From Aquimonas sp. (GTDB lineage: Bacteria > Pseudomonadota > Gammaproteobacteria > Xanthomonadales > Xanthomonadaceae): DNA of 64,000 nucleotides. This document shows positions 1 to 64,000 of the stretch, piece by piece; within the stretch, counting starts at the first letter, position 1; each line of letters starts with the position of its first letter. Under the pieces are notes generated by a model. That model saw only the letters and a list, made by a program, of their open reading frames with translations, did no database searches and was not told the origin of the DNA. The DNA lies in contig JAKOMQ010000007.1 in assembly GCA_022241605.1 (NCBI GenBank), positions 62,001 through 126,000 on the forward strand, given 5' to 3'. The position numbers and the translations under genes are program-made.

Positions 1-784
1 TCGCTTCAATCGACCTGATGACGCACTGCGCGCGGCGCTGCGCATGGTCGAGGAAGGCGCAGACATCATCGATGTCGGTGGTGAGTCGACGCGTCCGGAT
101 GCGCTGCCGGTGACAGCCGCGGAGGAATCGGACCGTGTTCTGGCCCTGATCGAGCGGCTTTCGGCGGAGAGCCCCGTGCCTGTTTCAATCGATACGTCCA
201 GCCCCGAAGTCATGCGCGCGGCGGTGGCTGCAGGGGCAGGCATGATCAACGACGTGCGGGCGCTGCGACGCGAGGGCGCCCTCGAGACGGCGGCCGCGCT
301 TGCTGTGCCGGTTTGCCTGATGCATATGCGCGGCGAGCCCGCAGACATGCAGCGGGATCCTCACTACGACGACGTGGTGGGCGAGGTCCAGCGTTTTTTG
401 GCGGATAGGGTGCTTGCCTGTGAGTTTGCAGGCATCCCGAGGTCGCGGCTGCTGGTGGATCCAGGCTTCGGCTTCGGCAAGACCCTGCAGCATAATCAGG
501 CCCTGATGGCTGCACTCGCCCAACTCGTCGCCAGCCTGCCGCCGCTGCTGGTCGGGCTTTCGCGCAAGTCCATGATCGGCGCCATCACCGGTCGCTCGCT
601 CGAGCAGCGCACGGTCGGTTCTGCGGTGGCCGCGGTGTTGGCCGTGCAGCGCGGGGCTCGCCTGCTGCGCGTGCACGATGTCGCCGAGACCTGTGACGCG
701 CTGGCAGTACTGCAGGCGCTGCCAGAGCGAACTTCGGACGCCTTGCCGCGGTCCCAGCCTCGCAGCTGGGATTTGGACGACTGA
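1..784 (+). CDS. folP: Dihydropteroate synthase, 5' end outside the window
   Basis: FolP condenses 6-hydroxymethyl-dihydropterin pyrophosphate with p-aminobenzoate to form dihydropteroate in cytoplasmic folate synthesis; it is the sulfonamide target. The frame is open from base 2, so the true start lies upstream. Family motifs appear in order: DVGGESTRP (pterin/pyrophosphate loop), MINDVRAL, LVDPGFGFGK, VGLSRKSMIG, and RVHDVAET near the C-terminus. About 260 residues are present, nearly the whole TIM barrel. The common gammaproteobacterial downstream partner glmM is not next; a dispersed palindromic repeat begins at the stop codon instead. Identity is secure from the motifs; only the N-terminus is unseen. 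Confidence 0.96.
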   Translation, partial: RFNRPDDALRAALRMVEEGADIIDVGGESTRPDALPVTAAEESDRVLALIERLSAESPVPVSIDTSSPEVMRAAVAAGAGMINDVRALRREGALETAAALAVPVCLMHMRGEPADMQRDPHYDDVVGEVQRFLADRVLACEFAGIPRSRLLVDPGFGFGKTLQHNQALMAALAQLVASLPPLLVGLSRKSMIGAITGRSLEQRTVGSAVAAVLAVQRGARLLRVHDVAETCDALAVLQALPERTSDALPRSQPRSWDLDD

Positions 785-960
785 GATCATGTGAAAAAAC
801 CATCTGCCTGCTGCGGCCGCCGCTGGACGTCCATGGCGGCGCGCTACGCGAATACTGCGGTCATTTGGCCCGCCAAACTCCCTTTGATTCGCGCAGCGCG
901 CCTTGCCACGAACGCCCAGCGACGCCCTCGCTACGGCATCTGGGTTTTTTCACACGCTCT
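784..960 (+). repeat. Foldback (ERIC-like) dispersed repeat, copy 1
   Basis: This copy has near-matching inverted ends: GTGAAAAAACC near the left end and GGTTTTTTCACAC near the right end, with the outer AGATC/GCTCT in place of AGAGC/GCTCT. The two halves pair imperfectly along most of their length; for example CGCTGGACGT on the left matches the complement of ACGCCCAGCG on the right, and CGCGCTACGC matches the complement of GCGCAGCGCG. Copies lie at 3637-3814, 31343-31521 and, deleted inside, at 62363-62460. The element starts within the folP stop codon and lies upstream of the FKBP gene. It contains no convincing gene. Confidence 0.85.
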
Positions 961-1066
961 GAGACGCTCCGGCTGCACGGCTTCCTCATTGGAGGTTCAG
1001 CCCCGTCGCAGGTATGCTTACGCGTTTTCCGCGGCCGTGTGGCCTCGGTCCCACAGGAGGTTGTGC

Positions 1067-1747
1067 ATGAAGTTGCGCTGGTTGGTGGTGTCGGTTGCCG
1101 TGCTTGGCATGGGTGGCGCAAATGCGCAGGACACCTCCTCTGAGAAAGGCAAGCTCAGTTACGCGGTGGGTTACCAGCTGGGCCGAGAAATGGCCGAGCG
1201 CGGTATCGACCTTGATGTGAATACGGTGGTCCGCGGTGTGCAGGAAGGCTTTGCCAAGCGCGATCCCAGTGTTCCCGTTGAGGACATGCGCGCATCCATG
1301 GAAGCCATGCAGGAGCGCATGCTCAGCGAGGCGCGCGCAGAATTCGAGCGCGTGGGCCGCGAAAACCGCACCCGCAGCGACCAGTTCATGGCGCAGAATC
1401 GTGGCAAGCAAGGTGTGCAGAACCTCGCTTCCGGCATCCAGTACCGGGTGATCGATCAGGGCAACGGCCCGCAGCCGAGCGCCAGCAGCTCGGTCCAGCT
1501 GCACTTCCGCGGCTCGTTGTCCACTGGTCAGGAGTTTGCCAGCACCTACACCGGCAACGAGCCGGTGAGCATGGTGGTAGGTGAAGCGCCGTTGCCCGGG
1601 CTGCGTGAGATCCTCCCGATGATGCGCGTGGGCGCGCGCTGGGAGGTCTTCCTCCCGCCGGATCAAGGCTACGGCGACAGCCCGCGTTCTCCGATCGGTC
1701 CGGGCCAAGCGGTTGTCTTCGACGTGAAGCTGGTTTCAATCAACTGA
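1067..1747 (+). CDS. FKBP-type peptidyl-prolyl isomerase, exported
   Basis: Predicted periplasmic peptidyl-prolyl cis-trans isomerase of the FkpA/Mip type (226 aa). A signal peptide (MKLRWLVV... to about residue 21, GGANAQ) is followed by the helical FKBP N-terminal dimerisation domain (about 25-105, with YAVGYQLGREMAERG) and an FKBP catalytic domain (about 125-226). The ATG at 1067 was chosen because it opens the signal peptide and has ACAGGAGG seven bases upstream; an in-frame extension to 791 would translate the repeat. Active-site positions are partly altered: the usual DSS region reads FASTY and the usual GW of the pocket reads GL (PLPGLREI). It may therefore be more chaperone than strong isomerase. 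A perfect hairpin follows the stop. Confidence 0.9.
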   Translation: MKLRWLVVSVAVLGMGGANAQDTSSEKGKLSYAVGYQLGREMAERGIDLDVNTVVRGVQEGFAKRDPSVPVEDMRASMEAMQERMLSEARAEFERVGRENRTRSDQFMAQNRGKQGVQNLASGIQYRVIDQGNGPQPSASSSVQLHFRGSLSTGQEFASTYTGNEPVSMVVGEAPLPGLREILPMMRVGARWEVFLPPDQGYGDSPRSPIGPGQAVVFDVKLVSIN

Positions 1748-1775
1748 TCGCGATCGCCTCGGGCGTTGCCGCCGG

Positions 1776-1803
1776 TCGGGGGCGTCCGCGAGGACGCCCC
1801 CGA
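1776..1803 (+). terminator. Hairpin after the FKBP gene
   Basis: A perfect 12-bp stem (TCGGGGGCGTCC / GGACGCCCCCGA) is closed by a GCGA tetraloop and sits 28 bp after the FKBP stop. Only a short T stretch follows (GCATTT), so it may be a weak intrinsic terminator or an mRNA 3'-end stabiliser. It lies just before the DUF1289 gene. Confidence 0.65.
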
Positions 1804-1832
1804 TGCATTTACAGCATCAACACACCGCCTCA

Positions 1833-2027
1833 ATGAACGAATCCTTGCCCATCCTCAGCCCCTGCATCGGCATCTGCGAACTCTCTGACGAGGGGCTGTG
1901 CTCCGGATGCTTGCGGACCTCCAACGAGATCACCCTCTGGAGCACCTTCAGCGCGACCCAGCGCGAGTACGTCATGGACGTGCTGCTGCCACAGCGAGAA
2001 CGTGAGTTAGGCCTTGGTGCAGCTTGA
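1833..2027 (+). CDS. DUF1289 family small cysteine-rich protein
   Basis: A 64-residue cytoplasmic protein of the DUF1289 family (function not established). The hallmark is four cysteines in SPCIGICELSDEGLC followed by SGCLRT, probably a metal site. The ATG at 1833 is preferred over the in-frame ATG at 1803, because the latter falls on the end of the preceding hairpin and adds ten residues before the conserved region. The stop overlaps the start of the Nudix gene, so the two are probably translationally coupled, a pairing that fits a housekeeping operon. Confidence 0.85.
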   Translation: MNESLPILSPCIGICELSDEGLCSGCLRTSNEITLWSTFSATQREYVMDVLLPQRERELGLGAA

Positions 2028-2688
2028 GCCGCGCATCGACTGGCAGGCCTCGCGCTGCGAGTCGCGCGAGGCCTTGCTCGTACGCCTGCGGGCCTGCTTG
2101 TATCCGCTGCATGCGCCTCCAGCGGAGCCGCTGCTGCTGCCTCAGGACCTGCTCGACCTGATCCCGCCGCGCGCGTTGCTGCGCGAGGCCGCGGTTCTGG
2201 TGGGTCTGGTCGAGCGCTCGAACGACTTCTGCGTCCTGCTGACCCGGCGCTCCGAGCGGATGAGTCAGCACGCCGGCCAGGTCGCTTTTCCCGGCGGGCG
2301 CTGTGATCCGGAGGATAAGGGGCCCCTGGGCGCCGCCCTGCGCGAAGCGCATGAGGAAATCGCCCTTGAGCCGGCCCGGGTGCTGCCGGTGGGATACATA
2401 GACAGCGTGCCGACCTTCACCGGGTTCCTCGTTACGCCGGTGGTGGCGCTGGTGGATCCCGACCATCGTCCGGTGCCGAATCCGAGCGAAGTCGAGCATG
2501 TTTTCGAGGTGCCGCTGGGTTTCCTGCTGGACGCCAGGAATGTCCGCATCGACCGTCGGGAGTGGATGGGGAGGCTGCGTTCGACCTATAGGTATGAGTG
2601 GGCCGGGGAGCAGATTTGGGGTGCTACCGCGGCTATGCTCCTCAACCTGAGGCAGCGCCTGACGGGTGAGTCGCCGCCGACAGCGTGA
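2017..2688 (+). CDS. Nudix hydrolase, CoA pyrophosphatase (NudL-like)
   Basis: Predicted coenzyme A pyrophosphatase of the NudL/YeaB type (223 aa), which cleaves CoA to 3',5'-ADP and 4'-phosphopantetheine. The UPF0035-type signature upstream of the Nudix box is present (SQHAGQVAFPGG), then CDPED and the Nudix core REAHEEI with metal-binding glutamates. The GTG at 2017 is taken as the start because it has AGG at a suitable distance; a TTG at 2014 is directly in front and equally in frame. It overlaps the DUF1289 gene by 11 bases, suggesting coupled translation. The NudL assignment rests on family motifs only. Confidence 0.88.
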   Translation: MQLEPRIDWQASRCESREALLVRLRACLYPLHAPPAEPLLLPQDLLDLIPPRALLREAAVLVGLVERSNDFCVLLTRRSERMSQHAGQVAFPGGRCDPEDKGPLGAALREAHEEIALEPARVLPVGYIDSVPTFTGFLVTPVVALVDPDHRPVPNPSEVEHVFEVPLGFLLDARNVRIDRREWMGRLRSTYRYEWAGEQIWGATAAMLLNLRQRLTGESPPTA

Positions 2689-2767
2689 CGCACTGCGCAA
2701 TCACGCGCCGTTGGTGGCGGCTATCGTGGGCGCGGAATCCAGGCCTGACGCGGGACAGGGGGAAGCG

Positions 2768-3637
2768 ATGGACTGGCGCACGCTGGTCTCGGCGGATGAG
2801 CTGAAGCAGGTCCAAGGCACTGCCGAAGTGTCGATCGTGGACTGTCGTTTCGACCTGCGCGACCCTTCGGCGGGCGAGCGTGCATTTGCGCTCGGCCATA
2901 TTGCGGGCGCTTCCTATGCGCACCTCGAACGCGATCTCTCGGAGATGGGCAGGGCAGGGCGCGGCCGCCATCCCTTGCCCGACGCCGAGCGCTTTTGTGC
3001 CGCGCTGGCGCGGTTCGGGATTACCCCGCGCCACCAGGTCGTGGCCTATGACGGCCGCGATGGAGCCTTTGCCTCTCGCCTGTGGTGGCTGCTTCGCCTG
3101 TTGGGCCACGAGCGAGTGGCGGTTCTGGAGGGAGGCTTGGAAGCCTGGATCCGGGCCGGGGGCGCAATGGGCTCAGGGACCCCACGGATCCGTGCCGGTG
3201 GCTATCGGGCTCGCTTCAGGGTACGTGATGTCGTCAGTACGGCTGTGCTTGCCGCCCGCCTTGCGAACGGCGGCACGACCTTGATCGATGCGCGTGCCCG
3301 CGAACGATTCCGCGGTGAGATTGAACCGCTGGATCCGGTGGCTGGCCATGTGCCAGGGGCGATCAACCGACCCTATATCGAGAATCTTGAAACCAACGGC
3401 CTGTTCAAGCAGTCGAGCGCGCTGCGTCAGGAGTTCGAATGCATCATCCGACCCCGCAGCCCGGACGAGGTTGTGCTGATGTGCGGCTCGGGCGTGACTG
3501 CCTGCCACAATCTTCTGGCCATGGAGTACGCCGGCCTGCACGGTGCGCGCATCTACGCGGGCTCCTGGAGCGAGTGGTGCAGTGATCCGCATCGTCCAGT
3601 CCAGCGAGGCGACGGCATTGCGCCTCCCATGGTCTGA
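2768..3637 (+). CDS. sseA: 3-Mercaptopyruvate/thiosulfate sulfurtransferase (two rhodanese domains)
   Basis: Transfers sulfur from 3-mercaptopyruvate (or thiosulfate) to cyanide or thiol acceptors in the cytoplasm (289 aa). It has an N-terminal inactive rhodanese domain (about 8-135, VDCRFDLRDP, GHIAGASY) and a C-terminal catalytic domain (about 155-285). The active-site loop is CGSGVTAC with the nucleophile at Cys239; CGSGVT favours mercaptopyruvate over thiosulfate, where CRKGVT is typical. The ATG at 2768 is preceded by GGGGAAGC; upstream in-frame codons lack the fold. The TGA stop overlaps the first bases of repeat copy 2. Confidence 0.93.
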   Translation: MDWRTLVSADELKQVQGTAEVSIVDCRFDLRDPSAGERAFALGHIAGASYAHLERDLSEMGRAGRGRHPLPDAERFCAALARFGITPRHQVVAYDGRDGAFASRLWWLLRLLGHERVAVLEGGLEAWIRAGGAMGSGTPRIRAGGYRARFRVRDVVSTAVLAARLANGGTTLIDARARERFRGEIEPLDPVAGHVPGAINRPYIENLETNGLFKQSSALRQEFECIIRPRSPDEVVLMCGSGVTACHNLLAMEYAGLHGARIYAGSWSEWCSDPHRPVQRGDGIAPPMV

Positions 3638-3814
3638 GAGCCTGTGAGAACCATCCGCCTGCTGCGGCCGCCGCTGGACGCTCGTGGCGGCAGCGCGCTA
3701 CGGGAATCCTGAGGTCTTTTGGTTGACCAAACTCCCGTGCATTCACGTACCGCGCTTTGTCACGAACGCCCAGCGACGCCCTCGCGAAGGAGTCTGGGTT
3801 CCTTCACACGCTCT
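3637..3814 (+). repeat. Foldback (ERIC-like) dispersed repeat, copy 2
   Basis: A second full-length copy (178 bp). It begins AGAGCCTGTGAGAACC and ends GGGTTCCTTCACACGCTCT, so the ends pair less well than in copies 1 and 3. The interior keeps the blocks shared by all full copies, such as CTGCGGCCGCCGCTGGACG on the left and CGAACGCCCAGCGACGCCC on the right. Its first base is the last base of the sulfurtransferase stop codon. No gene is supported inside. Confidence 0.85.
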
Positions 3815-4143
3815 GCGAGGATGAGGGAAAACCGCCCTTCCACTCGCTGCTGCTTGCGCACCGTTTCCGTCTGCACGCAGAAGCGCGTACTTGCGGGCTC
3901 GACTGCAAAGGCAGCCGCGTCAGGCCGCTGAAGGACGAGTCAGGCTGTCATAGGGCATCCAAGGTTCCACGGAACAACGCGGGTTGCCGCAGCGCAGGGC
4001 GGACGAGGCCGCGCATCAGGCCTTGTTTCTGCCCGCTCCAATTGCTGCCGGATTCCTCCCGACCTCGCCCGCAACGCCCTGTAGTTTGGCGGCTCGCGGT
4101 GCAGCGCTGCGCCCGCGCGCCACCTCACCTGCAGTCTGGGATC
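3815..4143. other. Non-coding spacer
   Basis: About 330 bp between repeat copy 2 and the 3' end of the convergent chemoreceptor gene. Open frames that cross it on the plus strand are continuations of the antisense of the chemoreceptor and have no recognisable product. No strong terminator hairpin with a T-run was seen. Confidence 0.6.
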
Positions 4144-6117
4144 TCAGAGCCTGAACCGCGCAACTGTCTCAGCCAGCTTGCCGGCCTGGTCCTCCATGGC
4201 GCGCGCGGCGGCAGTGGCCTCTTCCACGAGCGCTGCGTTCTGCTGGGTGGCCTCGTCCATGTGGGTGACGGTGGCGCTGACCTGTTCGATGCCGGAGGTC
4301 TGCTCGGCGGAGGCGGCGGAGATCTCGCCCATGATGTCGGTGACGCGCTTCACTGCCGAGAGGATCTCGGCCATGGTGGTGCCGGCGGTGTCGACCAGCT
4401 GGCTGCCGGAGTCGACCCGCTGCACGGTTTCGGAGATGAGCTGCTTGATCTCGCGGGCGGCCGAGGCCGAGCGCTGGGCCAGCGTGCGCACCTCGCCTGC
4501 GACCACGGCGAAGCCGCGCCCCTGTTCGCCTGCGCGGGCGGCCTCGACTGCGGCGTTCAGCGCCAGGATGTTGGTCTGGAACGCGATGCCGTCGATGACG
4601 CCGATGATGTCCTCGATCTTGCGCGACTGCTGGTGGATCTGGCCCATGGTGTCGACCACCTCGCGGACGACGCTGCCGCCGCGTTCGGCGACGTCGGCGG
4701 CGCCGATGGCGAGCTGGTTGGCGGAGCGTGCGTTCTCGGCGTTGCCGCGCACGGTGGAGGTCAGCTCCTCCATGCTGGCGGCGGTTTCCTCCAGCGCGGC
4801 GGCCTGCTGCTCGGTGCGGGAGGACAGGTCGGCATTGCCGGAGGCGATCTCGCTGGCGGCGCTGTCGATCGTGCCAACGGCACCCTTGATCTCGGTGATC
4901 ATGACGCGCAGGGCCTCAGTGGTGGCATTGGCATCGCGCGCCAGCTCTGCGTAGCGACCCTGATACTGGCCGGTCATGCTCACCCTCAGGTCGCCACGCG
5001 CAAGCCCTCCGAGCACTCCGCCGGTTTGGTCCAGAACCTCGCCAAACAGCTGCAGCAGTCCATTCACACCCTCGGCAAGCTGACGCTGGAAGCCCTGCAG
5101 GTCTTCGACATTGATCCTGTAGGACGTGTCTCCCATCCGCGCCGAGGCCAGTGCGCCCTCCTGCATCTGGATGAAGTTGTTCATGCTGTGGCGTAAGCCA
5201 TTGATGCTGTCGCGAAGCACCTCGAACTGTCCATCGGCCTGCATGTCCAAGCGTGCTCCAACGTCGCCCGCGGCGAGCCTGCGGGCGGCTGCCGTGGTCG
5301 CCCCGAGAACCTCGTCAAGCTGTTGGCAGCTGCGGTTGATCGATTCGGCAATGGCGGCGTGGCGGCCGCGCAGCGCCGATGCATCGACGCGCTTGGAAAA
5401 ATCACCTCGGGCGATGCTGCTGATTACCTCATCTGCCCCGCCCAGCGTGCGTTCGACGGCTTCAGCCGAGGCCAGGACCTCCGAGGCGATAGTGCCTGCC
5501 GAGACGCTGCCCAAGCGTGACATGTCGGCGGATTCGCCCTCGGCCAGCTGACGGGCCACCGCCATCAGCCGAGCCGGATTGGCGCCAACCAGCTCAACCT
5601 CGCGCTGAAGGTTGCGCGCCATGATCACCAGAACGACGGTTTCGGCCACGACAAAGAGGGCATGGATGATCACGATGATGAAGCCGGTGTCCTCGGCGAA
5701 CACCCAGACAGGCAGCCCCTGGCGCTGCATGAAGTCGAAGGCGAGGTGGTGCACCGCGATGACCGCGGCCGCGAACACAATAGGGATCCAGTCGCGGTAG
5801 TAGATCAGTAGGGCCAGCAGCACGAAAATGCTGAAATGCATTTCCAGCATGCCGCGGGTCTGATGGATGGTGAGGCCCGAAAGCACCATGAACGCGGCGG
5901 CGATGGTGAGCCGTGTCACCAGGGCGCCGTTGTTGAACCGCACCTGCAGCCCGCAGACGGCTACGGTCGGCAGGCCGATCAACAGAAAACTGGCCCAGGT
6001 GCCTGTGCCCACCGCCAGGCTCAGCGAGAGCAGGCCCATCACGCCCACCAGCACCAGCATGATCCAGTCGGCGTCGCGTCGCAGTTCGTCAAGGTAATTG
6101 AGCGGTTTGGCGTTCAT
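4144..6117 (-). CDS. Methyl-accepting chemotaxis protein with membrane-embedded sensor
   Basis: Chemoreceptor (657 aa) that would signal to CheA/CheW. Residues about 17-170 form roughly six membrane segments with almost no periplasmic loop, so the sensor is inside the membrane. This part contains conserved-looking polar sites: His85 (HQTRG), His94 (MHF), a YRDW motif and the pair His123-His124, possible cofactor or metal ligands. Several HAMP-like linkers follow ([27 protein letters not shown]), then a long methylation/signalling coiled coil with the hairpin tip [13 protein letters not shown] near residue 510 and [12 protein letters not shown]. There is no C-terminal CheR-tethering pentapeptide. 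It lies 8 bp downstream of the DUF6436-like gene, so the two are probably co-transcribed. No che genes occur in the window. Confidence 0.93.
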
Positions 6118-6125
6118 CGTGGATC

Positions 6126-6701
6126 TCAGGCGCGCAGGGAATGGCAGGCGCAGGGCTCATCGAGCACGGGCGACCACAGGGGAGGGGATTCTTCGAAGGC
6201 TCGGCCAAGCACGAGCTCGCCGAGGCTGCGGCCGCCCGCGCAGTGCAGGGGAGACTGCAGCGGCCCGGCGAACAGCAGCCGCCCTTCGGGGTTGAACAGG
6301 ACCAGGCTCGCGCCGCTCGGAAGCGCCGCAAAGCGCGGACGCTCGGCTGCCACGACGCGCACCTGCAGGTCCGTGGCGAGAGTGCCAAGGCGTTGTGTCA
6401 GTGTGTCGTCATCGCTGCAGGCGCAGGCCGGTGGCAGCAGGACGAGAAGCGGCTGCGATACGCCGCCAGCCCCCAGCTCAAGCCCCCAGCGCTCGATCCG
6501 CTGCACGCTGGCCGGATCGGAGGCGAGCTGCGCCCGCGCGTGCGCGGGGCGACCTTCGACCAGCCAGAAGCCCCAGGCTGACGTCAGCAGCCACGTGAAA
6601 AGCAGCGCGTAGCCGCCAGCCTTGTGCCCGCCAGAGGAGCTTGTCGCGATGGATGGCATGGGCGCGCCGGTCGGAAAGTCCGACAGCGACCTGCAATCCA
6701 C
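6126..6701 (-). CDS. DUF6436-like thioredoxin-fold protein, membrane-anchored
   Basis: Predicted protein of up to 191 aa with one N-terminal membrane segment ([18 protein letters not shown]) and an extracytoplasmic domain resembling DUF6436, a thioredoxin-like family. It shows PACAC where a redox motif would lie, then a strand [17 protein letters not shown] and a C-terminal PCACH. The start is uncertain: GTG at 6701 gives 191 aa, and ATG at 6659 gives 177 aa and starts nearer the membrane segment. The stop is 8 bp before the chemoreceptor start, so the two may work together, for example in redox sensing (inference). Redox activity is not shown. Confidence 0.7.
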
Positions 6702-6811
6702 ATGCCTTTAGGAATTGCCCGCCTTGCCGGAATTCCGGCGCACGCAGTGCGTGCGCGCGCGGAATCCCTTCGAGGCGGTAGCCGCGAGCGCGCGAATGTC
6801 GCGCGATTTCG

Positions 6812-8314
6812 TCAGCGCGGGCCGCGCGGGCCCTTCGGGCCGGCGCCGCGGTTGCCGCCCGGCTTCGGGCCCGTTCTCGGCCCCGTGGGCTTGGCACCGC
6901 CGGGCTTGAACCCGCCGGGCTTGCTGCCACCACCCGGCTTGCCGCCGGGCTTACCGCTGCCGCCAGGCCTGCCACCGCCGCCGCCGGGCCGACCGCCTGC
7001 ACCGGGGGGCTTGCCGCCACCCGGGCGTGCGGCATCCGGACGGGCTCCGTAGGGCTTGCCGGCCGGACGCGCGCCGGGCCGTGCGGAAGGGCTGGTCGTG
7101 GTCACCCCTTCGGGCACGTACCAGCTCCGGAACTCGCCGCTGGCGCTGGCGCCACCGCCACCCCCAGCACCGCCGCCGCCACCGCTCTTCATGCGCTGGC
7201 TGCCGCGGCCACGCATCTCGCCGCCGGGAGCGGTGAGCGTATTGCCATAGTTGTCCGGCCTCGACGGGAAGCCCTTGCCCTTGGGCTTGCCCGGGCGTGC
7301 ACCGGGCTTGCCGCGTTTGCCGGCGGGGCCAGCGCCGGGGCCACGGCCGCGGCCACGCGGGCTGTCTTCGCGCAGGTTGTCGAAAGCGCGCGCTTCGCGG
7401 CTCTCATCGCCATAGGCACCCTGCGTCCAGGCCTTCTGGTCACGCGCATTGGGGCGGAATTCCGCAGGCTTGGCGCGGCGCTGGCCAATCACCGAGGCCA
7501 GCGTCAGCTGGGTCTGCGGCGGCGCCAGTCCGAGCGCGTCACGGAGGGTCTGGACCTGCTCCAGCGGAAGTTCCTCGCAGTGCCCACGGCGCAGCAGGCG
7601 CGGAAGCTCCACGCTGCCGTAGCGCACGCGCTTCAGCCGGCTGACGGTGAATCCTACGGCTTCCCACATGCGCCGAACTTCGCGATTGCGGCCTTCGTGC
7701 AGCACCACACGGAACCACGCGTGGCTGTCGCTGGAGCCGATGCGTTCGACCTGATCGAACTTCGCTTCGCCGTCTTCCAGCTGCACGCCACGCTGCAGCT
7801 GGCGAACCACGTCGTCGCCGACCTCGCCGTGGATGCGGCAGACATACTCGCGCTCGACTTCGCCGCTGGGATGCATCAGCGCATTGGCCAACTCACCGTC
7901 GGTAGTCAGCAGCAGCAGGCCGGTGGTGTTGATGTCCAGCCGACCCACGGCGATCCAGCGAGCGCTCTTGAGCTTCGGCAGATTCTCGAACACGGTTGCC
8001 CGGCCTTCCGGGTCATCACGCGTGGTCAGCTCGCCCTCGGGCTTGTTGTAGACCAGCACCCGAACCGGCTCGGTTTGCGCTGTGGCGACAAAGGCGCGGC
8101 CATCAAGCTCGACGCGGTCACCGGAGCCGACGCTGCTGCCAGTGCCGGCCACTTCATTGTTGACCTTGACCTCGCCGCGCGCGATCCGCTCCTCGAGGGC
8201 GCGGCGTGAGCCCAGGCCGGCGCTGGCCAACACCTTGTGCAGGCGCTCCTCGATGCGGGCGGCGGGGGCGCCTTCGCGCTTCAGTGAAAGGACGGGGCGT
8301 GGGGTATCGCTCAT
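6812..8314 (-). CDS. rluB: Ribosomal large subunit pseudouridine synthase B with long Gly/Pro/Lys tail
   Basis: Makes pseudouridine at 23S rRNA position 2605 (E. coli numbering). The 500-aa protein has an N-terminal S4 RNA-binding domain (about 20-65, RLHKVLASAGLGSRRALEE) and the RsuA/RluB catalytic domain (about 80-265) with catalytic Asp in GRLDINTTGLLL and the motif RNREVRRMWEAVGF. After about residue 290 the protein becomes a low-complexity, basic, Gly/Pro/Arg/Lys-rich tail of roughly 200 aa with repeated PGG and RPG units, much longer than the E. coli tail. The start overlaps the scpB stop (ATGA), so translation is coupled in the scpA-scpB-rluB operon. Confidence 0.94.
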   Translation of the reverse strand: MSDTPRPVLSLKREGAPAARIEERLHKVLASAGLGSRRALEERIARGEVKVNNEVAGTGSSVGSGDRVELDGRAFVATAQTEPVRVLVYNKPEGELTTRDDPEGRATVFENLPKLKSARWIAVGRLDINTTGLLLLTTDGELANALMHPSGEVEREYVCRIHGEVGDDVVRQLQRGVQLEDGEAKFDQVERIGSSDSHAWFRVVLHEGRNREVRRMWEAVGFTVSRLKRVRYGSVELPRLLRRGHCEELPLEQVQTLRDALGLAPPQTQLTLASVIGQRRAKPAEFRPNARDQKAWTQGAYGDESREARAFDNLREDSPRGRGRGPGAGPAGKRGKPGARPGKPKGKGFPSRPDNYGNTLTAPGGEMRGRGSQRMKSGGGGGAGGGGGASASGEFRSWYVPEGVTTTSPSARPGARPAGKPYGARPDAARPGGGKPPGAGGRPGGGGGRPGGSGKPGGKPGGGSKPGGFKPGGAKPTGPRTGPKPGGNRGAGPKGPRGPR

Positions 8315-9183
8315 GGGATCTGCTCCGGCGAAGTCTCGGCTTCGCCCGTGGGTTCCAGGGTGTCGGAAATGTCGTGCGGCGCGCGTTCTTCATCCACGCG
8401 TTCAGCAGCGACCAGGTTTTGTTGCAGGGCGTCGGCGCGCTGCACGCCGTCGACGCTGTCAGGGTTTTGCAGCTCGCTGTGGCTGGCGGCGCTGGCTTCG
8501 ACGGTCGCCTCCCCGGGGGTCGGCGTCGCGTCGCTGTTGTCCACAACTGGCAGGGACGACACCGGGCACTCGGTGCTTTCGGTCTCCGCAGGATCCGCTG
8601 CGGGCATGGCCGCGCGGGCTCGAACTCCGTCGAAGTCCAGCTCGGGCTCCAGATCGGTGATCTCCTGCAGGGCGGACAGCGGCGGCAGCTGTTCCAGGCT
8701 CTTGAGGTTGAAATAGTCGAGGAAGGCTCGGGTAGTGCCGAACAGTGCCGGTTTCCCGGGCACGTCGCGGTGGCCCACCACGCGGATCCACTCGCGCTCC
8801 TCCAGCGTGCGGACGATCTGGCTGTTGACCGCCACGCCGCGGATGGCTTCGATTTCGCCGCGGGTGATGGGCTGGCGGTAGGCGATCAGCGAGAGTGTCT
8901 CCAGCAGCGCTCGCGAGTAGCGCGGAGGCTTTTCCGCCCACAGCCGGGCGAGATGGGGATGGATGTCCGTGCGCACCTGGTAACGGAAACCCGAGGCGAC
9001 TTCCGCCAGCTCCACGCCGCGGCCGTCGCAGTCCTGCTGGAGAGTCATCAGGGCGCGCCGTATCTCATCGGCCGGAGGCGCCTCGCCTTCGCCGAACAGA
9101 TCGATGAGCTGTGCAACCGCCAGCGGCTGCGGTGCCGCCATCAGGGCTGCCTCGATGATGCGCTTGAGCAACTCGAAATCCAT
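8311..9183 (-). CDS. scpB: Segregation and condensation protein B
   Basis: ScpB is the winged-helix subunit that, with ScpA, binds SMC and helps condense and segregate the chromosome. Two winged-helix domains lie at about 1-165 (MDFELLKRIIEAALM, LIAYRQPITRGEIEAIRGV, GRPALFGTT-like KPALFGTTRAFLDYF). Residues after about 200 are an acidic, low-complexity tail not needed for the fold. The gene lies 15 bp after scpA and overlaps rluB by 4 bp. SMC itself is encoded at 12638-16141, so all three SMC-ScpAB genes are in this window but in two operons. Confidence 0.94.
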   Translation of the reverse strand: MDFELLKRIIEAALMAAPQPLAVAQLIDLFGEGEAPPADEIRRALMTLQQDCDGRGVELAEVASGFRYQVRTDIHPHLARLWAEKPPRYSRALLETLSLIAYRQPITRGEIEAIRGVAVNSQIVRTLEEREWIRVVGHRDVPGKPALFGTTRAFLDYFNLKSLEQLPPLSALQEITDLEPELDFDGVRARAAMPAADPAETESTECPVSSLPVVDNSDATPTPGEATVEASAASHSELQNPDSVDGVQRADALQQNLVAAERVDEERAPHDISDTLEPTGEAETSPEQIP

Positions 9184-9198
9184 GCGTCGGTGCTGTCC

Positions 9199-10155
9199 TC
9201 AATGCTCTCGGGAGGGGTCCACAGCGAGTGGCTCGTCTTCAAAAGGGCCTTCGCCCGCAGGCTGCTCGTCGTCGTTGGACGCCAACGCTTGCGAGGGGTC
9301 GGTGTTGCCCTCGTCCGCCGCTAGGCTGCGGACGAAAATGGGCCCCAGTGGCGCTTCCTGGACGATCTCGACCAGCATTTCCTTGGCCAGCTCCAGGACG
9401 GCAAGAAAGCTCACCACCACGCCGAGGCGGCCCTCCTCGGCTCGAAAGAGTTCGGTGAACTGGACGAACTGACCCGAGCGCAGCCGCTCCAGATGCTCGC
9501 CCATGCGCTGGCGCACGCTCAGCGCCTCGCGACGTATGTTGTGGTGGGTGAACAACTCGGCGCGCTTGAGCACATCGCGCAGCGCCAGCAGCATCTCCTT
9601 CAGATCCACCGATGGCGGCGGGCGCGCCGTGCTGCGCTCTCCCACGTGCGCGCGCACCACCTGGGTGTCTCGCTCAAGGCGCGGCAGGGCGTCCATGTCG
9701 TTCGCCGCTTGTCGGAACCGTTCGTACTCCTGCAGCCGGCGGACCAGCTCGGCGCGGGGATCTTCTTCCTCGCTTTCGGCGCTGGGCGGCCGCGGCAGCA
9801 GCAGTCGCGATTTGATCTCAGCCAGGATCGCAGCCATCACCAGGTACTCGGCGGCGAGTTCCAGCTTGAGGTCGTGCATCAGATCGACGTAGTCGATGTA
9901 CTGGCGGGTGATCTCCGCGACCGGGATGTCGAGGATGTCGAGATTCTGCCGGCGGATCAGGTAGAGCAGGAGGTCCAGCGGTCCTTCAAAAGCGTCCAGG
10001 ATGATTTCAAGAGCGTCCGGCGGGATGTACAGATCCTGTGGAATCTGCAGCATTGGCTGGCCACGCACCATTGCCAGCGGCATCTCTTGCTGCTGGGGTG
10101 GGCCTGACCTGTCGCTTTGGCTGGGTTCGGCGGTCTGCGCCGGCTCTGCGGACAT
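9199..10155 (-). CDS. scpA: Segregation and condensation protein A
   Basis: The kleisin subunit of SMC-ScpAB (318 aa). It shows the N-terminal kleisin helix region (FEGPLDLLLYLIRRQNLDI), AEYLVMAAILAEIKSRLLLP, and a C-terminal winged helix (VVVSFLAVLELAKEML). An N-terminal segment of about 30 aa rich in Gln, Pro and Ser precedes the fold. The ATG at 10155 was chosen because upstream in-frame sequence to 10365 overlaps yciO and is Cys/Arg-rich with no family similarity. A further in-frame ATG (MPLAMV) about 24 codons in is possible. It heads the scpA-scpB-rluB run, 163 bp after yciO. Confidence 0.93.
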   Translation of the reverse strand: MSAEPAQTAEPSQSDRSGPPQQQEMPLAMVRGQPMLQIPQDLYIPPDALEIILDAFEGPLDLLLYLIRRQNLDILDIPVAEITRQYIDYVDLMHDLKLELAAEYLVMAAILAEIKSRLLLPRPPSAESEEEDPRAELVRRLQEYERFRQAANDMDALPRLERDTQVVRAHVGERSTARPPPSVDLKEMLLALRDVLKRAELFTHHNIRREALSVRQRMGEHLERLRSGQFVQFTELFRAEEGRLGVVVSFLAVLELAKEMLVEIVQEAPLGPIFVRSLAADEGNTDPSQALASNDDEQPAGEGPFEDEPLAVDPSREH

Positions 10156-10318
10156 CGCGGATGGGTTCTGATGGTGGCCGGCTTTCGGGGCCAGTCCGGT
10201 TCCTCGGGGCTTGGCCGCGCAGGGCAAGCTCGGTGGTGGTGCAGGGCTGGTGGGCAGCGGGGCATGCCTGCGACAGCTCCATCGATATCGCCGGACATGC
10301 CGCGATGCGGGGTCCTGG

Positions 10319-10945
10319 CTACAGATCCATCGACCCGACGCCCTGACGCACCAGCACGGGCGCATCGCCGGAAAGATCGATCACGCTGGTCGGCCCGGGC
10401 GGGCAATCCCCGGAATCCAGCATCAGGTCAACGTGTTGCAGGGTCTGATCCGCCACCTCGAAGGCATCTTGGCGATCCGGTGTGACGTCGGAAGCCTGTT
10501 CGGAGAGTTCCAAGCTGGTCGACAGCAAGGGCGCACCCCACGCCTCAAGCAGTGTCTGCAGGACCGGATGGTCCGGGATACGACACCCGATCACCTTCCG
10601 TTTGGCCTGCTTGAACCGCCGAGGCAGTTCGGAAGACACCGGGAGGATGAAGGTATAAGGCCCCGGGACCCGGGGCTTGACGACGTGGAAGGCCATGTCG
10701 TCGAGTCTGGCCAGACGGCTGACTTCGCTCAGGCGCGGGCAGAGTAAGGTGAAAGGATGCTTGCTGTCCAGCCCGCGCAGTTTCTGGACGCGTTCTTCTG
10801 CGCGCACGGCGTCGATGGCCCAAGCGAACAGATAGCCGGCGTCCGAGGGCGCGACCAGCAACCCGCCGCGCTCCAGTACCTCCAGCGCACGCTGCAGCAG
10901 GCGCGCCTGCGGGTTCTTTGGATGTATTTCGATGCGCTCACCCAT
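10319..10945 (-). CDS. yciO: YciO/TsaC/Sua5 family (L-threonylcarbamoyladenylate synthase-like) protein
   Basis: Member of the TsaC/YrdC fold (208 aa). It has the KRxR-type signature HPFTLLCPRLSEVSRLA after LRGLDSKHPF, and the RNA/nucleotide-binding surface segment PGPYTFILPVS. TsaC makes threonylcarbamoyl-AMP for tRNA t6A37; the YciO branch has weak or uncertain activity. Its position next to scpA and the sequence LLVAPSDAGYLFAWAID favour YciO over TsaC. ATG at 10945. Divergent from the YciI gene across about 220 bp. Confidence 0.85.
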   Translation of the reverse strand: MGERIEIHPKNPQARLLQRALEVLERGGLLVAPSDAGYLFAWAIDAVRAEERVQKLRGLDSKHPFTLLCPRLSEVSRLARLDDMAFHVVKPRVPGPYTFILPVSSELPRRFKQAKRKVIGCRIPDHPVLQTLLEAWGAPLLSTSLELSEQASDVTPDRQDAFEVADQTLQHVDLMLDSGDCPPGPTSVIDLSGDAPVLVRQGVGSMDL

Positions 10946-11168
10946 ACGGGCCGATTTCCTGAAAGTGGGTTCGTGGTGTGTGGCACGGCTTGGCCGCGCG
11001 GGGCCTGGCCCGGCCGCAGCGGGCCGGCGCGTTCACTCCCTAGTATGATGCGCGGCCAGCCGGCTCGCGTCTGCTGTCTGCGCCGCATGGGCTTCTTGTC
11101 GTCACGCGCGGCCAAGTCCGGCGCGGCGGCGTCGCTTTCCTGCCTTTCCTGAATTCGGGGTTGTCCGC

Positions 11169-11468
11169 ATGTGGTATCTGATCATTGGCTGTGATGCACC
11201 CGACAGCCTTTCCCTGCGTCTGCAGACACGCGCCGCGCACATCGAGCGCTTGAACACGCTGCGCAATGAGGGCCGCCTGAAGCTCGCGGGGCCGCTGCCG
11301 GCGATCGATGCCGAAGACCCCGGTGAGGCGGGGTTCGTGGGTTCAGCCATCGTCGCGGAGTTTGAGGATTTCGAGGCCGCCCGGGCTTGGGCGCAGGCGG
11401 ATCCGTACTTCGAGGCCGGCGTGTACGAATCCGTGCAGGTGCTGCCGTTCCGCCCGGTGATGCCGTGA
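11169..11468 (+). CDS. yciI: YciI-like protein
   Basis: A 99-aa protein of the YciI family, a ferredoxin-like alpha/beta fold related to muconolactone isomerases whose cellular role is unclear. It shows the family pattern MWYLIIGCDAPDS, with a conserved Asp and His (AHIERL) that form the suspected active site, then GRLKLAGPLPA, FEAARAWAQADPYFEAGVYE and the end VLPFRPVM. The stop overlaps the bolA GTG start (GTGA), so it is the first gene of a tightly coupled YciI-bolA-ppiC-smc-ligA block. Confidence 0.92.
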   Translation: MWYLIIGCDAPDSLSLRLQTRAAHIERLNTLRNEGRLKLAGPLPAIDAEDPGEAGFVGSAIVAEFEDFEAARAWAQADPYFEAGVYESVQVLPFRPVMP

Positions 11469-11737
11469 GCACGCGCGTGGAGAAGCTACGGGCAGCGCTG
11501 TTGAAACTGCAGCCCAGCGTGCTGGAGGTCAATGACGACAGCCACAAGCATGTCGGTCATGAAGGCGCGCGCGATGGACGCGGACATTTTTCGCTGCTGA
11601 TCGTCAGCGCCGCATTCAGTGGGCTGTCGCCGCTCGCCCGGCACCGTGCGGTCTATGAAGCCGTCGGCGAGCTCATGCAGACCGATATCCACGCCCTTTC
11701 CATGCGCGCATTCACGCCCGAGGAGTTCTCTGCATGA
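11465..11737 (+). CDS. bolA: BolA family protein
   Basis: A 90-aa BolA protein. The family takes part in Fe-S trafficking with monothiol glutaredoxins and in stress and morphology control. The family core is visible: VNDDSHKHVGHEG, HFSLLIVSAAFSGLSPLARHR, and the end LMQTDIHALSMRAFTPEEF, with the His of the SHKH region as a likely Fe-S ligand. The GTG at 11465 is chosen because it starts the first helix and overlaps the YciI stop; upstream sequence duplicates the YciI gene in another frame. The TGA overlaps the start of the next gene (ATGA). Confidence 0.94.
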   Translation: MSTRVEKLRAALLKLQPSVLEVNDDSHKHVGHEGARDGRGHFSLLIVSAAFSGLSPLARHRAVYEAVGELMQTDIHALSMRAFTPEEFSA

Positions 11738-12630
11738 GGCTGCGATTGACTGCATCGTGCGTACTGCGGCTGGTCCTCGTGGCAGTGCCGCTGGGCCTGC
11801 TCCTGTCGGGCTGCGGAAACGCCCCCGAGGGGCAAGGCGATGGGGCCGGCAGTCGCGCGCTCCGCGATGCGCCCGACGGGCCCGTGGTGGCGGTCGTCAA
11901 CGGCGAGACGGTCACCCAGCCGCTGTTCGAGTTCTATGCCCGCAGTCAGGGGCTCGATCCCGAAGTGCCTGCCCAGCGTCAGCAGGCCCTCGACAGCCTG
12001 ATCGAGCAAATGCTTCTGGCCCAGGCGGCGCTCAGCGGCACCCTGGCCCAGCGCGTTGATTTGCAGGCCGAGTTGGCCCTGACCCGCCTGCAGCAGCTTT
12101 CGCTGCGCCAGGCCGAAGCCTTCCGGGACGACGTGGACGTCGCCGAGCAGGAGCTGCGTGACTACTACCAGCGCGAAGTGGAGCGCACCCGCGGCCAGGA
12201 GTTCCACGTCCAGCACCTGCTGTTCGCCGACCCCGCTGATGCCGCAGCCGCGCTGTCAGAGGCGATGGCCGGCGGTCAACCCTTCGAGTCGCTGATTGCC
12301 GAGTACGAGGGCCGCAGCCTGCAGGCTCGCGACCTCGGCTTTGCCAACCCGACCCAGATGCCGCCCGAGTTTGTCGAAGCGGTGACCCAGCTCGAGGACG
12401 GCCAGATCGCGCCGGTGGTCGTGCAGACCCGTTTCGGCCACCACGTGCTGAGGCTGGTGGAACGGCGCGCGTTCGTGCCGCCGCCTTTTGAGCAGATCCG
12501 CGACGGAGCGCGTCAGCAGTTGGTTAACCAGGCGCTTGCCGACCGCGTACGCGCCCTGCGCAGCACGGCGGCGGTCACGGCACCCGGCGCAAGCATGCCC
12601 GAGCCGATGCCGAGCCAGCCCGGAGAGTAG
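11734..12630 (+). CDS. PpiC-type (parvulin) peptidyl-prolyl isomerase lipoprotein
   Basis: Predicted lipoprotein foldase (298 aa). The lipobox LLSGC places the lipidated Cys at residue 27. A SurA/PrsA-like N-terminal helical region (about 48-140, VVAVVNGETVTQPLFEFYA) precedes a parvulin domain (about 150-250; FHVQHLLF, LGFANPTQMPPEFVEAV, VVQTRFGHHVLRLVERR). It probably assists folding of exported or outer-membrane proteins. It overlaps bolA by 4 bp and is 7 bp before smc. The last 30 residues are Pro/Ala-rich. Confidence 0.92.
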   Translation: MRLRLTASCVLRLVLVAVPLGLLLSGCGNAPEGQGDGAGSRALRDAPDGPVVAVVNGETVTQPLFEFYARSQGLDPEVPAQRQQALDSLIEQMLLAQAALSGTLAQRVDLQAELALTRLQQLSLRQAEAFRDDVDVAEQELRDYYQREVERTRGQEFHVQHLLFADPADAAAALSEAMAGGQPFESLIAEYEGRSLQARDLGFANPTQMPPEFVEAVTQLEDGQIAPVVVQTRFGHHVLRLVERRAFVPPPFEQIRDGARQQLVNQALADRVRALRSTAAVTAPGASMPEPMPSQPGE

Positions 12631-12637
12631 CCCGCAG

Positions 12638-18543
<5,906 letters not shown>

Positions 18544-18629
18544 TGTTCGCTGCGCCCTTGCGCCCGAGCCCCCGCTTCGCGACCATGCCATCCACCCACA
18601 ACGACTCCCCGGCAGGGGCGAGGTCCAGC

Positions 18630-19016
18630 ATGCAGTCCCGTCGTCACCAGCGCGGCATCACCCTTCTCGGCCTGATCGTGGTGTTGGCAATCTTCGGATT
18701 CTTCGCCTACACGGTCATGCGGCTGGCCCCGATGTACTACCAGTACTACAACGTGGTCACCGCGATGCGCGGCGTTTCGCAGGAGCCGGGCGTGGGCACC
18801 ATGACGCCGGAGCGCATCCGCATTCTGTTGGGCAACCGCTTCAACATCAGCTACGTCGAGGTGGTGCAGCCTCGCGATTTCGTCATCCAGCGCACGCCGA
18901 ACGGTTTCAACCTCACGATCAAGTACGAAGATCGCCGGCCGTTCGCCTACAACATCGACGTGGTCGCCACCTTCGAGAAGACGGTCGAGTTGAACCGGCA
19001 GGGCTCGACCAATTGA
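18630..19016 (+). CDS. DUF4845 membrane protein
   Basis: A 128-aa inner-membrane protein of family DUF4845, usually encoded between lepB and rnc. Its N-terminus resembles a type IV prepilin (QRGITLLGLIVVLAIFGFF), with one membrane segment but no Glu5; the rest is a periplasmic domain (RLAPMYYQYYNV, TIKYEDRRPF). The ATG at 18630 follows GAGGT and places the basic leader directly before the membrane segment. Upstream in-frame ATGs at 18585 and 18543 would add a disordered leader; the latter overlaps the ligA stop. No function is established. Confidence 0.85.
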   Translation: MQSRRHQRGITLLGLIVVLAIFGFFAYTVMRLAPMYYQYYNVVTAMRGVSQEPGVGTMTPERIRILLGNRFNISYVEVVQPRDFVIQRTPNGFNLTIKYEDRRPFAYNIDVVATFEKTVELNRQGSTN

Positions 19017-19049
19017 TGTTGACGGCGCCCCGGAGGCAGCGGGAGTGGT

Positions 19050-19748
19050 ATGGCCGGCGCGCCTGAGCCTGCGGCCGTCGCGCTTGGCCATCGCTTCGCG
19101 GATCCCGAGCTGCTGCGCCAGGCGTTGACCCATCGCAGCGCTGCGGCGCGAAACAACGAACGGCTTGAGTTCCTGGGCGACGCCCTGTTGGGCGCAATCA
19201 TCGCTGAAGCCCTTCACCAGCGTTTTCCCAAGGCCGACGAAGGTGCGCTCACGCGCGCGCGCTCGCGGCTCGTGCGCGAGGCCCAGCTGGCCGCGCTGGC
19301 CCGCGCCGAAGGGCTCGGTGAGCGTCTGATACTCGGCCCCGGCGAGCTGAAAAGCGGCGGCTACCGGCGTGACTCCATCCTCGCTGATGCAGTGGAGGCC
19401 TTGATCGGAGCTGTCCACCTTGATGGCGGGTTCGAAGTCTGTCGCGGATGCGTGCTGGGGCTGTTCGATCCGCTGCTGCAGTCACTGCCGGCGGGGCTCA
19501 AGGCTCCCAAGGACGCCAAGACGCGTCTGCAGGAGTGGCTGCAGGCGCGCCAGCTGGATCTGCCTGAATACCCTCTGCTGGCGGCACACGGCGAGGACCA
19601 CGACAAGCGCTTCGAGGTGGCCTGCAGGGTCGTCAAGTTCGCGCTGGAATCCCACGCCGTCGCCGGCTCCCGCCGCGAGGCCGAACAGCAAGCTGCCGCC
19701 GAAGTGCTGGCGGCCCTGCTTGAACTGAACAGCAAGGACACCCCATGA
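19050..19748 (+). CDS. rnc: Ribonuclease III
   Basis: Cleaves double-stranded RNA in rRNA and mRNA maturation (232 aa). The RNase III signature NERLEFLGD (36-44) supplies catalytic residues, with [14 protein letters not shown] further on. The double-stranded RNA-binding domain is at about 158-226 ([28 protein letters not shown]). It overlaps era by 4 bp (ATGA), the standard rnc-era arrangement, and follows the DUF4845 gene. Confidence 0.97.
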
Positions 19749-20647
19749 GCTCTGAATCCGCCGGCTTCCGCGCCGGCCACGTCGCCGTACTGGGCCGCCC
19801 CAACGTGGGCAAGTCCACCTTGATCAACGCGCTGGTCGGCTTCCGCGTGAGCATCGTCTCGCGCAAGCCGCAGACCACGCGCCATCGGATCCTCGGCATC
19901 TCCACCCTGGAGGACGGGCAGATCGCCTATGTCGACACACCCGGTCTGCACGGCAAGGAGCCGCGCGCGATCAACCGTTACCTGAATCGCGCGGCCCGCG
20001 GCGCATTGGCCGATGTGCAGCTCGGCGTGCTGGTGATCGAGGCCGGCCAGTGGCGGGAGGATGATGAGCGCGCCTTCAAGGTGCTCGCCGAAGCAGGCGT
20101 GCCGCGCCTGCTGGTGATCAACAAGATCGACCGGCTCAAGGACAAGAGCGCCCTGCTGCCCTTTATCCGGCAGGTCAGCGAGGGTCGGGACTTCCTGGAG
20201 GTGGTGCCGGTTTCGGCGCAGAAGCACAGCGGGCTCGAGGGCCTGCAGAAGGCGATCCTTCAGCACCTTCCCGAGGGCGAGCCGCTGTTCGAGGCCGACG
20301 AAGTCACCGACCGCAGCGAGCGCTTCATGTGCGCTGAGCTGATCCGCGAGCAGCTGATGCGCAGGCTCGGGGACGAGTTGCCCTACGCCTGCAGCGTGGA
20401 GATCGAGAACTGGGCCGAAGAAGGCCGACTGGTGCGCATTGCTGCGGTGGTTTGGGTGGAGCGCGACAGCCAGAAGGCCATCGTCATCGGCGCCGGCGGC
20501 GAGCAGCTGCGCCAGATGGGCACCGACGCCCGCCTTGGCATGGAGCGGCTGCTGGGTCGCAAGGTGTTCCTGCAGCTGTGGTGCAAGGTGCGCGAGGGCT
20601 GGAGCGACGACGAGCAGGCCCTGCAGCGCTTCGGCTACACGGAGTAG
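19745..20647 (+). CDS. era: GTPase Era
   Basis: A GTPase needed for 16S rRNA maturation and 30S assembly (300 aa). G motifs: G1 GRPNVGKST (17-25), G2 region [10 protein letters not shown]3 DTPG (64-67), G4 NKID (126-129), G5 VSAQK. A C-terminal KH RNA-binding domain covers about 205-300 (RVYVE-type [18 protein letters not shown]). It is coupled to rnc upstream and followed after 4 bp by recO. Confidence 0.98.
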
Positions 20648-20651
20648 GCGG

Positions 20652-21410
20652 ATGGCCCGGGACGGCACTGGCCCGGGGCCGCGGGTGGAAGCAGAGCCGT
20701 CCTACGTGCTGCACGCACGGTCCTTCCGGGAGACCAGTCTGCTGCTGGAGGTGCTGAGCCATTCCCACGGCCGCATGGGCCTGCTGGTGCGCGGTGCTCG
20801 CAGCGGCAAAGGCGGAGGCCGCACGGCACTGTTGCAGCCCTTCACTCCACTGCTTTTGTCCTGGCACGGGCGCGGCGAGCTGCCCTTGCTGGTGGAGGCA
20901 GAGCCAGCGGGAAGTGCGCCGCGCCTGCTGGGCGACGCACTGTTGGCCGGCTTCTATGCCAACGAACTGCTGGTGCAACTGCTGGTGCGGGGCGAGGCGC
21001 ATCCGGCGCTGTTCGGGCGCTACGCGCTGTGCCTGGCACAGCTGGCTGAGGCCGTCGATCTTGCTGGGCTGGCGTGGCCGCTTCGCTGCTTCGAGCGTGA
21101 TTTGCTGGCTGCGATCGGCTTCGAGCTTGCGCTGGATGTCGATGTAGGCGGCCGGCCGCTGCAGCCGCAGGCGCGCTACCGCTGGTTGGGCGAGTCCGGC
21201 GCGGTCGCCTGCGGGGTCGCCGATGGCGACGGCGCAGGCGTGCCTGGTGCCGCGCTGATCGCCTTGCGCGGCGACGCCCCACCTCCAGTCGAGCTGCAGG
21301 TGCCCCTGCGGCGGCTGCTGCGCGAAGAGCTCAGGCGCCACCTGCACGGACGCAGCCTGCGCAGTTGGGGCCTGTTGGCAGAGCTGGAACGGCTGCGGCA
21401 GGCGCTCTGA
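20652..21410 (+). CDS. recO: DNA repair protein RecO
   Basis: RecO loads RecA on SSB-coated DNA in the RecF pathway (252 aa). The N-terminal OB fold shows SYVLHARSFRETSLLLEVLSH (given here as its key parts YVLHARSFRETS and GRMGLLVRGAR). A helical domain follows (LLAGFYANELLVQLL, FERDLLAAIGFEL), and the end is RSLRSWGLLAELERL. ATG at 20652 is preceded by GGAG that overlaps the era stop. Last gene of the rnc-era-recO operon; pdxJ, which follows in E. coli, is not here. Confidence 0.95.
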   Translation: MARDGTGPGPRVEAEPSYVLHARSFRETSLLLEVLSHSHGRMGLLVRGARSGKGGGRTALLQPFTPLLLSWHGRGELPLLVEAEPAGSAPRLLGDALLAGFYANELLVQLLVRGEAHPALFGRYALCLAQLAEAVDLAGLAWPLRCFERDLLAAIGFELALDVDVGGRPLQPQARYRWLGESGAVACGVADGDGAGVPGAALIALRGDAPPPVELQVPLRRLLREELRRHLHGRSLRSWGLLAELERLRQAL

Positions 21411-21525
21411 TCCGCGCGCGCGCCGGGTGCCCACCACGGCGCACCGATGGCCCGGAAGAAATCCAACCCCGTCGGCCAGTGCATTCAGCAGTGGCTGCAG
21501 TAGGCGGGCGGTTTTTCAGACGCCT

Positions 21526-22308
21526 TCAGCGCAGCCGCCACGCCAGAGCCAAGCCCGTGGCGGTCACCGCCAGCGCGACTGCGGCCAGCAGGCCGCCCCA
21601 GACCAGGTAGTTCAAACCGAGGGCAGCTGCGATTTGCGCGGTATCGGAAGGCAGCTGGCCGGCACCGGTGTTGGCGCCCGCGCTGAACAGGTAGTCCATT
21701 TGCGAGAAGGTGGAAAGGCACATTTGCAGGCCGAGGAACCCGCAGGTGAGCAGCAGCCCGCGTGGGCTTGCGCGCATCGCAAGCACCAGCAGGCTTGCTG
21801 CGACGAAGCCGATGAAGATGAAGCCAAACACGTTGCGCACCCAGAGCAACAGGGCAATCAGCAGCAGGGCTCCAAGCAGGCCAAGCAGGGCGCGCGCCAG
21901 CGCCGGATGCCGCAGACTCGCGAACAGCGCCAGCGCTGCCAGCGGCGGCCCCAACGGTCCTGCGGCGGCGATCACGGCTCTCTGCAGCTCGCTGTACGCC
22001 CCGCGATGGAGCGCCACACCGGAGCCATCCGCATAGACGGCGAGCTCCACCAGCTGGCCACCCAGCGCGAGGGCAGCGATACCGTGCCCAAGCTCATGGA
22101 AGAGCGTTGCCAGCCATACCAGAGGCCGTGCCAGCCAGGCCGCGGGAGGCCAGATCCAGGCCAGCAGGTAGAGCATCAAGGAGAGGCCCGTGGCGAGCGC
22201 CAGCATCCGGCCTGGGCGGGCTCCAGCAGCGTCGGCGGGCTGGCTGCGTTCGAGCGCGGCGGGTGCGTCGGGCGGGGGCCGTCTCGGAATGGGGGGCAGG
22301 GTGCTCAT
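21526..22308 (-). CDS. M50-like membrane metallopeptidase
   Basis: A multi-pass membrane protein (260 aa) with the zinc motif HELGH in a membrane helix (LATLFHELGHGIAALALGG), typical of M50B-like proteins of unknown substrate. About six further hydrophobic segments follow (LLGLLGALLLIALLLWV, FGFIFIGFVAASLLVLAM). The N-terminal 30 residues are Pro-rich and cytosolic. The ATG at 22308 was chosen because upstream in-frame sequence is antisense to the next gene and has no similarity. It is divergent from the SRPBCC gene. A second conserved Asp motif (as in site-2 proteases) was not identified, so activity is likely but not certain. Confidence 0.85.
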   Translation of the reverse strand: MSTLPPIPRRPPPDAPAALERSQPADAAGARPGRMLALATGLSLMLYLLAWIWPPAAWLARPLVWLATLFHELGHGIAALALGGQLVELAVYADGSGVALHRGAYSELQRAVIAAAGPLGPPLAALALFASLRHPALARALLGLLGALLLIALLLWVRNVFGFIFIGFVAASLLVLAMRASPRGLLLTCGFLGLQMCLSTFSQMDYLFSAGANTGAGQLPSDTAQIAAALGLNYLVWGGLLAAVALAVTATGLALAWRLR

Positions 22309-22506
22309 GCCTGCAGTTTGGACGGCTGTGGCGTTCGTCGCGAGCGCAAAAGGGCGTGTCGCAATGCGACATGGTCGGGATGCGGCCAACGCTGAATGGC
22401 GGCTGGCCGCGAGGCAGCGGTTCGGGCTATCCTTCGCGGCCTTGCCTCCCGCCCCATGGGTCCGTCCCTCGTGCCGGAGCGCAGGCGCCAATCCCGGAGA
22501 CACTGA

Positions 22507-23628
22507 ATGACCCGTCTGATCGAATTCGTCATCGCGCTGCTGATCGTGGCACTGCTGTTCGTGCTCGCCGGCTTGGTGCTGCCCGACCACCGCAATGTCC
22601 GCCACAGCGTGGAAACCAACCGTCCTGCGCGCCTTGTCTACGACCTGCTGAGCGGCTTTCAGCGTTTTGGCGAATGGCACCCCAAGCGCATGCATGACCC
22701 CGCCATCCAGTACAGCATCGAAGGCGAGCCGCGCGGTGTGGGCGCCGTGCTGCGCTACGAGAGCAGCGAGCCGCGCGTCGGCTCCGGCAGCTGGACGATC
22801 ATCGACACCGCGCAGGACGAGCGCATCGAGTTCGCGATCGAAAGCCCGGCCTATGGCTTCAACAAGACCTCCGTTTTCACCATTGAGGATCGCGGTCGCA
22901 CCGTCGACATCAACTGGGAATACGACGTCAGCTACGGCTGGAACCTGCTCGGCCGCTACGCCGGCATGTACATCGCACGCACCGTCGGCGATGACATGAA
23001 GACCGGCCTGTCGAACCTGACCGGCCTGCTGGCGACCGTTCCCAATTTCAACTACGACCAGCTTGAGGTGGTCCTGACCGAGGTGCCTGCCACCACGGTG
23101 CTGGTCATCAGCACCTCGGCGGACCGCAACATCAGCGCGGTCGAGGAAGAGCTGGACAGCAGCATCCGCCGCCTGCGCGAGGTGATCCGCAGCAATGGGC
23201 TGGAGGAGACTGGCCCGCCGCGCCTGATCACCACGGTGTTCGGCGACAAGAAGTACGACTTCGACGTGGCCATCCCGGTACGCCTGCCGGTGGCTGACGA
23301 GGCCCCGGCGGCTCCCCCGGCGCCCGCCGAAGGCGAGGAAGAGGCTGTGGTCGACCTGCGCGCGAAAATCGTGGCTGCCAGCGCGCCGCTGGAAGGCTTG
23401 AACCTGCCTGAGGGTGTGGCCTCCGGACTCACCTACGGCGGCCGCGTGATCACTGCCAACTTCGATGGCCATCCGGCTTCGCTGCCGTTGGTCCGCGACA
23501 TGCTGCGCGCCTACGCTGCGACACACGGCCTGCAGGTGCACGATCGGGCCTGGGAGGAGTATCTCTCCGATATCACCACGACCTCGGTGGACGAGACCAC
23601 CTTCGACGTGTACTGGCCGATCCGCTGA
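22507..23628 (+). CDS. SRPBCC-domain protein with GyrI/AraC effector-binding-like C-terminus
   Basis: A 373-aa protein with an N-terminal membrane anchor (residues 5-27). An SRPBCC/polyketide-cyclase-like hydrophobic-ligand domain follows (about 30-185, RPARLVYDLLSGFQRFGEWHP). The C-terminal half resembles AraC effector-binding (GyrI-like) domains, ending DETTFDVYWPIR. A Pro/Ala-rich linker lies at about 262-280. ATG at 22507 has GGAGA upstream. A strong terminator follows. Ligand and role are unknown. Confidence 0.85.
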   Translation: MTRLIEFVIALLIVALLFVLAGLVLPDHRNVRHSVETNRPARLVYDLLSGFQRFGEWHPKRMHDPAIQYSIEGEPRGVGAVLRYESSEPRVGSGSWTIIDTAQDERIEFAIESPAYGFNKTSVFTIEDRGRTVDINWEYDVSYGWNLLGRYAGMYIARTVGDDMKTGLSNLTGLLATVPNFNYDQLEVVLTEVPATTVLVISTSADRNISAVEEELDSSIRRLREVIRSNGLEETGPPRLITTVFGDKKYDFDVAIPVRLPVADEAPAAPPAPAEGEEEAVVDLRAKIVAASAPLEGLNLPEGVASGLTYGGRVITANFDGHPASLPLVRDMLRAYAATHGLQVHDRAWEEYLSDITTTSVDETTFDVYWPIR

Positions 23629-23647
23629 GATCGCCAACAGGCAGCAT

Positions 23648-23688
23648 CGCGACGGGCGCGGACACAAATCCGCGCCCGTCGCGTTTTT
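23648..23688 (+). terminator. Intrinsic terminator
   Basis: A perfect 15-bp stem (CGCGACGGGCGCGGA / TCCGCGCCCGTCGCG) with a CACAAA loop and five T residues directly after it. It lies 20 bp after the SRPBCC gene and separates it from the ABC exporter cluster. This is the clearest rho-independent terminator in the window. Confidence 0.93.
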
Positions 23689-23868
23689 GACCTCCCGAAA
23701 CAGCTCCAGATCGACGCCTGCCGGGGAACTTTTCGGCTGTGCCGCGGTATTGGAGCCGCCAGCCCGCCCCGGGAGACGGACCGGCTGCCTGTTTTCCGTG
23801 GACCCGACAAGGCCCGGAGGCCGGCCGATCCCCGGCCGGGCCCTCCGCTCCACTCCAGGACCCCCCCG

Positions 23869-24813
23869 ATGATCGAGACACGACAGTTGTGCAAGCGCTA
23901 CGGTGAGTTCACCGCGGTCGACGGCGTCAGCTTCCGCGTTGAGCCTGGCCACGTGCTGGGATTCCTCGGCCCCAACGGCGCCGGCAAGTCCACCACCATG
24001 AAGATGCTCGCCGGCTTCCTTGCGCCCAGCTCGGGTGGCGCCAGCGTGTGCGGCTTCGATGTGGTCGAGCAGCCGATCGAGGCCAAGCGCGTTCTGGGCT
24101 ATCTACCCGAGGGCGCGCCCAGCTACGGCGAGATGACTCCGCTCGGCTTCCTGCGCTTTATCGCCGAGGTGCGCGGCATGTCGGCTGCCGACACACGCCG
24201 CCGCACCGACGAGGTGGTCGGGCGCCTTCAGCTGGAGCGTGTGCTGGAGCAGCCGATCGACACGCTGTCCAAGGGCTTCAAGCGCCGCGTTGGCCTTGCC
24301 CAGGCCATCCTGCACGATCCGCGCGCGCTTATCCTGGACGAGCCCACCGACGGACTTGACCCCAACCAGAAACACGAGGTGCGCAGCCTGATCCAGTCGA
24401 TGGCTCGCGAGCGCACCATCATCATCAGCACCCATATCCTTGAGGAGGTCCACGCAGTCTGCGCGCGCGCTGTGATCATCGCGCGCGGACGCGTGCTTGC
24501 GGACGACACCCCCGAGGCGCTCGAGGCGCGTTCGCGCTATCACCAGGCAGTGTCACTGACCGTTCCCAATCCGGTGGCGCTGAAGGACGGCTTGGCTCGC
24601 ATCGAGGGCGTGGCGTCGGTCGAAATCGACCCGCAGGATGGCCGCATCACCGCCTTCCCCCGGCGTGGCGAACGCATCCTCGATCGCATCAACGCTTTTC
24701 TTGGCAGCCAACAGGTCGCGGTCAGCGAGATGCAGCTCGAGCGCGGGCGCCTTGACGAAGTGTTCCGCCAAATCACCACTCAGGCCCAGCCCGCTCAGGA
24801 GGCTCGTGCATGA
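23869..24813 (+). CDS. ABC transporter ATP-binding protein (GldA-like)
   Basis: ATPase subunit (314 aa) of an ABC-2 type system resembling Bacteroidota GldA. Walker A GPNGAGKST at 34-42, ABC signature LSKGFKRRVG near 138, Walker B LILDEPTDGLDP near 160, and H-loop STHILEEV. The C-terminal 90 residues form the accessory domain common in ABC-2 ATPases. It is the first gene of a four-gene cluster with a permease, a GldG-like protein and a DUF4340 protein; start and stop codons overlap (ATGA) at the next junction. Confidence 0.93.
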   Translation: MIETRQLCKRYGEFTAVDGVSFRVEPGHVLGFLGPNGAGKSTTMKMLAGFLAPSSGGASVCGFDVVEQPIEAKRVLGYLPEGAPSYGEMTPLGFLRFIAEVRGMSAADTRRRTDEVVGRLQLERVLEQPIDTLSKGFKRRVGLAQAILHDPRALILDEPTDGLDPNQKHEVRSLIQSMARERTIIISTHILEEVHAVCARAVIIARGRVLADDTPEALEARSRYHQAVSLTVPNPVALKDGLARIEGVASVEIDPQDGRITAFPRRGERILDRINAFLGSQQVAVSEMQLERGRLDEVFRQITTQAQPAQEARA

Positions 24814-25544
24814 ACCCGACTTTCGCGATCGCCCGCCGTGAGCTGGCGAGCTACTTCGCCACCCCCGTGGCCTACGTGTTCATCGTGATCTTCCTGGCGC
24901 TGGCCGGGGCGCTGACCTTTTATCTGGGCGGCTTCTACGAGCGCGGCCAGGCCGACCTTCAGCCCTTCTTCGCCTTCCATCCGTGGCTGTATCTGTTCCT
25001 CGTGCCGGCGGTATCGATGCGACTTTGGAGCGAGGAGCGCAAGTCCGGCAGTATCGAGCTGCTCCTGACCCTGCCGGTGACCATGTGGCAGGCGGTGCTG
25101 GGCAAGTTCCTGGCGGCCTGGGCCTTCATCGGCATCGCGCTTGCGTTGACCTTCCCGCTGTGGATCACCGTCAACTATCTCGGCGAGCCCGACAACGGCG
25201 TGATCCTCGCCAGCTACCTCGGCAGCCTGCTCATGGCGGGCGGCTTCCTTGCCATCGGCGCCTGTCTGTCTGCGGTCACCCGCAATCAGGTCATTGCCTT
25301 CATCCTGACCGTAGTGGTCTGTTTCCTGCTGCTTCTGGCCGGCTTCCCGCTGGTGCTGGACTTCATCCGCGCCCTGCTGCCGCAGGTGCTGGTGGACGCC
25401 GTGGCCGGCCTGTCCTTCCTGACCCACTTCAATGCCATATCGCGCGGCGTCATCGACCTGCGCGACCTGCTGTTCTTCGTCCTCACCATCGGGTTCTGGC
25501 TGGTCGCCAGCGCGGTAGTGATCGACCTGAAGAAAGCCGACTAA
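24810..25544 (+). CDS. ABC-2 type permease (GldF-like)
   Basis: A 244-aa permease with six membrane segments (AYVFIVIFLALAGALTFYL, FLAAWAFIGIALALTFPLW, VIAFILTVVVCFLLLLAGF and a final GFWLVASAVVIDL). The signature LWSEERKSGSIELLLTLPV is typical of ABC-2/GldF permeases. It overlaps the ATPase gene by 4 bp and is followed 19 bp later by the GldG-like gene. Confidence 0.92.
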   Translation: MNPTFAIARRELASYFATPVAYVFIVIFLALAGALTFYLGGFYERGQADLQPFFAFHPWLYLFLVPAVSMRLWSEERKSGSIELLLTLPVTMWQAVLGKFLAAWAFIGIALALTFPLWITVNYLGEPDNGVILASYLGSLLMAGGFLAIGACLSAVTRNQVIAFILTVVVCFLLLLAGFPLVLDFIRALLPQVLVDAVAGLSFLTHFNAISRGVIDLRDLLFFVLTIGFWLVASAVVIDLKKAD

Positions 25545-25563
25545 CGCGCCAGGAGCCCCAACC

Positions 25564-27426
25564 ATGTCAGTTCTCGACAAGCGCGCGCTGACCGGCTCCA
25601 CCCTGGTGGTGCTGGCCGTGCTGTTCGTAGCCCTGGTAATGCTGAGCAACGTGCTGCTGCGCGGTGCCCGGCTCGACCTGACCCAGGATCGTCTCTACAC
25701 GCTGTCCGACGGCACCCGCTCCGTGATTCGCACGATCGAGGAGCCGGTCAGTCTGCAGTTCTACTTTTCCGACTCCGCAGCGGCCAACTATCCGACCCTG
25801 CGCACCTATGCGCGACGCGTTCGAGAGCTGCTGGAGGAGCTGGTGGCGGTAGCGCCCGGCAAGCTGCGGCTGGAGGTGATCGATCCCCAGCCCTTCTCCG
25901 AGGACGAGGACCGCGCGGTGGCACACGGGCTGCAGTCCGTGCCGATCGGCGGAGGTGGAGAGAGCCTGTTCTTCGGCCTCGCCGGCACCAATGCCGTGGA
26001 CGGCCAGATGGCCATTCCGTTTTTCCAGCCCGACAAGGAAACCTTCCTTGAGTACGACATCGCCAAGCTGATCAGCGGCCTGTCGGGGCCGGCCAAGCCG
26101 GTGATGGGGCTGCTGTCAGGGCTCAGCATGACGCCGGGCTTCGACCCCACTGTCGGCCGCATGAATCCCGGCTGGGTCATCCACGGTGAGCTGGCCGCGC
26201 TGTTCGAGGTGCGTCGACTCGAGAACAGCATCAGCCGCGTCCCGGAGGACATCGAGCTGCTGATGCTGGTGCACCCCAAGGATCTGCCGGCCGAGGCGCT
26301 GTACGCCATCGATCAGTTCGTGATGCGCGGAGGCCGCCTGCTGGCTTTCGTCGACCCGCATGCCGAGGCTGAGCTGGCGGGGGACGTGACCGACCCGATG
26401 GCCAACATGATGGCCGAGAAGAGCTCCGACCTCGCTGCCCTGTTCGGGCCATGGGGCATCCGCTTCGATCCGGATCGCGTGGTGCTGGATGCCGAAAACG
26501 CCCTGCAGCTGCAGACCCGGCCGGACCAGCCTCCGCAGCGTCACCTGGCCGTGCTGGGCGTGACTCGCCAGCATCTGAACCAGGCTGACGTCATCAGCGC
26601 CCAGCTCGACGTGGTCAACTTCTCTAGCGCGGGCCATCTCGACCTGTCCGTGGACAGCACGCTCAGCCTGGAACCTCTCGTGCAGAGCTCGCTGGCCTCC
26701 ACCACGGTCGCAGCAGAGCGGATCCGCTTCCTGCCGGAGCCGCGCGATCTGTTCAACGACTTCGAGCCCAGCAACCGCGCCTACGTTCTCGCTGGCCGCT
26801 TCAGCGGTCCGCTGAAGTCCGCCTTCGCCGACCGCAGCGGAGCCGACCATCGCGCCGAGATCGCGGATGCGCAGGTCATCGTGTTCGCGGACACCGATCT
26901 GCTCACGGACCGCCTGTGGGTGCAGGTGCAACAGTTCTTCGGTCAGCGGGTGGTGAACGCCTTCGCCAAGAACGGCGACCTCGTGGTGAATGCCGTCGAC
27001 AACATGATCGGCAGCAGCGATCTGATCAAGGTGCGGGCCCGCAGCACGTCGGCCAGGCCCTTCACCCGGGTCGAGGCCTTGAAGCGTGCAGCTGACGACC
27101 GCTTCCGTCTGAAGGAGCAGGAGCTGCAGGCCGAGCTGGCCGAGACCGAGCGCCAGCTGACCGAGCTGCAGTCGCAGCGCGGCGCTGGCGAGGGCGCCCT
27201 GCTGCTGTCGCCCGAGCAGCAGACGGCCATTCAGCGCTTCCAGGACGAGAAGCTGCGCATCCGGCGCGAGCTGCGGCAGGTTCGGCGTGAGCTGGACCAG
27301 GACATCCAGCGCCTCGGCGCCCAGCTCAAGGTGATCAACATCGCCGGTGTGCCGGTGCTGCTGACTGCGGTGGCGGTGGGCTTCGTGTTCGCCCGCGCGC
27401 GCCGCCGTCGCGAGGAGGGCAAGTGA
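25564..27426 (+). CDS. GldG-like ABC-associated protein
   Basis: A 620-aa protein with an N-terminal membrane segment (about 12-34), a large extracytoplasmic region and a C-terminal membrane segment (about 590-610). The N-terminal part matches the ABC-type uncharacterised/GldG family (RLDLTQDRLYTLSDGT, EEPVSLQFYFS), with a later conserved GGRLLAFVDPHAE and VNAVDNMIGSSDLI. A coiled coil of about 70 residues (EQELQAELAETERQLTEL) precedes the last membrane helix. It probably forms a stator or partner for the ABC permease. In gliding bacteria GldA/F/G act together; the role in proteobacteria is unknown. Confidence 0.9.
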   Translation: MSVLDKRALTGSTLVVLAVLFVALVMLSNVLLRGARLDLTQDRLYTLSDGTRSVIRTIEEPVSLQFYFSDSAAANYPTLRTYARRVRELLEELVAVAPGKLRLEVIDPQPFSEDEDRAVAHGLQSVPIGGGGESLFFGLAGTNAVDGQMAIPFFQPDKETFLEYDIAKLISGLSGPAKPVMGLLSGLSMTPGFDPTVGRMNPGWVIHGELAALFEVRRLENSISRVPEDIELLMLVHPKDLPAEALYAIDQFVMRGGRLLAFVDPHAEAELAGDVTDPMANMMAEKSSDLAALFGPWGIRFDPDRVVLDAENALQLQTRPDQPPQRHLAVLGVTRQHLNQADVISAQLDVVNFSSAGHLDLSVDSTLSLEPLVQSSLASTTVAAERIRFLPEPRDLFNDFEPSNRAYVLAGRFSGPLKSAFADRSGADHRAEIADAQVIVFADTDLLTDRLWVQVQQFFGQRVVNAFAKNGDLVVNAVDNMIGSSDLIKVRARSTSARPFTRVEALKRAADDRFRLKEQELQAELAETERQLTELQSQRGAGEGALLLSPEQQTAIQRFQDEKLRIRRELRQVRRELDQDIQRLGAQLKVINIAGVPVLLTAVAVGFVFARARRRREEGK

Positions 27427-28646
27427 TGATCAAGCAGAAGCATCTTCTCGGTTTGGCCGCGGCCGCCGTGGTCTTGCTGCTGCTGGCGGTGGCCTTGAGT
27501 GAATCGCGCAGGCCCGCTCAGGAGGCCGTCATCGAGGGCCCGCTGCTGGCCGGCCTTGAGCAGGCGCTGAACTCGGTGGAGCGGGTCGAGGTGCTGGCAG
27601 CCGATGGCGAGCCCATCACCCTGCTGCGCGAAGGCGATCGGTGGCAGGTGCGGGAGCAGCATGGCTACGCCGCGAACTTCGGCACGCTGCGCGAGCTGCT
27701 GTTGAACCTCGCGCAGGCTCGCCGGATCGAGCCACGCACCGCCAATCCCGGCTCGTATGCGCTGCTGGGCGTGCAGGACATCGACGCCGAGGGCGCGACT
27801 GGCGTCGAGCTGAGGATCCAGGCGGACTCATCCGACTGGCGTGTGATTCTGGGCCAGAACAACCCGCGCGGGGTCGGCACCTTCGTGCGCGTTCCGGGCG
27901 AGGCGCAAAGCTGGCTCGCCGACCGCAATCTCGCTGCGGAGCGCAGCCTGCAGGGCTGGCTGCAGCGTGAGCTGCTGGACATCGCCGCCAATCGCGTCGC
28001 GAGCGTCGTCGTGCAGCCCGCCGAAGGCGACGAGGTGCGGATCGAGGCAGCGGGCGGCGAGGGCCCCGGCGACTTCCGGCTTGTCAACCTGCCGCAGGGG
28101 CGCGAGGCGGCCAGCGAGTTCGTGGCCGATGCCACTGCCGGCTTCCTGTCCGGGCTGCGCATCGACGATGTGGCGCTGGCCGAGGGTTGGAGCCCGGCCG
28201 AGGATGCGCCGCGCACGCAGGCCCGCTTTGAGCTGCGCGAGGGTCTGAATGTCGACGTTGAAGTGTTTGGCAACGCCAATCAGGCCTGGGGCCGCTTCGC
28301 GGTCAGCCTTGACGAAGAGGTCGCCACGCGACGGGCCGAGGGCGAACAGGCGCGCGAGGCGATGGCGCATGAAAACGCGGTGCGGCGCGCCCGCGAGGCG
28401 GCTGGGCTGGACGCGGACTCCGGTGAACCGATCGAAGGCGCTGAGTCCGCGCTGGCTGCCGAGTTGCCGGCGCCGCCGTTGGCAGTGACCGATCCCGAAG
28501 CCGACCGGATGGCGCGCGTGATCGCCGCTCGCGAGGAGGCCGAGCGCCTGCAGCAGGCCGTTGACGGTTGGGTCTTCCAGCTGCCGGCCTTCAAGGTGGG
28601 CAACCTGGTGCGCAGCATGGATGCTTATCTGAAACCGCAGGGCTGA
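27426..28646 (+). CDS. DUF4340 family protein
   Basis: A 406-aa protein anchored by an N-terminal membrane segment (HLLGLAAAAVVLLLLAVAL), with a DUF4340 extracytoplasmic domain (about 60-300, VLAADGEPITLLREGDRWQV, YALLGVQDIDAEGATG). ATG at 27426 shares its A with the TGA of the previous gene and sits 6 bp after GAGGAGGG; a GTG at 27423 is an alternative. A region rich in Arg/Ala/Glu lies at about 300-360. DUF4340 genes commonly sit beside GldG-like genes, which fits a single exporter or envelope complex. Confidence 0.88.
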   Translation: MIKQKHLLGLAAAAVVLLLLAVALSESRRPAQEAVIEGPLLAGLEQALNSVERVEVLAADGEPITLLREGDRWQVREQHGYAANFGTLRELLLNLAQARRIEPRTANPGSYALLGVQDIDAEGATGVELRIQADSSDWRVILGQNNPRGVGTFVRVPGEAQSWLADRNLAAERSLQGWLQRELLDIAANRVASVVVQPAEGDEVRIEAAGGEGPGDFRLVNLPQGREAASEFVADATAGFLSGLRIDDVALAEGWSPAEDAPRTQARFELREGLNVDVEVFGNANQAWGRFAVSLDEEVATRRAEGEQAREAMAHENAVRRAREAAGLDADSGEPIEGAESALAAELPAPPLAVTDPEADRMARVIAAREEAERLQQAVDGWVFQLPAFKVGNLVRSMDAYLKPQG

Positions 28647-28650
28647 TCCG

Positions 28651-29040
28651 ATGGCCATCCGTTGGGCCATCAAGGGCGCGCTGGCGACGCGGATGCTGGG
28701 CGGCATCGGGGGCCTGGCCTGTGCGGCCGCCGTCGCGCTGGGAGCCTATGCGTCCCACGCTGCCGACGGTCGCACACAGGGCTGGCTTCAGACGGCCTCG
28801 CTGTACCTGCTTCTGCACGGGCTCGCCCTGCTCATCTTGCCCGTGCTGCGCACTTCGCGTCTGGCGCGGGCGGGGCAGGGCTTGATCCTGGCCGGAATGC
28901 TGTTGTTCTGTGGCAGCCTGATCGGTGCGGCCATCTTTGGCTGGAGCACCCGGCTCGCGCCATTCGGCGGCATGGGCCTGATCCTCGCCTGGTTACTGCT
29001 TGCCGTGGATGCCCTGAGGGCGCCGTCCTCGCAGCGCTGA
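28651..29040 (+). CDS. DUF423 membrane protein
   Basis: A 129-aa integral membrane protein of the DUF423/YgdD family (function unknown). Four hydrophobic segments are visible, with the family features GALGAYASHA-like VALGAYASHAA near residues 29-39, YLLLHGLALLIL, and the end GGMGLILAWLLLAVDAL. It lies 4 bp after the DUF4340 gene and could be transcribed with it. Confidence 0.9.
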   Translation: MAIRWAIKGALATRMLGGIGGLACAAAVALGAYASHAADGRTQGWLQTASLYLLLHGLALLILPVLRTSRLARAGQGLILAGMLLFCGSLIGAAIFGWSTRLAPFGGMGLILAWLLLAVDALRAPSSQR

Positions 29041-29228
29041 AAGCGGCGCGATGGCGCCTGAAGCAATCCGCTTGAGTCTTGACCCTGGAGCTGCCTGCAG
29101 CGGGCCTTCGGTGGGCGAAATGCCGGGAACGCAGAGCGGTCCCTAGTCCGCAGGAGTCGTTGGGCCGGGATTGCACGGTCGCGTGTTAGGGTCCGCCTCG
29201 GTCTGGTTTCCTCTTGGAAAGGATGCGT

Positions 29229-30437
29229 ATGCGCTTGCCCCGTCTTCTGGCTGTCGCCCTTCTGCTGTGTGCTTTGCCCGCGTTCGCGGGAGACTTCACG
29301 GTGGAGTACCGCGTGAAGTTCCTGCCGGGTGAGGGCGTGGCCGAAGTCAGTCTCCAGTACAGCCCTGGCGAAGGGCGTATCCGCGAGCTCGACTTCAGCA
29401 TGGACCCCGATCGCTACGACGCTGTTCGCGGCGACGGTCGGCTGGAGCGCAGCGACGATCGCCTCTCATGGCGCCCGCCGGCGCGCGGTGGTTCCCTTCA
29501 CTGGCGCTATCGCATCGACAGGCAGCGTCGTGATTCCGGCTACGACGCACGCATCACCCGCGACTGGACCATCGTGCGCGGTGACCACCTGGTGCCCAGT
29601 TTTCGCGGCCGCTTCAGCAGCGGCGCGCAGGGCGAAGCCACGCTGCGTTTCGAGCTGCCGCGCGACTGGGGCGTGGACACACCCTTCAAGCGCATGGGCA
29701 CCGAGCCGGTGTTTGCGATCGCGCATGACGACCGGCGTCTGGCTCGGCCGGTGGGCTGGATGATCGCCGGTGATCTTGGTATCCGCCGCGAGTTCATCGA
29801 AGGCATGGAGGTGGGGGTGGCAGCGCCCAAGGGCGAGCCGGTGCGCCGGAACGAAATGCTGGCCTTCATCAATCTGGTGGCTCCCGAGATGCAGATGGCC
29901 TTTGGCGCGCTGCCAGAGAAAGTCCTGATCGTGATGGCCGGCGAGGGCATGTGGCGTGGCGGACTGTCCGGGCCGCGTTCGCTCTACCTGCATTCGGAGC
30001 GTCCGATCATCAGCGAGAACGGCACCAGCACCCTGGTGCACGAGCTGGTGCATGTGGTCACCCGAATCAGCGGCGCCTCAGGTGATGACTGGATCACAGA
30101 GGGCATCGCCGAGTTCTACTCAATCGAGCTGCTGCGGCGCACCGGGCTGCTCTCCGAGGCCCGCGCCGAACGCGCTTTCGAGTGGATGCGCAACCACGGG
30201 CGCAACGTGGCCACGCTCAAGTCCAACCGTAGCCAGGGTCCGCGCACCGCCCGCGCGGTGACCCTGTTCCGAGAGCTTGATGCCGAGATCCGCACTCGAA
30301 CCGATGAGGCGCATAGCCTCGACGACGTGGTGCGTGCGCTGATACCCCTGCGTCGGGTCAGCACCGAGCAGCTGCGCGAGGTGGTGGAGACGCTCAGCGG
30401 AAGGCCGTCACGGGTATTGCAGACGGGGTTGCTCTAG
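29229..30437 (+). CDS. Exported M61-like gluzincin metallopeptidase
   Basis: A 402-aa exported protein with a signal peptide (MRLPRLLAVALLLCALPAFA). The zinc motif is HELVH (His271-His275) with Glu291 in ITEGIAEFYS as the likely third ligand, as in M61 (glycyl aminopeptidase-like) enzymes. The N-terminal 200 residues are beta-rich, as in M61. The ATG at 29229 is chosen because GGAAAGG lies 6 bp upstream; an ATG at 29223 is in frame but too close to it. The protein is shorter than classical M61 enzymes and lacks an obvious PDZ domain. Peptidase activity is inferred from the motif. Confidence 0.82.
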   Translation: MRLPRLLAVALLLCALPAFAGDFTVEYRVKFLPGEGVAEVSLQYSPGEGRIRELDFSMDPDRYDAVRGDGRLERSDDRLSWRPPARGGSLHWRYRIDRQRRDSGYDARITRDWTIVRGDHLVPSFRGRFSSGAQGEATLRFELPRDWGVDTPFKRMGTEPVFAIAHDDRRLARPVGWMIAGDLGIRREFIEGMEVGVAAPKGEPVRRNEMLAFINLVAPEMQMAFGALPEKVLIVMAGEGMWRGGLSGPRSLYLHSERPIISENGTSTLVHELVHVVTRISGASGDDWITEGIAEFYSIELLRRTGLLSEARAERAFEWMRNHGRNVATLKSNRSQGPRTARAVTLFRELDAEIRTRTDEAHSLDDVVRALIPLRRVSTEQLREVVETLSGRPSRVLQTGLL

Positions 30438-30771
30438 TGCCCCGCGCTCAACAAATCATTCGCGTCTGACGGTGTCTTAGGTCGCGGCTCGGCGTCACGC
30501 ATTGACGCCGCAGCCCCACTCCGGCTCCTCCTCGCGCCTTGATGCGCATGCAAATGCACCGCCGGCCAGCCGACGACTTTTCACGCGCGTCACGGTGGAT
30601 GCACGGATGCGGGATTTCCCAGAAGCCGCGAGCCGGGGGCTGATGTGCGGTGGCGCGACGGATTGCCTGTCGTCCATGAGAGCCCCATGCGGCGACAGCG
30701 CCTGACTTGTCGTAGGTCCCGCTCGGAAAATCGTGCAGGGCGTTCGGCGCGCGCTGATCGTGTCTCGCCTT
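30438..30771. other. Non-coding spacer between convergent genes
   Basis: About 330 bp between the M61-like gene and the end of the universal stress gene. Short open frames on both strands have no family features or ribosome-binding sites. No repeat copy and no strong terminator was seen. Confidence 0.6.
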
Positions 30772-31215
30772 TTAGCGAACGACGATGACCGGCACATGCG
30801 CGTGAGCCAGCACCTTCGCAGTCTCGCTGCCAAGCAGCACGGCGGCTGCACCACCGCGTCCGTGCGAAGCCATCAGAACGCCATCGCATCCCAACTTGGA
30901 GACTGTCTCCAGGATGCCGCGCCATGCGAAGGTATCGAGCACCAGAAAGGTCTCGGCCGGCTGGGCGAGTTCGTCGGCAATGTCCTTGGCGGAGGCCAAG
31001 TACGAGCGGGCGTCTACCTGGATGGCCTCGCCCACGGTGTCTCCGGTGATCTTCAGGAGCGACGGGTACTCCGCCATGATTTGAGGAACCGTTGGGCTCA
31101 TCACCGTGACGATCGAGAGCTTGGCCCCGAGCTTCGACGCCAGATCGGCCCCGTGCCGTACCGCACGCTCCGAGCGCTCGGACCCATCAGTTGCAACCAG
31201 CAGGTGCGTGAACAT
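30772..31215 (-). CDS. Universal stress protein (UspA family)
   Basis: A 147-aa single-domain Usp. It starts with FTHLLVATDGSERSERAV and carries the ATP-binding type motif ASHGRGGAAAVLLGS, then AHVPVIVVR at the end, so nucleotide binding is likely. ATG at 31215 is chosen because it opens the family N-terminus; an in-frame extension upstream runs into repeat copy 3. The 127 bp between the start and that repeat probably hold its promoter. Confidence 0.95.
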   Translation of the reverse strand: MFTHLLVATDGSERSERAVRHGADLASKLGAKLSIVTVMSPTVPQIMAEYPSLLKITGDTVGEAIQVDARSYLASAKDIADELAQPAETFLVLDTFAWRGILETVSKLGCDGVLMASHGRGGAAAVLLGSETAKVLAHAHVPVIVVR

Positions 31216-31342
31216 GCGAGCTCCTCGGCTTTGGATGCCGCAAGCATAGCCCAGCGAGAAGCCACGGAAACTGTGATTCGTCCCCGGCCCGGTCCGAAGC
31301 AGTCCAGCTCCGGCATTACCACTCCGTGAGTCAGACGGCCTG

Positions 31343-31521
31343 AGAGCTTGTGAAAAAACCATCCGCCTACTGCGGCCGCCTCTGGACGCCCGTGGCGGCA
31401 GCGCGCTACGCGAATTCCGCGGTCGATTGACCCGCCAACTCCCTCGAATTCGCGCAGCGCGCTTTGCCACGATCGCCCAGCAACGCCCTTGCTACGGCGT
31501 CTGTGTTTTTTCACACGCTCT
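31343..31521 (+). repeat. Foldback (ERIC-like) dispersed repeat, copy 3
   Basis: The best-paired copy (179 bp). Ends are AGAGCTTGTGAAAAAACC and GTTTTTTCACACGCTCT. Inside, GCGCGCTACGCGAATTCC pairs with the complement of CGAATTCGCGCAGCGCGC, and CGTGGC with GCCACG. It sits upstream of the minus-strand Usp gene and downstream of the minus-strand secreted-protein gene, in the same orientation as the other copies and also preceded by TG at its AGAGC end, though no plus-strand gene ends here. Confidence 0.87.
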
Positions 31522-31600
31522 GACACTTCCTCGCCCACTTCGTCAGAGCGTGGAGGATCACGCATGGGTGCCTGCGAATCTCCGATCCCCGCCCGGTGTC

Positions 31601-31628
31601 GCGCCCCGGCGCCCCTGCGCCGGGGCGC
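31601..31628. other. Perfect GC hairpin in the spacer
   Basis: A 12-bp perfect stem, GCGCCCCGGCGC / GCGCCGGGGCGC, with a CCCT loop. It lies in the 230-bp spacer between repeat copy 3 and the end of the minus-strand secreted-protein gene. No T-run follows on either strand, so terminator function is doubtful. The spacer holds no supported gene. Confidence 0.5.
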
Positions 31629-31751
31629 TCGGTGGCTCGCCAGGCGAATCCGCGCTGGCGCGCCACCCCATTCCCGCTTCAGGCGAACAAGGCCTCAGCC
31701 GCTATTCGCGTTTCGCGGCTGTTGCGTCCAGCTTCGACATCGGGGTGGGAA

Positions 31752-32255
31752 TCACCGCCTGCCGCATGTGTCTGGCGGCCGAGCCAGGCCGGTTGCGAGG
31801 TCTGGACCGTGATCCGGCAGCGCCGCGCAGGTGGGCTCAAGTGAGACAGGTACCCGGATGGGGCGCGCGTCACGCGCGTCATGCCTGCCCAGATCAATCC
31901 TCGCCCTGCGCCACTCTCCTTGCCTCGTGCGGAGGATCAAGCTGCCTGAGCTCGGGATACGGCATCCGGGCCAAAACGATCGACTGACACCCGAGAAATA
32001 CAGTTCCAGACGAAACTCCCCATCGGCTCCGGCGATGGCCTCATGGGTCCCAAGGAATCCGCTGGATCGATCATCACCGTCGAGGAAAAAAGCCACGGTT
32101 GCGTCCGGCTCGGTAATCCCGACCAGGGTGATGTGCTTGAAGCGGCACTTCGCGCTGGCTTCGGCCGCAACGAGCGACAGAGCAAGACCTGCTGTAACGG
32201 CTGAAAAGATCCGGCGAGTGGCCTGCCTTGGCGCAGTGCTGCCCACTGGCTTCAT
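31752..32255 (-). CDS. Unknown secreted protein coupled to the M28 peptidase
   Basis: A 167-aa protein with a signal peptide (cleavage near ASA-KC, residues 34-37). The mature part begins with a beta-rich segment (FKHITLVGITEPDATVAFFLDGDD). No family was recognised. ATG at 32255 overlaps the stop of the upstream M28 peptidase gene (ATGA), so it is translated with it and probably exported alongside it; an inhibitor, propeptide-like partner or accessory factor are possibilities, none shown by sequence. Confidence 0.65.
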   Translation of the reverse strand: MKPVGSTAPRQATRRIFSAVTAGLALSLVAAEASAKCRFKHITLVGITEPDATVAFFLDGDDRSSGFLGTHEAIAGADGEFRLELYFSGVSRSFWPGCRIPSSGSLILRTRQGEWRRARIDLGRHDARDARPIRVPVSLEPTCAALPDHGPDLATGLARPPDTCGRR

Positions 32256-33643
32256 GGTCTCCGTCCGAACCCTTCCTCGACCTCCGCCGCCAGATAGCTG
32301 AACACCGCATAGGCGGCGACCTGCTGGTCGAGAGCATCGGAGTCGATCTTGTCGAGGGTGTCGTTGGCGGTGTGGTGGTAGTCGAAATAGTCGGTGCCAT
32401 CCTGGGCGAGCTGAGCCCAGGGCACGCCGCGCTGGGCCAGCGGGATGACGTCGGGGCCAGGGCCGCCGCCCTCGCGCTCGAACGGGATGCCGAGCGGCTC
32501 CAGCACGCTTGCAATCTGTTCCAGCAGTGGCCAGTAGCTGGGTTCCACACCGGCGCGCAGCGCGTAGATGCGGCCGGCACCAAAGTCACTTTCGGCGGCG
32601 ATGAGGTGGCGCTCCATGTCGGCAGCGTGCGCGGCGGCATAGGCGCGGGCGCCGATCAGACCCTGCTCCTCGTTGCCCCAGGCGATCACGCGCACGGTGC
32701 GGCGCGGGCGTTCCGGCAGCTTCAGCAGCGCGGCGCCGGCGGCCATGGTGATGGCCACGCCGGCGCCATCGTCAAGCGCGCCGGTGCCCAGATCCCAGGA
32801 GTCGAGGTGGCCGCCGATGACCACCACTTCTTCGGGCAGGTCGCGGCCGCGTATGTCACCAATCACGTTGTAGCTGAGCGCCTCGCCACGGGTCTCTGCG
32901 TCGATCTCCAGGCGCACGCGCACCGGTGCGCCGCGACGCAGCATGTTCAGCAACAGGTCGGCGTCCGGGTTGGAGACGGCGGCGGCGGGGATGCGGCGGC
33001 CGCCCTCGGCGTAACGCATCATGCCGGTGTGCGGAAAGCGGTCCGAGTTGGTGCTGATCGAGCGGATGATCAGGCCTGCCGCGCCGCGCGCTGCGGCTTC
33101 CGCCGCGCCGTTGCTGCGGCCTGGCACCGACACGCCATAGCCGCTGCCGTCACGCACGCGGTCGGTGCGGCGGCTGATGAAGACGATGCGACCCTCCAGA
33201 CTGCCCTCGGGCGCCGCGATCAGGGCCTGCAGGTTCTCGAAGTGGACGATCTCCGCCTCCAGCGGCTCGCCGCCGGTACCGACGCTACCGCCCAAGGCGG
33301 TGATCGCCAGCGGCTGCGGGAAGGGCGCGGTGATCTCTCCGCGCTCGTGGCCGCGGTGCCAGTAGGGGAAGGTGAACGGCTCGATCCGGACCTCGTCGTA
33401 GCCGAGCGCAATGAAGTGCTGGCGCGCCCATTCCACCGCGCGCAGGTCGGCTTCGGTGCCGGCCATGCGTGGGCCGATTTCCGTGGTCAGCGACTCGACG
33501 ATCTCGTAGGCCTGGCCGCGCTCGACGTGCTGGTCGCGCAACTCGGCAGCGCGCGCCAGCGCAGATTCGGGCAGAGACTTGGGCGCCTCGGCGCCGGCAA
33601 CGCTGGCGATGCCAAAGGCCAACGCGAGCAGGGCAAAACGCAT
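32252..33643 (-). CDS. Exported M28 family zinc aminopeptidase
   Basis: Predicted secreted zinc peptidase (463 aa). After a signal peptide (MRFALLALAFGIASVAGA) comes a catalytic domain split by a PA domain (about 125-260, PGRSNGAAEAAARGAAGLI). Zinc-ligand motifs of M28 appear in order: GGHLDSWD, GALDDGAG, GNEEQG, ESDFGAG and a C-terminal DYHHTANDT. ATG at 33643 has GGAG 9 bp upstream; an ATG at 33658 would add five residues before the signal peptide. It is followed by a coupled unknown secreted protein. Similar proteins cleave peptides or dipeptides in the periplasm or outside the cell. Confidence 0.92.
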   Translation of the reverse strand: MRFALLALAFGIASVAGAEAPKSLPESALARAAELRDQHVERGQAYEIVESLTTEIGPRMAGTEADLRAVEWARQHFIALGYDEVRIEPFTFPYWHRGHERGEITAPFPQPLAITALGGSVGTGGEPLEAEIVHFENLQALIAAPEGSLEGRIVFISRRTDRVRDGSGYGVSVPGRSNGAAEAAARGAAGLIIRSISTNSDRFPHTGMMRYAEGGRRIPAAAVSNPDADLLLNMLRRGAPVRVRLEIDAETRGEALSYNVIGDIRGRDLPEEVVVIGGHLDSWDLGTGALDDGAGVAITMAAGAALLKLPERPRRTVRVIAWGNEEQGLIGARAYAAAHAADMERHLIAAESDFGAGRIYALRAGVEPSYWPLLEQIASVLEPLGIPFEREGGGPGPDVIPLAQRGVPWAQLAQDGTDYFDYHHTANDTLDKIDSDALDQQVAAYAVFSYLAAEVEEGFGRRP

Positions 33644-33725
33644 GAGGCTCGACTCCATCGATCAGGCAGAAGCGCGAGCCTGACCCGGATCAGGACCGAT
33701 CGCATGTGCGCAAAGGCAGACATCG

Positions 33726-33747
33726 TGCAGCGCGACTTCGCGCTGCA
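33726..33747 (-). terminator. Possible terminator after mscL
   Basis: A 9-bp perfect stem (TGCAGCGCG / CGCGCTGCA) with a 4-base loop, 9 bp beyond the mscL stop on the minus strand. The following bases are not T-rich, so it is a weak candidate. Confidence 0.45.
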
Positions 33748-33756
33748 AGGATCTGA

Positions 33757-34164
33757 TCAGCGCTGCTGGGACTTCAGCAGGTCACGGATCTCGCGCAGCA
33801 GCTCGACGTCTTCGGGCGGCGGCGGCGGGGCAGCAGGGGCCGGCTCCTGCTTGCGCTGCATGCGATTCATTACCTTGATCACCATGAAGATGGCGAAGGC
33901 GATGATGGCGAAGTCGAGCACCGTCTGCAGGAAAGCGCCGTAGCGGAGCAGCACCTCATCCTGGCCCTCGGCGGCGGCCTGCAGGGTGATCGCGAGATCA
34001 GAGAAATTGACGCCACCGATCAGCAAGCCGATGGGCGGCATGATCAATCCATCCACCAGTGCGCTGACGATCTTGCCAAAGGCGGCGCCAATGACGACGC
34101 CGACAGCCAGGTCGACGACATTGCCACGCATGGCAAACGCCTTGAATTCGCTCAGGATGCTCAT
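33757..34164 (-). CDS. mscL: Large-conductance mechanosensitive channel
   Basis: MscL opens under membrane tension to release solutes during osmotic downshock (135 aa). The first membrane helix reads [24 protein letters not shown] with the gating glycines and valines; the second is [19 protein letters not shown]. The C-terminal cytoplasmic helix ([12 protein letters not shown]) follows a Pro-rich linker (APPPPP). Monocistronic in appearance, downstream of a small membrane protein gene on the same strand. Confidence 0.97.
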
Positions 34165-34247
34165 GAATCCCCCGCTCCGTGCTCGCGGCGGAAGCGCCGC
34201 GGCGGGACTCTAGCAGGGGCGAGGCGGGAAGCGCGCGGTGGTCCTGA

Positions 34248-34526
34248 TCAGCTCTCGGGACCGCGCAGCTCTCCGCGCGGACGTTCGACCACGCGGTAGT
34301 CGCCCTCGATCACGTCGGGGTCAAAGGGGCGCTGCGGCTGCCGCGGCTGTGCGCTACCGCGCAGTCGCAACCACAGCCCGCGCAGGCCCAGTGCAGCGAG
34401 CCCGACGACCGCCAGCGTGGCGCCGGCCAGTGCAAACAGGCCCAGCAGGGCGATGCCAAGGACCCCCAGCAGGACGCGCAGGATCGGGTTTCGGGGTAGC
34501 TGCAGCTGGACGAAGCGGGCGTGCAT
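34248..34526 (-). CDS. Small membrane protein of unknown function
   Basis: A 92-aa protein with one long hydrophobic hairpin or segment (about 17-48, LRVLLGVLGIALLGLFALAG) and a basic stretch LRGLWLRLRG. A conserved-looking C-terminal motif FDPDVIEGDYRVVE follows. No family name can be assigned. Coding status is supported by the membrane pattern and by codon use like its neighbours. It lies 83 bp upstream of mscL in the same direction. Confidence 0.7.
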   Translation of the reverse strand: MHARFVQLQLPRNPILRVLLGVLGIALLGLFALAGATLAVVGLAALGLRGLWLRLRGSAQPRQPQRPFDPDVIEGDYRVVERPRGELRGPES

Positions 34527-34745
34527 GGAAGTTCCCGTGGCGGTGACGCACCCATGTGGCTAGGCGCATCTCGCCATACTGGGCGCGCCGGGGCCGCGGC
34601 TCAAGTCCGAAGCTGAACCCCGGCTGCGCGACCCGTCCACGATGCCGCCAAAGCGCCGCGCTGCACCGGGACCATCGCACACGGAGTGTTGCCGGTCACC
34701 GGACAACGTATCCTTGCGCACCTCGTCATCGCAGCCGCCGTCGCC

Positions 34746-35081
34746 ATGTCTCAGCCGCTGTGCAGCCTTGAAGAACTGGAGTCCCGCGGCCTGCTGGCTG
34801 TCGAAGCGGAGTTGGATGGCGGCCCGGAAAGCCTGCTGGTGGCGCTGGCTGGAGGACAGGTGAGAGCGTATTTGAATGTCTGTCCGCACGCCGGACGGCG
34901 CCTTGACTGGGCTCCCGGCAAGTTCCTGCGCGAGGCCGACCAGGTCGTCTGCGCGGCGCACGGGGCCAGCTTCCTGCTGGCGGACGGCCACTGCACCGCC
35001 GGTCCGTGCCGCGGTCAGGCGCTGCGAGCGGTCAAGGTCGAGGTGGTAAACGGTGCTGTGAGGCTTGCGGCCTCACGCTGA
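34746..35081 (+). CDS. Rieske (2Fe-2S) domain protein
   Basis: A stand-alone Rieske ferredoxin-like protein (111 aa). The cluster ligands are CPHAG and CAAHGASF, i.e. C-x-H ... C-x2-H, 18-20 residues apart. It resembles the small Rieske proteins of assimilatory nitrite reductase or dioxygenase systems, but no oxygenase is nearby. ATG at 34746 opens MSQPLCSLEELE; the upstream extension is a hydrophobic stretch without support. The gene overlaps elaA by 9 bp, convergently. Confidence 0.9.
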   Translation: MSQPLCSLEELESRGLLAVEAELDGGPESLLVALAGGQVRAYLNVCPHAGRRLDWAPGKFLREADQVVCAAHGASFLLADGHCTAGPCRGQALRAVKVEVVNGAVRLAASR

Positions 35082-35546
35082 GGTGGAGGCATTGCGCCGC
35101 ATGTCGATGTGCGGGATGCCGTCTTCCAGGTAGGGGGCGGAACAAACCTCAAAGCCATGCGCGGCGTACAAGCCCTGCAGATGTGACTGCGCGCCAAGGA
35201 AGATCGCCTGCTGCGGCCAACGGCGCTGGCCGTGCGCAAGCGCCTGCGCCATCAGCAGATGGGCCAGCCCAGTCCCGCGGGCCGATGCGGCGACCACCAC
35301 GCGTCCAATGGCCGGCCCCTCGAAGCCCAGCCCTGGCGGCAGCAGGCGCGCGCAGGCCACGAGTTGGCCTGCGCGCTCGCCCAGCAGGTGCAGGGCCTGC
35401 GGGTGCAGGTCGCGGCCATCCAGTTCCGGATAAGGACAGTTCTGCTCAACCACAAATACCTCCACCCGGAGACGCATGAGCGCGTACAGGCGGTGCAGAT
35501 CGAGCTGTTCGAAGGGCAGGCAGGCCCAGTGGATGTCGTTGTGCAT
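35073..35546 (-). CDS. elaA: GNAT family N-acetyltransferase, ElaA-like
   Basis: A 157-aa acetyltransferase of the ElaA group. It has the family start WACLPFEQLDLHRLYALMRLRVEVFVVEQNCPYPELDGRD, of which the key part FVVEQNCPYPELDG is diagnostic, and the acetyl-CoA site ARGTGLAHLLM. The end DGIPHIDMRR is typical. The substrate is unknown. It is 4 bp downstream of the permease gene, in the same direction, and ends convergently with the Rieske gene. Confidence 0.92.
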   Translation of the reverse strand: MHNDIHWACLPFEQLDLHRLYALMRLRVEVFVVEQNCPYPELDGRDLHPQALHLLGERAGQLVACARLLPPGLGFEGPAIGRVVVAASARGTGLAHLLMAQALAHGQRRWPQQAIFLGAQSHLQGLYAAHGFEVCSAPYLEDGIPHIDMRRNASTSA

Positions 35547-35550
35547 GTCC

Positions 35551-36777
35551 CTACCAATACCAGCCCAGCAGCAGGAACCAGCCGACTGCGAGCGCGGTGG
35601 AGCCCACAGTCACCGGAATACCCACCCGCGCGAAATCCATGAAGCCCAGCCGTACCCCGCAGGCGGCGGCGCGCTCGGCCGTGATGATATTGGCCAGGCT
35701 GCCGATCAGCAGCAGGTTGCCGGCCAGGGTGGAGAACACCGCAAGGGCGGTGAGGGTGGCGGTGCCGAGATCGCCCAGCACCTGCACCAGCAGCATCACC
35801 AGCGGCACGTTGCCGATGGTGTTGCTGCCAACCAGCGCCAGCGGCACCAGCACCGACAGCCGCTCCGGTCCGAATCCGTCGGACTGCAGCGCGGTGGCCA
35901 CGGCGACGGTTGCGGGCAGGCTGGCAAAGGCGGCGGTGACGACGAACAGGCTGGCGATCAGCAGCAGCAGATGGCCGTCGATGTGACGAAACAGGGCGCG
36001 GCTGTCGATGTGCCGACCGGGCAGCAGCAGGGCTGCGACCAGCAGGGCTGCCAGCTCCCGATGACGGTCCAGCAGCACCATGCCAAGGATCACGCCCGCC
36101 ACCGCAAGCAGGCTCTTTGCCAGCAGCCAAGGCTGCACCTGCACCGCGGGCAGCGCTTCAGTGGCGGGCCCCGCCTGCAGCGCCGCCCGCCAGATCCGCG
36201 CGACCACGACATAGACCAGGATCAGGGCAACCAATGCCGGCACGCTGGCGCGGGCGCTATAGGCCAGGAAGTCGAGCTCACCGATCTCACCGATCAGCAG
36301 GTTTTGCGGGTTGCCGACCAGGCTGGCGGCGGAGCCGGCGTTGCTGGCCAGCGCCAGCGCTAGCAGATAGGGCCGGGAGTCCAGCCCGCGCGCGCTGCAG
36401 CCGCGCACCAGCAGCGGCACCAGGGCGAACACCACGATATCGTTGACCAGCATCGCCGACAGCCCGCCGCCCAGTGCAACCACCGCCGCGAGCAAAGCGT
36501 GCGGTCCGCGCTGGCTGCTGGCCAGCCGATGCGCCAATGCGTCGAACACCCGCGCCTCCGCGAAGTGGCCAGCCACCAGCATCAAGGCGAACAGCAGCAC
36601 CAGGCTTTCGAGATCCAGTGCCTGGGTCCAGCTTTCCGGCGGCAGCGCTCCGGCCGCCAGCATCAGGGCGGCGCCGCAGAGCGCGATGCCGGCGCGATCC
36701 AGGCCCAAGCCAGGCAGGCGACCCAGCGCCATGCCCAGATAGACCAGGCAGAACACGCAAAGCACGAAGGCGCTCAT
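35551..36777 (-). CDS. SLC13/ArsB-type anion permease
   Basis: A 408-aa integral membrane transporter of the ion transporter superfamily (ArsB/NhaD/SLC13). About 11 membrane segments, with the two symmetry-related motifs [21 protein letters not shown] (key part LVNDIVVF) and [15 protein letters not shown], plus [18 protein letters not shown]. Substrate cannot be told from sequence; no arsenic genes are nearby. ATG at 36777 opens the first helix; the longer in-frame start at 36921 lies in the ubiE upstream region. It is divergent from ubiE. Confidence 0.88.
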
Positions 36778-36865
36778 GGGCTGGAATGCGGAGTGGGCGA
36801 GCAAGGGCGCGCGAGTGTACGTGAGCTGCACGGCAGCCGCGCCGGCGCTGGGCGATAATGCTGGG

Positions 36866-37651
36866 ATGAACGCCAAACCCAGCGACACCCCCAGCCGCGG
36901 CGAATCGCCCGCCGACACCACCCACTTCGGCTATCGCGAGGTGCCCACCGCCGAGAAGCAGCGTCTGGTCGGGCGCGTGTTCAGCTCGGTCGCCGGTCGC
37001 TATGACCTCATGAACGATCTCATGAGCCTCGGCATCCACCGCCTGTGGAAGCGCTATTTCGTGGCTACCAGCGGCGTGCGCCGCGGTGATCGCGTGCTCG
37101 ACCTGGCCGGTGGCACCGGCGACATCGCCAGCCTGCTGCTGGAGCGGGTCGGCCCCGAGGGCGAGATCGTGTTGGGCGACATCAACGGCGAGATGCTGCG
37201 GGTGGGCCGCGATCGCCTGACTGACCGCGGCCAGGTGCGCGGCCTGCGCTATGCGCAAATGAATGCCGAGGCGCTGCCGTTTCCGGACGGCAGCTTCGAC
37301 CTGGTCACCATCGCCTTCGGCCTGCGCAACGTCACCGACAAGCAGAAAGGCCTCGACGAGATGTTTCGCGTGCTCAAGCCCGGCGGTCGCGGCCTGGTGC
37401 TGGAGTTCTCGGAGGTGAAGGCCGACTGGTTCAAGCCGCTGTACGACTTCCACAGCTTCCAGGTGCTGCCGCGCCTGGGCCGGCTGTTCGCCGGCGATGC
37501 CGACAGCTACCAGTACCTCGCCGAATCGATCCGCCAGCATCCGCCGCAGGAGGCGCTGAAGGCGATGATGGCGCAGGCTGGCTTCGAGCGCTGCGACTAC
37601 CGCAACCTGTCGGGGGGCATCTGCGCCATCCATTCGGGGCATCGCCTTTAG
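36866..37651 (+). CDS. ubiE: Ubiquinone/menaquinone biosynthesis C-methyltransferase UbiE
   Basis: SAM-dependent C-methylation of demethylubiquinol or demethylmenaquinol (261 aa). Signature SAM motifs: [41 protein letters not shown], and the UbiE signature [17 protein letters not shown]. The N-terminal FGYREV and [13 protein letters not shown] are family hallmarks. ATG at 36866 precedes [10 protein letters not shown]; the N-terminal 20 residues are disordered. ubiJ and ubiB, its usual partners, are not in the window. Confidence 0.97.
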
Positions 37652-37726
37652 CAGCCACGCGGACGCCATAAGGCGCGCCGCCTCGGGGTAGACTTGCGGC
37701 GGTTTTCCAGAGGCCTCGCGATCCCC

Positions 37727-39613
37727 ATGCCCCAGCCTTCTCGTGTCATCCCGCTGCTGGTTGCCGGCCTCTTGAACCTTGCGCCGGCGCTGCAGGCCGC
37801 CAGCACCGACCCCGCACTGCAGCAGCGTCAGCTCGACGAACACAGCTACGCCCAGCCCGAGCGCGTGCGCATCAGCGACATGGCGCTGGACCTGCGCGTC
37901 GATTTCGACAGCCGCACCCTGTCCGGCAGCGTCGATCTGCAGCTTGACTGGCGCGAGCGCGGGGCGCGCGAGCTGGTTCTGGACACTCGCGACCTCAGCA
38001 TCGAGCGCGTGCTGGGCCGCCGCGGCGACGGCGGCTGGCGCCGGCTTGATTTCAGCCTGGACCCTGCCGATCCGATCTTCGGATCAGCGCTGCGCATCCG
38101 CATGAAGCGCCAGTACGAGGTGGTGAGGATCCGCTACAGCACCTCGCCACAGGCCTCCGGCCTGCAGTGGCTGGCGCCGTCGATGACCGCCGGCGGTAGC
38201 CAGCCCTTCCTGTTCAGCCAATCGCAGGCCATCCACGCGCGCAGCTGGGTGCCGCTGCAGGACACGCCGGGCGTGCGCTACACCTACAGCGCGATCGTGC
38301 GCACGCCGCCGCAGCTGGTGGCCCTGATGAGCGCCGACAACCCGGTGTCGCCGGTGCGCAACGGACGCTACGTGTTCCGCATGGCCCAGCCGATCCCCTC
38401 CTACCTGATGGCGATCGCGGTGGGTGATCTGGCGTTTGCGCCCATTTCGGCGCGCAGCGGGATCTGGGCCGAGCCCTCGATGCTGGAGGCCGCGCTGGCC
38501 GAATTCGAAGACACCGAGCGCATGATCGAGGTCACCGAGGCGCTGTACGGTCCTTACCGCTGGGAGCGCTACGACCTCCTGATCCTGCCGCCCAGCTTCC
38601 CATTCGGCGGCATGGAAAACCCACGCCTGTCCTTCATCACACCCACCGTGATCGTCGGCGACAAATCGCTGGTCAGCCTGATCGCGCATGAGCTTGCGCA
38701 TTCCTGGTCCGGCAACCTGGTGACCAACGCCAGCTGGAAGGACATCTGGCTCAATGAAGGCTTCACCAGCTACGTCGAGACCCGCATCATCGAGTCCTTG
38801 TTCGGTGTCGAGCGCGCGCAGATGGAGACGGTGATCGAGCAGGCCGGCCTGCGCCGCGACATTGCCGGCATGGAGCCGGCCGACCAGCTGATCGTGCTGC
38901 CGCCGCTGCCGGGACGCGATCCGGACGACGCCCTGAGCAGCGTGCCCTACATCAAGGGCGCCTGGTTCCTGTCCTTCCTGGAGCAGCGTTTCGGGCGCGA
39001 CGAGTTCGACGCCTTCCTGCGCGCCTACTTCGATCATTTCGCCTTCCAGAGCATCGACAGCTCGCAGTTCATCGCCTACCTGCGCGAACACCTGATCGCC
39101 AGTCAGCCGGAGGCCATCTCCGAGGCCGAGCTGCAGGCCTGGCTGTTCGAGTCGGGCATTCCCGAGTTCGCCGTGGCGGCCACCTCCAGCCGTTTTGCCG
39201 CGGTTGATGCGGCGCGTGCGCGCTTTCTTGCGGGTGCGCTGGCTGCCGCTGACCTGCCTGCCTCGGAGTGGACCACGCAGGAGTGGGTGCACTTTCTGGA
39301 GGGCATGCCCGAGTCTGTGGAGGGCTCGGTGCTGGTGAGCCTGGACGAGGCCCATCGCATGACTGGCACCGGCAACGGCGAGATTGCGATGCGCTGGTAT
39401 CCGCTGGCCGAGCGCAGCGGTTACTTCGAGGCGCGTCCGGCAATGGCTGCTTTCCTCAAGCAGGTTGGCCGCCGCAAGCTGGTGATGCCGGTCTATACCG
39501 CGCTGGCAGCAAGCCCCGAGGGTCTGGAGTTCGCTCGCGAAGTGTTCGAGCTGGCGCGTCCGGGCTATCACCCGATCACTGCGACCTCGGTCGCCGCGGC
39601 ACTCGGCCGCTAG
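37727..39613 (+). CDS. Exported M1 family (leukotriene A4 hydrolase-like) aminopeptidase
   Basis: A 628-aa secreted metallo-aminopeptidase. Signal peptide (MPQPSRVIPLLVAGLLNLAPALQA). N-terminal beta-sandwich (about 40-230), the substrate motif GGMEN near 294, zinc site HELAHSWSG (His321/His325) with Glu344 in LNEGF, and a C-terminal helical domain like leukotriene A4 hydrolase (SPEGLEFAREVF, TATSVAAAL). ATG at 37727 chosen as the start of the signal peptide. Probably degrades peptides in the periplasm or outside. Confidence 0.95.
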   Translation: MPQPSRVIPLLVAGLLNLAPALQAASTDPALQQRQLDEHSYAQPERVRISDMALDLRVDFDSRTLSGSVDLQLDWRERGARELVLDTRDLSIERVLGRRGDGGWRRLDFSLDPADPIFGSALRIRMKRQYEVVRIRYSTSPQASGLQWLAPSMTAGGSQPFLFSQSQAIHARSWVPLQDTPGVRYTYSAIVRTPPQLVALMSADNPVSPVRNGRYVFRMAQPIPSYLMAIAVGDLAFAPISARSGIWAEPSMLEAALAEFEDTERMIEVTEALYGPYRWERYDLLILPPSFPFGGMENPRLSFITPTVIVGDKSLVSLIAHELAHSWSGNLVTNASWKDIWLNEGFTSYVETRIIESLFGVERAQMETVIEQAGLRRDIAGMEPADQLIVLPPLPGRDPDDALSSVPYIKGAWFLSFLEQRFGRDEFDAFLRAYFDHFAFQSIDSSQFIAYLREHLIASQPEAISEAELQAWLFESGIPEFAVAATSSRFAAVDAARARFLAGALAAADLPASEWTTQEWVHFLEGMPESVEGSVLVSLDEAHRMTGTGNGEIAMRWYPLAERSGYFEARPAMAAFLKQVGRRKLVMPVYTALAASPEGLEFAREVFELARPGYHPITATSVAAALGR

Positions 39614-39660
39614 CGTCCGGTCAGCCGATGCCCAGCCGTCGCGAGCGCAGGAGACAGCGT

Positions 39661-40602
39661 ATGCGCAGGCGGCTGCGCATCGTGCGCTGGGCTTTCGCGC
39701 TGGGCCTGTGCGGCCTGTGGCTCGCCGGCACCCTCGCGCCGCTGGGTTTCCTGAAGCTTGCGATCACCCTCGACAGCCTGCGCAGCGGCGTCGAGCACGT
39801 GCAGGTGTCCTCGGACGGAATGCGCTGGAGCCTGCTGCGGCGCGAGGGTGCGGCGGGTGCACCCACTGTCCTGCTGTTGCACGGATTTACCGGCAGCAAG
39901 GAAAACTGGCTGCCGCTGGTGCGCGCACTTCCGAGCGATTGGAATCTGATCGCCCCGGACCTCCCCGGCTGGGGCGAGTCCGAGCGCGTCGAGGGTGTCG
40001 AATATGGCTACGCCGCCCAAGCGGACAGGTTGGCCAGGCTGATTCGAACGCTTGAGTTGTCCGAGGTGCTGCTGGTAGGACACTCGATGGGCGGGGGCAT
40101 TGCCGCGGTCACTGCGGCGCGGCACCCGGAGGCTTTCAGCCGGGTCGCCCTGCTCAGTGCTGCCGGCACCCGCTTTCGCGACAACCCCTTCGGCCTTGCC
40201 GTGCTGCGCGGCGAGCATCCCTTCGCGGTGCAGGATCGAGAAAGCCTGAATCGGTATCTCGGTCTCGTCTTCGAGCGCCCTCCGTGGCTGGTCTGGCCGC
40301 TGCCGCAGGCGCTGGTTGAACGCCGTATCCGCGACTACGAATTCGAGCTGCAGGTGCTGAATGCACTGCGGGGCGAGAGCGCTTTTCTGCCCGGCGATCT
40401 GGCCGCGGGCATTCGGCAGCCCACGCTGCTGCTGTGGTGTCGCGATGATCCGGTGGTGGATGCAAGCTCCGCCGATCTGTACGCGGACAGGATCGACAAG
40501 AACCGCATTGTGCTGTTGGACGACTGCGCGCATATGCCGATGATGGAGCGTGCAGCCGACACCGCCGACGCACTGCGTCTGCTTTGGGAGTCGCCGCCAT
40601 AA
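39661..40602 (+). CDS. Alpha/beta hydrolase, membrane-anchored
   Basis: A 313-aa alpha/beta hydrolase preceded by one N-terminal membrane segment (about 8-30). Oxyanion region LLLHGFTGSKENW, nucleophile elbow GHSMGG with Ser, acid WCRDDPVVD, and catalytic His in DDCAHMPMME. It resembles lipases/esterases or haloperoxidase-like hydrolases; the substrate is unknown. ATG at 39661 has AGGAGA at a good distance, preferred over ATG at 39628. It overlaps the kinase gene by 19 bases. Confidence 0.9.
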   Translation: MRRRLRIVRWAFALGLCGLWLAGTLAPLGFLKLAITLDSLRSGVEHVQVSSDGMRWSLLRREGAAGAPTVLLLHGFTGSKENWLPLVRALPSDWNLIAPDLPGWGESERVEGVEYGYAAQADRLARLIRTLELSEVLLVGHSMGGGIAAVTAARHPEAFSRVALLSAAGTRFRDNPFGLAVLRGEHPFAVQDRESLNRYLGLVFERPPWLVWPLPQALVERRIRDYEFELQVLNALRGESAFLPGDLAAGIRQPTLLLWCRDDPVVDASSADLYADRIDKNRIVLLDDCAHMPMMERAADTADALRLLWESPP

Positions 40603-43355
40603 GCCGACCTGCCATCGACTGGTCCGAAGTTCGCAGGCTGTTCGACCTGGTCTGCGAACGTCCCGAATCGGACTGGCTGGACCTGCTGCAGGCGGAGGGC
40701 GCCAGCGACGTGGTGTCGCGTGAGGTTCTGGAGCTGTGCCGAGTACAGACACGGGGTGCGGCCCTGCCGCGGCCGGTGGCGAAGATGCTGGCCAGCCTCG
40801 ATCCCGAATTGCCAGCGGGCACGCGGCTCGGCCCTTGGCGCCTGCTGTCGACCCTGGCGGAAGGCGGCATGGGCCGGGTCTATCTGGCCGAGCGCGCCGA
40901 CGGGCAGTACGAGATGAAGGTGGCGATCAAGCGCCTTCGCGCGCTCGGAGCCGCGGAAGAGCACGCCCTGCTGCGACGCGAGCGGCAGATCCTGGCCGAT
41001 CTGGTCCATCCGCACATCGCTCGTCTGCTCGATGGCGGCGTCAGCCCCAACGGCCAGCCGCACCTGGTCATGGAGTACATCGAAGGCCGACGTATCGACC
41101 ACTGGTGCGCCAGTGGTGGCCTGGCGCTTTCGGCAAGGCTGCGGCTTTTTATGCAGGTGGCGCGCGCTGTGGCGCACGCCCACCGGCATCTGGTCCTGCA
41201 CTGCGATATCAAGCCCTCCAACGTCCTGGTGCGGTCGGATGGCACGCCGGTGCTGCTCGATTTCGGCATCGCGCGGCTGCTGGACTCCGAGGGGCGCGAG
41301 GCCGGCGGGCAGGGTTACATGACGCCGCGATACGCCAGCCCCGAGCAGAAGCGCGGCGAGCCGCTGTCTGCAGCCACCGATATCTACAGCCTTGGCTTGC
41401 TGTTGTCGGAACTGCTCGCGCCGGATCCGGATTCGAAGCCCGAGTCAGCGTCCACCGACACCCCGCCGACCCAGCCGCCCAGCGGCCGTGCGGTGCGTTC
41501 CGGGCTGCCTTGGGCGCGGCACCTGCGCGGCGATCTCGATTCCATCGTGATGCGCGCCTGTGCCGCCGACCCTGCTCGGCGCTACGACAGCGCGGAGTCG
41601 TTGGCTGCTGACATCGAACGGCATCTGGAACGTCGTCCGGTCGCCGCACGCAGGGGTGCGCCGGGTTACCACCTGCTGCGCCTGCTGCAGCGGCGCTGGC
41701 CTGTGTTCACTGCTGGCGCCGTGATGCTGGCAATGGCGGCAGGCTTCACCTTCAGCCTGCAGCTCCAGCTGGAGCGCGCTCGCACAGCCGAGCAGATGGC
41801 CCGCGTCGAGGTCGAAAGCAACCGGCAAACGGTGCAGTTTCTGCTTGGGGTGTTCGAGCATGCGGATCCCGAGCTTGGCAGCCGTGCCGATACCACCGCG
41901 CGCGAGCTGCTGGACTCCGCGCGTCGCGAGCTGGATGCAGGGCTGCCGGCGGACCGTGAGCTGCGGATGCGGTTGGCGCTCACCTTGGGCCAGATCTATT
42001 ACCGCATCGGCTTGCCTGCCGAGGCATTGCAGCTGCTTCGGACGGCGCAGTCACTGGCGCCATCGACCCTGCCGCTGCCGGAGCGCCTGCAGCTGGAGGA
42101 CAGTCTCGCTCAGGCATTGCTCATGTTTGGCGAGCAGGCGGATGCCGAACACGTGGCGCGGCAGGCACTGGCGCTGGCCGAGGCTCGGCTGGATCCCAAT
42201 GATCTCGCAGTCGGCAACGCGCTCAACACCCTGGGTCTCGCTCTGAACGATCGACAGCGCGTGGATGAAGCTTCGACGGTGTTTCGCCGCGCGCTGGCGA
42301 TACGCGAGGAAGCCGCCGGGATACCCAGCATCGAGGTGGCATCCACACTCCACAACCTTGGACTGGTGGAGCGCCGTGCGCAGCGCCTGGATTCCGCCGA
42401 GACCTACCTGCGGCGTTCGCTGGCGATCAAGGCCGAGTTGTATCCACCCGAGCACGTTCGCAACCTGGTCAGCCTTGAGGTGTTGGCTTCCGTCTACACC
42501 GATCGGGCTGACTTCGCAGCTGCCGAGGCCCTCCTGCTGCAGCTGCGTGGGCTGCGCGTCGCCATTCACGGCGAAGAGAATGCGCGGGTTTCACGTCTCG
42601 ACAATGAGCTGGGATCGACCCTGCAGGACCAAGGACGCTACGTGGAAGCCGAGGCCTTCTACCGGCGAGCCCTGGCGGCCAACAGGCGACTGTTCGGCGA
42701 CGACACTTCCGAGGTTGCGCTGGTGCTCAACAACCTCGCCAGTCTGCGGGAGTCCCAGGGCGCGCTTGCAGACGCGTCAGCACTGCTCAGAGAGTCCCTG
42801 CAGATCCGCCTGCTGCGACTGGGGCCGGAGCATCCTGGCACCGCTCGCGTACACCACAACCTGGCACGGGTGCTGCTCGCGCGTGGCCAACACGCCGAGG
42901 CAGTCTCCGAGTTGCGCAAGGCGCTGGACATTCGTCAGCAGCAGCTCGGCCCCGAGCACCCCGAGACGCAGGGCAGCCGTATTCTCGAAGCCCTGCTGCT
43001 GATGCATGCAGGTGACATCGAGAAAGCGCGATCGCAGCTCCGCCAGACCCAACTGACGCTGGAGGCGCATCCCTTCATCGAGGGGCATTTGCACCTGCGC
43101 CTGCTGGATGCGCAGGCGCGAGTCGCGCTTGCCGCCGAAGACACCGAGGGCGCGCGGCTGCTGCTCAACAAAGCTATCGAGGTTATCTCGCTCAAGCTGT
43201 CACCGACGCATCCTATGGGGATGGAGTACCGGCTTCGCGCCGAGCTGCTGAAGCCCCCGCCAGATCGGGACGATGGCTTGATCGAACAGCTGCGCGTGCG
43301 CCTGCAGGAAGTCCTGTCGCCGGATCACCCGCTGCTTGCGGGCGCCAGATCGTAG
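40584..43355 (+). CDS. Membrane Ser/Thr protein kinase with TPR repeats
   Basis: A 923-aa Hanks-type kinase. Kinase domain about 83-355: glycine loop AEGGMGRVYLAE, Lys116 in VAIK, catalytic HCDIKPSN (206-213), DFG at 226-228, YASPEQ. The HRD motif is HCD, so it is a non-RD kinase. A membrane segment lies at about 373-392, followed by an extracytoplasmic array of about ten TPRs (LGPEHPGTARVHHNL, HAEAVSELRKALDIR) to the end. The start codon is unusual: TTG at 40584 inside the alpha/beta hydrolase gene is the only in-frame candidate before the kinase domain. It may sense envelope signals and phosphorylate cytosolic targets. Confidence 0.93.
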   Translation: MGVAAISRPAIDWSEVRRLFDLVCERPESDWLDLLQAEGASDVVSREVLELCRVQTRGAALPRPVAKMLASLDPELPAGTRLGPWRLLSTLAEGGMGRVYLAERADGQYEMKVAIKRLRALGAAEEHALLRRERQILADLVHPHIARLLDGGVSPNGQPHLVMEYIEGRRIDHWCASGGLALSARLRLFMQVARAVAHAHRHLVLHCDIKPSNVLVRSDGTPVLLDFGIARLLDSEGREAGGQGYMTPRYASPEQKRGEPLSAATDIYSLGLLLSELLAPDPDSKPESASTDTPPTQPPSGRAVRSGLPWARHLRGDLDSIVMRACAADPARRYDSAESLAADIERHLERRPVAARRGAPGYHLLRLLQRRWPVFTAGAVMLAMAAGFTFSLQLQLERARTAEQMARVEVESNRQTVQFLLGVFEHADPELGSRADTTARELLDSARRELDAGLPADRELRMRLALTLGQIYYRIGLPAEALQLLRTAQSLAPSTLPLPERLQLEDSLAQALLMFGEQADAEHVARQALALAEARLDPNDLAVGNALNTLGLALNDRQRVDEASTVFRRALAIREEAAGIPSIEVASTLHNLGLVERRAQRLDSAETYLRRSLAIKAELYPPEHVRNLVSLEVLASVYTDRADFAAAEALLLQLRGLRVAIHGEENARVSRLDNELGSTLQDQGRYVEAEAFYRRALAANRRLFGDDTSEVALVLNNLASLRESQGALADASALLRESLQIRLLRLGPEHPGTARVHHNLARVLLARGQHAEAVSELRKALDIRQQQLGPEHPETQGSRILEALLLMHAGDIEKARSQLRQTQLTLEAHPFIEGHLHLRLLDAQARVALAAEDTEGARLLLNKAIEVISLKLSPTHPMGMEYRLRAELLKPPPDRDDGLIEQLRVRLQEVLSPDHPLLAGARS

Positions 43356-44019
43356 GAGAGGGCAGGGCTCGATCGCTGTTCCCAAACGCGGCGCCCCGTC
43401 TGCACGGGCGGTACGGTGCCTTGCGAATACTCGCGATCGGAGCAGCGCTATTTCAGCCAGTGCGATCGCGAGCCTTGGTACGCCAGTCACGCAGGCCGCA
43501 AAAGAAACGGCGCGGCCCATCCGCTGGCGCTGCCGCTGTCGGCAGCCTGCGGGGTTGCGGCGGGTTGTCGCGCATGGGTTCATGGGCGGGCGGGCGACGA
43601 CGCTCGGAGAGGCGCGCGGTCATCTCAGCGAGGCCTTGCAGAAGCGGAGGGCAACAGCGGTGCGGCGTAGTGTCGCGATGCGCAGCCTGCAGGCAGCGCA
43701 GGCTTGGGCGGCCTTGTCTGGTGTGGGGCGACGTTGCCGGCGCTGAACCAGCGCGGCTTGCGGGTTTGACGGTCGTGCATGGCTGGGCTCCGTGATTCCG
43801 CGCAAGTGGGCGCAGGGACATTGGGCCGGTGCTGGATGCTGCACAGGTGGCGGCATGTGGCGATTTGCGGGCACGTGCCATCGCGCAGGCGGCAGCTGCT
43901 TGCGCCGCCGCATCGTCTGCGGCCTGTGCTGCGGCCACGCCAGCCCCCTTTGCCCCGGTTGCCGCTGCGCCAGCCTGCAGCTCCTGCGCCTGGAGCCTCG
44001 CCAGCGGCCACGCCGGCAT
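43356..44019. other. Region without a supported gene
   Basis: About 660 bp between the kinase stop and the stop of the S51 peptidase gene. It is GC-rich and contains overlapping open frames on both strands (for example 43453-44019 minus, Ala-rich, and 43421-43795 plus), but none shows family motifs or a convincing ribosome-binding site. The minus-strand frame 43453-44019 begins with ATG directly after the S51 stop. It could hold a decayed gene, an untranslated RNA or another repeat family. Confidence 0.5.
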
Positions 44020-45741
44020 TCACGGTGCGCGGTATTCCATCCTCAGTGGACCGATCGACTGGCGGCTGCCCGTCGCTTCAACCCGTGTCTGCGCCATGCG
44101 CTGCAGGCGGATCCGGCCTGATCCTGCGGCCAAATCAAGCGTCTCGTGGCCGCAGCGCCCAAGGCTGGCGCCGGCCAGTCGCAAGGCTCCGCTCTGCAGC
44201 GCATCCTCGGGCGCCTGTTGGGCGCTGCCCTCTGCGCTGCCCTCCGCGCAGGCCAGCGCCCATTCCGCGGCGGCGTGCACGGTGCCATCGGGTTCGACAC
44301 TCAAGGCCATCCGAGCGCCCGCCCCCAGGTACCAAACCTCGGCGGCCAGCCCTGCCGGCGTTGAGGCAGGCCGGTGCAGGAAGATCCAGCCACCATGCTG
44401 GCCGATGGCTTCCACCGTGATGTGTCCGCTTTCTCCGCGCAGCAGGAGGGCGCTGCCCTCGTCCACCCCGTAGCCCAAGCGCGCGCCAGTCTGGTCGAGC
44501 AGGCGCAGCAGGCGCGGCTCGCGCGCACGCTCGGAAAAGTGGGTGTCCACTACTGCGTGATTGGCCAGACCGAAGCCGCCAGCCGGCCAGAAACTGAGGC
44601 TCTCAGGGTGCATTCCGGAGGGACAGTCGCCCGCGCGCGCGCAGCCCGGATCCGGCGGAGGCGCGGCCATGCCGAGGGCGGTCAGTGCGGCCTCCGGGCT
44701 ACCGTTGCTGAGCATGGCGGCGCCGGATTGAACCGCAGCGCCGGCGCTTGTGCCACCCACCACCAGTCGACCTTCAGTGTGCGCGGCCCGCATTCGCTGC
44801 AGCCACGGCAGGGGGCTGCCGTCCGGCGCGAAGAAGGCCTGCCGAAGCCGCCACTGATCGCCTCCGGAGAAGAAAACACCCTGCACCTTATCCGGCAGCG
44901 CGGCGAGGGCGTCTGGATTGCGACAGGCTGCCACCTGCTGCTCGGCAAGCCGTGGATACACCTGATCTCGCCTCGCCAGGCGAAGGTGGTGTCGACGCGC
45001 TTGCTCCAGCCTTTCGCAGCCCGCACCCGACTCGATCTGTCGGGCAAGCGCGGCGTCCAGCGGCCACCACTCGGCTTCGGCGCCGAATGCGGCAAACAGG
45101 GACAGATAAAACTCCACCGGCTCGAAGGGATCCAGCGCCGAGGCGGTGACTACGGCAATCCGTGGCGCACCTTCGCTGCGCTCCGCCGCCTCGGACACGA
45201 AGCGTCGAATCACGTCGATGCCCGCATCCGCAGGGCTCAGCTCGGGGTAGGCACGTTCGCTCGCGAAGCCAGTCGGCGCAAGCTCGAGTGCCGCCAGCAG
45301 CGCGGCGCGCGAGGCGTCGTCAAGGCTGCGCCAAGGCGACTCCTGCCCACGCCGGCAGCGACGGCCGACGCCGCGTGGATCGAGGCAGACGGCGCTGAGC
45401 GCATCTTCCATGGCGGCAACGCCAAGCTGGTTTGATTCGACGCGGCGACCGACCGCTTTCACCCAGCTGTGGATAGCCAGCGCGCCTGCCTCGCTGCCCG
45501 CCCACAGCGCGGGGTCTGCGGCGGCCTGCAGGGACTCGGCATTGATTGCGAAGCGAGCGGGAACGCGCGTCGATGCGTTCCGTGGCGGTGCATGCGTGCA
45601 GCTTCGCTGTGCAAGATCCGAACAGATTCGCAGGGAGCCTCCAGCAAGAATCACGGTGGGCTCGACTTTCGGCAAGCGCGCTTCGGCTGTACTGATTGCA
45701 AGCAGGACAGTGATTGCAGCGATGAGTATCGGCAGTCGCAC
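44020..45741 (-). CDS. Secreted S51 peptidase, cyanophycinase-like
   Basis: Predicted exported serine exopeptidase (573 aa) of family S51, which includes cyanophycinases that release beta-Asp-Arg dipeptides from cyanophycin. Signal peptide (RLPILIAAITVLLAISTAEA). Catalytic features: nucleophile Ser332 in VVGGTSAGAAV, Gln296 in FFSGGDQ, then HFSERAREPRLLRLL and GYGVDEGSALLL. The first strand (TVILAGGSL, 29-37) is separated from the next (RIAVVTAS, 194-201) by about 155 residues where family members have a short link, so a large insertion is present. Start GTG at 45741 opens the signal peptide; a Shine-Dalgarno is weak. It is divergent from the TonB receptor. Confidence 0.85.
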   Translation of the reverse strand: MRLPILIAAITVLLAISTAEARLPKVEPTVILAGGSLRICSDLAQRSCTHAPPRNASTRVPARFAINAESLQAAADPALWAGSEAGALAIHSWVKAVGRRVESNQLGVAAMEDALSAVCLDPRGVGRRCRRGQESPWRSLDDASRAALLAALELAPTGFASERAYPELSPADAGIDVIRRFVSEAAERSEGAPRIAVVTASALDPFEPVEFYLSLFAAFGAEAEWWPLDAALARQIESGAGCERLEQARRHHLRLARRDQVYPRLAEQQVAACRNPDALAALPDKVQGVFFSGGDQWRLRQAFFAPDGSPLPWLQRMRAAHTEGRLVVGGTSAGAAVQSGAAMLSNGSPEAALTALGMAAPPPDPGCARAGDCPSGMHPESLSFWPAGGFGLANHAVVDTHFSERAREPRLLRLLDQTGARLGYGVDEGSALLLRGESGHITVEAIGQHGGWIFLHRPASTPAGLAAEVWYLGAGARMALSVEPDGTVHAAAEWALACAEGSAEGSAQQAPEDALQSGALRLAGASLGRCGHETLDLAAGSGRIRLQRMAQTRVEATGSRQSIGPLRMEYRAP

Positions 45742-45805
45742 GGTGGAATCCGCTCGGTGGGGTGCGCTGAACCTTAGCAGCCGGATCGCCCCGAAGGGTG
45801 GGGGC

Positions 45806-45834
45806 TTGACGTAGCCCGGGCGCACGGGTTTACC
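45806..45834 (+). promoter_or_regulatory. Candidate sigma-70 promoter for the TonB receptor side
   Basis: TTGACG (45806-45811) is followed after 17 bp by TTTACC (45829-45834). The first hexamer is close to consensus and the second weak. It lies in the 356-bp divergent region between the S51 peptidase and the TonB receptor, 34 bp before a small open frame at 45868. Low confidence; no operator was recognised. Confidence 0.3.
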
Positions 45835-45867
45835 CTTCATCCCACGTTGATCCGTCCCGGCGACCCG

Positions 45868-45939
45868 ATGACCAAGCCGCACAAGCACATCCGGCACATC
45901 GCGCGCACCTACTACTTGAGCGAGTGGTGGGACGAGTAG
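45868..45939 (+). CDS. Possible 23-residue small protein or leader peptide
   Basis: An ATG-started frame encoding MTKPHKHIRHIARTYY... and ending LSEWWDE, with codons typical of the genome. The peptide is His-rich and ends in two Trp and two acids. No clear ribosome-binding site is seen. It lies between the candidate promoter at 45806 and the TonB receptor start at 46098, so it could be a leader peptide of that transcript. Coding status is a guess. Confidence 0.25.
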   Translation: MTKPHKHIRHIARTYYLSEWWDE

Positions 45940-46097
45940 CAGTTCCCCGGGGAGATCGCGCCAGCAGCCTCGATTGAGGCGTCCGCTGGCCACACCCAGC
46001 TGCCGGTCCTTCCGGCGTCTTGCAGGCCATCCTCCTTGCACGCTTCCGCGCAGCTTCGGCTGTCGCCGGCGGCTCGGGGACCCGTGGGGATATCACC

Positions 46098-48845
46098 ATG
46101 CACCACCCTAAACTGCTCTCCGTCGCGGTCGCGACGGCCCTGTTCTCCTGCGTCGCCGTGGCACAGGAGCCCGCCGAGTCGACCGAGCTTGGCCAGATCC
46201 AGGTCACCGGCTCCAACATCCGCGGCATCGACCTGCAGGAAGCCCAGCCCGTGCTGGTGCTGGACGAAGAGGACTTCCGCCAGCTCGGCGCGGTGACCGT
46301 GGGTGACCTGGTCACCCAGATCTCAGCCTCGCGCGGTGGCACCGGCAGCTTCAGCACGGGCAACTCGGGCGCCCTGCAGGCGGATACGCCGGCCGGCGCT
46401 TCGGCGATCTCGCTGCGCGGCCTCGGCACGGCCTCCACCCTGACCCTGGTCAATGGCCGCCGGGTGGCGGTGTCTTCGTTTGCCTCGGGCTCGGAGAACT
46501 TCGTCGACATCAATGCCATCCCGATGGCGGCAGTCGATCGCATCGAGATCCTGACCACCGGTGCTTCGGCCATCTACGGCGCGGATGCCGTGGCCGGCGT
46601 GGTCAACATCATCCTGCGCCGCGACTTCGAAGGTGTGCGGCTCAGCGCCAGCCTGGGCGACTCCGAGGCCAAAACCGACGAAATGCGCGCCACGGCAAAT
46701 CTGGTGGCCGGCTACGTGGGCGACCGTTCGCGCGGCCTGTTCGTGCTTGACGTGTTCAAGCGCAACGCCCTGTACAACCGCGATCGGGCCATCACCGCGG
46801 TGGAACCCAGGCCCTCGCAGCAGGGGATTTTTCCCAGCTTCAATGATCTCGACGCAATGCGCCTGGACCTGGTTGAGGGGGCATGCCCGGATGATCAGCG
46901 TTTCGACGGCCGCCCCGGCTTTCCGAACTCGCGCTTTGGCGCTTTTTGCGAGATCAACCGCAACGCGTTCACGCCCACTGACCCGGAAACCCAGCGGGTC
47001 GGCGCCTATGCCACCTGGAGTTACGACTTCGGCGATCGCACCGAGTACTTCACCGAGCTGGCGCTGCAGCGCAACGTCTCGCGCGCGGCCAGCTCTCCGG
47101 CGCCCTGGAGCGAGGAACAGATCGCCTTCAATCACCCGGGCATGCCGGCCGAGCTGCGCACGCGCTTGATTGCCGCCGGCGCTGATCCGGGTTTTCCGAT
47201 CTTCGGCTGGGGCCGTTTCCCGGATGCGCGCGAGATCGAAGTGGAGACGCAGAACCTGCGCTGGCTCCATGGTCTGCGCGGCACCGTGGGTGACTGGGAT
47301 TGGGAGACCACGGGCACCGTGTCGCGCAGCGAGTCCACCCAGGAGGCGGTGGCTGGCATCTACAACGTGGAGCGCTTCCGCGCGGCGCTGCTGGGCCGGC
47401 TCTGCGCCACCGGCGCCACCAGCTGCTCGCCGACCAGCGGCGGGCTGTTCTACAACCCCTTCGGCGGCCAGGCCAACAACAGCGATCAGGTGCTCGGCCT
47501 GTTGCGCGAGCAGGTGCCGCGCGACGGCCGTTCGGACCTGTTCGCCTGGGACGCCAAGCTGTCGGGCTTTGCAGGCAGCCTTGGCGGTGGCGATATCGGC
47601 TGGGCCTTCGGCACCGAGCTGCGCCGCGAGAACATCGAGGACCGGCCCTCGCCGCTGGCGACAATCAATCTCGACACCGGCGAAGTGCCGGTTTACGGCT
47701 TCGGCTCCACTGCGGTGCAGGCGGACCGCGGTCAATATGCGCTGTACGCCGAGAGCTTCCTGCCGTTCACCGAGACCTTTGACCTGCGTCTGGCCGCCCG
47801 CTACGACCACTACAGCGACTTCGGTGGCGACTTCAATCCGGCGGTGGCGCTGCGCTGGCGGCCGCACGATGCGGTGGTGTTTCGTGGCGGTTGGAACACC
47901 TCGTTCCGCGCGCCCTCGCTGGCGCAGGTGGGTGCGGGGCTGACCCTGAGTTCAGGCGCGCTGCCGTGTTCGCCGGGCGGTGAGTTCTTCAACACGTTCT
48001 GCGGGGGCTTCAGCGGTGACGACGGCTACCTGTCGGAGATCTACGGCAATCCCGACCTTCAGGCCGAAACCTCGAGTGCGTGGTACCTGGGCAGCGCCTT
48101 CAGCATCGGCCCCAACACCACGCTGACGGTCGACTACTTCAATTTCGACCAGCGCGACCTCGTGGACATCGACGACCTCGAGCTGTTCCGCCGGGCCCTG
48201 AACGATCCGTCCTTGATCTCTCGCACCGCCAATCTGCCCTCGGGCCAGCTCGGCATCGGCATCCGCAACGGCCAGATCGGCGGCAACATCGATCAGGTCA
48301 ACCTGCAGCTGATCAACGTCGGTCGCCAGCGCACCGACGGCATCGACATCGGCTTCGAGCATCGCTTCGAGGAGCGCAGCTGGGGCCGGCTGCGCCTGAT
48401 CGCCGACGCCACCTGGATGAACACCTTCGAGCGCAGCGAGTCCTGCGGCGGTACCGACACCCGGCGTGGCGCGGGTGTCTGCACGGGCGGTCAGCGCCTG
48501 GTCGAGCGGGTAGGTGAGTTCCGCTTCCCCGAGTGGACCGTCAACGCAGGCTTCGCCTGGAGCCGCGGCGGCAGCTTCGCCCGGCTGTTTGCCAACTACG
48601 TGGACGGCTACTTCGATGACGACCAGCGGGCAGGCGTGCCGGAGGGGCGCCGCATCCCCTCCTGGACCACGCTCAACCTGACCCTGGGCCAGGACATCGG
48701 CGAGCATCAGGCGCTGACGCTCAACGTGCGCAACCTGGCCGACCGCGACCCGCCGCTGGCCTTGGGCTCGGCGGCCAACGTGGACCTGTTCAACCACAAC
48801 ACCCTGGGCCGGTTCTGGACGGTGAGCTACGTGTACAGCTTCTGA
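46098..48845 (+). CDS. TonB-dependent outer-membrane receptor
   Basis: A 915-aa TonB-dependent transporter. Signal peptide (MHHPKLLSVAVATALFSCVAVAQ), plug domain (about 30-160; IQVTGSNIRG, ISLRGLGTASTLTLVNGRRV, ASAIYGADAVAGVVNIILR) and a 22-strand barrel ending in the aromatic WTVSYVYSF. It belongs to the large receptor group used by this order for oligomers such as glycans and peptides. ATG at 46098 has GGGGA upstream. Its neighbours, a secreted S51 peptidase, a YfcC transporter and an isoaspartyl dipeptidase, suggest the substrate is a peptide made from aspartyl units (inference). Confidence 0.94.
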   Translation: MHHPKLLSVAVATALFSCVAVAQEPAESTELGQIQVTGSNIRGIDLQEAQPVLVLDEEDFRQLGAVTVGDLVTQISASRGGTGSFSTGNSGALQADTPAGASAISLRGLGTASTLTLVNGRRVAVSSFASGSENFVDINAIPMAAVDRIEILTTGASAIYGADAVAGVVNIILRRDFEGVRLSASLGDSEAKTDEMRATANLVAGYVGDRSRGLFVLDVFKRNALYNRDRAITAVEPRPSQQGIFPSFNDLDAMRLDLVEGACPDDQRFDGRPGFPNSRFGAFCEINRNAFTPTDPETQRVGAYATWSYDFGDRTEYFTELALQRNVSRAASSPAPWSEEQIAFNHPGMPAELRTRLIAAGADPGFPIFGWGRFPDAREIEVETQNLRWLHGLRGTVGDWDWETTGTVSRSESTQEAVAGIYNVERFRAALLGRLCATGATSCSPTSGGLFYNPFGGQANNSDQVLGLLREQVPRDGRSDLFAWDAKLSGFAGSLGGGDIGWAFGTELRRENIEDRPSPLATINLDTGEVPVYGFGSTAVQADRGQYALYAESFLPFTETFDLRLAARYDHYSDFGGDFNPAVALRWRPHDAVVFRGGWNTSFRAPSLAQVGAGLTLSSGALPCSPGGEFFNTFCGGFSGDDGYLSEIYGNPDLQAETSSAWYLGSAFSIGPNTTLTVDYFNFDQRDLVDIDDLELFRRALNDPSLISRTANLPSGQLGIGIRNGQIGGNIDQVNLQLINVGRQRTDGIDIGFEHRFEERSWGRLRLIADATWMNTFERSESCGGTDTRRGAGVCTGGQRLVERVGEFRFPEWTVNAGFAWSRGGSFARLFANYVDGYFDDDQRAGVPEGRRIPSWTTLNLTLGQDIGEHQALTLNVRNLADRDPPLALGSAANVDLFNHNTLGRFWTVSYVYSF

Positions 48846-49125
48846 GGCCAGGCGATCCGGCTGCATCACGTCGCCGCGCGGGGCTCGACTCTCCGGAGCC
48901 TTGAGCGGCGGCGGCCGCTGGCACCCCCCGGCTGCGGCAGGCCGCAGGCGCGGAGACTCGCGCTGGCACCCGCACCGCTGGATGCGCGGTGCGTTCAACG
49001 TCGATCGGGCGGAATGCCGGTCGACGCTCGTGGCAGGGCGGGGCGGGAGGTGCGGGCGAAAGCCGGCCTTCCCGCCCGTCGTCCGCTGCCTTGACGCGAT
49101 TTCCTTCCGCAGAGGGCGCCCCCCT

Positions 49126-50550
49126 TTGAGTGCACAACATGCCAGCCCGGCGGCGCCGCCGCAGGGAGGCCTGAACACCTTGCTGCTGCTTTTCCTGATC
49201 GCGCTGGCGCTGGCTCTGGCCTCGCTGCTGGTGCCGGCCGGGCGCTTTGCAGAAGCCCAGCCGCTGGCGCTGTCGAGCTTCGAGTGGGCGCAGCCCGAGA
49301 ATTCGCTGGCCCTGTTCTCCGCCGACGGTGGACGCGGCCTGTTCAACTTCCTGTTCGAGGGCTTTACCTCGGGCGGGCGCAGCTCGGCTGCCGTTGGCGT
49401 GATCGCGCTCGTGCTCATCATCGGCGGCAGTTTCGGGGTGATCCAGGCCTCCGGTGCCGTCGATCGCGGCCTGCTGCGCCTGGTGGGGTTCGCCGGCCGC
49501 CGCGACTGGCTGCTGCTCACCTTGCTGTTCGTGGCGTTCTCGCTTGGGGGCGCGGTGTTCGGCATGGGCGAAGAGACGATCGCCTTCCTGGCACTGTTGC
49601 TGCCGCTGACCGATCGGCTCGGTTTGCCGCGCGCGGCGGCCGTAATGTGCACCTACATGGCCAGCCAGATTGGATTCGCGACGTCCTGGATGAATCCGTT
49701 CAGCGTGGTGGTGGCGCAGGGCATAGCCGGGCTCGATCCGATCAGCGGCGCGCCGTTCCGGATCCTGATGTGGTCCTGCTTCACTGCGCTTGGGCTGGGC
49801 TTCACCCTGCGCTATGCGCTGCGCAACCGCGTTCCGGCGGCGGCGAGCGACTCACCCTCGGGCGAGGCGCGGGTTCCGCTGAGCTGGGGAGATCGGCTGA
49901 TCCTGCTGCTGGTGCTCGCCACCGTGGTGTGGATCGTCTGGGGTGTCAGCCTGCATGGCTATTACCTGCCGGAAATCGCCGGTCAGTTCTTCGGGCTCGG
50001 CCTTGCCGTGGGCCTGGTCTGCTGGCTTGATGGTCGGCTTGGCGCCAACCGGATCGCCGAGGAGTTCACCGAGGGCGTGCGCCGACTGGTGCCGGTGGCT
50101 CTGGTGATTGCCGCGGCGAAGGGCATGCTCTGGCTGTTGGGCGGCGTCGATCCGCACCAGCCATCGGTGCTCAACACCCTGCTGTTCGGCATGGCCTGGC
50201 TGTTCGAGGGGCTGCCGCCGGTGGTGTCCGCGCAAGGGATGTTCCTGCTGCAGGCGGTGTTCAATTTCTTCGTGACATCCGGCTCCGCCCAAGCCGGCAT
50301 CACCATGCCGCTGATGGCGGGCCTTGGCGATCTGGTCGGCGTCAGTCGGCAGACCGCCGTCGTCGCATTCCAACTCGGCGACGGCCTGACCAACCTGGTC
50401 GTGCCGACCTCGGCGGTCATGATCGGCGCGATTGGCGTCGCCGGGATCGGCTGGACCCAATGGCTGCGCCTGATCTGGCGCTTTGAACTCCTACTTTTGG
50501 CCTGCGGCGCGCTGTTCGTTGCCCTGGCCGTTCTCACGGGCCTCGAATGA
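49126..50550 (+). CDS. YfcC family inner-membrane transporter
   Basis: A 474-aa multi-pass protein of the YfcC/DcuC-like ion transporter superfamily (about 12 membrane segments). Family features: GVIQASGAVDRGLLRLV, SLGGAVFGMGEETIAFLALLLPL (key part FGMGEET), ASQIGFATSWMNPF, and SGSAQAGITMPLM with LTNLVVPTS. Substrates proposed for YfcC proteins are amino or dicarboxylic acids and peptides; the position beside iadA suggests import of (iso)aspartyl products. The start is TTG at 49126 with AGAGGG upstream, as no ATG or GTG precedes the first helix. It overlaps iadA by 4 bp. Confidence 0.88.
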   Translation: MSAQHASPAAPPQGGLNTLLLLFLIALALALASLLVPAGRFAEAQPLALSSFEWAQPENSLALFSADGGRGLFNFLFEGFTSGGRSSAAVGVIALVLIIGGSFGVIQASGAVDRGLLRLVGFAGRRDWLLLTLLFVAFSLGGAVFGMGEETIAFLALLLPLTDRLGLPRAAAVMCTYMASQIGFATSWMNPFSVVVAQGIAGLDPISGAPFRILMWSCFTALGLGFTLRYALRNRVPAAASDSPSGEARVPLSWGDRLILLLVLATVVWIVWGVSLHGYYLPEIAGQFFGLGLAVGLVCWLDGRLGANRIAEEFTEGVRRLVPVALVIAAAKGMLWLLGGVDPHQPSVLNTLLFGMAWLFEGLPPVVSAQGMFLLQAVFNFFVTSGSAQAGITMPLMAGLGDLVGVSRQTAVVAFQLGDGLTNLVVPTSAVMIGAIGVAGIGWTQWLRLIWRFELLLLACGALFVALAVLTGLE

Positions 50551-51716
50551 TGCTGCTAGCTGAACAGGATTCCCCACTGCTGATCCGCGATGTCGAGGTG
50601 TTTGCGCCGCAGCCGCTGGGCCGCCGCGATGTGCTGATCGCCGCCGGCCGTGTGCTGGCAATTGAGTCCGACCTGGTGCCGGGCACCGGCTTTCCCCTGC
50701 GGCGTATCGAAGGACGCGGACGCTGGCTGCTGCCTGGGCTGGTCGACAGCCTTGTGCACATCGGCGGCGGCGGCGGTGAGGGCGGCTTTGCCACTCGCGC
50801 GGAACCCCTGCGCGCGCAGCAGGCCTTCGAGGCCGGCGTCACCACCCTGATCGGCGCGCTCGGCACGGATGAGGTCACCCGCAGCCACGCCGACCTGCTG
50901 GCCTGCGCGCGGGCCCTGTCCAGCGAAGGCCTCTCCGCCTATGTGCTCAGCGGCAGCTACCGGGTGCCGGTGGCGACCCTGACTGGCTGCCTGCGCCGCG
51001 ATCTGGTGCTCATCCCGGAGATGATCGGCGCCGGCGAGATCGCCATCGCCGACCATCGCGGCTCCCAGCCCAGCGCGGCCGAGCTGGCGCGCATTGGCGC
51101 GGATGCGCGGGTCGGCGGCATGCTGGCCGGCAAGCGCGGCACCGTACTCATCCATGTCGGTGACGCGCCTGAAGGCCTGCGCCTGCTGCATGAAGTGAGC
51201 GACACCTCGGCGCTGCCGGTCTGGCAGTGGCATCCCACCCACATCAACCGAAATCGGCCGCTGTTCGAGCAGGGCATCGCTTGGGTCACGCGCGGCGGCA
51301 GCATCGACCTGACCGCAAGCACTACGCCGGAGCTGCTGGCGAGCGGCGAGCTGCCGGCCGCCGATGCGCTGCTTGAGCTGCTGCGGCGCGGCGCCCCCGT
51401 CGAGCGCATCACCCTGAGCAGCGACGGCCAGGCCAGCCTTCCGCACTTCGACGAGCAAGGTCGCCTGCTGTCGCTGGAAGTGGCGCCGTTGTCCAGCCTG
51501 CTGGACTGCCTGCGTGCGCTGGTAATCGATCACGGACAGGCGCTGCAGCGCGTGCTTCCCGCGTTCACCCGTTCACCTGCCGAACTGTGGGGGCTGCCGC
51601 GAAAGGGTCGGATCGAGGTCGGCGCGGATGCCGATCTGCTGCTTTTGGATTCGTCAACAATGTCCGTTGAAGTGGTTGTTGCGCGTGGAAGTTGCCACAG
51701 GCTGCGAATCACCTGA
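50547..51716 (+). CDS. iadA: Isoaspartyl dipeptidase homologue lacking one metal-ligand histidine
   Basis: Amidohydrolase (389 aa) homologous to IadA, which cleaves beta-aspartyl dipeptides (also beta-Asp-Arg from cyanophycin). Shared features: GGGGGEGG, ALGTDEVTR, IADHRGSQPS, GGMLAGKRGT, IHVGDAPEGL, HPTHINRNRPLFEQG, LSSDGQASLPHFD and GADADLLLLD. The first metal motif is VDSLVH (66-71): where E. coli IadA has His-Val-His, this protein has Leu69-Val-His71. The bridging lysine is replaced by Glu (GAGEIAIADH), as in a recognised subgroup. Zinc binding may therefore be altered. ATG at 50547 overlaps the transporter stop (ATGA). Confidence 0.9.
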   Translation: MMLLAEQDSPLLIRDVEVFAPQPLGRRDVLIAAGRVLAIESDLVPGTGFPLRRIEGRGRWLLPGLVDSLVHIGGGGGEGGFATRAEPLRAQQAFEAGVTTLIGALGTDEVTRSHADLLACARALSSEGLSAYVLSGSYRVPVATLTGCLRRDLVLIPEMIGAGEIAIADHRGSQPSAAELARIGADARVGGMLAGKRGTVLIHVGDAPEGLRLLHEVSDTSALPVWQWHPTHINRNRPLFEQGIAWVTRGGSIDLTASTTPELLASGELPAADALLELLRRGAPVERITLSSDGQASLPHFDEQGRLLSLEVAPLSSLLDCLRALVIDHGQALQRVLPAFTRSPAELWGLPRKGRIEVGADADLLLLDSSTMSVEVVVARGSCHRLRIT

Positions 51717-51729
51717 GGCCTGCGGAGAA

Positions 51730-51760
51730 GAGTGGGCCGACTGGTGTTGTCGGCCCACTC
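51730..51760 (+). terminator. Hairpin after iadA
   Basis: A perfect 12-bp stem, GAGTGGGCCGAC / GTCGGCCCACTC, with a 7-base loop, 13 bp after the iadA stop. It probably ends the TonB receptor-transporter-iadA unit and could act for the convergent gene too. There is no strong T-run on either side. Confidence 0.65.
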
Positions 51761-51838
51761 CGCACAATATCTTGATCTCCCAAGAACAGCCGAGGAGCCA
51801 CGAAACCGAGAGCTTCCCGGATGGATCGCAGCTGACGC

Positions 51839-52813
51839 TCAGCGGTCTGCAGGATCGCTGGACTCCCATCGGCAATTCGTCACCCTTTCGCCGACGATTT
51901 GGCAGGCGTAGCCTACGCGCCCTGTGGGGAGCGGGTCTCGAAACCACTCATGGTCGCGGAAGCCCTCATCAAAGCCCGCATTCCTTAGAGCGCGCCAAAC
52001 GGACTCACCGTCTCGGAAGTCATATCCCACCCGGCCGCTTCGTGCAGTTTCATCTGGCAGCCTAGCGCCTCGATCAGTAAGGGTTCCCGCAAACTTCCAG
52101 CTTCCTTCCGAAAACTCGAGCACAAGACACGCTCCTCCCTCACTACAAAACAAAACCTTCAATTCAGAAGGTAGTTTCGCCTCCATATGCTGCCAGTTTA
52201 CTGACGCTCCAAAGCCAAGAAGTGAAGCTCCAAGTCCGGTGAGCTTTAGGTTTTCTCGAGCCAATCCGGCGAGCACCGGGTCGAGGCTGTCTATGCAGGA
52301 AAGGCGCCCAAGACAGTCGCGAGCGTCTCTCATGAAATTGTTTCGTTCACTTGAAAAGGGGCCCGATACGGCAACTCGTGCAGGATCATGATCTCCAGGG
52401 ATATTGTTAATGTCAGTCCTGCTTTGGAAAGAGTTCGAACTGAATATCGATGGGTTCGCCTGCAGCATGAACGCGAGGTTCAGCAATGTATCCTCTACGA
52501 CGGGAGGCGTAGGTACAGGTTGCATCGAGATCTGCGGAGCAAACTGAGTGCCCCCTACGCTGACTTGGAAGCATTCAGATCTCATGGTGCCGAGATCTAT
52601 TCCGCAATAGTCACCAGAGAGGCCGCCCGGCACATCTTCAAACAGAAGTGCTCCTCGGACGGCATTTTCGACACAAGATGAAAACGAACTGGCTGAGTGG
52701 CCTCCATTACACGCGGTCAAATTCCATATTTCTCCCACGGCCTGAGCAATCCGGGGCGTTCCTGCCAGCATTCCGAGTGCTAGCAGAGAAGCGCCAAATT
52801 TCTTCAAATTCAC
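51839..52813 (-). CDS. Unknown secreted Cys-rich protein in an AT-richer island
   Basis: A 324-aa protein with a signal peptide (KKFGASLLALGMLAG to AQA, residue 25). The mature part has about ten cysteines (for example CGGH-like LTACNGGHS, SCVEN, DYCGID, RDCLGRLSCID, LFCSEGGAC, YACQIV), suggesting disulfides. No family was recognised. The GTG at 52813 has a strong AAGGAG. Base composition is visibly more AT-rich than neighbours and codon use is mixed, as expected of recently acquired DNA. It is convergent with iadA. Confidence 0.75.
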   Translation of the reverse strand: MNLKKFGASLLALGMLAGTPRIAQAVGEIWNLTACNGGHSASSFSSCVENAVRGALLFEDVPGGLSGDYCGIDLGTMRSECFQVSVGGTQFAPQISMQPVPTPPVVEDTLLNLAFMLQANPSIFSSNSFQSRTDINNIPGDHDPARVAVSGPFSSERNNFMRDARDCLGRLSCIDSLDPVLAGLARENLKLTGLGASLLGFGASVNWQHMEAKLPSELKVLFCSEGGACLVLEFSEGSWKFAGTLTDRGARLPDETARSGRVGYDFRDGESVWRALRNAGFDEGFRDHEWFRDPLPTGRVGYACQIVGERVTNCRWESSDPADR

Positions 52814-53463
52814 ATTCTTCTCCTTGGTAATGACGAAACTAAATACTCGGACAGTTCGTCTTTGTGCTGGCCGCTATCGCCTCAGTCGCTTCCGGCGCGG
52901 CATCATGCAGTCTTTACGTGCAACATATCGGCATTGTCTCTCACGGCGAGAGGCCGCCGTACCGTAGGCGCGGAGGACGATCGAATGATATGTAGCGAAC
53001 CATAAGGTTAACGTACAAGTATAGTTAAATGTAGGTTAAGTATAATTTACATGGAAACGTAAGCAAGCTTGCAGTAATTGTTCGCAGTAAGCTGCTTTTT
53101 CGACGGATCCGGCTATGCGCGTTGAGGGAGCTGTCCTCTTCTTCCGGGTCCTCGGCCGACCGAGAAGGTTTGGCCTGCACAGGCAGAGCTAAGCCGAGCG
53201 TCCTTGCTGATTTGCTGCGCGAGCCGGCCTCGCTGGCCTTCTGGGCTTGCTTCGGACGTGGTCGCGTGACCGTCTTCTGAATGCCAAAACGTGTGCTAAT
53301 GGTCTGCAAATGGTATTTTTTCGGCTGCGCGCTATCCTAGATTTGGACCTTTATGGCGACAATTGGTACTTTAAAGGTCTTTATGACTATAGGTTTTTGC
53401 GGTCTGAACTGACCTGCCTTTCGCTACACTCCGGCAGCCCTTATCGCCCCGCCGGAGCCATCC
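52814..53463. other. AT-rich intergenic region with promoter signals
   Basis: About 650 bp between the secreted-protein gene and pyk. Two AAGTATA boxes lie at 53017-53023 and 53038-53044, 21 bp apart and set in similar surroundings, within an AT-rich block (52980-53060). An open frame at 53025-53309 (minus) has no family similarity and poor start context. The 120 bp before pyk are AT-rich and probably contain its promoter, but no hexamer pair is convincing. Confidence 0.45.
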
Positions 53464-54930
53464 ATGAGCCGTCCTTTCCGCCGCACCAAGATCCTCGCCA
53501 CCCTGGGTCCGGCGACCGATGCCCCAGGCGTGCTTGATGCGGTGCTGCGGGCTGGGGTCAATGTCGTTCGATTGAACTTCTCGCACGGCGGGCCGGAGCA
53601 GCACGCGGCGCGCGCCGAGGCGGTGCGCGCGGCCGCGGCCGGGCTGGGACGCGAGATCGGCATCCTGGCCGATCTCGGTGGCCCCAAGATCCGCATCGAA
53701 CGTTTCGCCACCGGCAAGATCGCGCTGAAGACAGGGGACGCCTTCGTGCTCGACTGTCGCGCCGATGCGCCGCTTGGCGACTCGGGCCGCGTGGGTGTCA
53801 GCTATCTCGGCCTGCCACAGGATCTGCGTGCGGGCGATACCCTGCTGCTGGACGACGGGTTGATTGCGCTGGAGGTTGAGCGCGTGGCGGGCTGCGAGGT
53901 TCATACCCGGGTCCTGACCGATGGCCCGCTGTCGGATCGCAAGGGCCTGAACCGTCTGGGCGGCGGGCTGTCGCTGGGGGCGCTGACCGACAAGGACCGG
54001 GCCGACATCCGCCATGCCGCAGCCCTTGGCGTGGACTTCATTGCGGTCAGCTTCTGCCGCACAGCCGCCGACATCGACGAAGCCCGCGCGCTTGCGCGCG
54101 AAGCCGGCAGCAGCGCCCAGATGGTGGCAAAGATCGAGCGCGCCGAGGCGATTGAGAACCTGCGCGAGATCGTCGACGCCAGCGATGTGGTGATGGTGGC
54201 GCGTGGCGATCTGGGGGTGGAAATCGGTGACGCCGAGCTGCCCGGTCTACAGAAGAAGATCATCCGCGAGTCGTTGGAGCGGGGCAGGGTGGTGATCACC
54301 GCCACCCAGATGCTGCAGTCGATGGTCGACAACCCCATCCCTACCCGAGCCGAGGTGCTGGATGTGGCCAACTCGGTGATCGACGGCACCGACACCGTGA
54401 TGCTGTCGGCCGAAACCGCCGCCGGGCTGCATCCCGAGAAGGCCGTGCAGGCGATGGAGCGGATCTGTCTGGGCGCCGAACGCCAGTTCCAGATGGACAC
54501 CGATTTCGAAGCGGCACCGCGCAATCTGCAGCACGTAGACCAGGCAATTGCCATGAGCGCAATGTTCCTGGCAGAGCACATCCAGCTGCGCGCGATCGTG
54601 GCGATGACCGAATCCGGCGGGACCGCGCGCCATCTCTCCCGTTTTCGCAGTTCGGTGCCGATTTACGGGCTTTCGCGCCACGCCTCCGCGCGCCGACGCA
54701 TGGCGATCATGCGTGATGTCTATCCGGTTGATTTCGACAGCGCCGGGCTTGCGCCGCGCAAGGCCGCACGCGCTGCAGTGAGCCATTTGTTCAGCCTTGG
54801 CCTACTTGCCGCAGGCGACCGGGTGGTGATCACCAGCGGCGACCACATGGAGCAACTGGGCGCTACCAACACGCTGCGCCTGCTCCGGGTTGGCGATGAG
54901 GGCGAGGCCGAGGGCTTGGGCCAGCTGTAG
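53464..54930 (+). CDS. pyk: Pyruvate kinase
   Basis: Final step of glycolysis, PEP + ADP to pyruvate + ATP (488 aa). N-terminal KILATLGPATD, substrate loops RLNFSHG and ADLGGPKIRIE, B-domain about 70-165, catalytic Lys region MVAKIERAEAI, VMVARGDLGVEIG, and Thr-containing TATQMLQSM. C-domain follows (GGTARHLSRFR). ATG at 53464 is the start of the conserved N-terminus. Confidence 0.97.
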   Translation: MSRPFRRTKILATLGPATDAPGVLDAVLRAGVNVVRLNFSHGGPEQHAARAEAVRAAAAGLGREIGILADLGGPKIRIERFATGKIALKTGDAFVLDCRADAPLGDSGRVGVSYLGLPQDLRAGDTLLLDDGLIALEVERVAGCEVHTRVLTDGPLSDRKGLNRLGGGLSLGALTDKDRADIRHAAALGVDFIAVSFCRTAADIDEARALAREAGSSAQMVAKIERAEAIENLREIVDASDVVMVARGDLGVEIGDAELPGLQKKIIRESLERGRVVITATQMLQSMVDNPIPTRAEVLDVANSVIDGTDTVMLSAETAAGLHPEKAVQAMERICLGAERQFQMDTDFEAAPRNLQHVDQAIAMSAMFLAEHIQLRAIVAMTESGGTARHLSRFRSSVPIYGLSRHASARRRMAIMRDVYPVDFDSAGLAPRKAARAAVSHLFSLGLLAAGDRVVITSGDHMEQLGATNTLRLLRVGDEGEAEGLGQL

Positions 54931-55146
54931 TCTTCCATGCCGCGCGCGACGAATCATCCGCGCGTGGCGGCGGCCCAGCGCGTGGCTCGACAGTGCTCGC
55001 TGTCGCTGTTGCGCGACCACGGCGCCTCCTCGCGCCGTGATCCGCGCCTGAATCCACCGCCAGCTGTCTGAGGATTCGTCACGGCCGCCACACCAGGGGC
55101 TTCACGTCAGCTGCCTGACAGCCGGGAATGGCGCAGAATTTGCAAC

Positions 55147-58100
55147 ATGGTTTGCACGAAGTCGGGCGCGGGCCCGATCACGCAAGGCCACAGGGGCTCA
55201 GCCTTGGATCGCGGCAACGGCGATGCTTTTACATCCTGCGCAAGCAGGTTTTGCAGGCAGACTCATGCGGCGTTGCGCCGTCTCTGGGTCGGTGGCCTGG
55301 CTACGTTGCTTGCCTTTGCACTTGCTTTCGCCTGCCTGCCAGCGGTGGCGGCCGAGCGGGCCCCGCCGCCGCTTGCTGACTATTACGCCGAACGCTGGAC
55401 CAGCCGCGAAGGCCTGCCGCACAACATGATCTCGAGCATCGCGCAGGCGCCGGACGGCGCCCTTTGGATGTCCTCGCTCGAGGGCGTGGTCCGCTATAAC
55501 GGCCGGGATTTCCAGCTGCACGACAGCGCGCGGATTGCCGGCCTGTTCGGCAATGCCATTCGTGGTGTTGCGGTCAGCGGCGACGGCGAAGTGTTGCTGT
55601 CGACCACCCGCAACGGTATTGCGCGGCTGCGCAATGGCGTTTGGGATTTTCTCGTGCCGCCGGGCGCCGGCACGCCGGATGCCACCATTTCCCTCGCTGC
55701 CGGCCGCGACGGCACGGTCTGGCTTGGGGGCGAGAACACCGGCGTCACCGCTTTCCGCACCGATGGTTCGGTGCGCCAGTTCGGCTTGGCCGACGGCTTG
55801 CCGGCTGCCTACGTGAACGTGCTGCTGGAGGCGCCGGACGGACGCATGTGGGTAGGCACCACGCGCGGCCTTGCCATCATCGACGGTGATCTGGTGCAGC
55901 CGATTCGACTCGACCCGCTGCAGGAGCAGTCCGGAGTTCTGTCCTTGGCTCTGCTTGCCGACGGTCGACTGGTGGTGGGCACGGTCCGCGGCGTGCTGGT
56001 GGAACAGGACCGTGGCTTTGGCCTGCTGCATCCGGATCTTCCGGAGGATGCGATCACCCGGCTGCTGGTGGATACCGACGGCGATCTGTGGATAGGCACT
56101 ACCGACCATGGCTTGTTCCGCTACAGCGCCCGTGGCGGGGTTTCCCTGGCCCGTCTCGGCGTCGAGGACGGTCTCCCCGACAGCCGTGTGTCGGCGCTTG
56201 CGCAGGACCGCGAAGGCAGCTACTGGGTAGGCACGAATGCGGGCCTGTTCCGTATGCGGCTGCCGCCGATCCGCGCGTTCTCGCGTCGGCAGGGCTTGGA
56301 AACACCCTATGTGCGCGCCAGTGCGGAAACCGCCGACGGCAGCCTCTGGATCGGCACCAGCGGCGGCCTCTACCGGCTGTTCGGCGACACGGTGCAGGTT
56401 TTCCGCACTGCGGAGGGTATGCCGGCTGACTCGGTGATGGCGTTGACCGGAGCGCGCGACGGAGGTCTGTGGATCGGCACGGCGTCCGCGGGGCTTGCCC
56501 GCTTCGATGGCCGCTCGATCCAAGCTGTGGCCGATCGCCCGGGCGGGCTGGCGGGTGACCAGGTGCGGGCCATTCTGGAAGCCCGTGACGGCAGCCTCTG
56601 GATCGGCACAACGGTCGGGCTGTCGTGGATCCGCGATGGCGTGATCCGCAATTTCGGCACCGCGGACGGCCTGCCGCGTGAGTTCGTCGTTCGTCTTTTC
56701 GAGCGCTCCGACGGCCGCATTCTGGTCGGCACCTCCAACGGCATGGCGGAGATCCATGACGGCGTGATCCGCCGTGTCTCGCTCGGGCCCGAGCCGGTCA
56801 AGGACATCTTCGATTTCCATGAGACCGAGGCGGGCGATGTCTGGCTGGCGACCGATCTCGGGCTGCTGCGGCTGCGGGGCGAAGGCCCGCATCCGCGGGT
56901 CGCGCGGCTTGGTCGAGCACAGGGGCTGCCGGTCGATGCCGTCTTCCAGATCCTCCCGGATCGCAGCGGTGGCTGGTGGCTGAGCAGCAATCGCGGGCTG
57001 TATCGCATCCGCTCTGACGATGCCGAAGCCATTGCAAACCGTCGCCTGCCGCTGCTCTCGGCCCAGCACTTCAATGAGTCCGACGGCATGGAGAACGCGC
57101 AGTGCAACGGTGCGGCCGGACCCGCTGCGGTGGCGCGAAGCGATGGCAGCCTCTGGTTTGGCACTGCCAGCGGCATGGCCGTGGTCGATCCCGCGCGCGT
57201 CACCCAGGCCGTACTGCCGGAGGTGCCGGTCAGCATTGAGCGGCTGCTGGTGGACGAGCGGGTGGAGCCCGTGGGAGCCCGCGTGGTCTTGCCTCCGGGC
57301 ACCCGTCGACTGCAGCTGGAACTGGCGGGCATGAGCCTGCTGATGCCCGAGCGCATTCGTTTTCGCTATCGACTGCAGGGGTTCGATCCGCATTGGGTGG
57401 AGATCGGCACGCGCCGCGAACTGCAGTTCACCACGCTGCCGCCGGGCGTGTATGCCTTCGAAGCCCAAGCCGCGAACCCTGGGGCCGATTGGGGTCCGAG
57501 CAGCGGCTTCGCGCTGGAGGTCCAGCCTTGGTGGTGGCAGCAGCCCCTGGCGCGTCTCGCCCTCGTCCTTGGCATGCTTATGCTGGTGTCGGCGCTGGTG
57601 TACCTCCGGCTCGGTCAGCTCGAGCGCGCCCGGCTGCGACTGCAGGGGTTGGTGGAGGACAAGACGCGAGACCTCGACCTCAAGGCGCGTTCGCTCTCCG
57701 ACCTTGCGCGCGAAAAGTCGGACCTGGCCGATCGCCTGCACCTGCAGTCGCAGGCCTTCGAGCGCCAAGCCAATGAGGACTACCTCACCGGCTTGTTCAA
57801 TCGCCGCGCCTTCGATCGGGTGCTCGCCGATGCCTTCTCCGAAGCCAATCGGCGCGGGGAGCCACTCAGCCTGGCCCTGCTGGACATCGATTTCTTCAAG
57901 CGCATCAACGATCAGTGTTCACACGCGGCGGGTGATGCCGCCCTGCGTGAGGTGGCGCTGCTGATCCGCCAGCACTGCCGAAGCAACGACGCCGCATCGC
58001 GCTGGGGTGGGGAGGAGTTCACCCTGCTGTTCCCGGGGGCCAGCGTCGAGGTGGCACAGCGTATCTGCGAGCGCCTGCGCGAAGCCATCGAGGCTTGGGA

Positions 58101-58251
58101 CTTCACCCATCTCCATCCGGGGCTCAAGGTCACCGTGAGTATCGGCGTGGCCGGGCATGCCGGACTGGGCCACCATGATCGCTTGATCGCGCGCGCCGAT
58201 CAGGCGCTGTATCGCGCCAAGGAGGAGGGCCGCAACCGGGTTCGCGTCTGA
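55147..58251 (+). CDS. Beta-propeller sensor diguanylate cyclase
   Basis: A 1034-aa diguanylate cyclase making cyclic di-GMP. An N-terminal membrane signal region (about 45-68) precedes two-component-regulator propeller repeats (about 75-690, with recurrent DGxLWIGT units such as GSLWIGTSGGLYRL), a Y_Y_Y domain (about 700-790), one membrane segment (about 803-820), a short coiled coil and a GGDEF domain (about 870-1034). The active site reads GGEEF (about 954-958), and the inhibitory site RSND lies five residues before it, so feedback inhibition is likely. The propeller faces the periplasm and may bind a ligand. ATG at 55147; the first 40 residues look disordered and a later start cannot be excluded. 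Confidence 0.95.
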   Translation: MVCTKSGAGPITQGHRGSALDRGNGDAFTSCASRFCRQTHAALRRLWVGGLATLLAFALAFACLPAVAAERAPPPLADYYAERWTSREGLPHNMISSIAQAPDGALWMSSLEGVVRYNGRDFQLHDSARIAGLFGNAIRGVAVSGDGEVLLSTTRNGIARLRNGVWDFLVPPGAGTPDATISLAAGRDGTVWLGGENTGVTAFRTDGSVRQFGLADGLPAAYVNVLLEAPDGRMWVGTTRGLAIIDGDLVQPIRLDPLQEQSGVLSLALLADGRLVVGTVRGVLVEQDRGFGLLHPDLPEDAITRLLVDTDGDLWIGTTDHGLFRYSARGGVSLARLGVEDGLPDSRVSALAQDREGSYWVGTNAGLFRMRLPPIRAFSRRQGLETPYVRASAETADGSLWIGTSGGLYRLFGDTVQVFRTAEGMPADSVMALTGARDGGLWIGTASAGLARFDGRSIQAVADRPGGLAGDQVRAILEARDGSLWIGTTVGLSWIRDGVIRNFGTADGLPREFVVRLFERSDGRILVGTSNGMAEIHDGVIRRVSLGPEPVKDIFDFHETEAGDVWLATDLGLLRLRGEGPHPRVARLGRAQGLPVDAVFQILPDRSGGWWLSSNRGLYRIRSDDAEAIANRRLPLLSAQHFNESDGMENAQCNGAAGPAAVARSDGSLWFGTASGMAVVDPARVTQAVLPEVPVSIERLLVDERVEPVGARVVLPPGTRRLQLELAGMSLLMPERIRFRYRLQGFDPHWVEIGTRRELQFTTLPPGVYAFEAQAANPGADWGPSSGFALEVQPWWWQQPLARLALVLGMLMLVSALVYLRLGQLERARLRLQGLVEDKTRDLDLKARSLSDLAREKSDLADRLHLQSQAFERQANEDYLTGLFNRRAFDRVLADAFSEANRRGEPLSLALLDIDFFKRINDQCSHAAGDAALREVALLIRQHCRSNDAASRWGGEEFTLLFPGASVEVAQRICERLREAIEAWDFTHLHPGLKVTVSIGVAGHAGLGHHDRLIARADQALYRAKEEGRNRVRV

Positions 58252-58369
58252 TGGTCTTTGCATCCACGCTGGCCGTGGGCGTGCAAGCAGTTCAGGGTTC
58301 AAGCCGGTAGCGGCATCTTCAGCCACCCAGGTAGGCGAGCTGATCCGTGGGTAGGTCGTTTGCGGATCC

Positions 58370-59929
58370 TCAGCGTGGTGTCTGCAGTTTTGACAGGGCC
58401 TGCCGCGCCAGGCTGAGTCCGGCCTCATGCATGGTGAGATGGGTCTCGTCGGCGCCGGCTTCGCGGATGCGCGCCACATCGTCGGCATGCAGTGCGTGCG
58501 AGATGATGGGGCCCCGGAACCCGCGCTGTCGGAGCTCGCGCACGGCGACCAACTTGGCTTCGACATCGTCCATGGCGAGTACCGCGGCCTCCATCGCGTC
58601 AAGCCGCACGCAGCGCCAGAAGTCGAGGTCCTTGGCGTCTGCCATCACCACGTCCCGACCCTCATGCAAGTGGTCGGCAACGCGATAGGAATCGGATTCC
58701 AGACCGATCACCTCGCCCAGCTCGGGCTGCAGCAGGTCGTATGCGGCCGTGCCAATGCGGCCCATACCAAACACCAGGGCACGCGCACTGCCAAGGTGGG
58801 GCGGAAGTTCGTCGGGATGGTCGGAGCGCCGCTGCAGGCGCTGCAGCCAGGGCTCGAGCCGCCGGAACAGCGGGTGCGCGACGTGGTTCAAGGGAGCGGC
58901 AAGCGCGAAGGACAGCGCAACCGTCAGGGCCAGCGGCACCAGCCAGTCCGACATCGCCGGAATGCCCGCTGCGATGATCAGCCCGAACTCGCTGTAGGCC
59001 GTGAGCACCGTCGCGCCCAGGAAGGCGTTGCGGGCGCGCAGCTTGAACAGGGACAGCACAAGCACGAACAGTAGCCCCTTGAGCGGCAGCACCAGCAGCA
59101 GCACGCCCGCGAACAACCAGTCCGAACCCGTAGGCAGCCCGGACATGCCGATCTGCAGGAAAAATCCAACGAGGAAAATTTCCTTGAGGCTCCAGAGGGA
59201 CTCTGAGAGCTCCTGCGCGCGTCCATGACTGGAGAGCAGCAGTCCCATTACCAGCGCGCCGACTTCGGAGCTCAGGCCCACGGCCTGGAAGCCCATGCCG
59301 CCCACCACCAGCGCCAGCAGCATCCCCATCAACACCAGCAGCTCATCGTGTCCGCAGAGATCCAGCAGGCGATGCAGTAGCGGTCGAAGGAACGGCAGGG
59401 AAAAAATCCAGAGCGCCCACAGGCTGGGGTAGTTGCCGCCCCAAATGCTCAGTGCGGCGAGGGCGATCAGGTCCTGGATTATGAGGATGCCGATGGCAAC
59501 GCGGCCGTGGAAGGCCGCCAGCTCACGCTTGGATTCGAGGATCTTGGCGGCCAGCACGGTGCTCGAGAAGGCGAGCGCGATCGCCAGCAGCAACGCTATG
59601 TTCCAGTCGAGCCCAACGAAGTAGCGCAGGCCAGGAGTGAACACCGCAACGCTCACCCCGAAGTGCAGCAGCCCTCCGCCCAGCACTTCGGGCTTGACCA
59701 GCTGGCCGATCTTGAGCTTGAGCCCCACCGTAAACAACAGCAGCAGCACGCCAAGATGCGCCACGTGGTCCAACACGGGGCCGGTGTAAGTGGGCAGCAG
59801 GCCGAACCGCTGTCCCAGCCAGTTGAGCACGAAGCCGGCGCCGAGGAAGCCCACAAGCGGTGGCAGGCCAAGCTGTCTGACCAGCAGGCCGGAGACGAAA
59901 GCAAGGCTGATGCAGAGCACCTCGAACAT
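58370..59929 (-). CDS. Kef-type K+/H+ (CPA2) antiporter with RCK domain
   Basis: A 519-aa cation/proton antiporter. About 12 membrane segments of the CPA2 family (VGFLGAGFVLNWLG, LLLLFTVGLKLKIG, AIALAFSSTVLAAKILE, GLSSEVGALVMGLLLSSH, EIFLVGFFLQIGMSGLP), then a TrkA-N/RCK nucleotide-binding domain (about 375-500; VFGMGRIGTAAYDLL, GxGxxG-type). ATG at 59929 begins the first helix; an upstream in-frame extension to 60226 is antisense to the next gene. Divergent from the dehydrogenase gene. Confidence 0.92.
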   Translation of the reverse strand: MFEVLCISLAFVSGLLVRQLGLPPLVGFLGAGFVLNWLGQRFGLLPTYTGPVLDHVAHLGVLLLLFTVGLKLKIGQLVKPEVLGGGLLHFGVSVAVFTPGLRYFVGLDWNIALLLAIALAFSSTVLAAKILESKRELAAFHGRVAIGILIIQDLIALAALSIWGGNYPSLWALWIFSLPFLRPLLHRLLDLCGHDELLVLMGMLLALVVGGMGFQAVGLSSEVGALVMGLLLSSHGRAQELSESLWSLKEIFLVGFFLQIGMSGLPTGSDWLFAGVLLLVLPLKGLLFVLVLSLFKLRARNAFLGATVLTAYSEFGLIIAAGIPAMSDWLVPLALTVALSFALAAPLNHVAHPLFRRLEPWLQRLQRRSDHPDELPPHLGSARALVFGMGRIGTAAYDLLQPELGEVIGLESDSYRVADHLHEGRDVVMADAKDLDFWRCVRLDAMEAAVLAMDDVEAKLVAVRELRQRGFRGPIISHALHADDVARIREAGADETHLTMHEAGLSLARQALSKLQTPR

Positions 59930-60074
59930 GGTCAGGTCGCCTGGGGCCGTCCGTTGGGGGAGGCGCATCATAGCGACATGGTGCTGGCGACCGCGGATCG
60001 CTCTGCGGAAGTGCTGGGTCGCGGCTATGATGCGCGCCTCGCCGGCGCTCCCGCCGGGACAACCTCCGAGCCCC

Positions 60075-62363
60075 ATGAGCACGCCCACCCCGATCCCTGC
60101 CCGCATGCGTGGCCTGAACCGCGCCGAGATCTGCGACCAGAACTTCGTCGAATTCGTGCGCGACTGGCGCGGCGGCGTGCAGCCTGCCTCTGGCGATGCG
60201 CCGGTAATGCCGGGCAGCGAGCTCACCGCGGCCGCCTTCGACGAGTTGCTGAGGTCGCAGTTGATCAGCCGCCATCTGGATCTGATGGCGCGGGTGCTGC
60301 GCGTTCAGAACAAGGTTTTCTACACCATCGGCAGCAGCGGCCACGAAGGCAACGCGATGGTGGCGCGCGCCACCCGCCATACCGATCCGGCTTTCCTGCA
60401 CTACCGCAGCGGCGGCTTCATGGCCGAGCGCTTCCGCAAGCTGCCGGGCACTGATGGGAAACCACGCGATCCGATCATGGATTCGGCGCTGAGCTTCGCC
60501 GCCAGCAAGGACGACCCGGCCTCGGGCGGCCGCCACAAGGTCTGGGGCTCGAAGCCACTCTGGGTGCTGCCGCAGACCTCGACCATCGCCAGCCATCTGC
60601 CCAAGGCCTTGGGCACTGCGATTGCCATCGAGCAGGCCAAGCGTATCGGCCATACGCTGCCGATCCCGGATGACAGCATCGCGATCTGTTCCTTCGGTGA
60701 TGCCTCCAGCAATCACGCCACCGCCCAGACCGCCTTCAACGCCGCGGCCTGGACCGCCTACCAGGGGCTGCCCGCGCCCATCCTGTTCGTCTGCGAGGAC
60801 AACGGCATTGGCATCTCGGTGAAAACGCCGCGTGACTGGGTCCGCGCCAACTTTTCCAATCGCCGTGACCTCGACTACTTCTACGCCGACGGCCTCGACC
60901 TCGCCCACGGTTGGGAGGACGTGCAGCGCGCGGTCGAGCACTGCCGGCGCACGCGCCGTCCTACCTTCCTGCATCTGCGCACCACCCGCATCATGGGCCA
61001 CGCCGGCACCGACTTCGAGATCGAATGGCGCTCAATCGAGGAGCTGGTGCAGGTCGAGGCCACCGACCCGCTGCTGAAGTCGGCCGACATCGCGCTGCGC
61101 TCGGGCCTGTACACCGCCGAGAGCCTGTTGGCGCTGTACGAGGGCACCCGCCGTCGCTGTTTTGCTGCCGCCGAGGATGCCGATCGACGCCCGCGTCTGT
61201 CATCGCTGGAAGACGTGATGGCCCCGCTGGCACCGTATACGCCGGACAGGGTGCAGGCTGAAGCGGTCCGTGCCGATTACGTCGAGTCGCGGCTCAAGGT
61301 CTTCGGCAGCGAGGACAGGCTGCCCGAGAAGCAGGCACCCAAGCATCTGGCCATCCAGATCAACCAGGCCCTGCACGATCTGATGGCGAAGTACCCGGAG
61401 AGCCTGCTGTTCGGCGAGGACGTCGCGCTGAAGGGCGGCGTTTACACGGTCACCAAGGGCCTGTTCAAGACCTTCTCGGGCAAGCGCGTGTTCAACACCC
61501 TGCTCGACGAGACGATGATCCTCGGGCTTGCCCAGGGCTACGCCAACATGGGCATGCTGCCGATCCCGGAGATCCAGTACCTTGCCTACTTCCACAACGC
61601 CTGCGACCAGATCCGCGGCGAGGCGGCCAGCCTGCAGTTCTTCTCCAACGGCCAGTACCGCAACCCGATGGTGATGCGCATCGCCTCGCTGGGCTATCAG
61701 CGCGGCTTCGGCGGCCACTTCCACAACGACAACTCGATCACCGCTCTGCGCGACATCCCGGGCCTGGTGGTGGCCTGCCCCTCGCGCGGCGATGACGCGG
61801 CGATGATGCTGCGTACGCTGATGGCGCTGGCCAAGGTCGATGGCCGCGTCTGCGCCTTTCTTGAGCCAATCGCGCTGTACATGGCGAAGGACCTGCACGC
61901 CCCCGGCGATGGCGGCTGGCTCACGCAGTACCCCGCGCCCGATCAGGCCATTCCGCTGGGCGAGGGCAGGGTGTACGCGCCTGAGGACGGCAGCGCCGGC
62001 GATGATCTGGTTGTGTTCACCTTCGGCAATGCAGTGCCCATGTGTCTGCGCGCGCAGCGCGCATGGAAGGAACAACTCGGCTGGAGCACCCGCGTGATCG
62101 ACCTGCGCTGGCTGCAGCCGCTTAACGAAGGGTTCATCGCGGAACAGGCGCGAACCGCCAGGCGCATCCTGGTCGTCGACGAAGGCCGGCGTTCGGCGGG
62201 CGTGGGCGAGGGCATCATCACCGCCATCGTCGAAGCTGGCTTCGGCTCAACGCCGCTGAAGCGGGTGGTCGGTGCCGACACCTTCACGCCGCTGGCGGGC
62301 GCAGCCTTCCTGGTATTGCCCGGTGATGAAGAGATCATCGCCGCAGGCCGGGCGATTGGCTGA
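60075..62363 (+). CDS. 2-Oxoacid dehydrogenase E1, fused alpha and beta subunits
   Basis: A 762-aa thiamin diphosphate-dependent enzyme with alpha (about 1-380) and beta (about 410-762) halves in one chain, like 2-oxoisovalerate or acetoin dehydrogenase E1. The TPP motif is FGDASSNHATAQTAFN (GDA in place of GDG), and the beta part shows LLFGEDVALKGGVY, NTLLDETMILGLAQGYANMG, RVIDLRWLQPLNE and DEGRRSAGVGEGI. E2 and E3 genes are not adjacent. ATG at 60075. Its TGA touches repeat copy 4. Confidence 0.93.
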   Translation: MSTPTPIPARMRGLNRAEICDQNFVEFVRDWRGGVQPASGDAPVMPGSELTAAAFDELLRSQLISRHLDLMARVLRVQNKVFYTIGSSGHEGNAMVARATRHTDPAFLHYRSGGFMAERFRKLPGTDGKPRDPIMDSALSFAASKDDPASGGRHKVWGSKPLWVLPQTSTIASHLPKALGTAIAIEQAKRIGHTLPIPDDSIAICSFGDASSNHATAQTAFNAAAWTAYQGLPAPILFVCEDNGIGISVKTPRDWVRANFSNRRDLDYFYADGLDLAHGWEDVQRAVEHCRRTRRPTFLHLRTTRIMGHAGTDFEIEWRSIEELVQVEATDPLLKSADIALRSGLYTAESLLALYEGTRRRCFAAAEDADRRPRLSSLEDVMAPLAPYTPDRVQAEAVRADYVESRLKVFGSEDRLPEKQAPKHLAIQINQALHDLMAKYPESLLFGEDVALKGGVYTVTKGLFKTFSGKRVFNTLLDETMILGLAQGYANMGMLPIPEIQYLAYFHNACDQIRGEAASLQFFSNGQYRNPMVMRIASLGYQRGFGGHFHNDNSITALRDIPGLVVACPSRGDDAAMMLRTLMALAKVDGRVCAFLEPIALYMAKDLHAPGDGGWLTQYPAPDQAIPLGEGRVYAPEDGSAGDDLVVFTFGNAVPMCLRAQRAWKEQLGWSTRVIDLRWLQPLNEGFIAEQARTARRILVVDEGRRSAGVGEGIITAIVEAGFGSTPLKRVVGADTFTPLAGAAFLVLPGDEEIIAAGRAIG

Positions 62364-62460
62364 CAGCCTGCAGGAACGCTCCGCCTGATGCGGCCCCAGT
62401 GGACGCCAGGGTCGACCAGCGACGCCCTCGTTACGGGTCTCCGGGTTTCCCACACTCCGA
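62363..62460 (+). repeat. Foldback repeat, copy 4, internally deleted
   Basis: A shortened relative of the 178-bp repeat. It begins ACAGCCTGCAGGAACG (compare AGAGCCTGTGAGAACC) and keeps CCGCCTGATGCGGCC and GTGGACGCC, then jumps to CCAGCGACGCCCTCG and ends GGGTTTCCCACACTCC. About 80 bases of the middle are missing, so the two arms face each other across a short loop. It begins on the last base of the dehydrogenase stop codon. The remaining 220 bp to the EAL gene hold nothing recognised. Confidence 0.7.
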
Positions 62461-62682
62461 GCCGCGCGCAAGCGCTCTGGGCACGTGCGTGGGGTGAGCC
62501 GCTGTCTTCGAGCGGTGGTCAAATTTTTGACGAGCGCCAGACATCCTGCGCGCCGTCTGCAGGCACAGCATCCGGCTCTGCTTCGGCTGCGGGCGTCTGG
62601 GCGTCATCCCGTGTGAGCCCGGTATGCCCCTTGCATCGAGGGATCGGCGCTGTTTACTCCCACCTTTGTGCCCGGAAAATCC

Positions 62683-63477
62683 ATGACTGCTCCCGAACGC
62701 CCGATGCCTCCTGACTTCCGAGCCCTTGGCTGCCGCCAGTGTCGAGACGGCAGTGTCCTGGGCTTTGACCTGTCGATGGCCTTCCAGCCAATCGTGGATG
62801 TCGAAAAGCGCTGCATCTTTGCCCACGAGGCGCTCGTTCGTGGCACCGCGGGCGAGCCGGCATCGAGCATTTTCGAGAAGGTCTCCGACGACAATCGGTA
62901 CCGGTTCGACCAGACTTGTCGCTGCACTGCGATTTCCCTGGCGGCACGGCTGAAGATGCAGAGCGCGCTCAGCATCAACTTCATGCCCAATGCGGTGTAT
63001 CGGCCGGAGCTGTGCATCCGCACGACGCTGGAAGCCGCTGATGCGTTTGGTTTCCCCATCGAACAGATCATCTTTGAAATCACCGAAGCGGAGCAGATCC
63101 AGGACAAACGCCATCTGCGCAACATCGTCGAGTACTACCGCAGCCGTGGCTTCCGTACTGCGATCGACGACTTCGGCGCGGGCTATTCCGGCTTGAACCT
63201 GCTTGCCGAAGTGCGGGTGGATCTGATCAAGCTCGATCTCGAGCTGATCCGGGATATCGACAGCGACCGCGCTCGGCAGGCGATCGTGCGCGGCATTTGC
63301 CAGGTGGCCCGCGACCTTGATTCCACCGTGATCGCCGAGGGCATCGAGAGCCGCGAGGAGCTGAAGGCCCTGCGTGACCTCGGTATCGAATTGTTCCAGG
63401 GCTATCTGTTCGCGCGTCCAGCCTTCGAGGCCTTGACCGAGTTCAGCGCCGAGCAGTGGGCGTCCTGGGCGGACTGA
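62683..63477 (+). CDS. EAL-domain cyclic di-GMP phosphodiesterase
   Basis: A 264-aa protein that is almost entirely an EAL domain. Catalytic residues appear intact: EALVRG, SINFMPN (Asn), FEITEAE (Glu), AIDDFGAGYSG (two Asp), IKLDLELI (Lys), IAEGIES (Glu) and QGYLFARP (Gln). It should hydrolyse cyclic di-GMP to pGpG. The first 30 residues include Cys22 and Cys25 (GCRQC). ATG at 62683 has GGAAA upstream; GTG at 62668 is an alternative. It may oppose the nearby cyclase at 55147. Confidence 0.94.
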   Translation: MTAPERPMPPDFRALGCRQCRDGSVLGFDLSMAFQPIVDVEKRCIFAHEALVRGTAGEPASSIFEKVSDDNRYRFDQTCRCTAISLAARLKMQSALSINFMPNAVYRPELCIRTTLEAADAFGFPIEQIIFEITEAEQIQDKRHLRNIVEYYRSRGFRTAIDDFGAGYSGLNLLAEVRVDLIKLDLELIRDIDSDRARQAIVRGICQVARDLDSTVIAEGIESREELKALRDLGIELFQGYLFARPAFEALTEFSAEQWASWAD

Positions 63478-63519
63478 TCATCGCGGCGGGCAGTCTGCGC
63501 CGCGCTCCAATCGCCGCGG

Positions 63520-64000
63520 TCAGACCAGCAGACCTTCGAAGGCGCCCGTCAGCTCGCGAGGGCTCGGCATGTCCTCCAGCAGGCTCTCTTCAAGCCCCAA
63601 GGCTTCCAGCACGCTCATGGGTGCGGTGCCTGCGACCTCGTCGGCGGTAAGCGCGTTTTCGTCGCTGCGCGCTCGCCAGGCGGCGACGTGGAGCAGTCCG
63701 CCGAGCCGATCGAGCTCGGGCTCCTCCAGCGGGTCCAGGTGGCTCCGGAGGGCGCCAGCGAAGGGTGCGGGAAAACGCCACAGCTCGGCCAGGCGAGCGC
63801 CCACGTCCGCAAAGGTGTAGCCGAAGGAGCTGCGTTCAACGTCCGAGCGGCGAGGGTCGAAACCATCGGCGACCCGGGCGACCGCCAGCATCTTCTCCGG
63901 CATCGCTGCGTGCATCACCAGTTGGCCGATCGCGTGCATCAGGCCCAGCGTGAAAGCTGGTGCCGCTTCCACCGCGGTGGGCTTGGCCAGCCACTGGGCG
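63520..64000 (-). CDS. HDOD-domain protein, N-terminal part outside the window
   Basis: The C-terminal part of an HDOD protein (related to HD-GYP/EAL signalling regulators). Reading toward the gene end: AQWLAKPTA, AFTLGLMHAIGQLVM, SDVERSSFGYTFADVGARLAELWRFP, LGGLLHVAAWRAR. The HD metal residues of HD-GYP enzymes are not all present, as is usual for HDOD. The frame remains open to base 64000, so the gene continues beyond it. It is convergent with the EAL gene. Confidence 0.9.
   Translation of the reverse strand, partial: AQWLAKPTAVEAAPAFTLGLMHAIGQLVMHAAMPEKMLAVARVADGFDPRRSDVERSSFGYTFADVGARLAELWRFPAPFAGALRSHLDPLEEPELDRLGGLLHVAAWRARSDENALTADEVAGTAPMSVLEALGLEESLLEDMPSPRELTGAFEGLLV

Follow-up and report, generated by a model that had tools for sequence, protein, structure and literature searches.

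A putative TonB-type locus for scavenging cyanophycin, with its own leader open reading frame, in Aquimonas sp.

Does a cluster of four genes in Aquimonas sp., encoding an S51 peptidase, a TonB-dependent receptor (TBDR), a YfcC-type transporter and an isoaspartyl dipeptidase-like protein (IadA), serve to scavenge cyanophycin, a nitrogen-storage polymer? Our analysis of a 64,000-nucleotide stretch of contig JAKOMQ010000007.1 (the window) suggests that it probably does, by a TonB-type route for cyanophycin or a related beta-Asp-Arg polymer, with a leader peptide belonging to the locus. The direct results here are gene content, conservation, active-site residues, predicted fold, the coding nature of the leader and the identity of the genes that it precedes; substrate, transport direction, step order, co-transcription and regulation are what we infer.

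Gene content and recurrence of the locus

All four genes are present at 44020-51716, as a preliminary description had claimed, with the S51 gene divergent from the TBDR, YfcC and IadA genes on the plus strand. The features are as follows.

44020..45741, minus strand: exported-looking S51 peptidase, CphE-like, long form, 573 aa, with a likely GTG start at 45741 (whole ORF 44020..46041)
45806..45834, plus strand: weak candidate promoter before the leader (TTGACG, 17 nt, TTTACC), its CTTGAC invariant in seven aligned Lysobacterales regions
45868..45939, plus strand: leader ORF of 23 aa, MTKPHKHIRHIARTYYLSEWWDE, stop TAG, recognized by motif and codon evidence and the sole match to the motif in its own genome
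45940..46097, plus strand: spacer of 158 nt from leader stop to TBDR start, C-rich in the leader set
46098..48845, plus strand: TBDR, with Plug and beta-barrel Pfam domains above cut-off and a signal peptide read by eye
49126..50550, plus strand: YfcC-type transporter of the DcuC family, 474 aa, with a likely TTG start at 49126
50547..51716, plus strand: IadA homologue of the LxH lineage, with DSLVH for DxHxH

The description of the plus-strand genes as overlapping or adjoining also holds, the YfcC and IadA ORFs overlapping by 4 nt and TBDR and YfcC adjoining across a gap of about 280 nt, without overlap. It had further proposed looking for the same set in related genomes, and would have given up its reading if the genes did not stay together there; the set proves to be conserved. 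With the S51 protein as query, all four genes were found in 43 of the best 79 loci of a longer scan list, and 39 of these 79 have the exact divergent order; carriers of the set among them are Lysobacterales, Alteromonadales-type genera and Pseudobacteriovorax. Across the 1039 ORFs of the best 79 listed loci, and leaving out the window's own copy, S51 recurs in 74 loci (by construction, because S51 was the query), TBDR in 48, YfcC in 45 and IadA in 45, while the next families are GGDEF, in 14 loci, and then one in 9. The S51 gene stands alone in 19 of the best 79 listed loci, eight of which have about 10 kb on both sides.

We considered the possibility that the synteny reflects general genome order. 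In a tblastn control with five genes from the neighbourhood in the window, four matched none or one of the best 79 listed loci and a generic GGDEF gene matched 11, and flanking genes showed no recurrence around these loci. We therefore rejected general genome order, only the four families of the set being widely recurrent. The same synteny weighs against a TBDR that serves some substrate other than cyanophycin. Orthologues of the TBDR among the best 79 listed loci reach sums of about 417-1281 bits (not counting the truncated L076 and L113, whose TBDR is of another type), and the next best paralogue in its own genome reaches 131.6 bits in its best piece.

Peptidase, transport and dipeptide cleavage

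Read from the GTG at 45741, the S51 protein begins with an apparent type-I signal peptide, MRLPILIAAITVLLAISTAEA/R, identified by eye. A crude hydropathy test was positive in 37 of 47 S51 proteins but also in 14 of 37 IadA proteins, including the window's, and it was not relied on because it does not separate the two. The 605-aa version of the protein scores 30.1 bits against Pfam S51 (cut-off 23.9) and 79.4 bits against the TIGR02069 cyanophycinase equivalog; the latter is below the curated cut-off of 126.6, so we do not file the protein as that equivalog. Its AlphaFold2 model (pLDDT 93.3) has as best PDB match CphB, 3en0 (Z 27.8 over 251 residues, rmsd 2.1), with dipeptidase E further off (Z about 18). 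The catalytic Ser, His and Glu and the pocket Gln, Asp, Thr and three Arg of CphE-type enzymes are all present, and S332, H401, E428, Q296, D399, T400, R405, R407 and R410 are invariant in 47 S51 proteins; for Q296 and S332 this is partly the result of selection, because both lie within the scan patterns, as the other seven do not. The Thr replaces Gln173 of CphB, as it does in the assayed CphEal (PMC3235067).

The beta-aspartyl or cyanophycin scavenging pathway of the preliminary description appears likely, but its idea that the polymer is foreign finds no support. The window's contig gave no match to the family of cyanophycin synthetases, in agreement with the absence noted earlier for the window; the same genome, however, encodes a synthetase on another contig (C31:16467-19100, 1104 bits, cut-off 850). 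Contig C31 carries an IadA gene, a short cphB-like S51 gene, cphA1 and one further synthetase-like gene. Within the order, cphA1 occurs in 11 of 14 genomes with the long S51 gene and in 47 of 137 without it (Fisher p 0.002, ignoring kinship).

The locus might instead act on other peptides that contain arginine or beta-aspartyl linkages, for instance isoaspartyl peptides that arise when proteins are damaged. Dipeptidase E is also among the S51 folds, IadA enzymes are promiscuous even when clustered with cyanophycin genes (PMC10206079), and PDB entry 7uqv, titled "pseudo-CphB", retains the CphB signature, which is therefore no proof of activity. We nevertheless hold this to be unlikely, given that every S51 pocket position matches CphEal (PMC3235067), that the fold resembles CphB more than dipeptidase E, that cphA1 is often also present in carriers, and that the leader discussed below ties the locus to arginine-type uptake genes.

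If cyanophycin is indeed the substrate, the TBDR would carry the polymer or its fragments across the outer membrane, and the exported-looking S51 peptidase would release beta-Asp-Arg dipeptides from these, either within the periplasm or outside it. The preliminary description had cleavage outside the cell come first, with dipeptides then passing through the TBDR. That order finds no support: a dipeptide should pass porins, which makes polymer fragments the more plausible TBDR cargo.

YfcC would then import the beta-Asp-Arg dipeptide. The 463-aa version of this protein scores 501.9 bits against NF008611, just over the curated cut-off of 500, and the best PDB folds for its model (pLDDT 87.6) are YdaH and MtrF. 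It might instead be an exchanger of free arginine for ornithine, as the NCBIfam family name (putative basic amino-acid antiporter) would suggest, and as has a precedent in arginine/ornithine exchange by S. pneumoniae ArcE (TC 2.A.118, IT superfamily; PMC5300872). We find such a role doubtful, considering the overlap of yfcC with iadA and the location of IadA itself: there is no room in it for a signal peptide, the alignment to a solved IadA beginning at residue 12, and the dipeptide should therefore enter the cytosol.

There IadA would split beta-Asp-Arg into Asp and Arg. The protein scores 400.4 bits against TIGR01975, over the curated cut-off of 331.25, and has DSLVH at the place of the HxH metal motif. 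It is a member of a lineage, new here, with Leu for the first metal-motif His: of 76 IadA sequences, 46 have Leu at this position and 30 have His, divided by one tree split (100/100). In the order sample, two IadA genes of the LxH type lie away from all the partner genes. As the first His is Leu in every readable locus copy, and as position 297 has Ser where HxH relatives have Cys, the LxH proteins could be non-hydrolytic or differently specific amidohydrolases. This seems improbable to us, for the Zn1 ligands listed for CpsIadA (PMC5517026) do not include the first His; they are Glu166, Asp293 and His73, which is the second His, and the equivalents of all three are retained in the locus IadA. 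Also retained are the Glu bridge, the other Zn ligands and the substrate residues.

A short open reading frame before the receptor gene

Neither the altered metal motif nor the ORF between the S51 and TBDR genes was part of the preliminary description. The latter belongs to a family of short ORFs, usually of 24 aa, that end in LSEW[FWC][DN]E* and stand directly before TBDR at S51-TBDR loci; all 49 divergent S51-TBDR intergenic regions have the motif, each time on the strand of the TBDR. The codon pattern is that of coding sequence, with conservation at the amino-acid level, a variable N-terminus and a C-terminus that is invariant up to the stop. The stop is TAG or TAA in all 102 unique leaders, compared with TGA in 82 of 234 control genes. 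In three genome samples, the gene after the leader was TBDR in 29, S51 in 13 and an arginine-type ABC gene in 11 of the 53 copies, the ABC genes being of Lys/Arg/Orn type. A relaxed motif scan of 23 S51 loci without the exact motif found none, no leader match was obtained in G004 and G034, whose related TBDR adjoins S51 or YfcC-IadA, and L113, with its other type of TBDR, has no leader.

The LSEW ORF is thus a short coding ORF before a putatively regulated unit, with constraint at its C-terminus and stop codon, as is looked for in an arrest or leader peptide. It looks like an unannotated leader, new here, resembling a built-in nutrient sensor, and it probably controls expression of the TBDR-YfcC-IadA unit. 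More specifically, the LSEW[FWC][DN]E* ORFs may form a new family of arrest peptides. Within the ribosome tunnel such a peptide would respond to a ligand of the arginine family (beta-Asp-Arg, Arg or ornithine) and prevent release at its RF1-type TAG/TAA stop. Genes for cyanophycin scavenging would thereby be turned on jointly with those for arginine-type uptake, perhaps through exclusion of Rho from the C-rich spacer. In our estimation the case for this reading is about evenly balanced. In the 90 nt after the leader stop, C is 0.297 and G 0.216, with C exceeding G in 93 of 102 unique leaders; in the 90 nt before the leader it does so in 50 of 102.

A free small protein with a target in trans, perhaps the TBDR or the transporter, would fit the amino-acid-level conservation and the tight linkage to the locus too. 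We consider it a lesser possibility than a cis-acting leader: the ORF precedes whichever gene comes first, be it TBDR, S51, YfcC, IadA or ABC, several genomes have it twice or more, and a variable N-terminus, an invariant C-terminus and a constrained stop codon all argue against a function in trans.

No conserved intrinsic terminator was found after the leader (dG -6 or lower in only 11 of 49 regions), nor any intrinsic terminator at 45600-46150 of the window, and a consensus scan returned no promoter before the leader. ARG-box (ArgR) scores in the 49 S51-TBDR intergenic regions were close to those of shuffled sequence (at least 7: 36, shuffled mean 34.9; at least 8: 10, shuffled 10.85), with a slight excess only at scores of at least 9 (4, mean 1.0, maximum 3). 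Rfam gave a sole match at 43300-49300 of the window, mir-9033 at 29.1 bits (gathering score 100), and in five loci only a TPP riboswitch located elsewhere. Three of the leader peptides matched nothing in Pfam or NCBIfam at E up to 1. Four leader peptide strings were not found in the literature, although such strings are seldom printed in papers, and a literature search by title or abstract start found no work on an LSEW leader.

Significance and comparison with known systems

If our reading is right, Gram-negative bacteria have in this locus a compact and recurrent means of taking up a widespread nitrogen polymer, the little-known YfcC family gains a testable substrate, and a lineage of IadA stands out by its changed metal motif. 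The leader, if it acts as proposed, would add an amino-acid-sensing arrest peptide, present in several orders, with the stop codon itself under selection, and its motif could be used for finding further arginine or cyanophycin uptake genes.

The TBDR, presented in the preliminary description as a new element of such a set, has a precedent: in Citromicrobium a TBDR close to a cyanophycinase gene was reported in 2012, with cyanophycin proposed as its substrate (PMC3400609). The available portion of that paper describes no four-gene unit, IadA, YfcC or leader, all of which the window locus has. The "cyanophycin utilization locus" of Ben Hania et al., as cited in PMC10206079 (2023), likewise clusters a cyanophycinase, iadA and a transporter for scavenging, and such genes are clustered here; compared with the citing description, the window locus has a TBDR, YfcC, a long S51, an LxH IadA and a leader, and its host additionally has cphA1. 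The S51 protein shares with CphEal of Pseudomonas alcaligenes the Ser-His-Glu, Gln, Asp, Thr and three Arg and apparently, as read by eye, the signal peptide, but at 573 aa it is longer than the product of that 1260-bp gene and, going by the available text on CphEal, differs in having six conserved Cys, an extension at the C-terminus and an additional helical segment close to the N-terminus (PMC3235067). The locus IadA resembles type I IadA (CpsIadA, 5xgw) in scoring over the IadA cut-off and in its Glu bridge and substrate residues, and differs in having DxLxH for DxHxH and in forming a clade apart from the cphB-linked copies. Finally, the LSEW leader, for which stalling is our supposition, recalls TnaC, a 24-aa peptide that stalls at its own stop codon and gates a downstream catabolic operon, and SpeFL, an ornithine sensor that inhibits RF1 (PMC8429421); unlike these, it is of unrelated sequence and precedes several different types of gene.

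The four-gene locus and its relatives

The window carries the four genes where the preliminary description placed them, with an S51 cyanophycinase-like gene divergent from genes for a TonB-dependent receptor (TBDR), a YfcC transporter and an isoaspartyl dipeptidase homologue (IadA). A short leader ORF lies in the intergenic region.

likely GTG start 45741, minus strand: S51 gene, divergent from the TBDR gene
45868-45939, plus strand (that of the TBDR): leader ORF, window copy, MTKPHKHIRHIARTYYLSEWWDE
46098-48845, plus strand: TBDR gene, divergent from S51
49126-50550, plus strand: YfcC gene, TTG start, same side as the TBDR, overlapping IadA
50547-51716, plus strand: IadA gene, overlapping YfcC by four bases

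The TBDR and YfcC genes are separated by about 280 nt. We scanned genome contigs with a profile from 12 S51 proteins and kept the best 80 of at least 401 relative-encoding stretches, giving 79 loci whose gene content and layout were scored by comparison with the four window proteins. The exact order S51, divergent TBDR, YfcC, IadA occurs in 39 of these 79 best loci, and all four genes in another layout in four further ones (L095, L111, L112 and L116); another 17 carry only two or three of the genes, and in 19 S51 stands alone. The absence of nearby partners is real in eight S51-alone loci (L073, L078, L081, L121, L131, L134, L136 and L137), since about 10 kb is present on both sides; in the remainder one or both flanks are shorter. 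Clustering the 1039 ORFs of the 79 best loci gave only four big families, in 74, 48, 45 and 45 loci (window copy excluded), followed by GGDEF proteins in 14. Beyond the S51 gene, the window also encodes a kinase-like protein (40584-43355) in which TPR-like repeats were recognised by eye; it is matched in just one of the 79 best loci and thus is not part of the set.

Two annotated Pseudoalteromonas records carry "cyanophycinase", "TonB-dependent receptor", "yfcC" and "iadA", with no annotation between the first two in a gene table that is incomplete by its own description. A TBDR near a cyanophycinase gene has already been reported (PMC3400609), as have a cyanophycin utilization locus (PMC10206079, citing Ben Hania et al.), a cyanophycinase in a Thalassotalea genome (PMC7564069) and a secreted cyanophycinase in Pseudoalteromonas tunicata (PMC2536512). 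The locus is a well-conserved form of a known kind of locus.

Predicted enzymes, transport and cyanophycin synthesis

Catalytic Ser332, His401 and Glu428 and pocket residues Gln296, Asp399, Thr400, Arg405, Arg407 and Arg410 (numbered from GTG 45741) are invariant in 47 aligned S51 proteins. The assayed extracellular cyanophycinase CphEal retains the pocket residues of CphB, but has Thr at the Gln173 position (PMC3235067), as does the window S51. The closest structure to the predicted S51 model (pLDDT 93.3) is CphB (Z 27.8 over 251 residues, rmsd 2.1), ahead of dipeptidase E (Z ~18). Against TIGR02069 the protein scores 79.4 bits, under the family cut-off of 126.6, and PDB 7uqv, titled pseudo-CphB, retains the CphB signature; the activity predicted from sequence and model is therefore likely but unproved. 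In one S51 relative (L054:4668-6422, genome G114) the GTSAGA serine motif is missing and DTY replaces DTH, removing the catalytic His; this protein is probably an inactive paralogue.

The window IadA reads DSLVH (DxLxH, here LxH) in place of DxHxH (HxH), with CTT as the Leu codon. Among 57 other IadA rows, some genomes being entered twice, this position is Leu in 54, unreadable in two and His in one, the cphB-linked IadA of the window's own genome. In a survey of the order, IadA is over cut-off in 38 of 151 genomes; readable copies beside a short S51 gene have His and those beside a TBDR or YfcC gene have Leu (L036 is unreadable), while by our probes the IadA of eleven genomes adjoins neither, nine having His and two Leu. 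The His copies of G148, G133, G028, G008, G108, G102, G082 and G056 are no more than about 3 kb from the cyanophycin synthetase gene cphA1, and that of G113 adjoins an S51 match. Leu copies with no TBDR, YfcC, long S51 or leader nearby are seen at L177 (G003) and L178 (G016). A single branch with support 100/100 separates the Leu copies (46) from the His copies (30) in a 76-protein tree, and the lineages differ elsewhere too, for example at position 297 (Ser in Leu copies, Cys in His copies). For CpsIadA, PMC5517026 lists the second His, a Glu and an Asp as Zn1 ligands; because all are retained in the window-type IadA, either one metal or two would be possible in LxH enzymes.

YfcC scores barely above its curated cut-off and has no PDB sequence match at E up to 0.1; the top folds for its model are YdaH and MtrF, which belong to the AbgT family. 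YfcC presumably belongs to the same TC family (2.A.118) as ArcE. PMC5300872 describes S. pneumoniae ArcE (TC 2.A.118) as a shown Arg/Orn exchanger. No close paralogue of the TBDR is seen in its own genome, an incomplete assembly (2.98 Mb, 75% complete), where the next best match scores 131.6 bits.

The earlier proposal that the locus serves a foreign polymer is weakened by C31, another contig of the same genome, which carries a cyanophycin synthetase scoring above the family cut-off, though none is in the window.

G000:C31:14281-20965 (L040): own storage cluster, with HxH IadA, a short cphB-like S51 gene, cphA1 and a second synthetase-like ORF of 593 aa

In the order sample, cphA1 is over cut-off in 58 of 151 genomes, being found in 11 of 14 genomes with an S51 match above 150 bits versus 47 of the remaining 137 (Fisher p 0.002, kinship and incomplete genomes ignored). 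Given this co-occurrence and the synthetase on C31, the lack of cphA in the window does not imply a foreign polymer.

A conserved leader ORF

Counting k-mers in the intergenic regions between S51 and TBDR genes gave a common motif, whose translation revealed an ORF on the TBDR strand ending in LSEW[FW][DN]E-stop in all 49 such regions, window included. The leader is present in 52 of the 53 TBDR-carrying loci among the best 79, rearranged loci included (the exception is L113). In 47 aligned copies Tyr17, Leu18, Ser19, Glu20, Trp21 and Glu24 are invariant while their codons vary (five for Leu; TCN and AGC for Ser), and mismatch at codon positions 1, 2 and 3 is 0.138, 0.156 and 0.430. The last nine codons have 3545 synonymous versus 1520 non-synonymous changes (pairs counted, relatedness ignored); other frames are mostly non-synonymous, but one reverse frame has 2381 synonymous to 2159. 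These invariant residues with varied codons, the third-position mismatch and the synonymous excess are strong sequence evidence that the leader is coding.

Dereplication over 60 nt left 102 unique leaders, related species still included. The commonest length from the nearest ATG is 24 aa (63 of 102; 23 aa in nine), and seven lack an ATG within 40 codons. A YLSD stretch occurs in the fungal arginine attenuator peptide; its likeness to the leader's YLSE may be chance. Our literature search, covering open-licence PMC papers, returned no description of the leader, nor does the available part of PMC10219788 contain one; the leader peptide is the part of the locus most likely to be new.

We searched whole genomes with a 24-nt degenerate motif, TGA allowed, and with the reversed motif as control. 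Nine of the 10 matches in the order sample (151 genomes; control 0) are leaders immediately upstream of this TBDR; LSEW is not encoded by the tenth, in G036. In the class sample, two of 369 genomes matched, the own genome and G539 (control 1), the latter at the same contig and position as the G589 leader, which was read. Two further samples were centred on carrier genomes: in the order of G176 (Alteromonas; control 2), 26 of 295 genomes carry 27 matches in all, and in the family of G194 (Reinekea; control 0), eight of 22 carry 17. The following gene was read for all 53 leaders in the order, Alteromonas and Reinekea samples (9 + 27 + 17): 29 precede a TBDR gene, 13 an S51 gene, and 11 a gene for a Lys/Arg/Orn-type ABC binding protein or for its ATPase. 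Four of these binding proteins were scored by NCBIfam, that of L259 being over the TIGR01096 curated cut-off and three below it with TIGR01096 still best; the other seven ABC cases were assigned by similarity or by an ATPase neighbour.

In a biased set of locus-bearing genomes, 42 of 44 have a match and several have two or three, with extra copies before YfcC (L116), IadA (Photobacterium L128 and L129) and PPC-domain S51 proteins. The own genome has a single match, so there is no leader at its cphA1 locus. A second kind of leader-preceded S51, with the leader ending [YF]HLSEWFDE-stop, is seen at L224-L227, L229, L230, L232, L266 and L287; most of these proteins have a PPC domain (L227 has no PPC match). 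At L258-L263 a leader is followed by a Lys/Arg/Orn-type binding protein, LxH IadA, an ABC ATPase and a second binding protein, with no TBDR seen within the stretch (that of L262 stops after the first binding protein). In five leader-ABC loci the LxH IadA comes after the binding protein, and all five readable IadA copies of such loci have Leu; astE in one unit scores 334.9 bits (cut-off 305.65). The L258-L263 arrangement suggests an ABC route for beta-Asp-Arg.

Stop codon, spacer and comparison with arrest peptides

The 102 unique leaders stop at TAG (74) or TAA (28) and never at TGA, versus 82 TGA and 39 TAG among 234 control stops of the four main locus genes (p 7e-16 for TGA and 8e-23 for TAG, relatedness ignored). 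Release factor 1 (RF1) reads TAG and TAA stops. Downstream of the leader stop, the first 90 nt are rich in C and poor in G (C exceeds G in 93 of 102), with no such lean in the 90 nt before the leader (50 of 102) or, as a control, before S51 starts (36 of 77). A lean to C, weaker than that of the leader spacer, is also seen in the 90 nt before YfcC starts (41 of 55) and before TBDR starts (35 of 53, where the sequence is in part this spacer).

According to PMC8429421, TnaC, of 24 aa, stalls at its own stop codon and blocks Rho, and SpeFL senses ornithine and inhibits RF1. The leader fits an arrest-peptide scheme of the TnaC/SpeFL type, with a putative ligand, putative stalling and a putative role for Rho, and resembles it in length, position, constraint at the C-terminus, choice of stop codon and the genes it accompanies.
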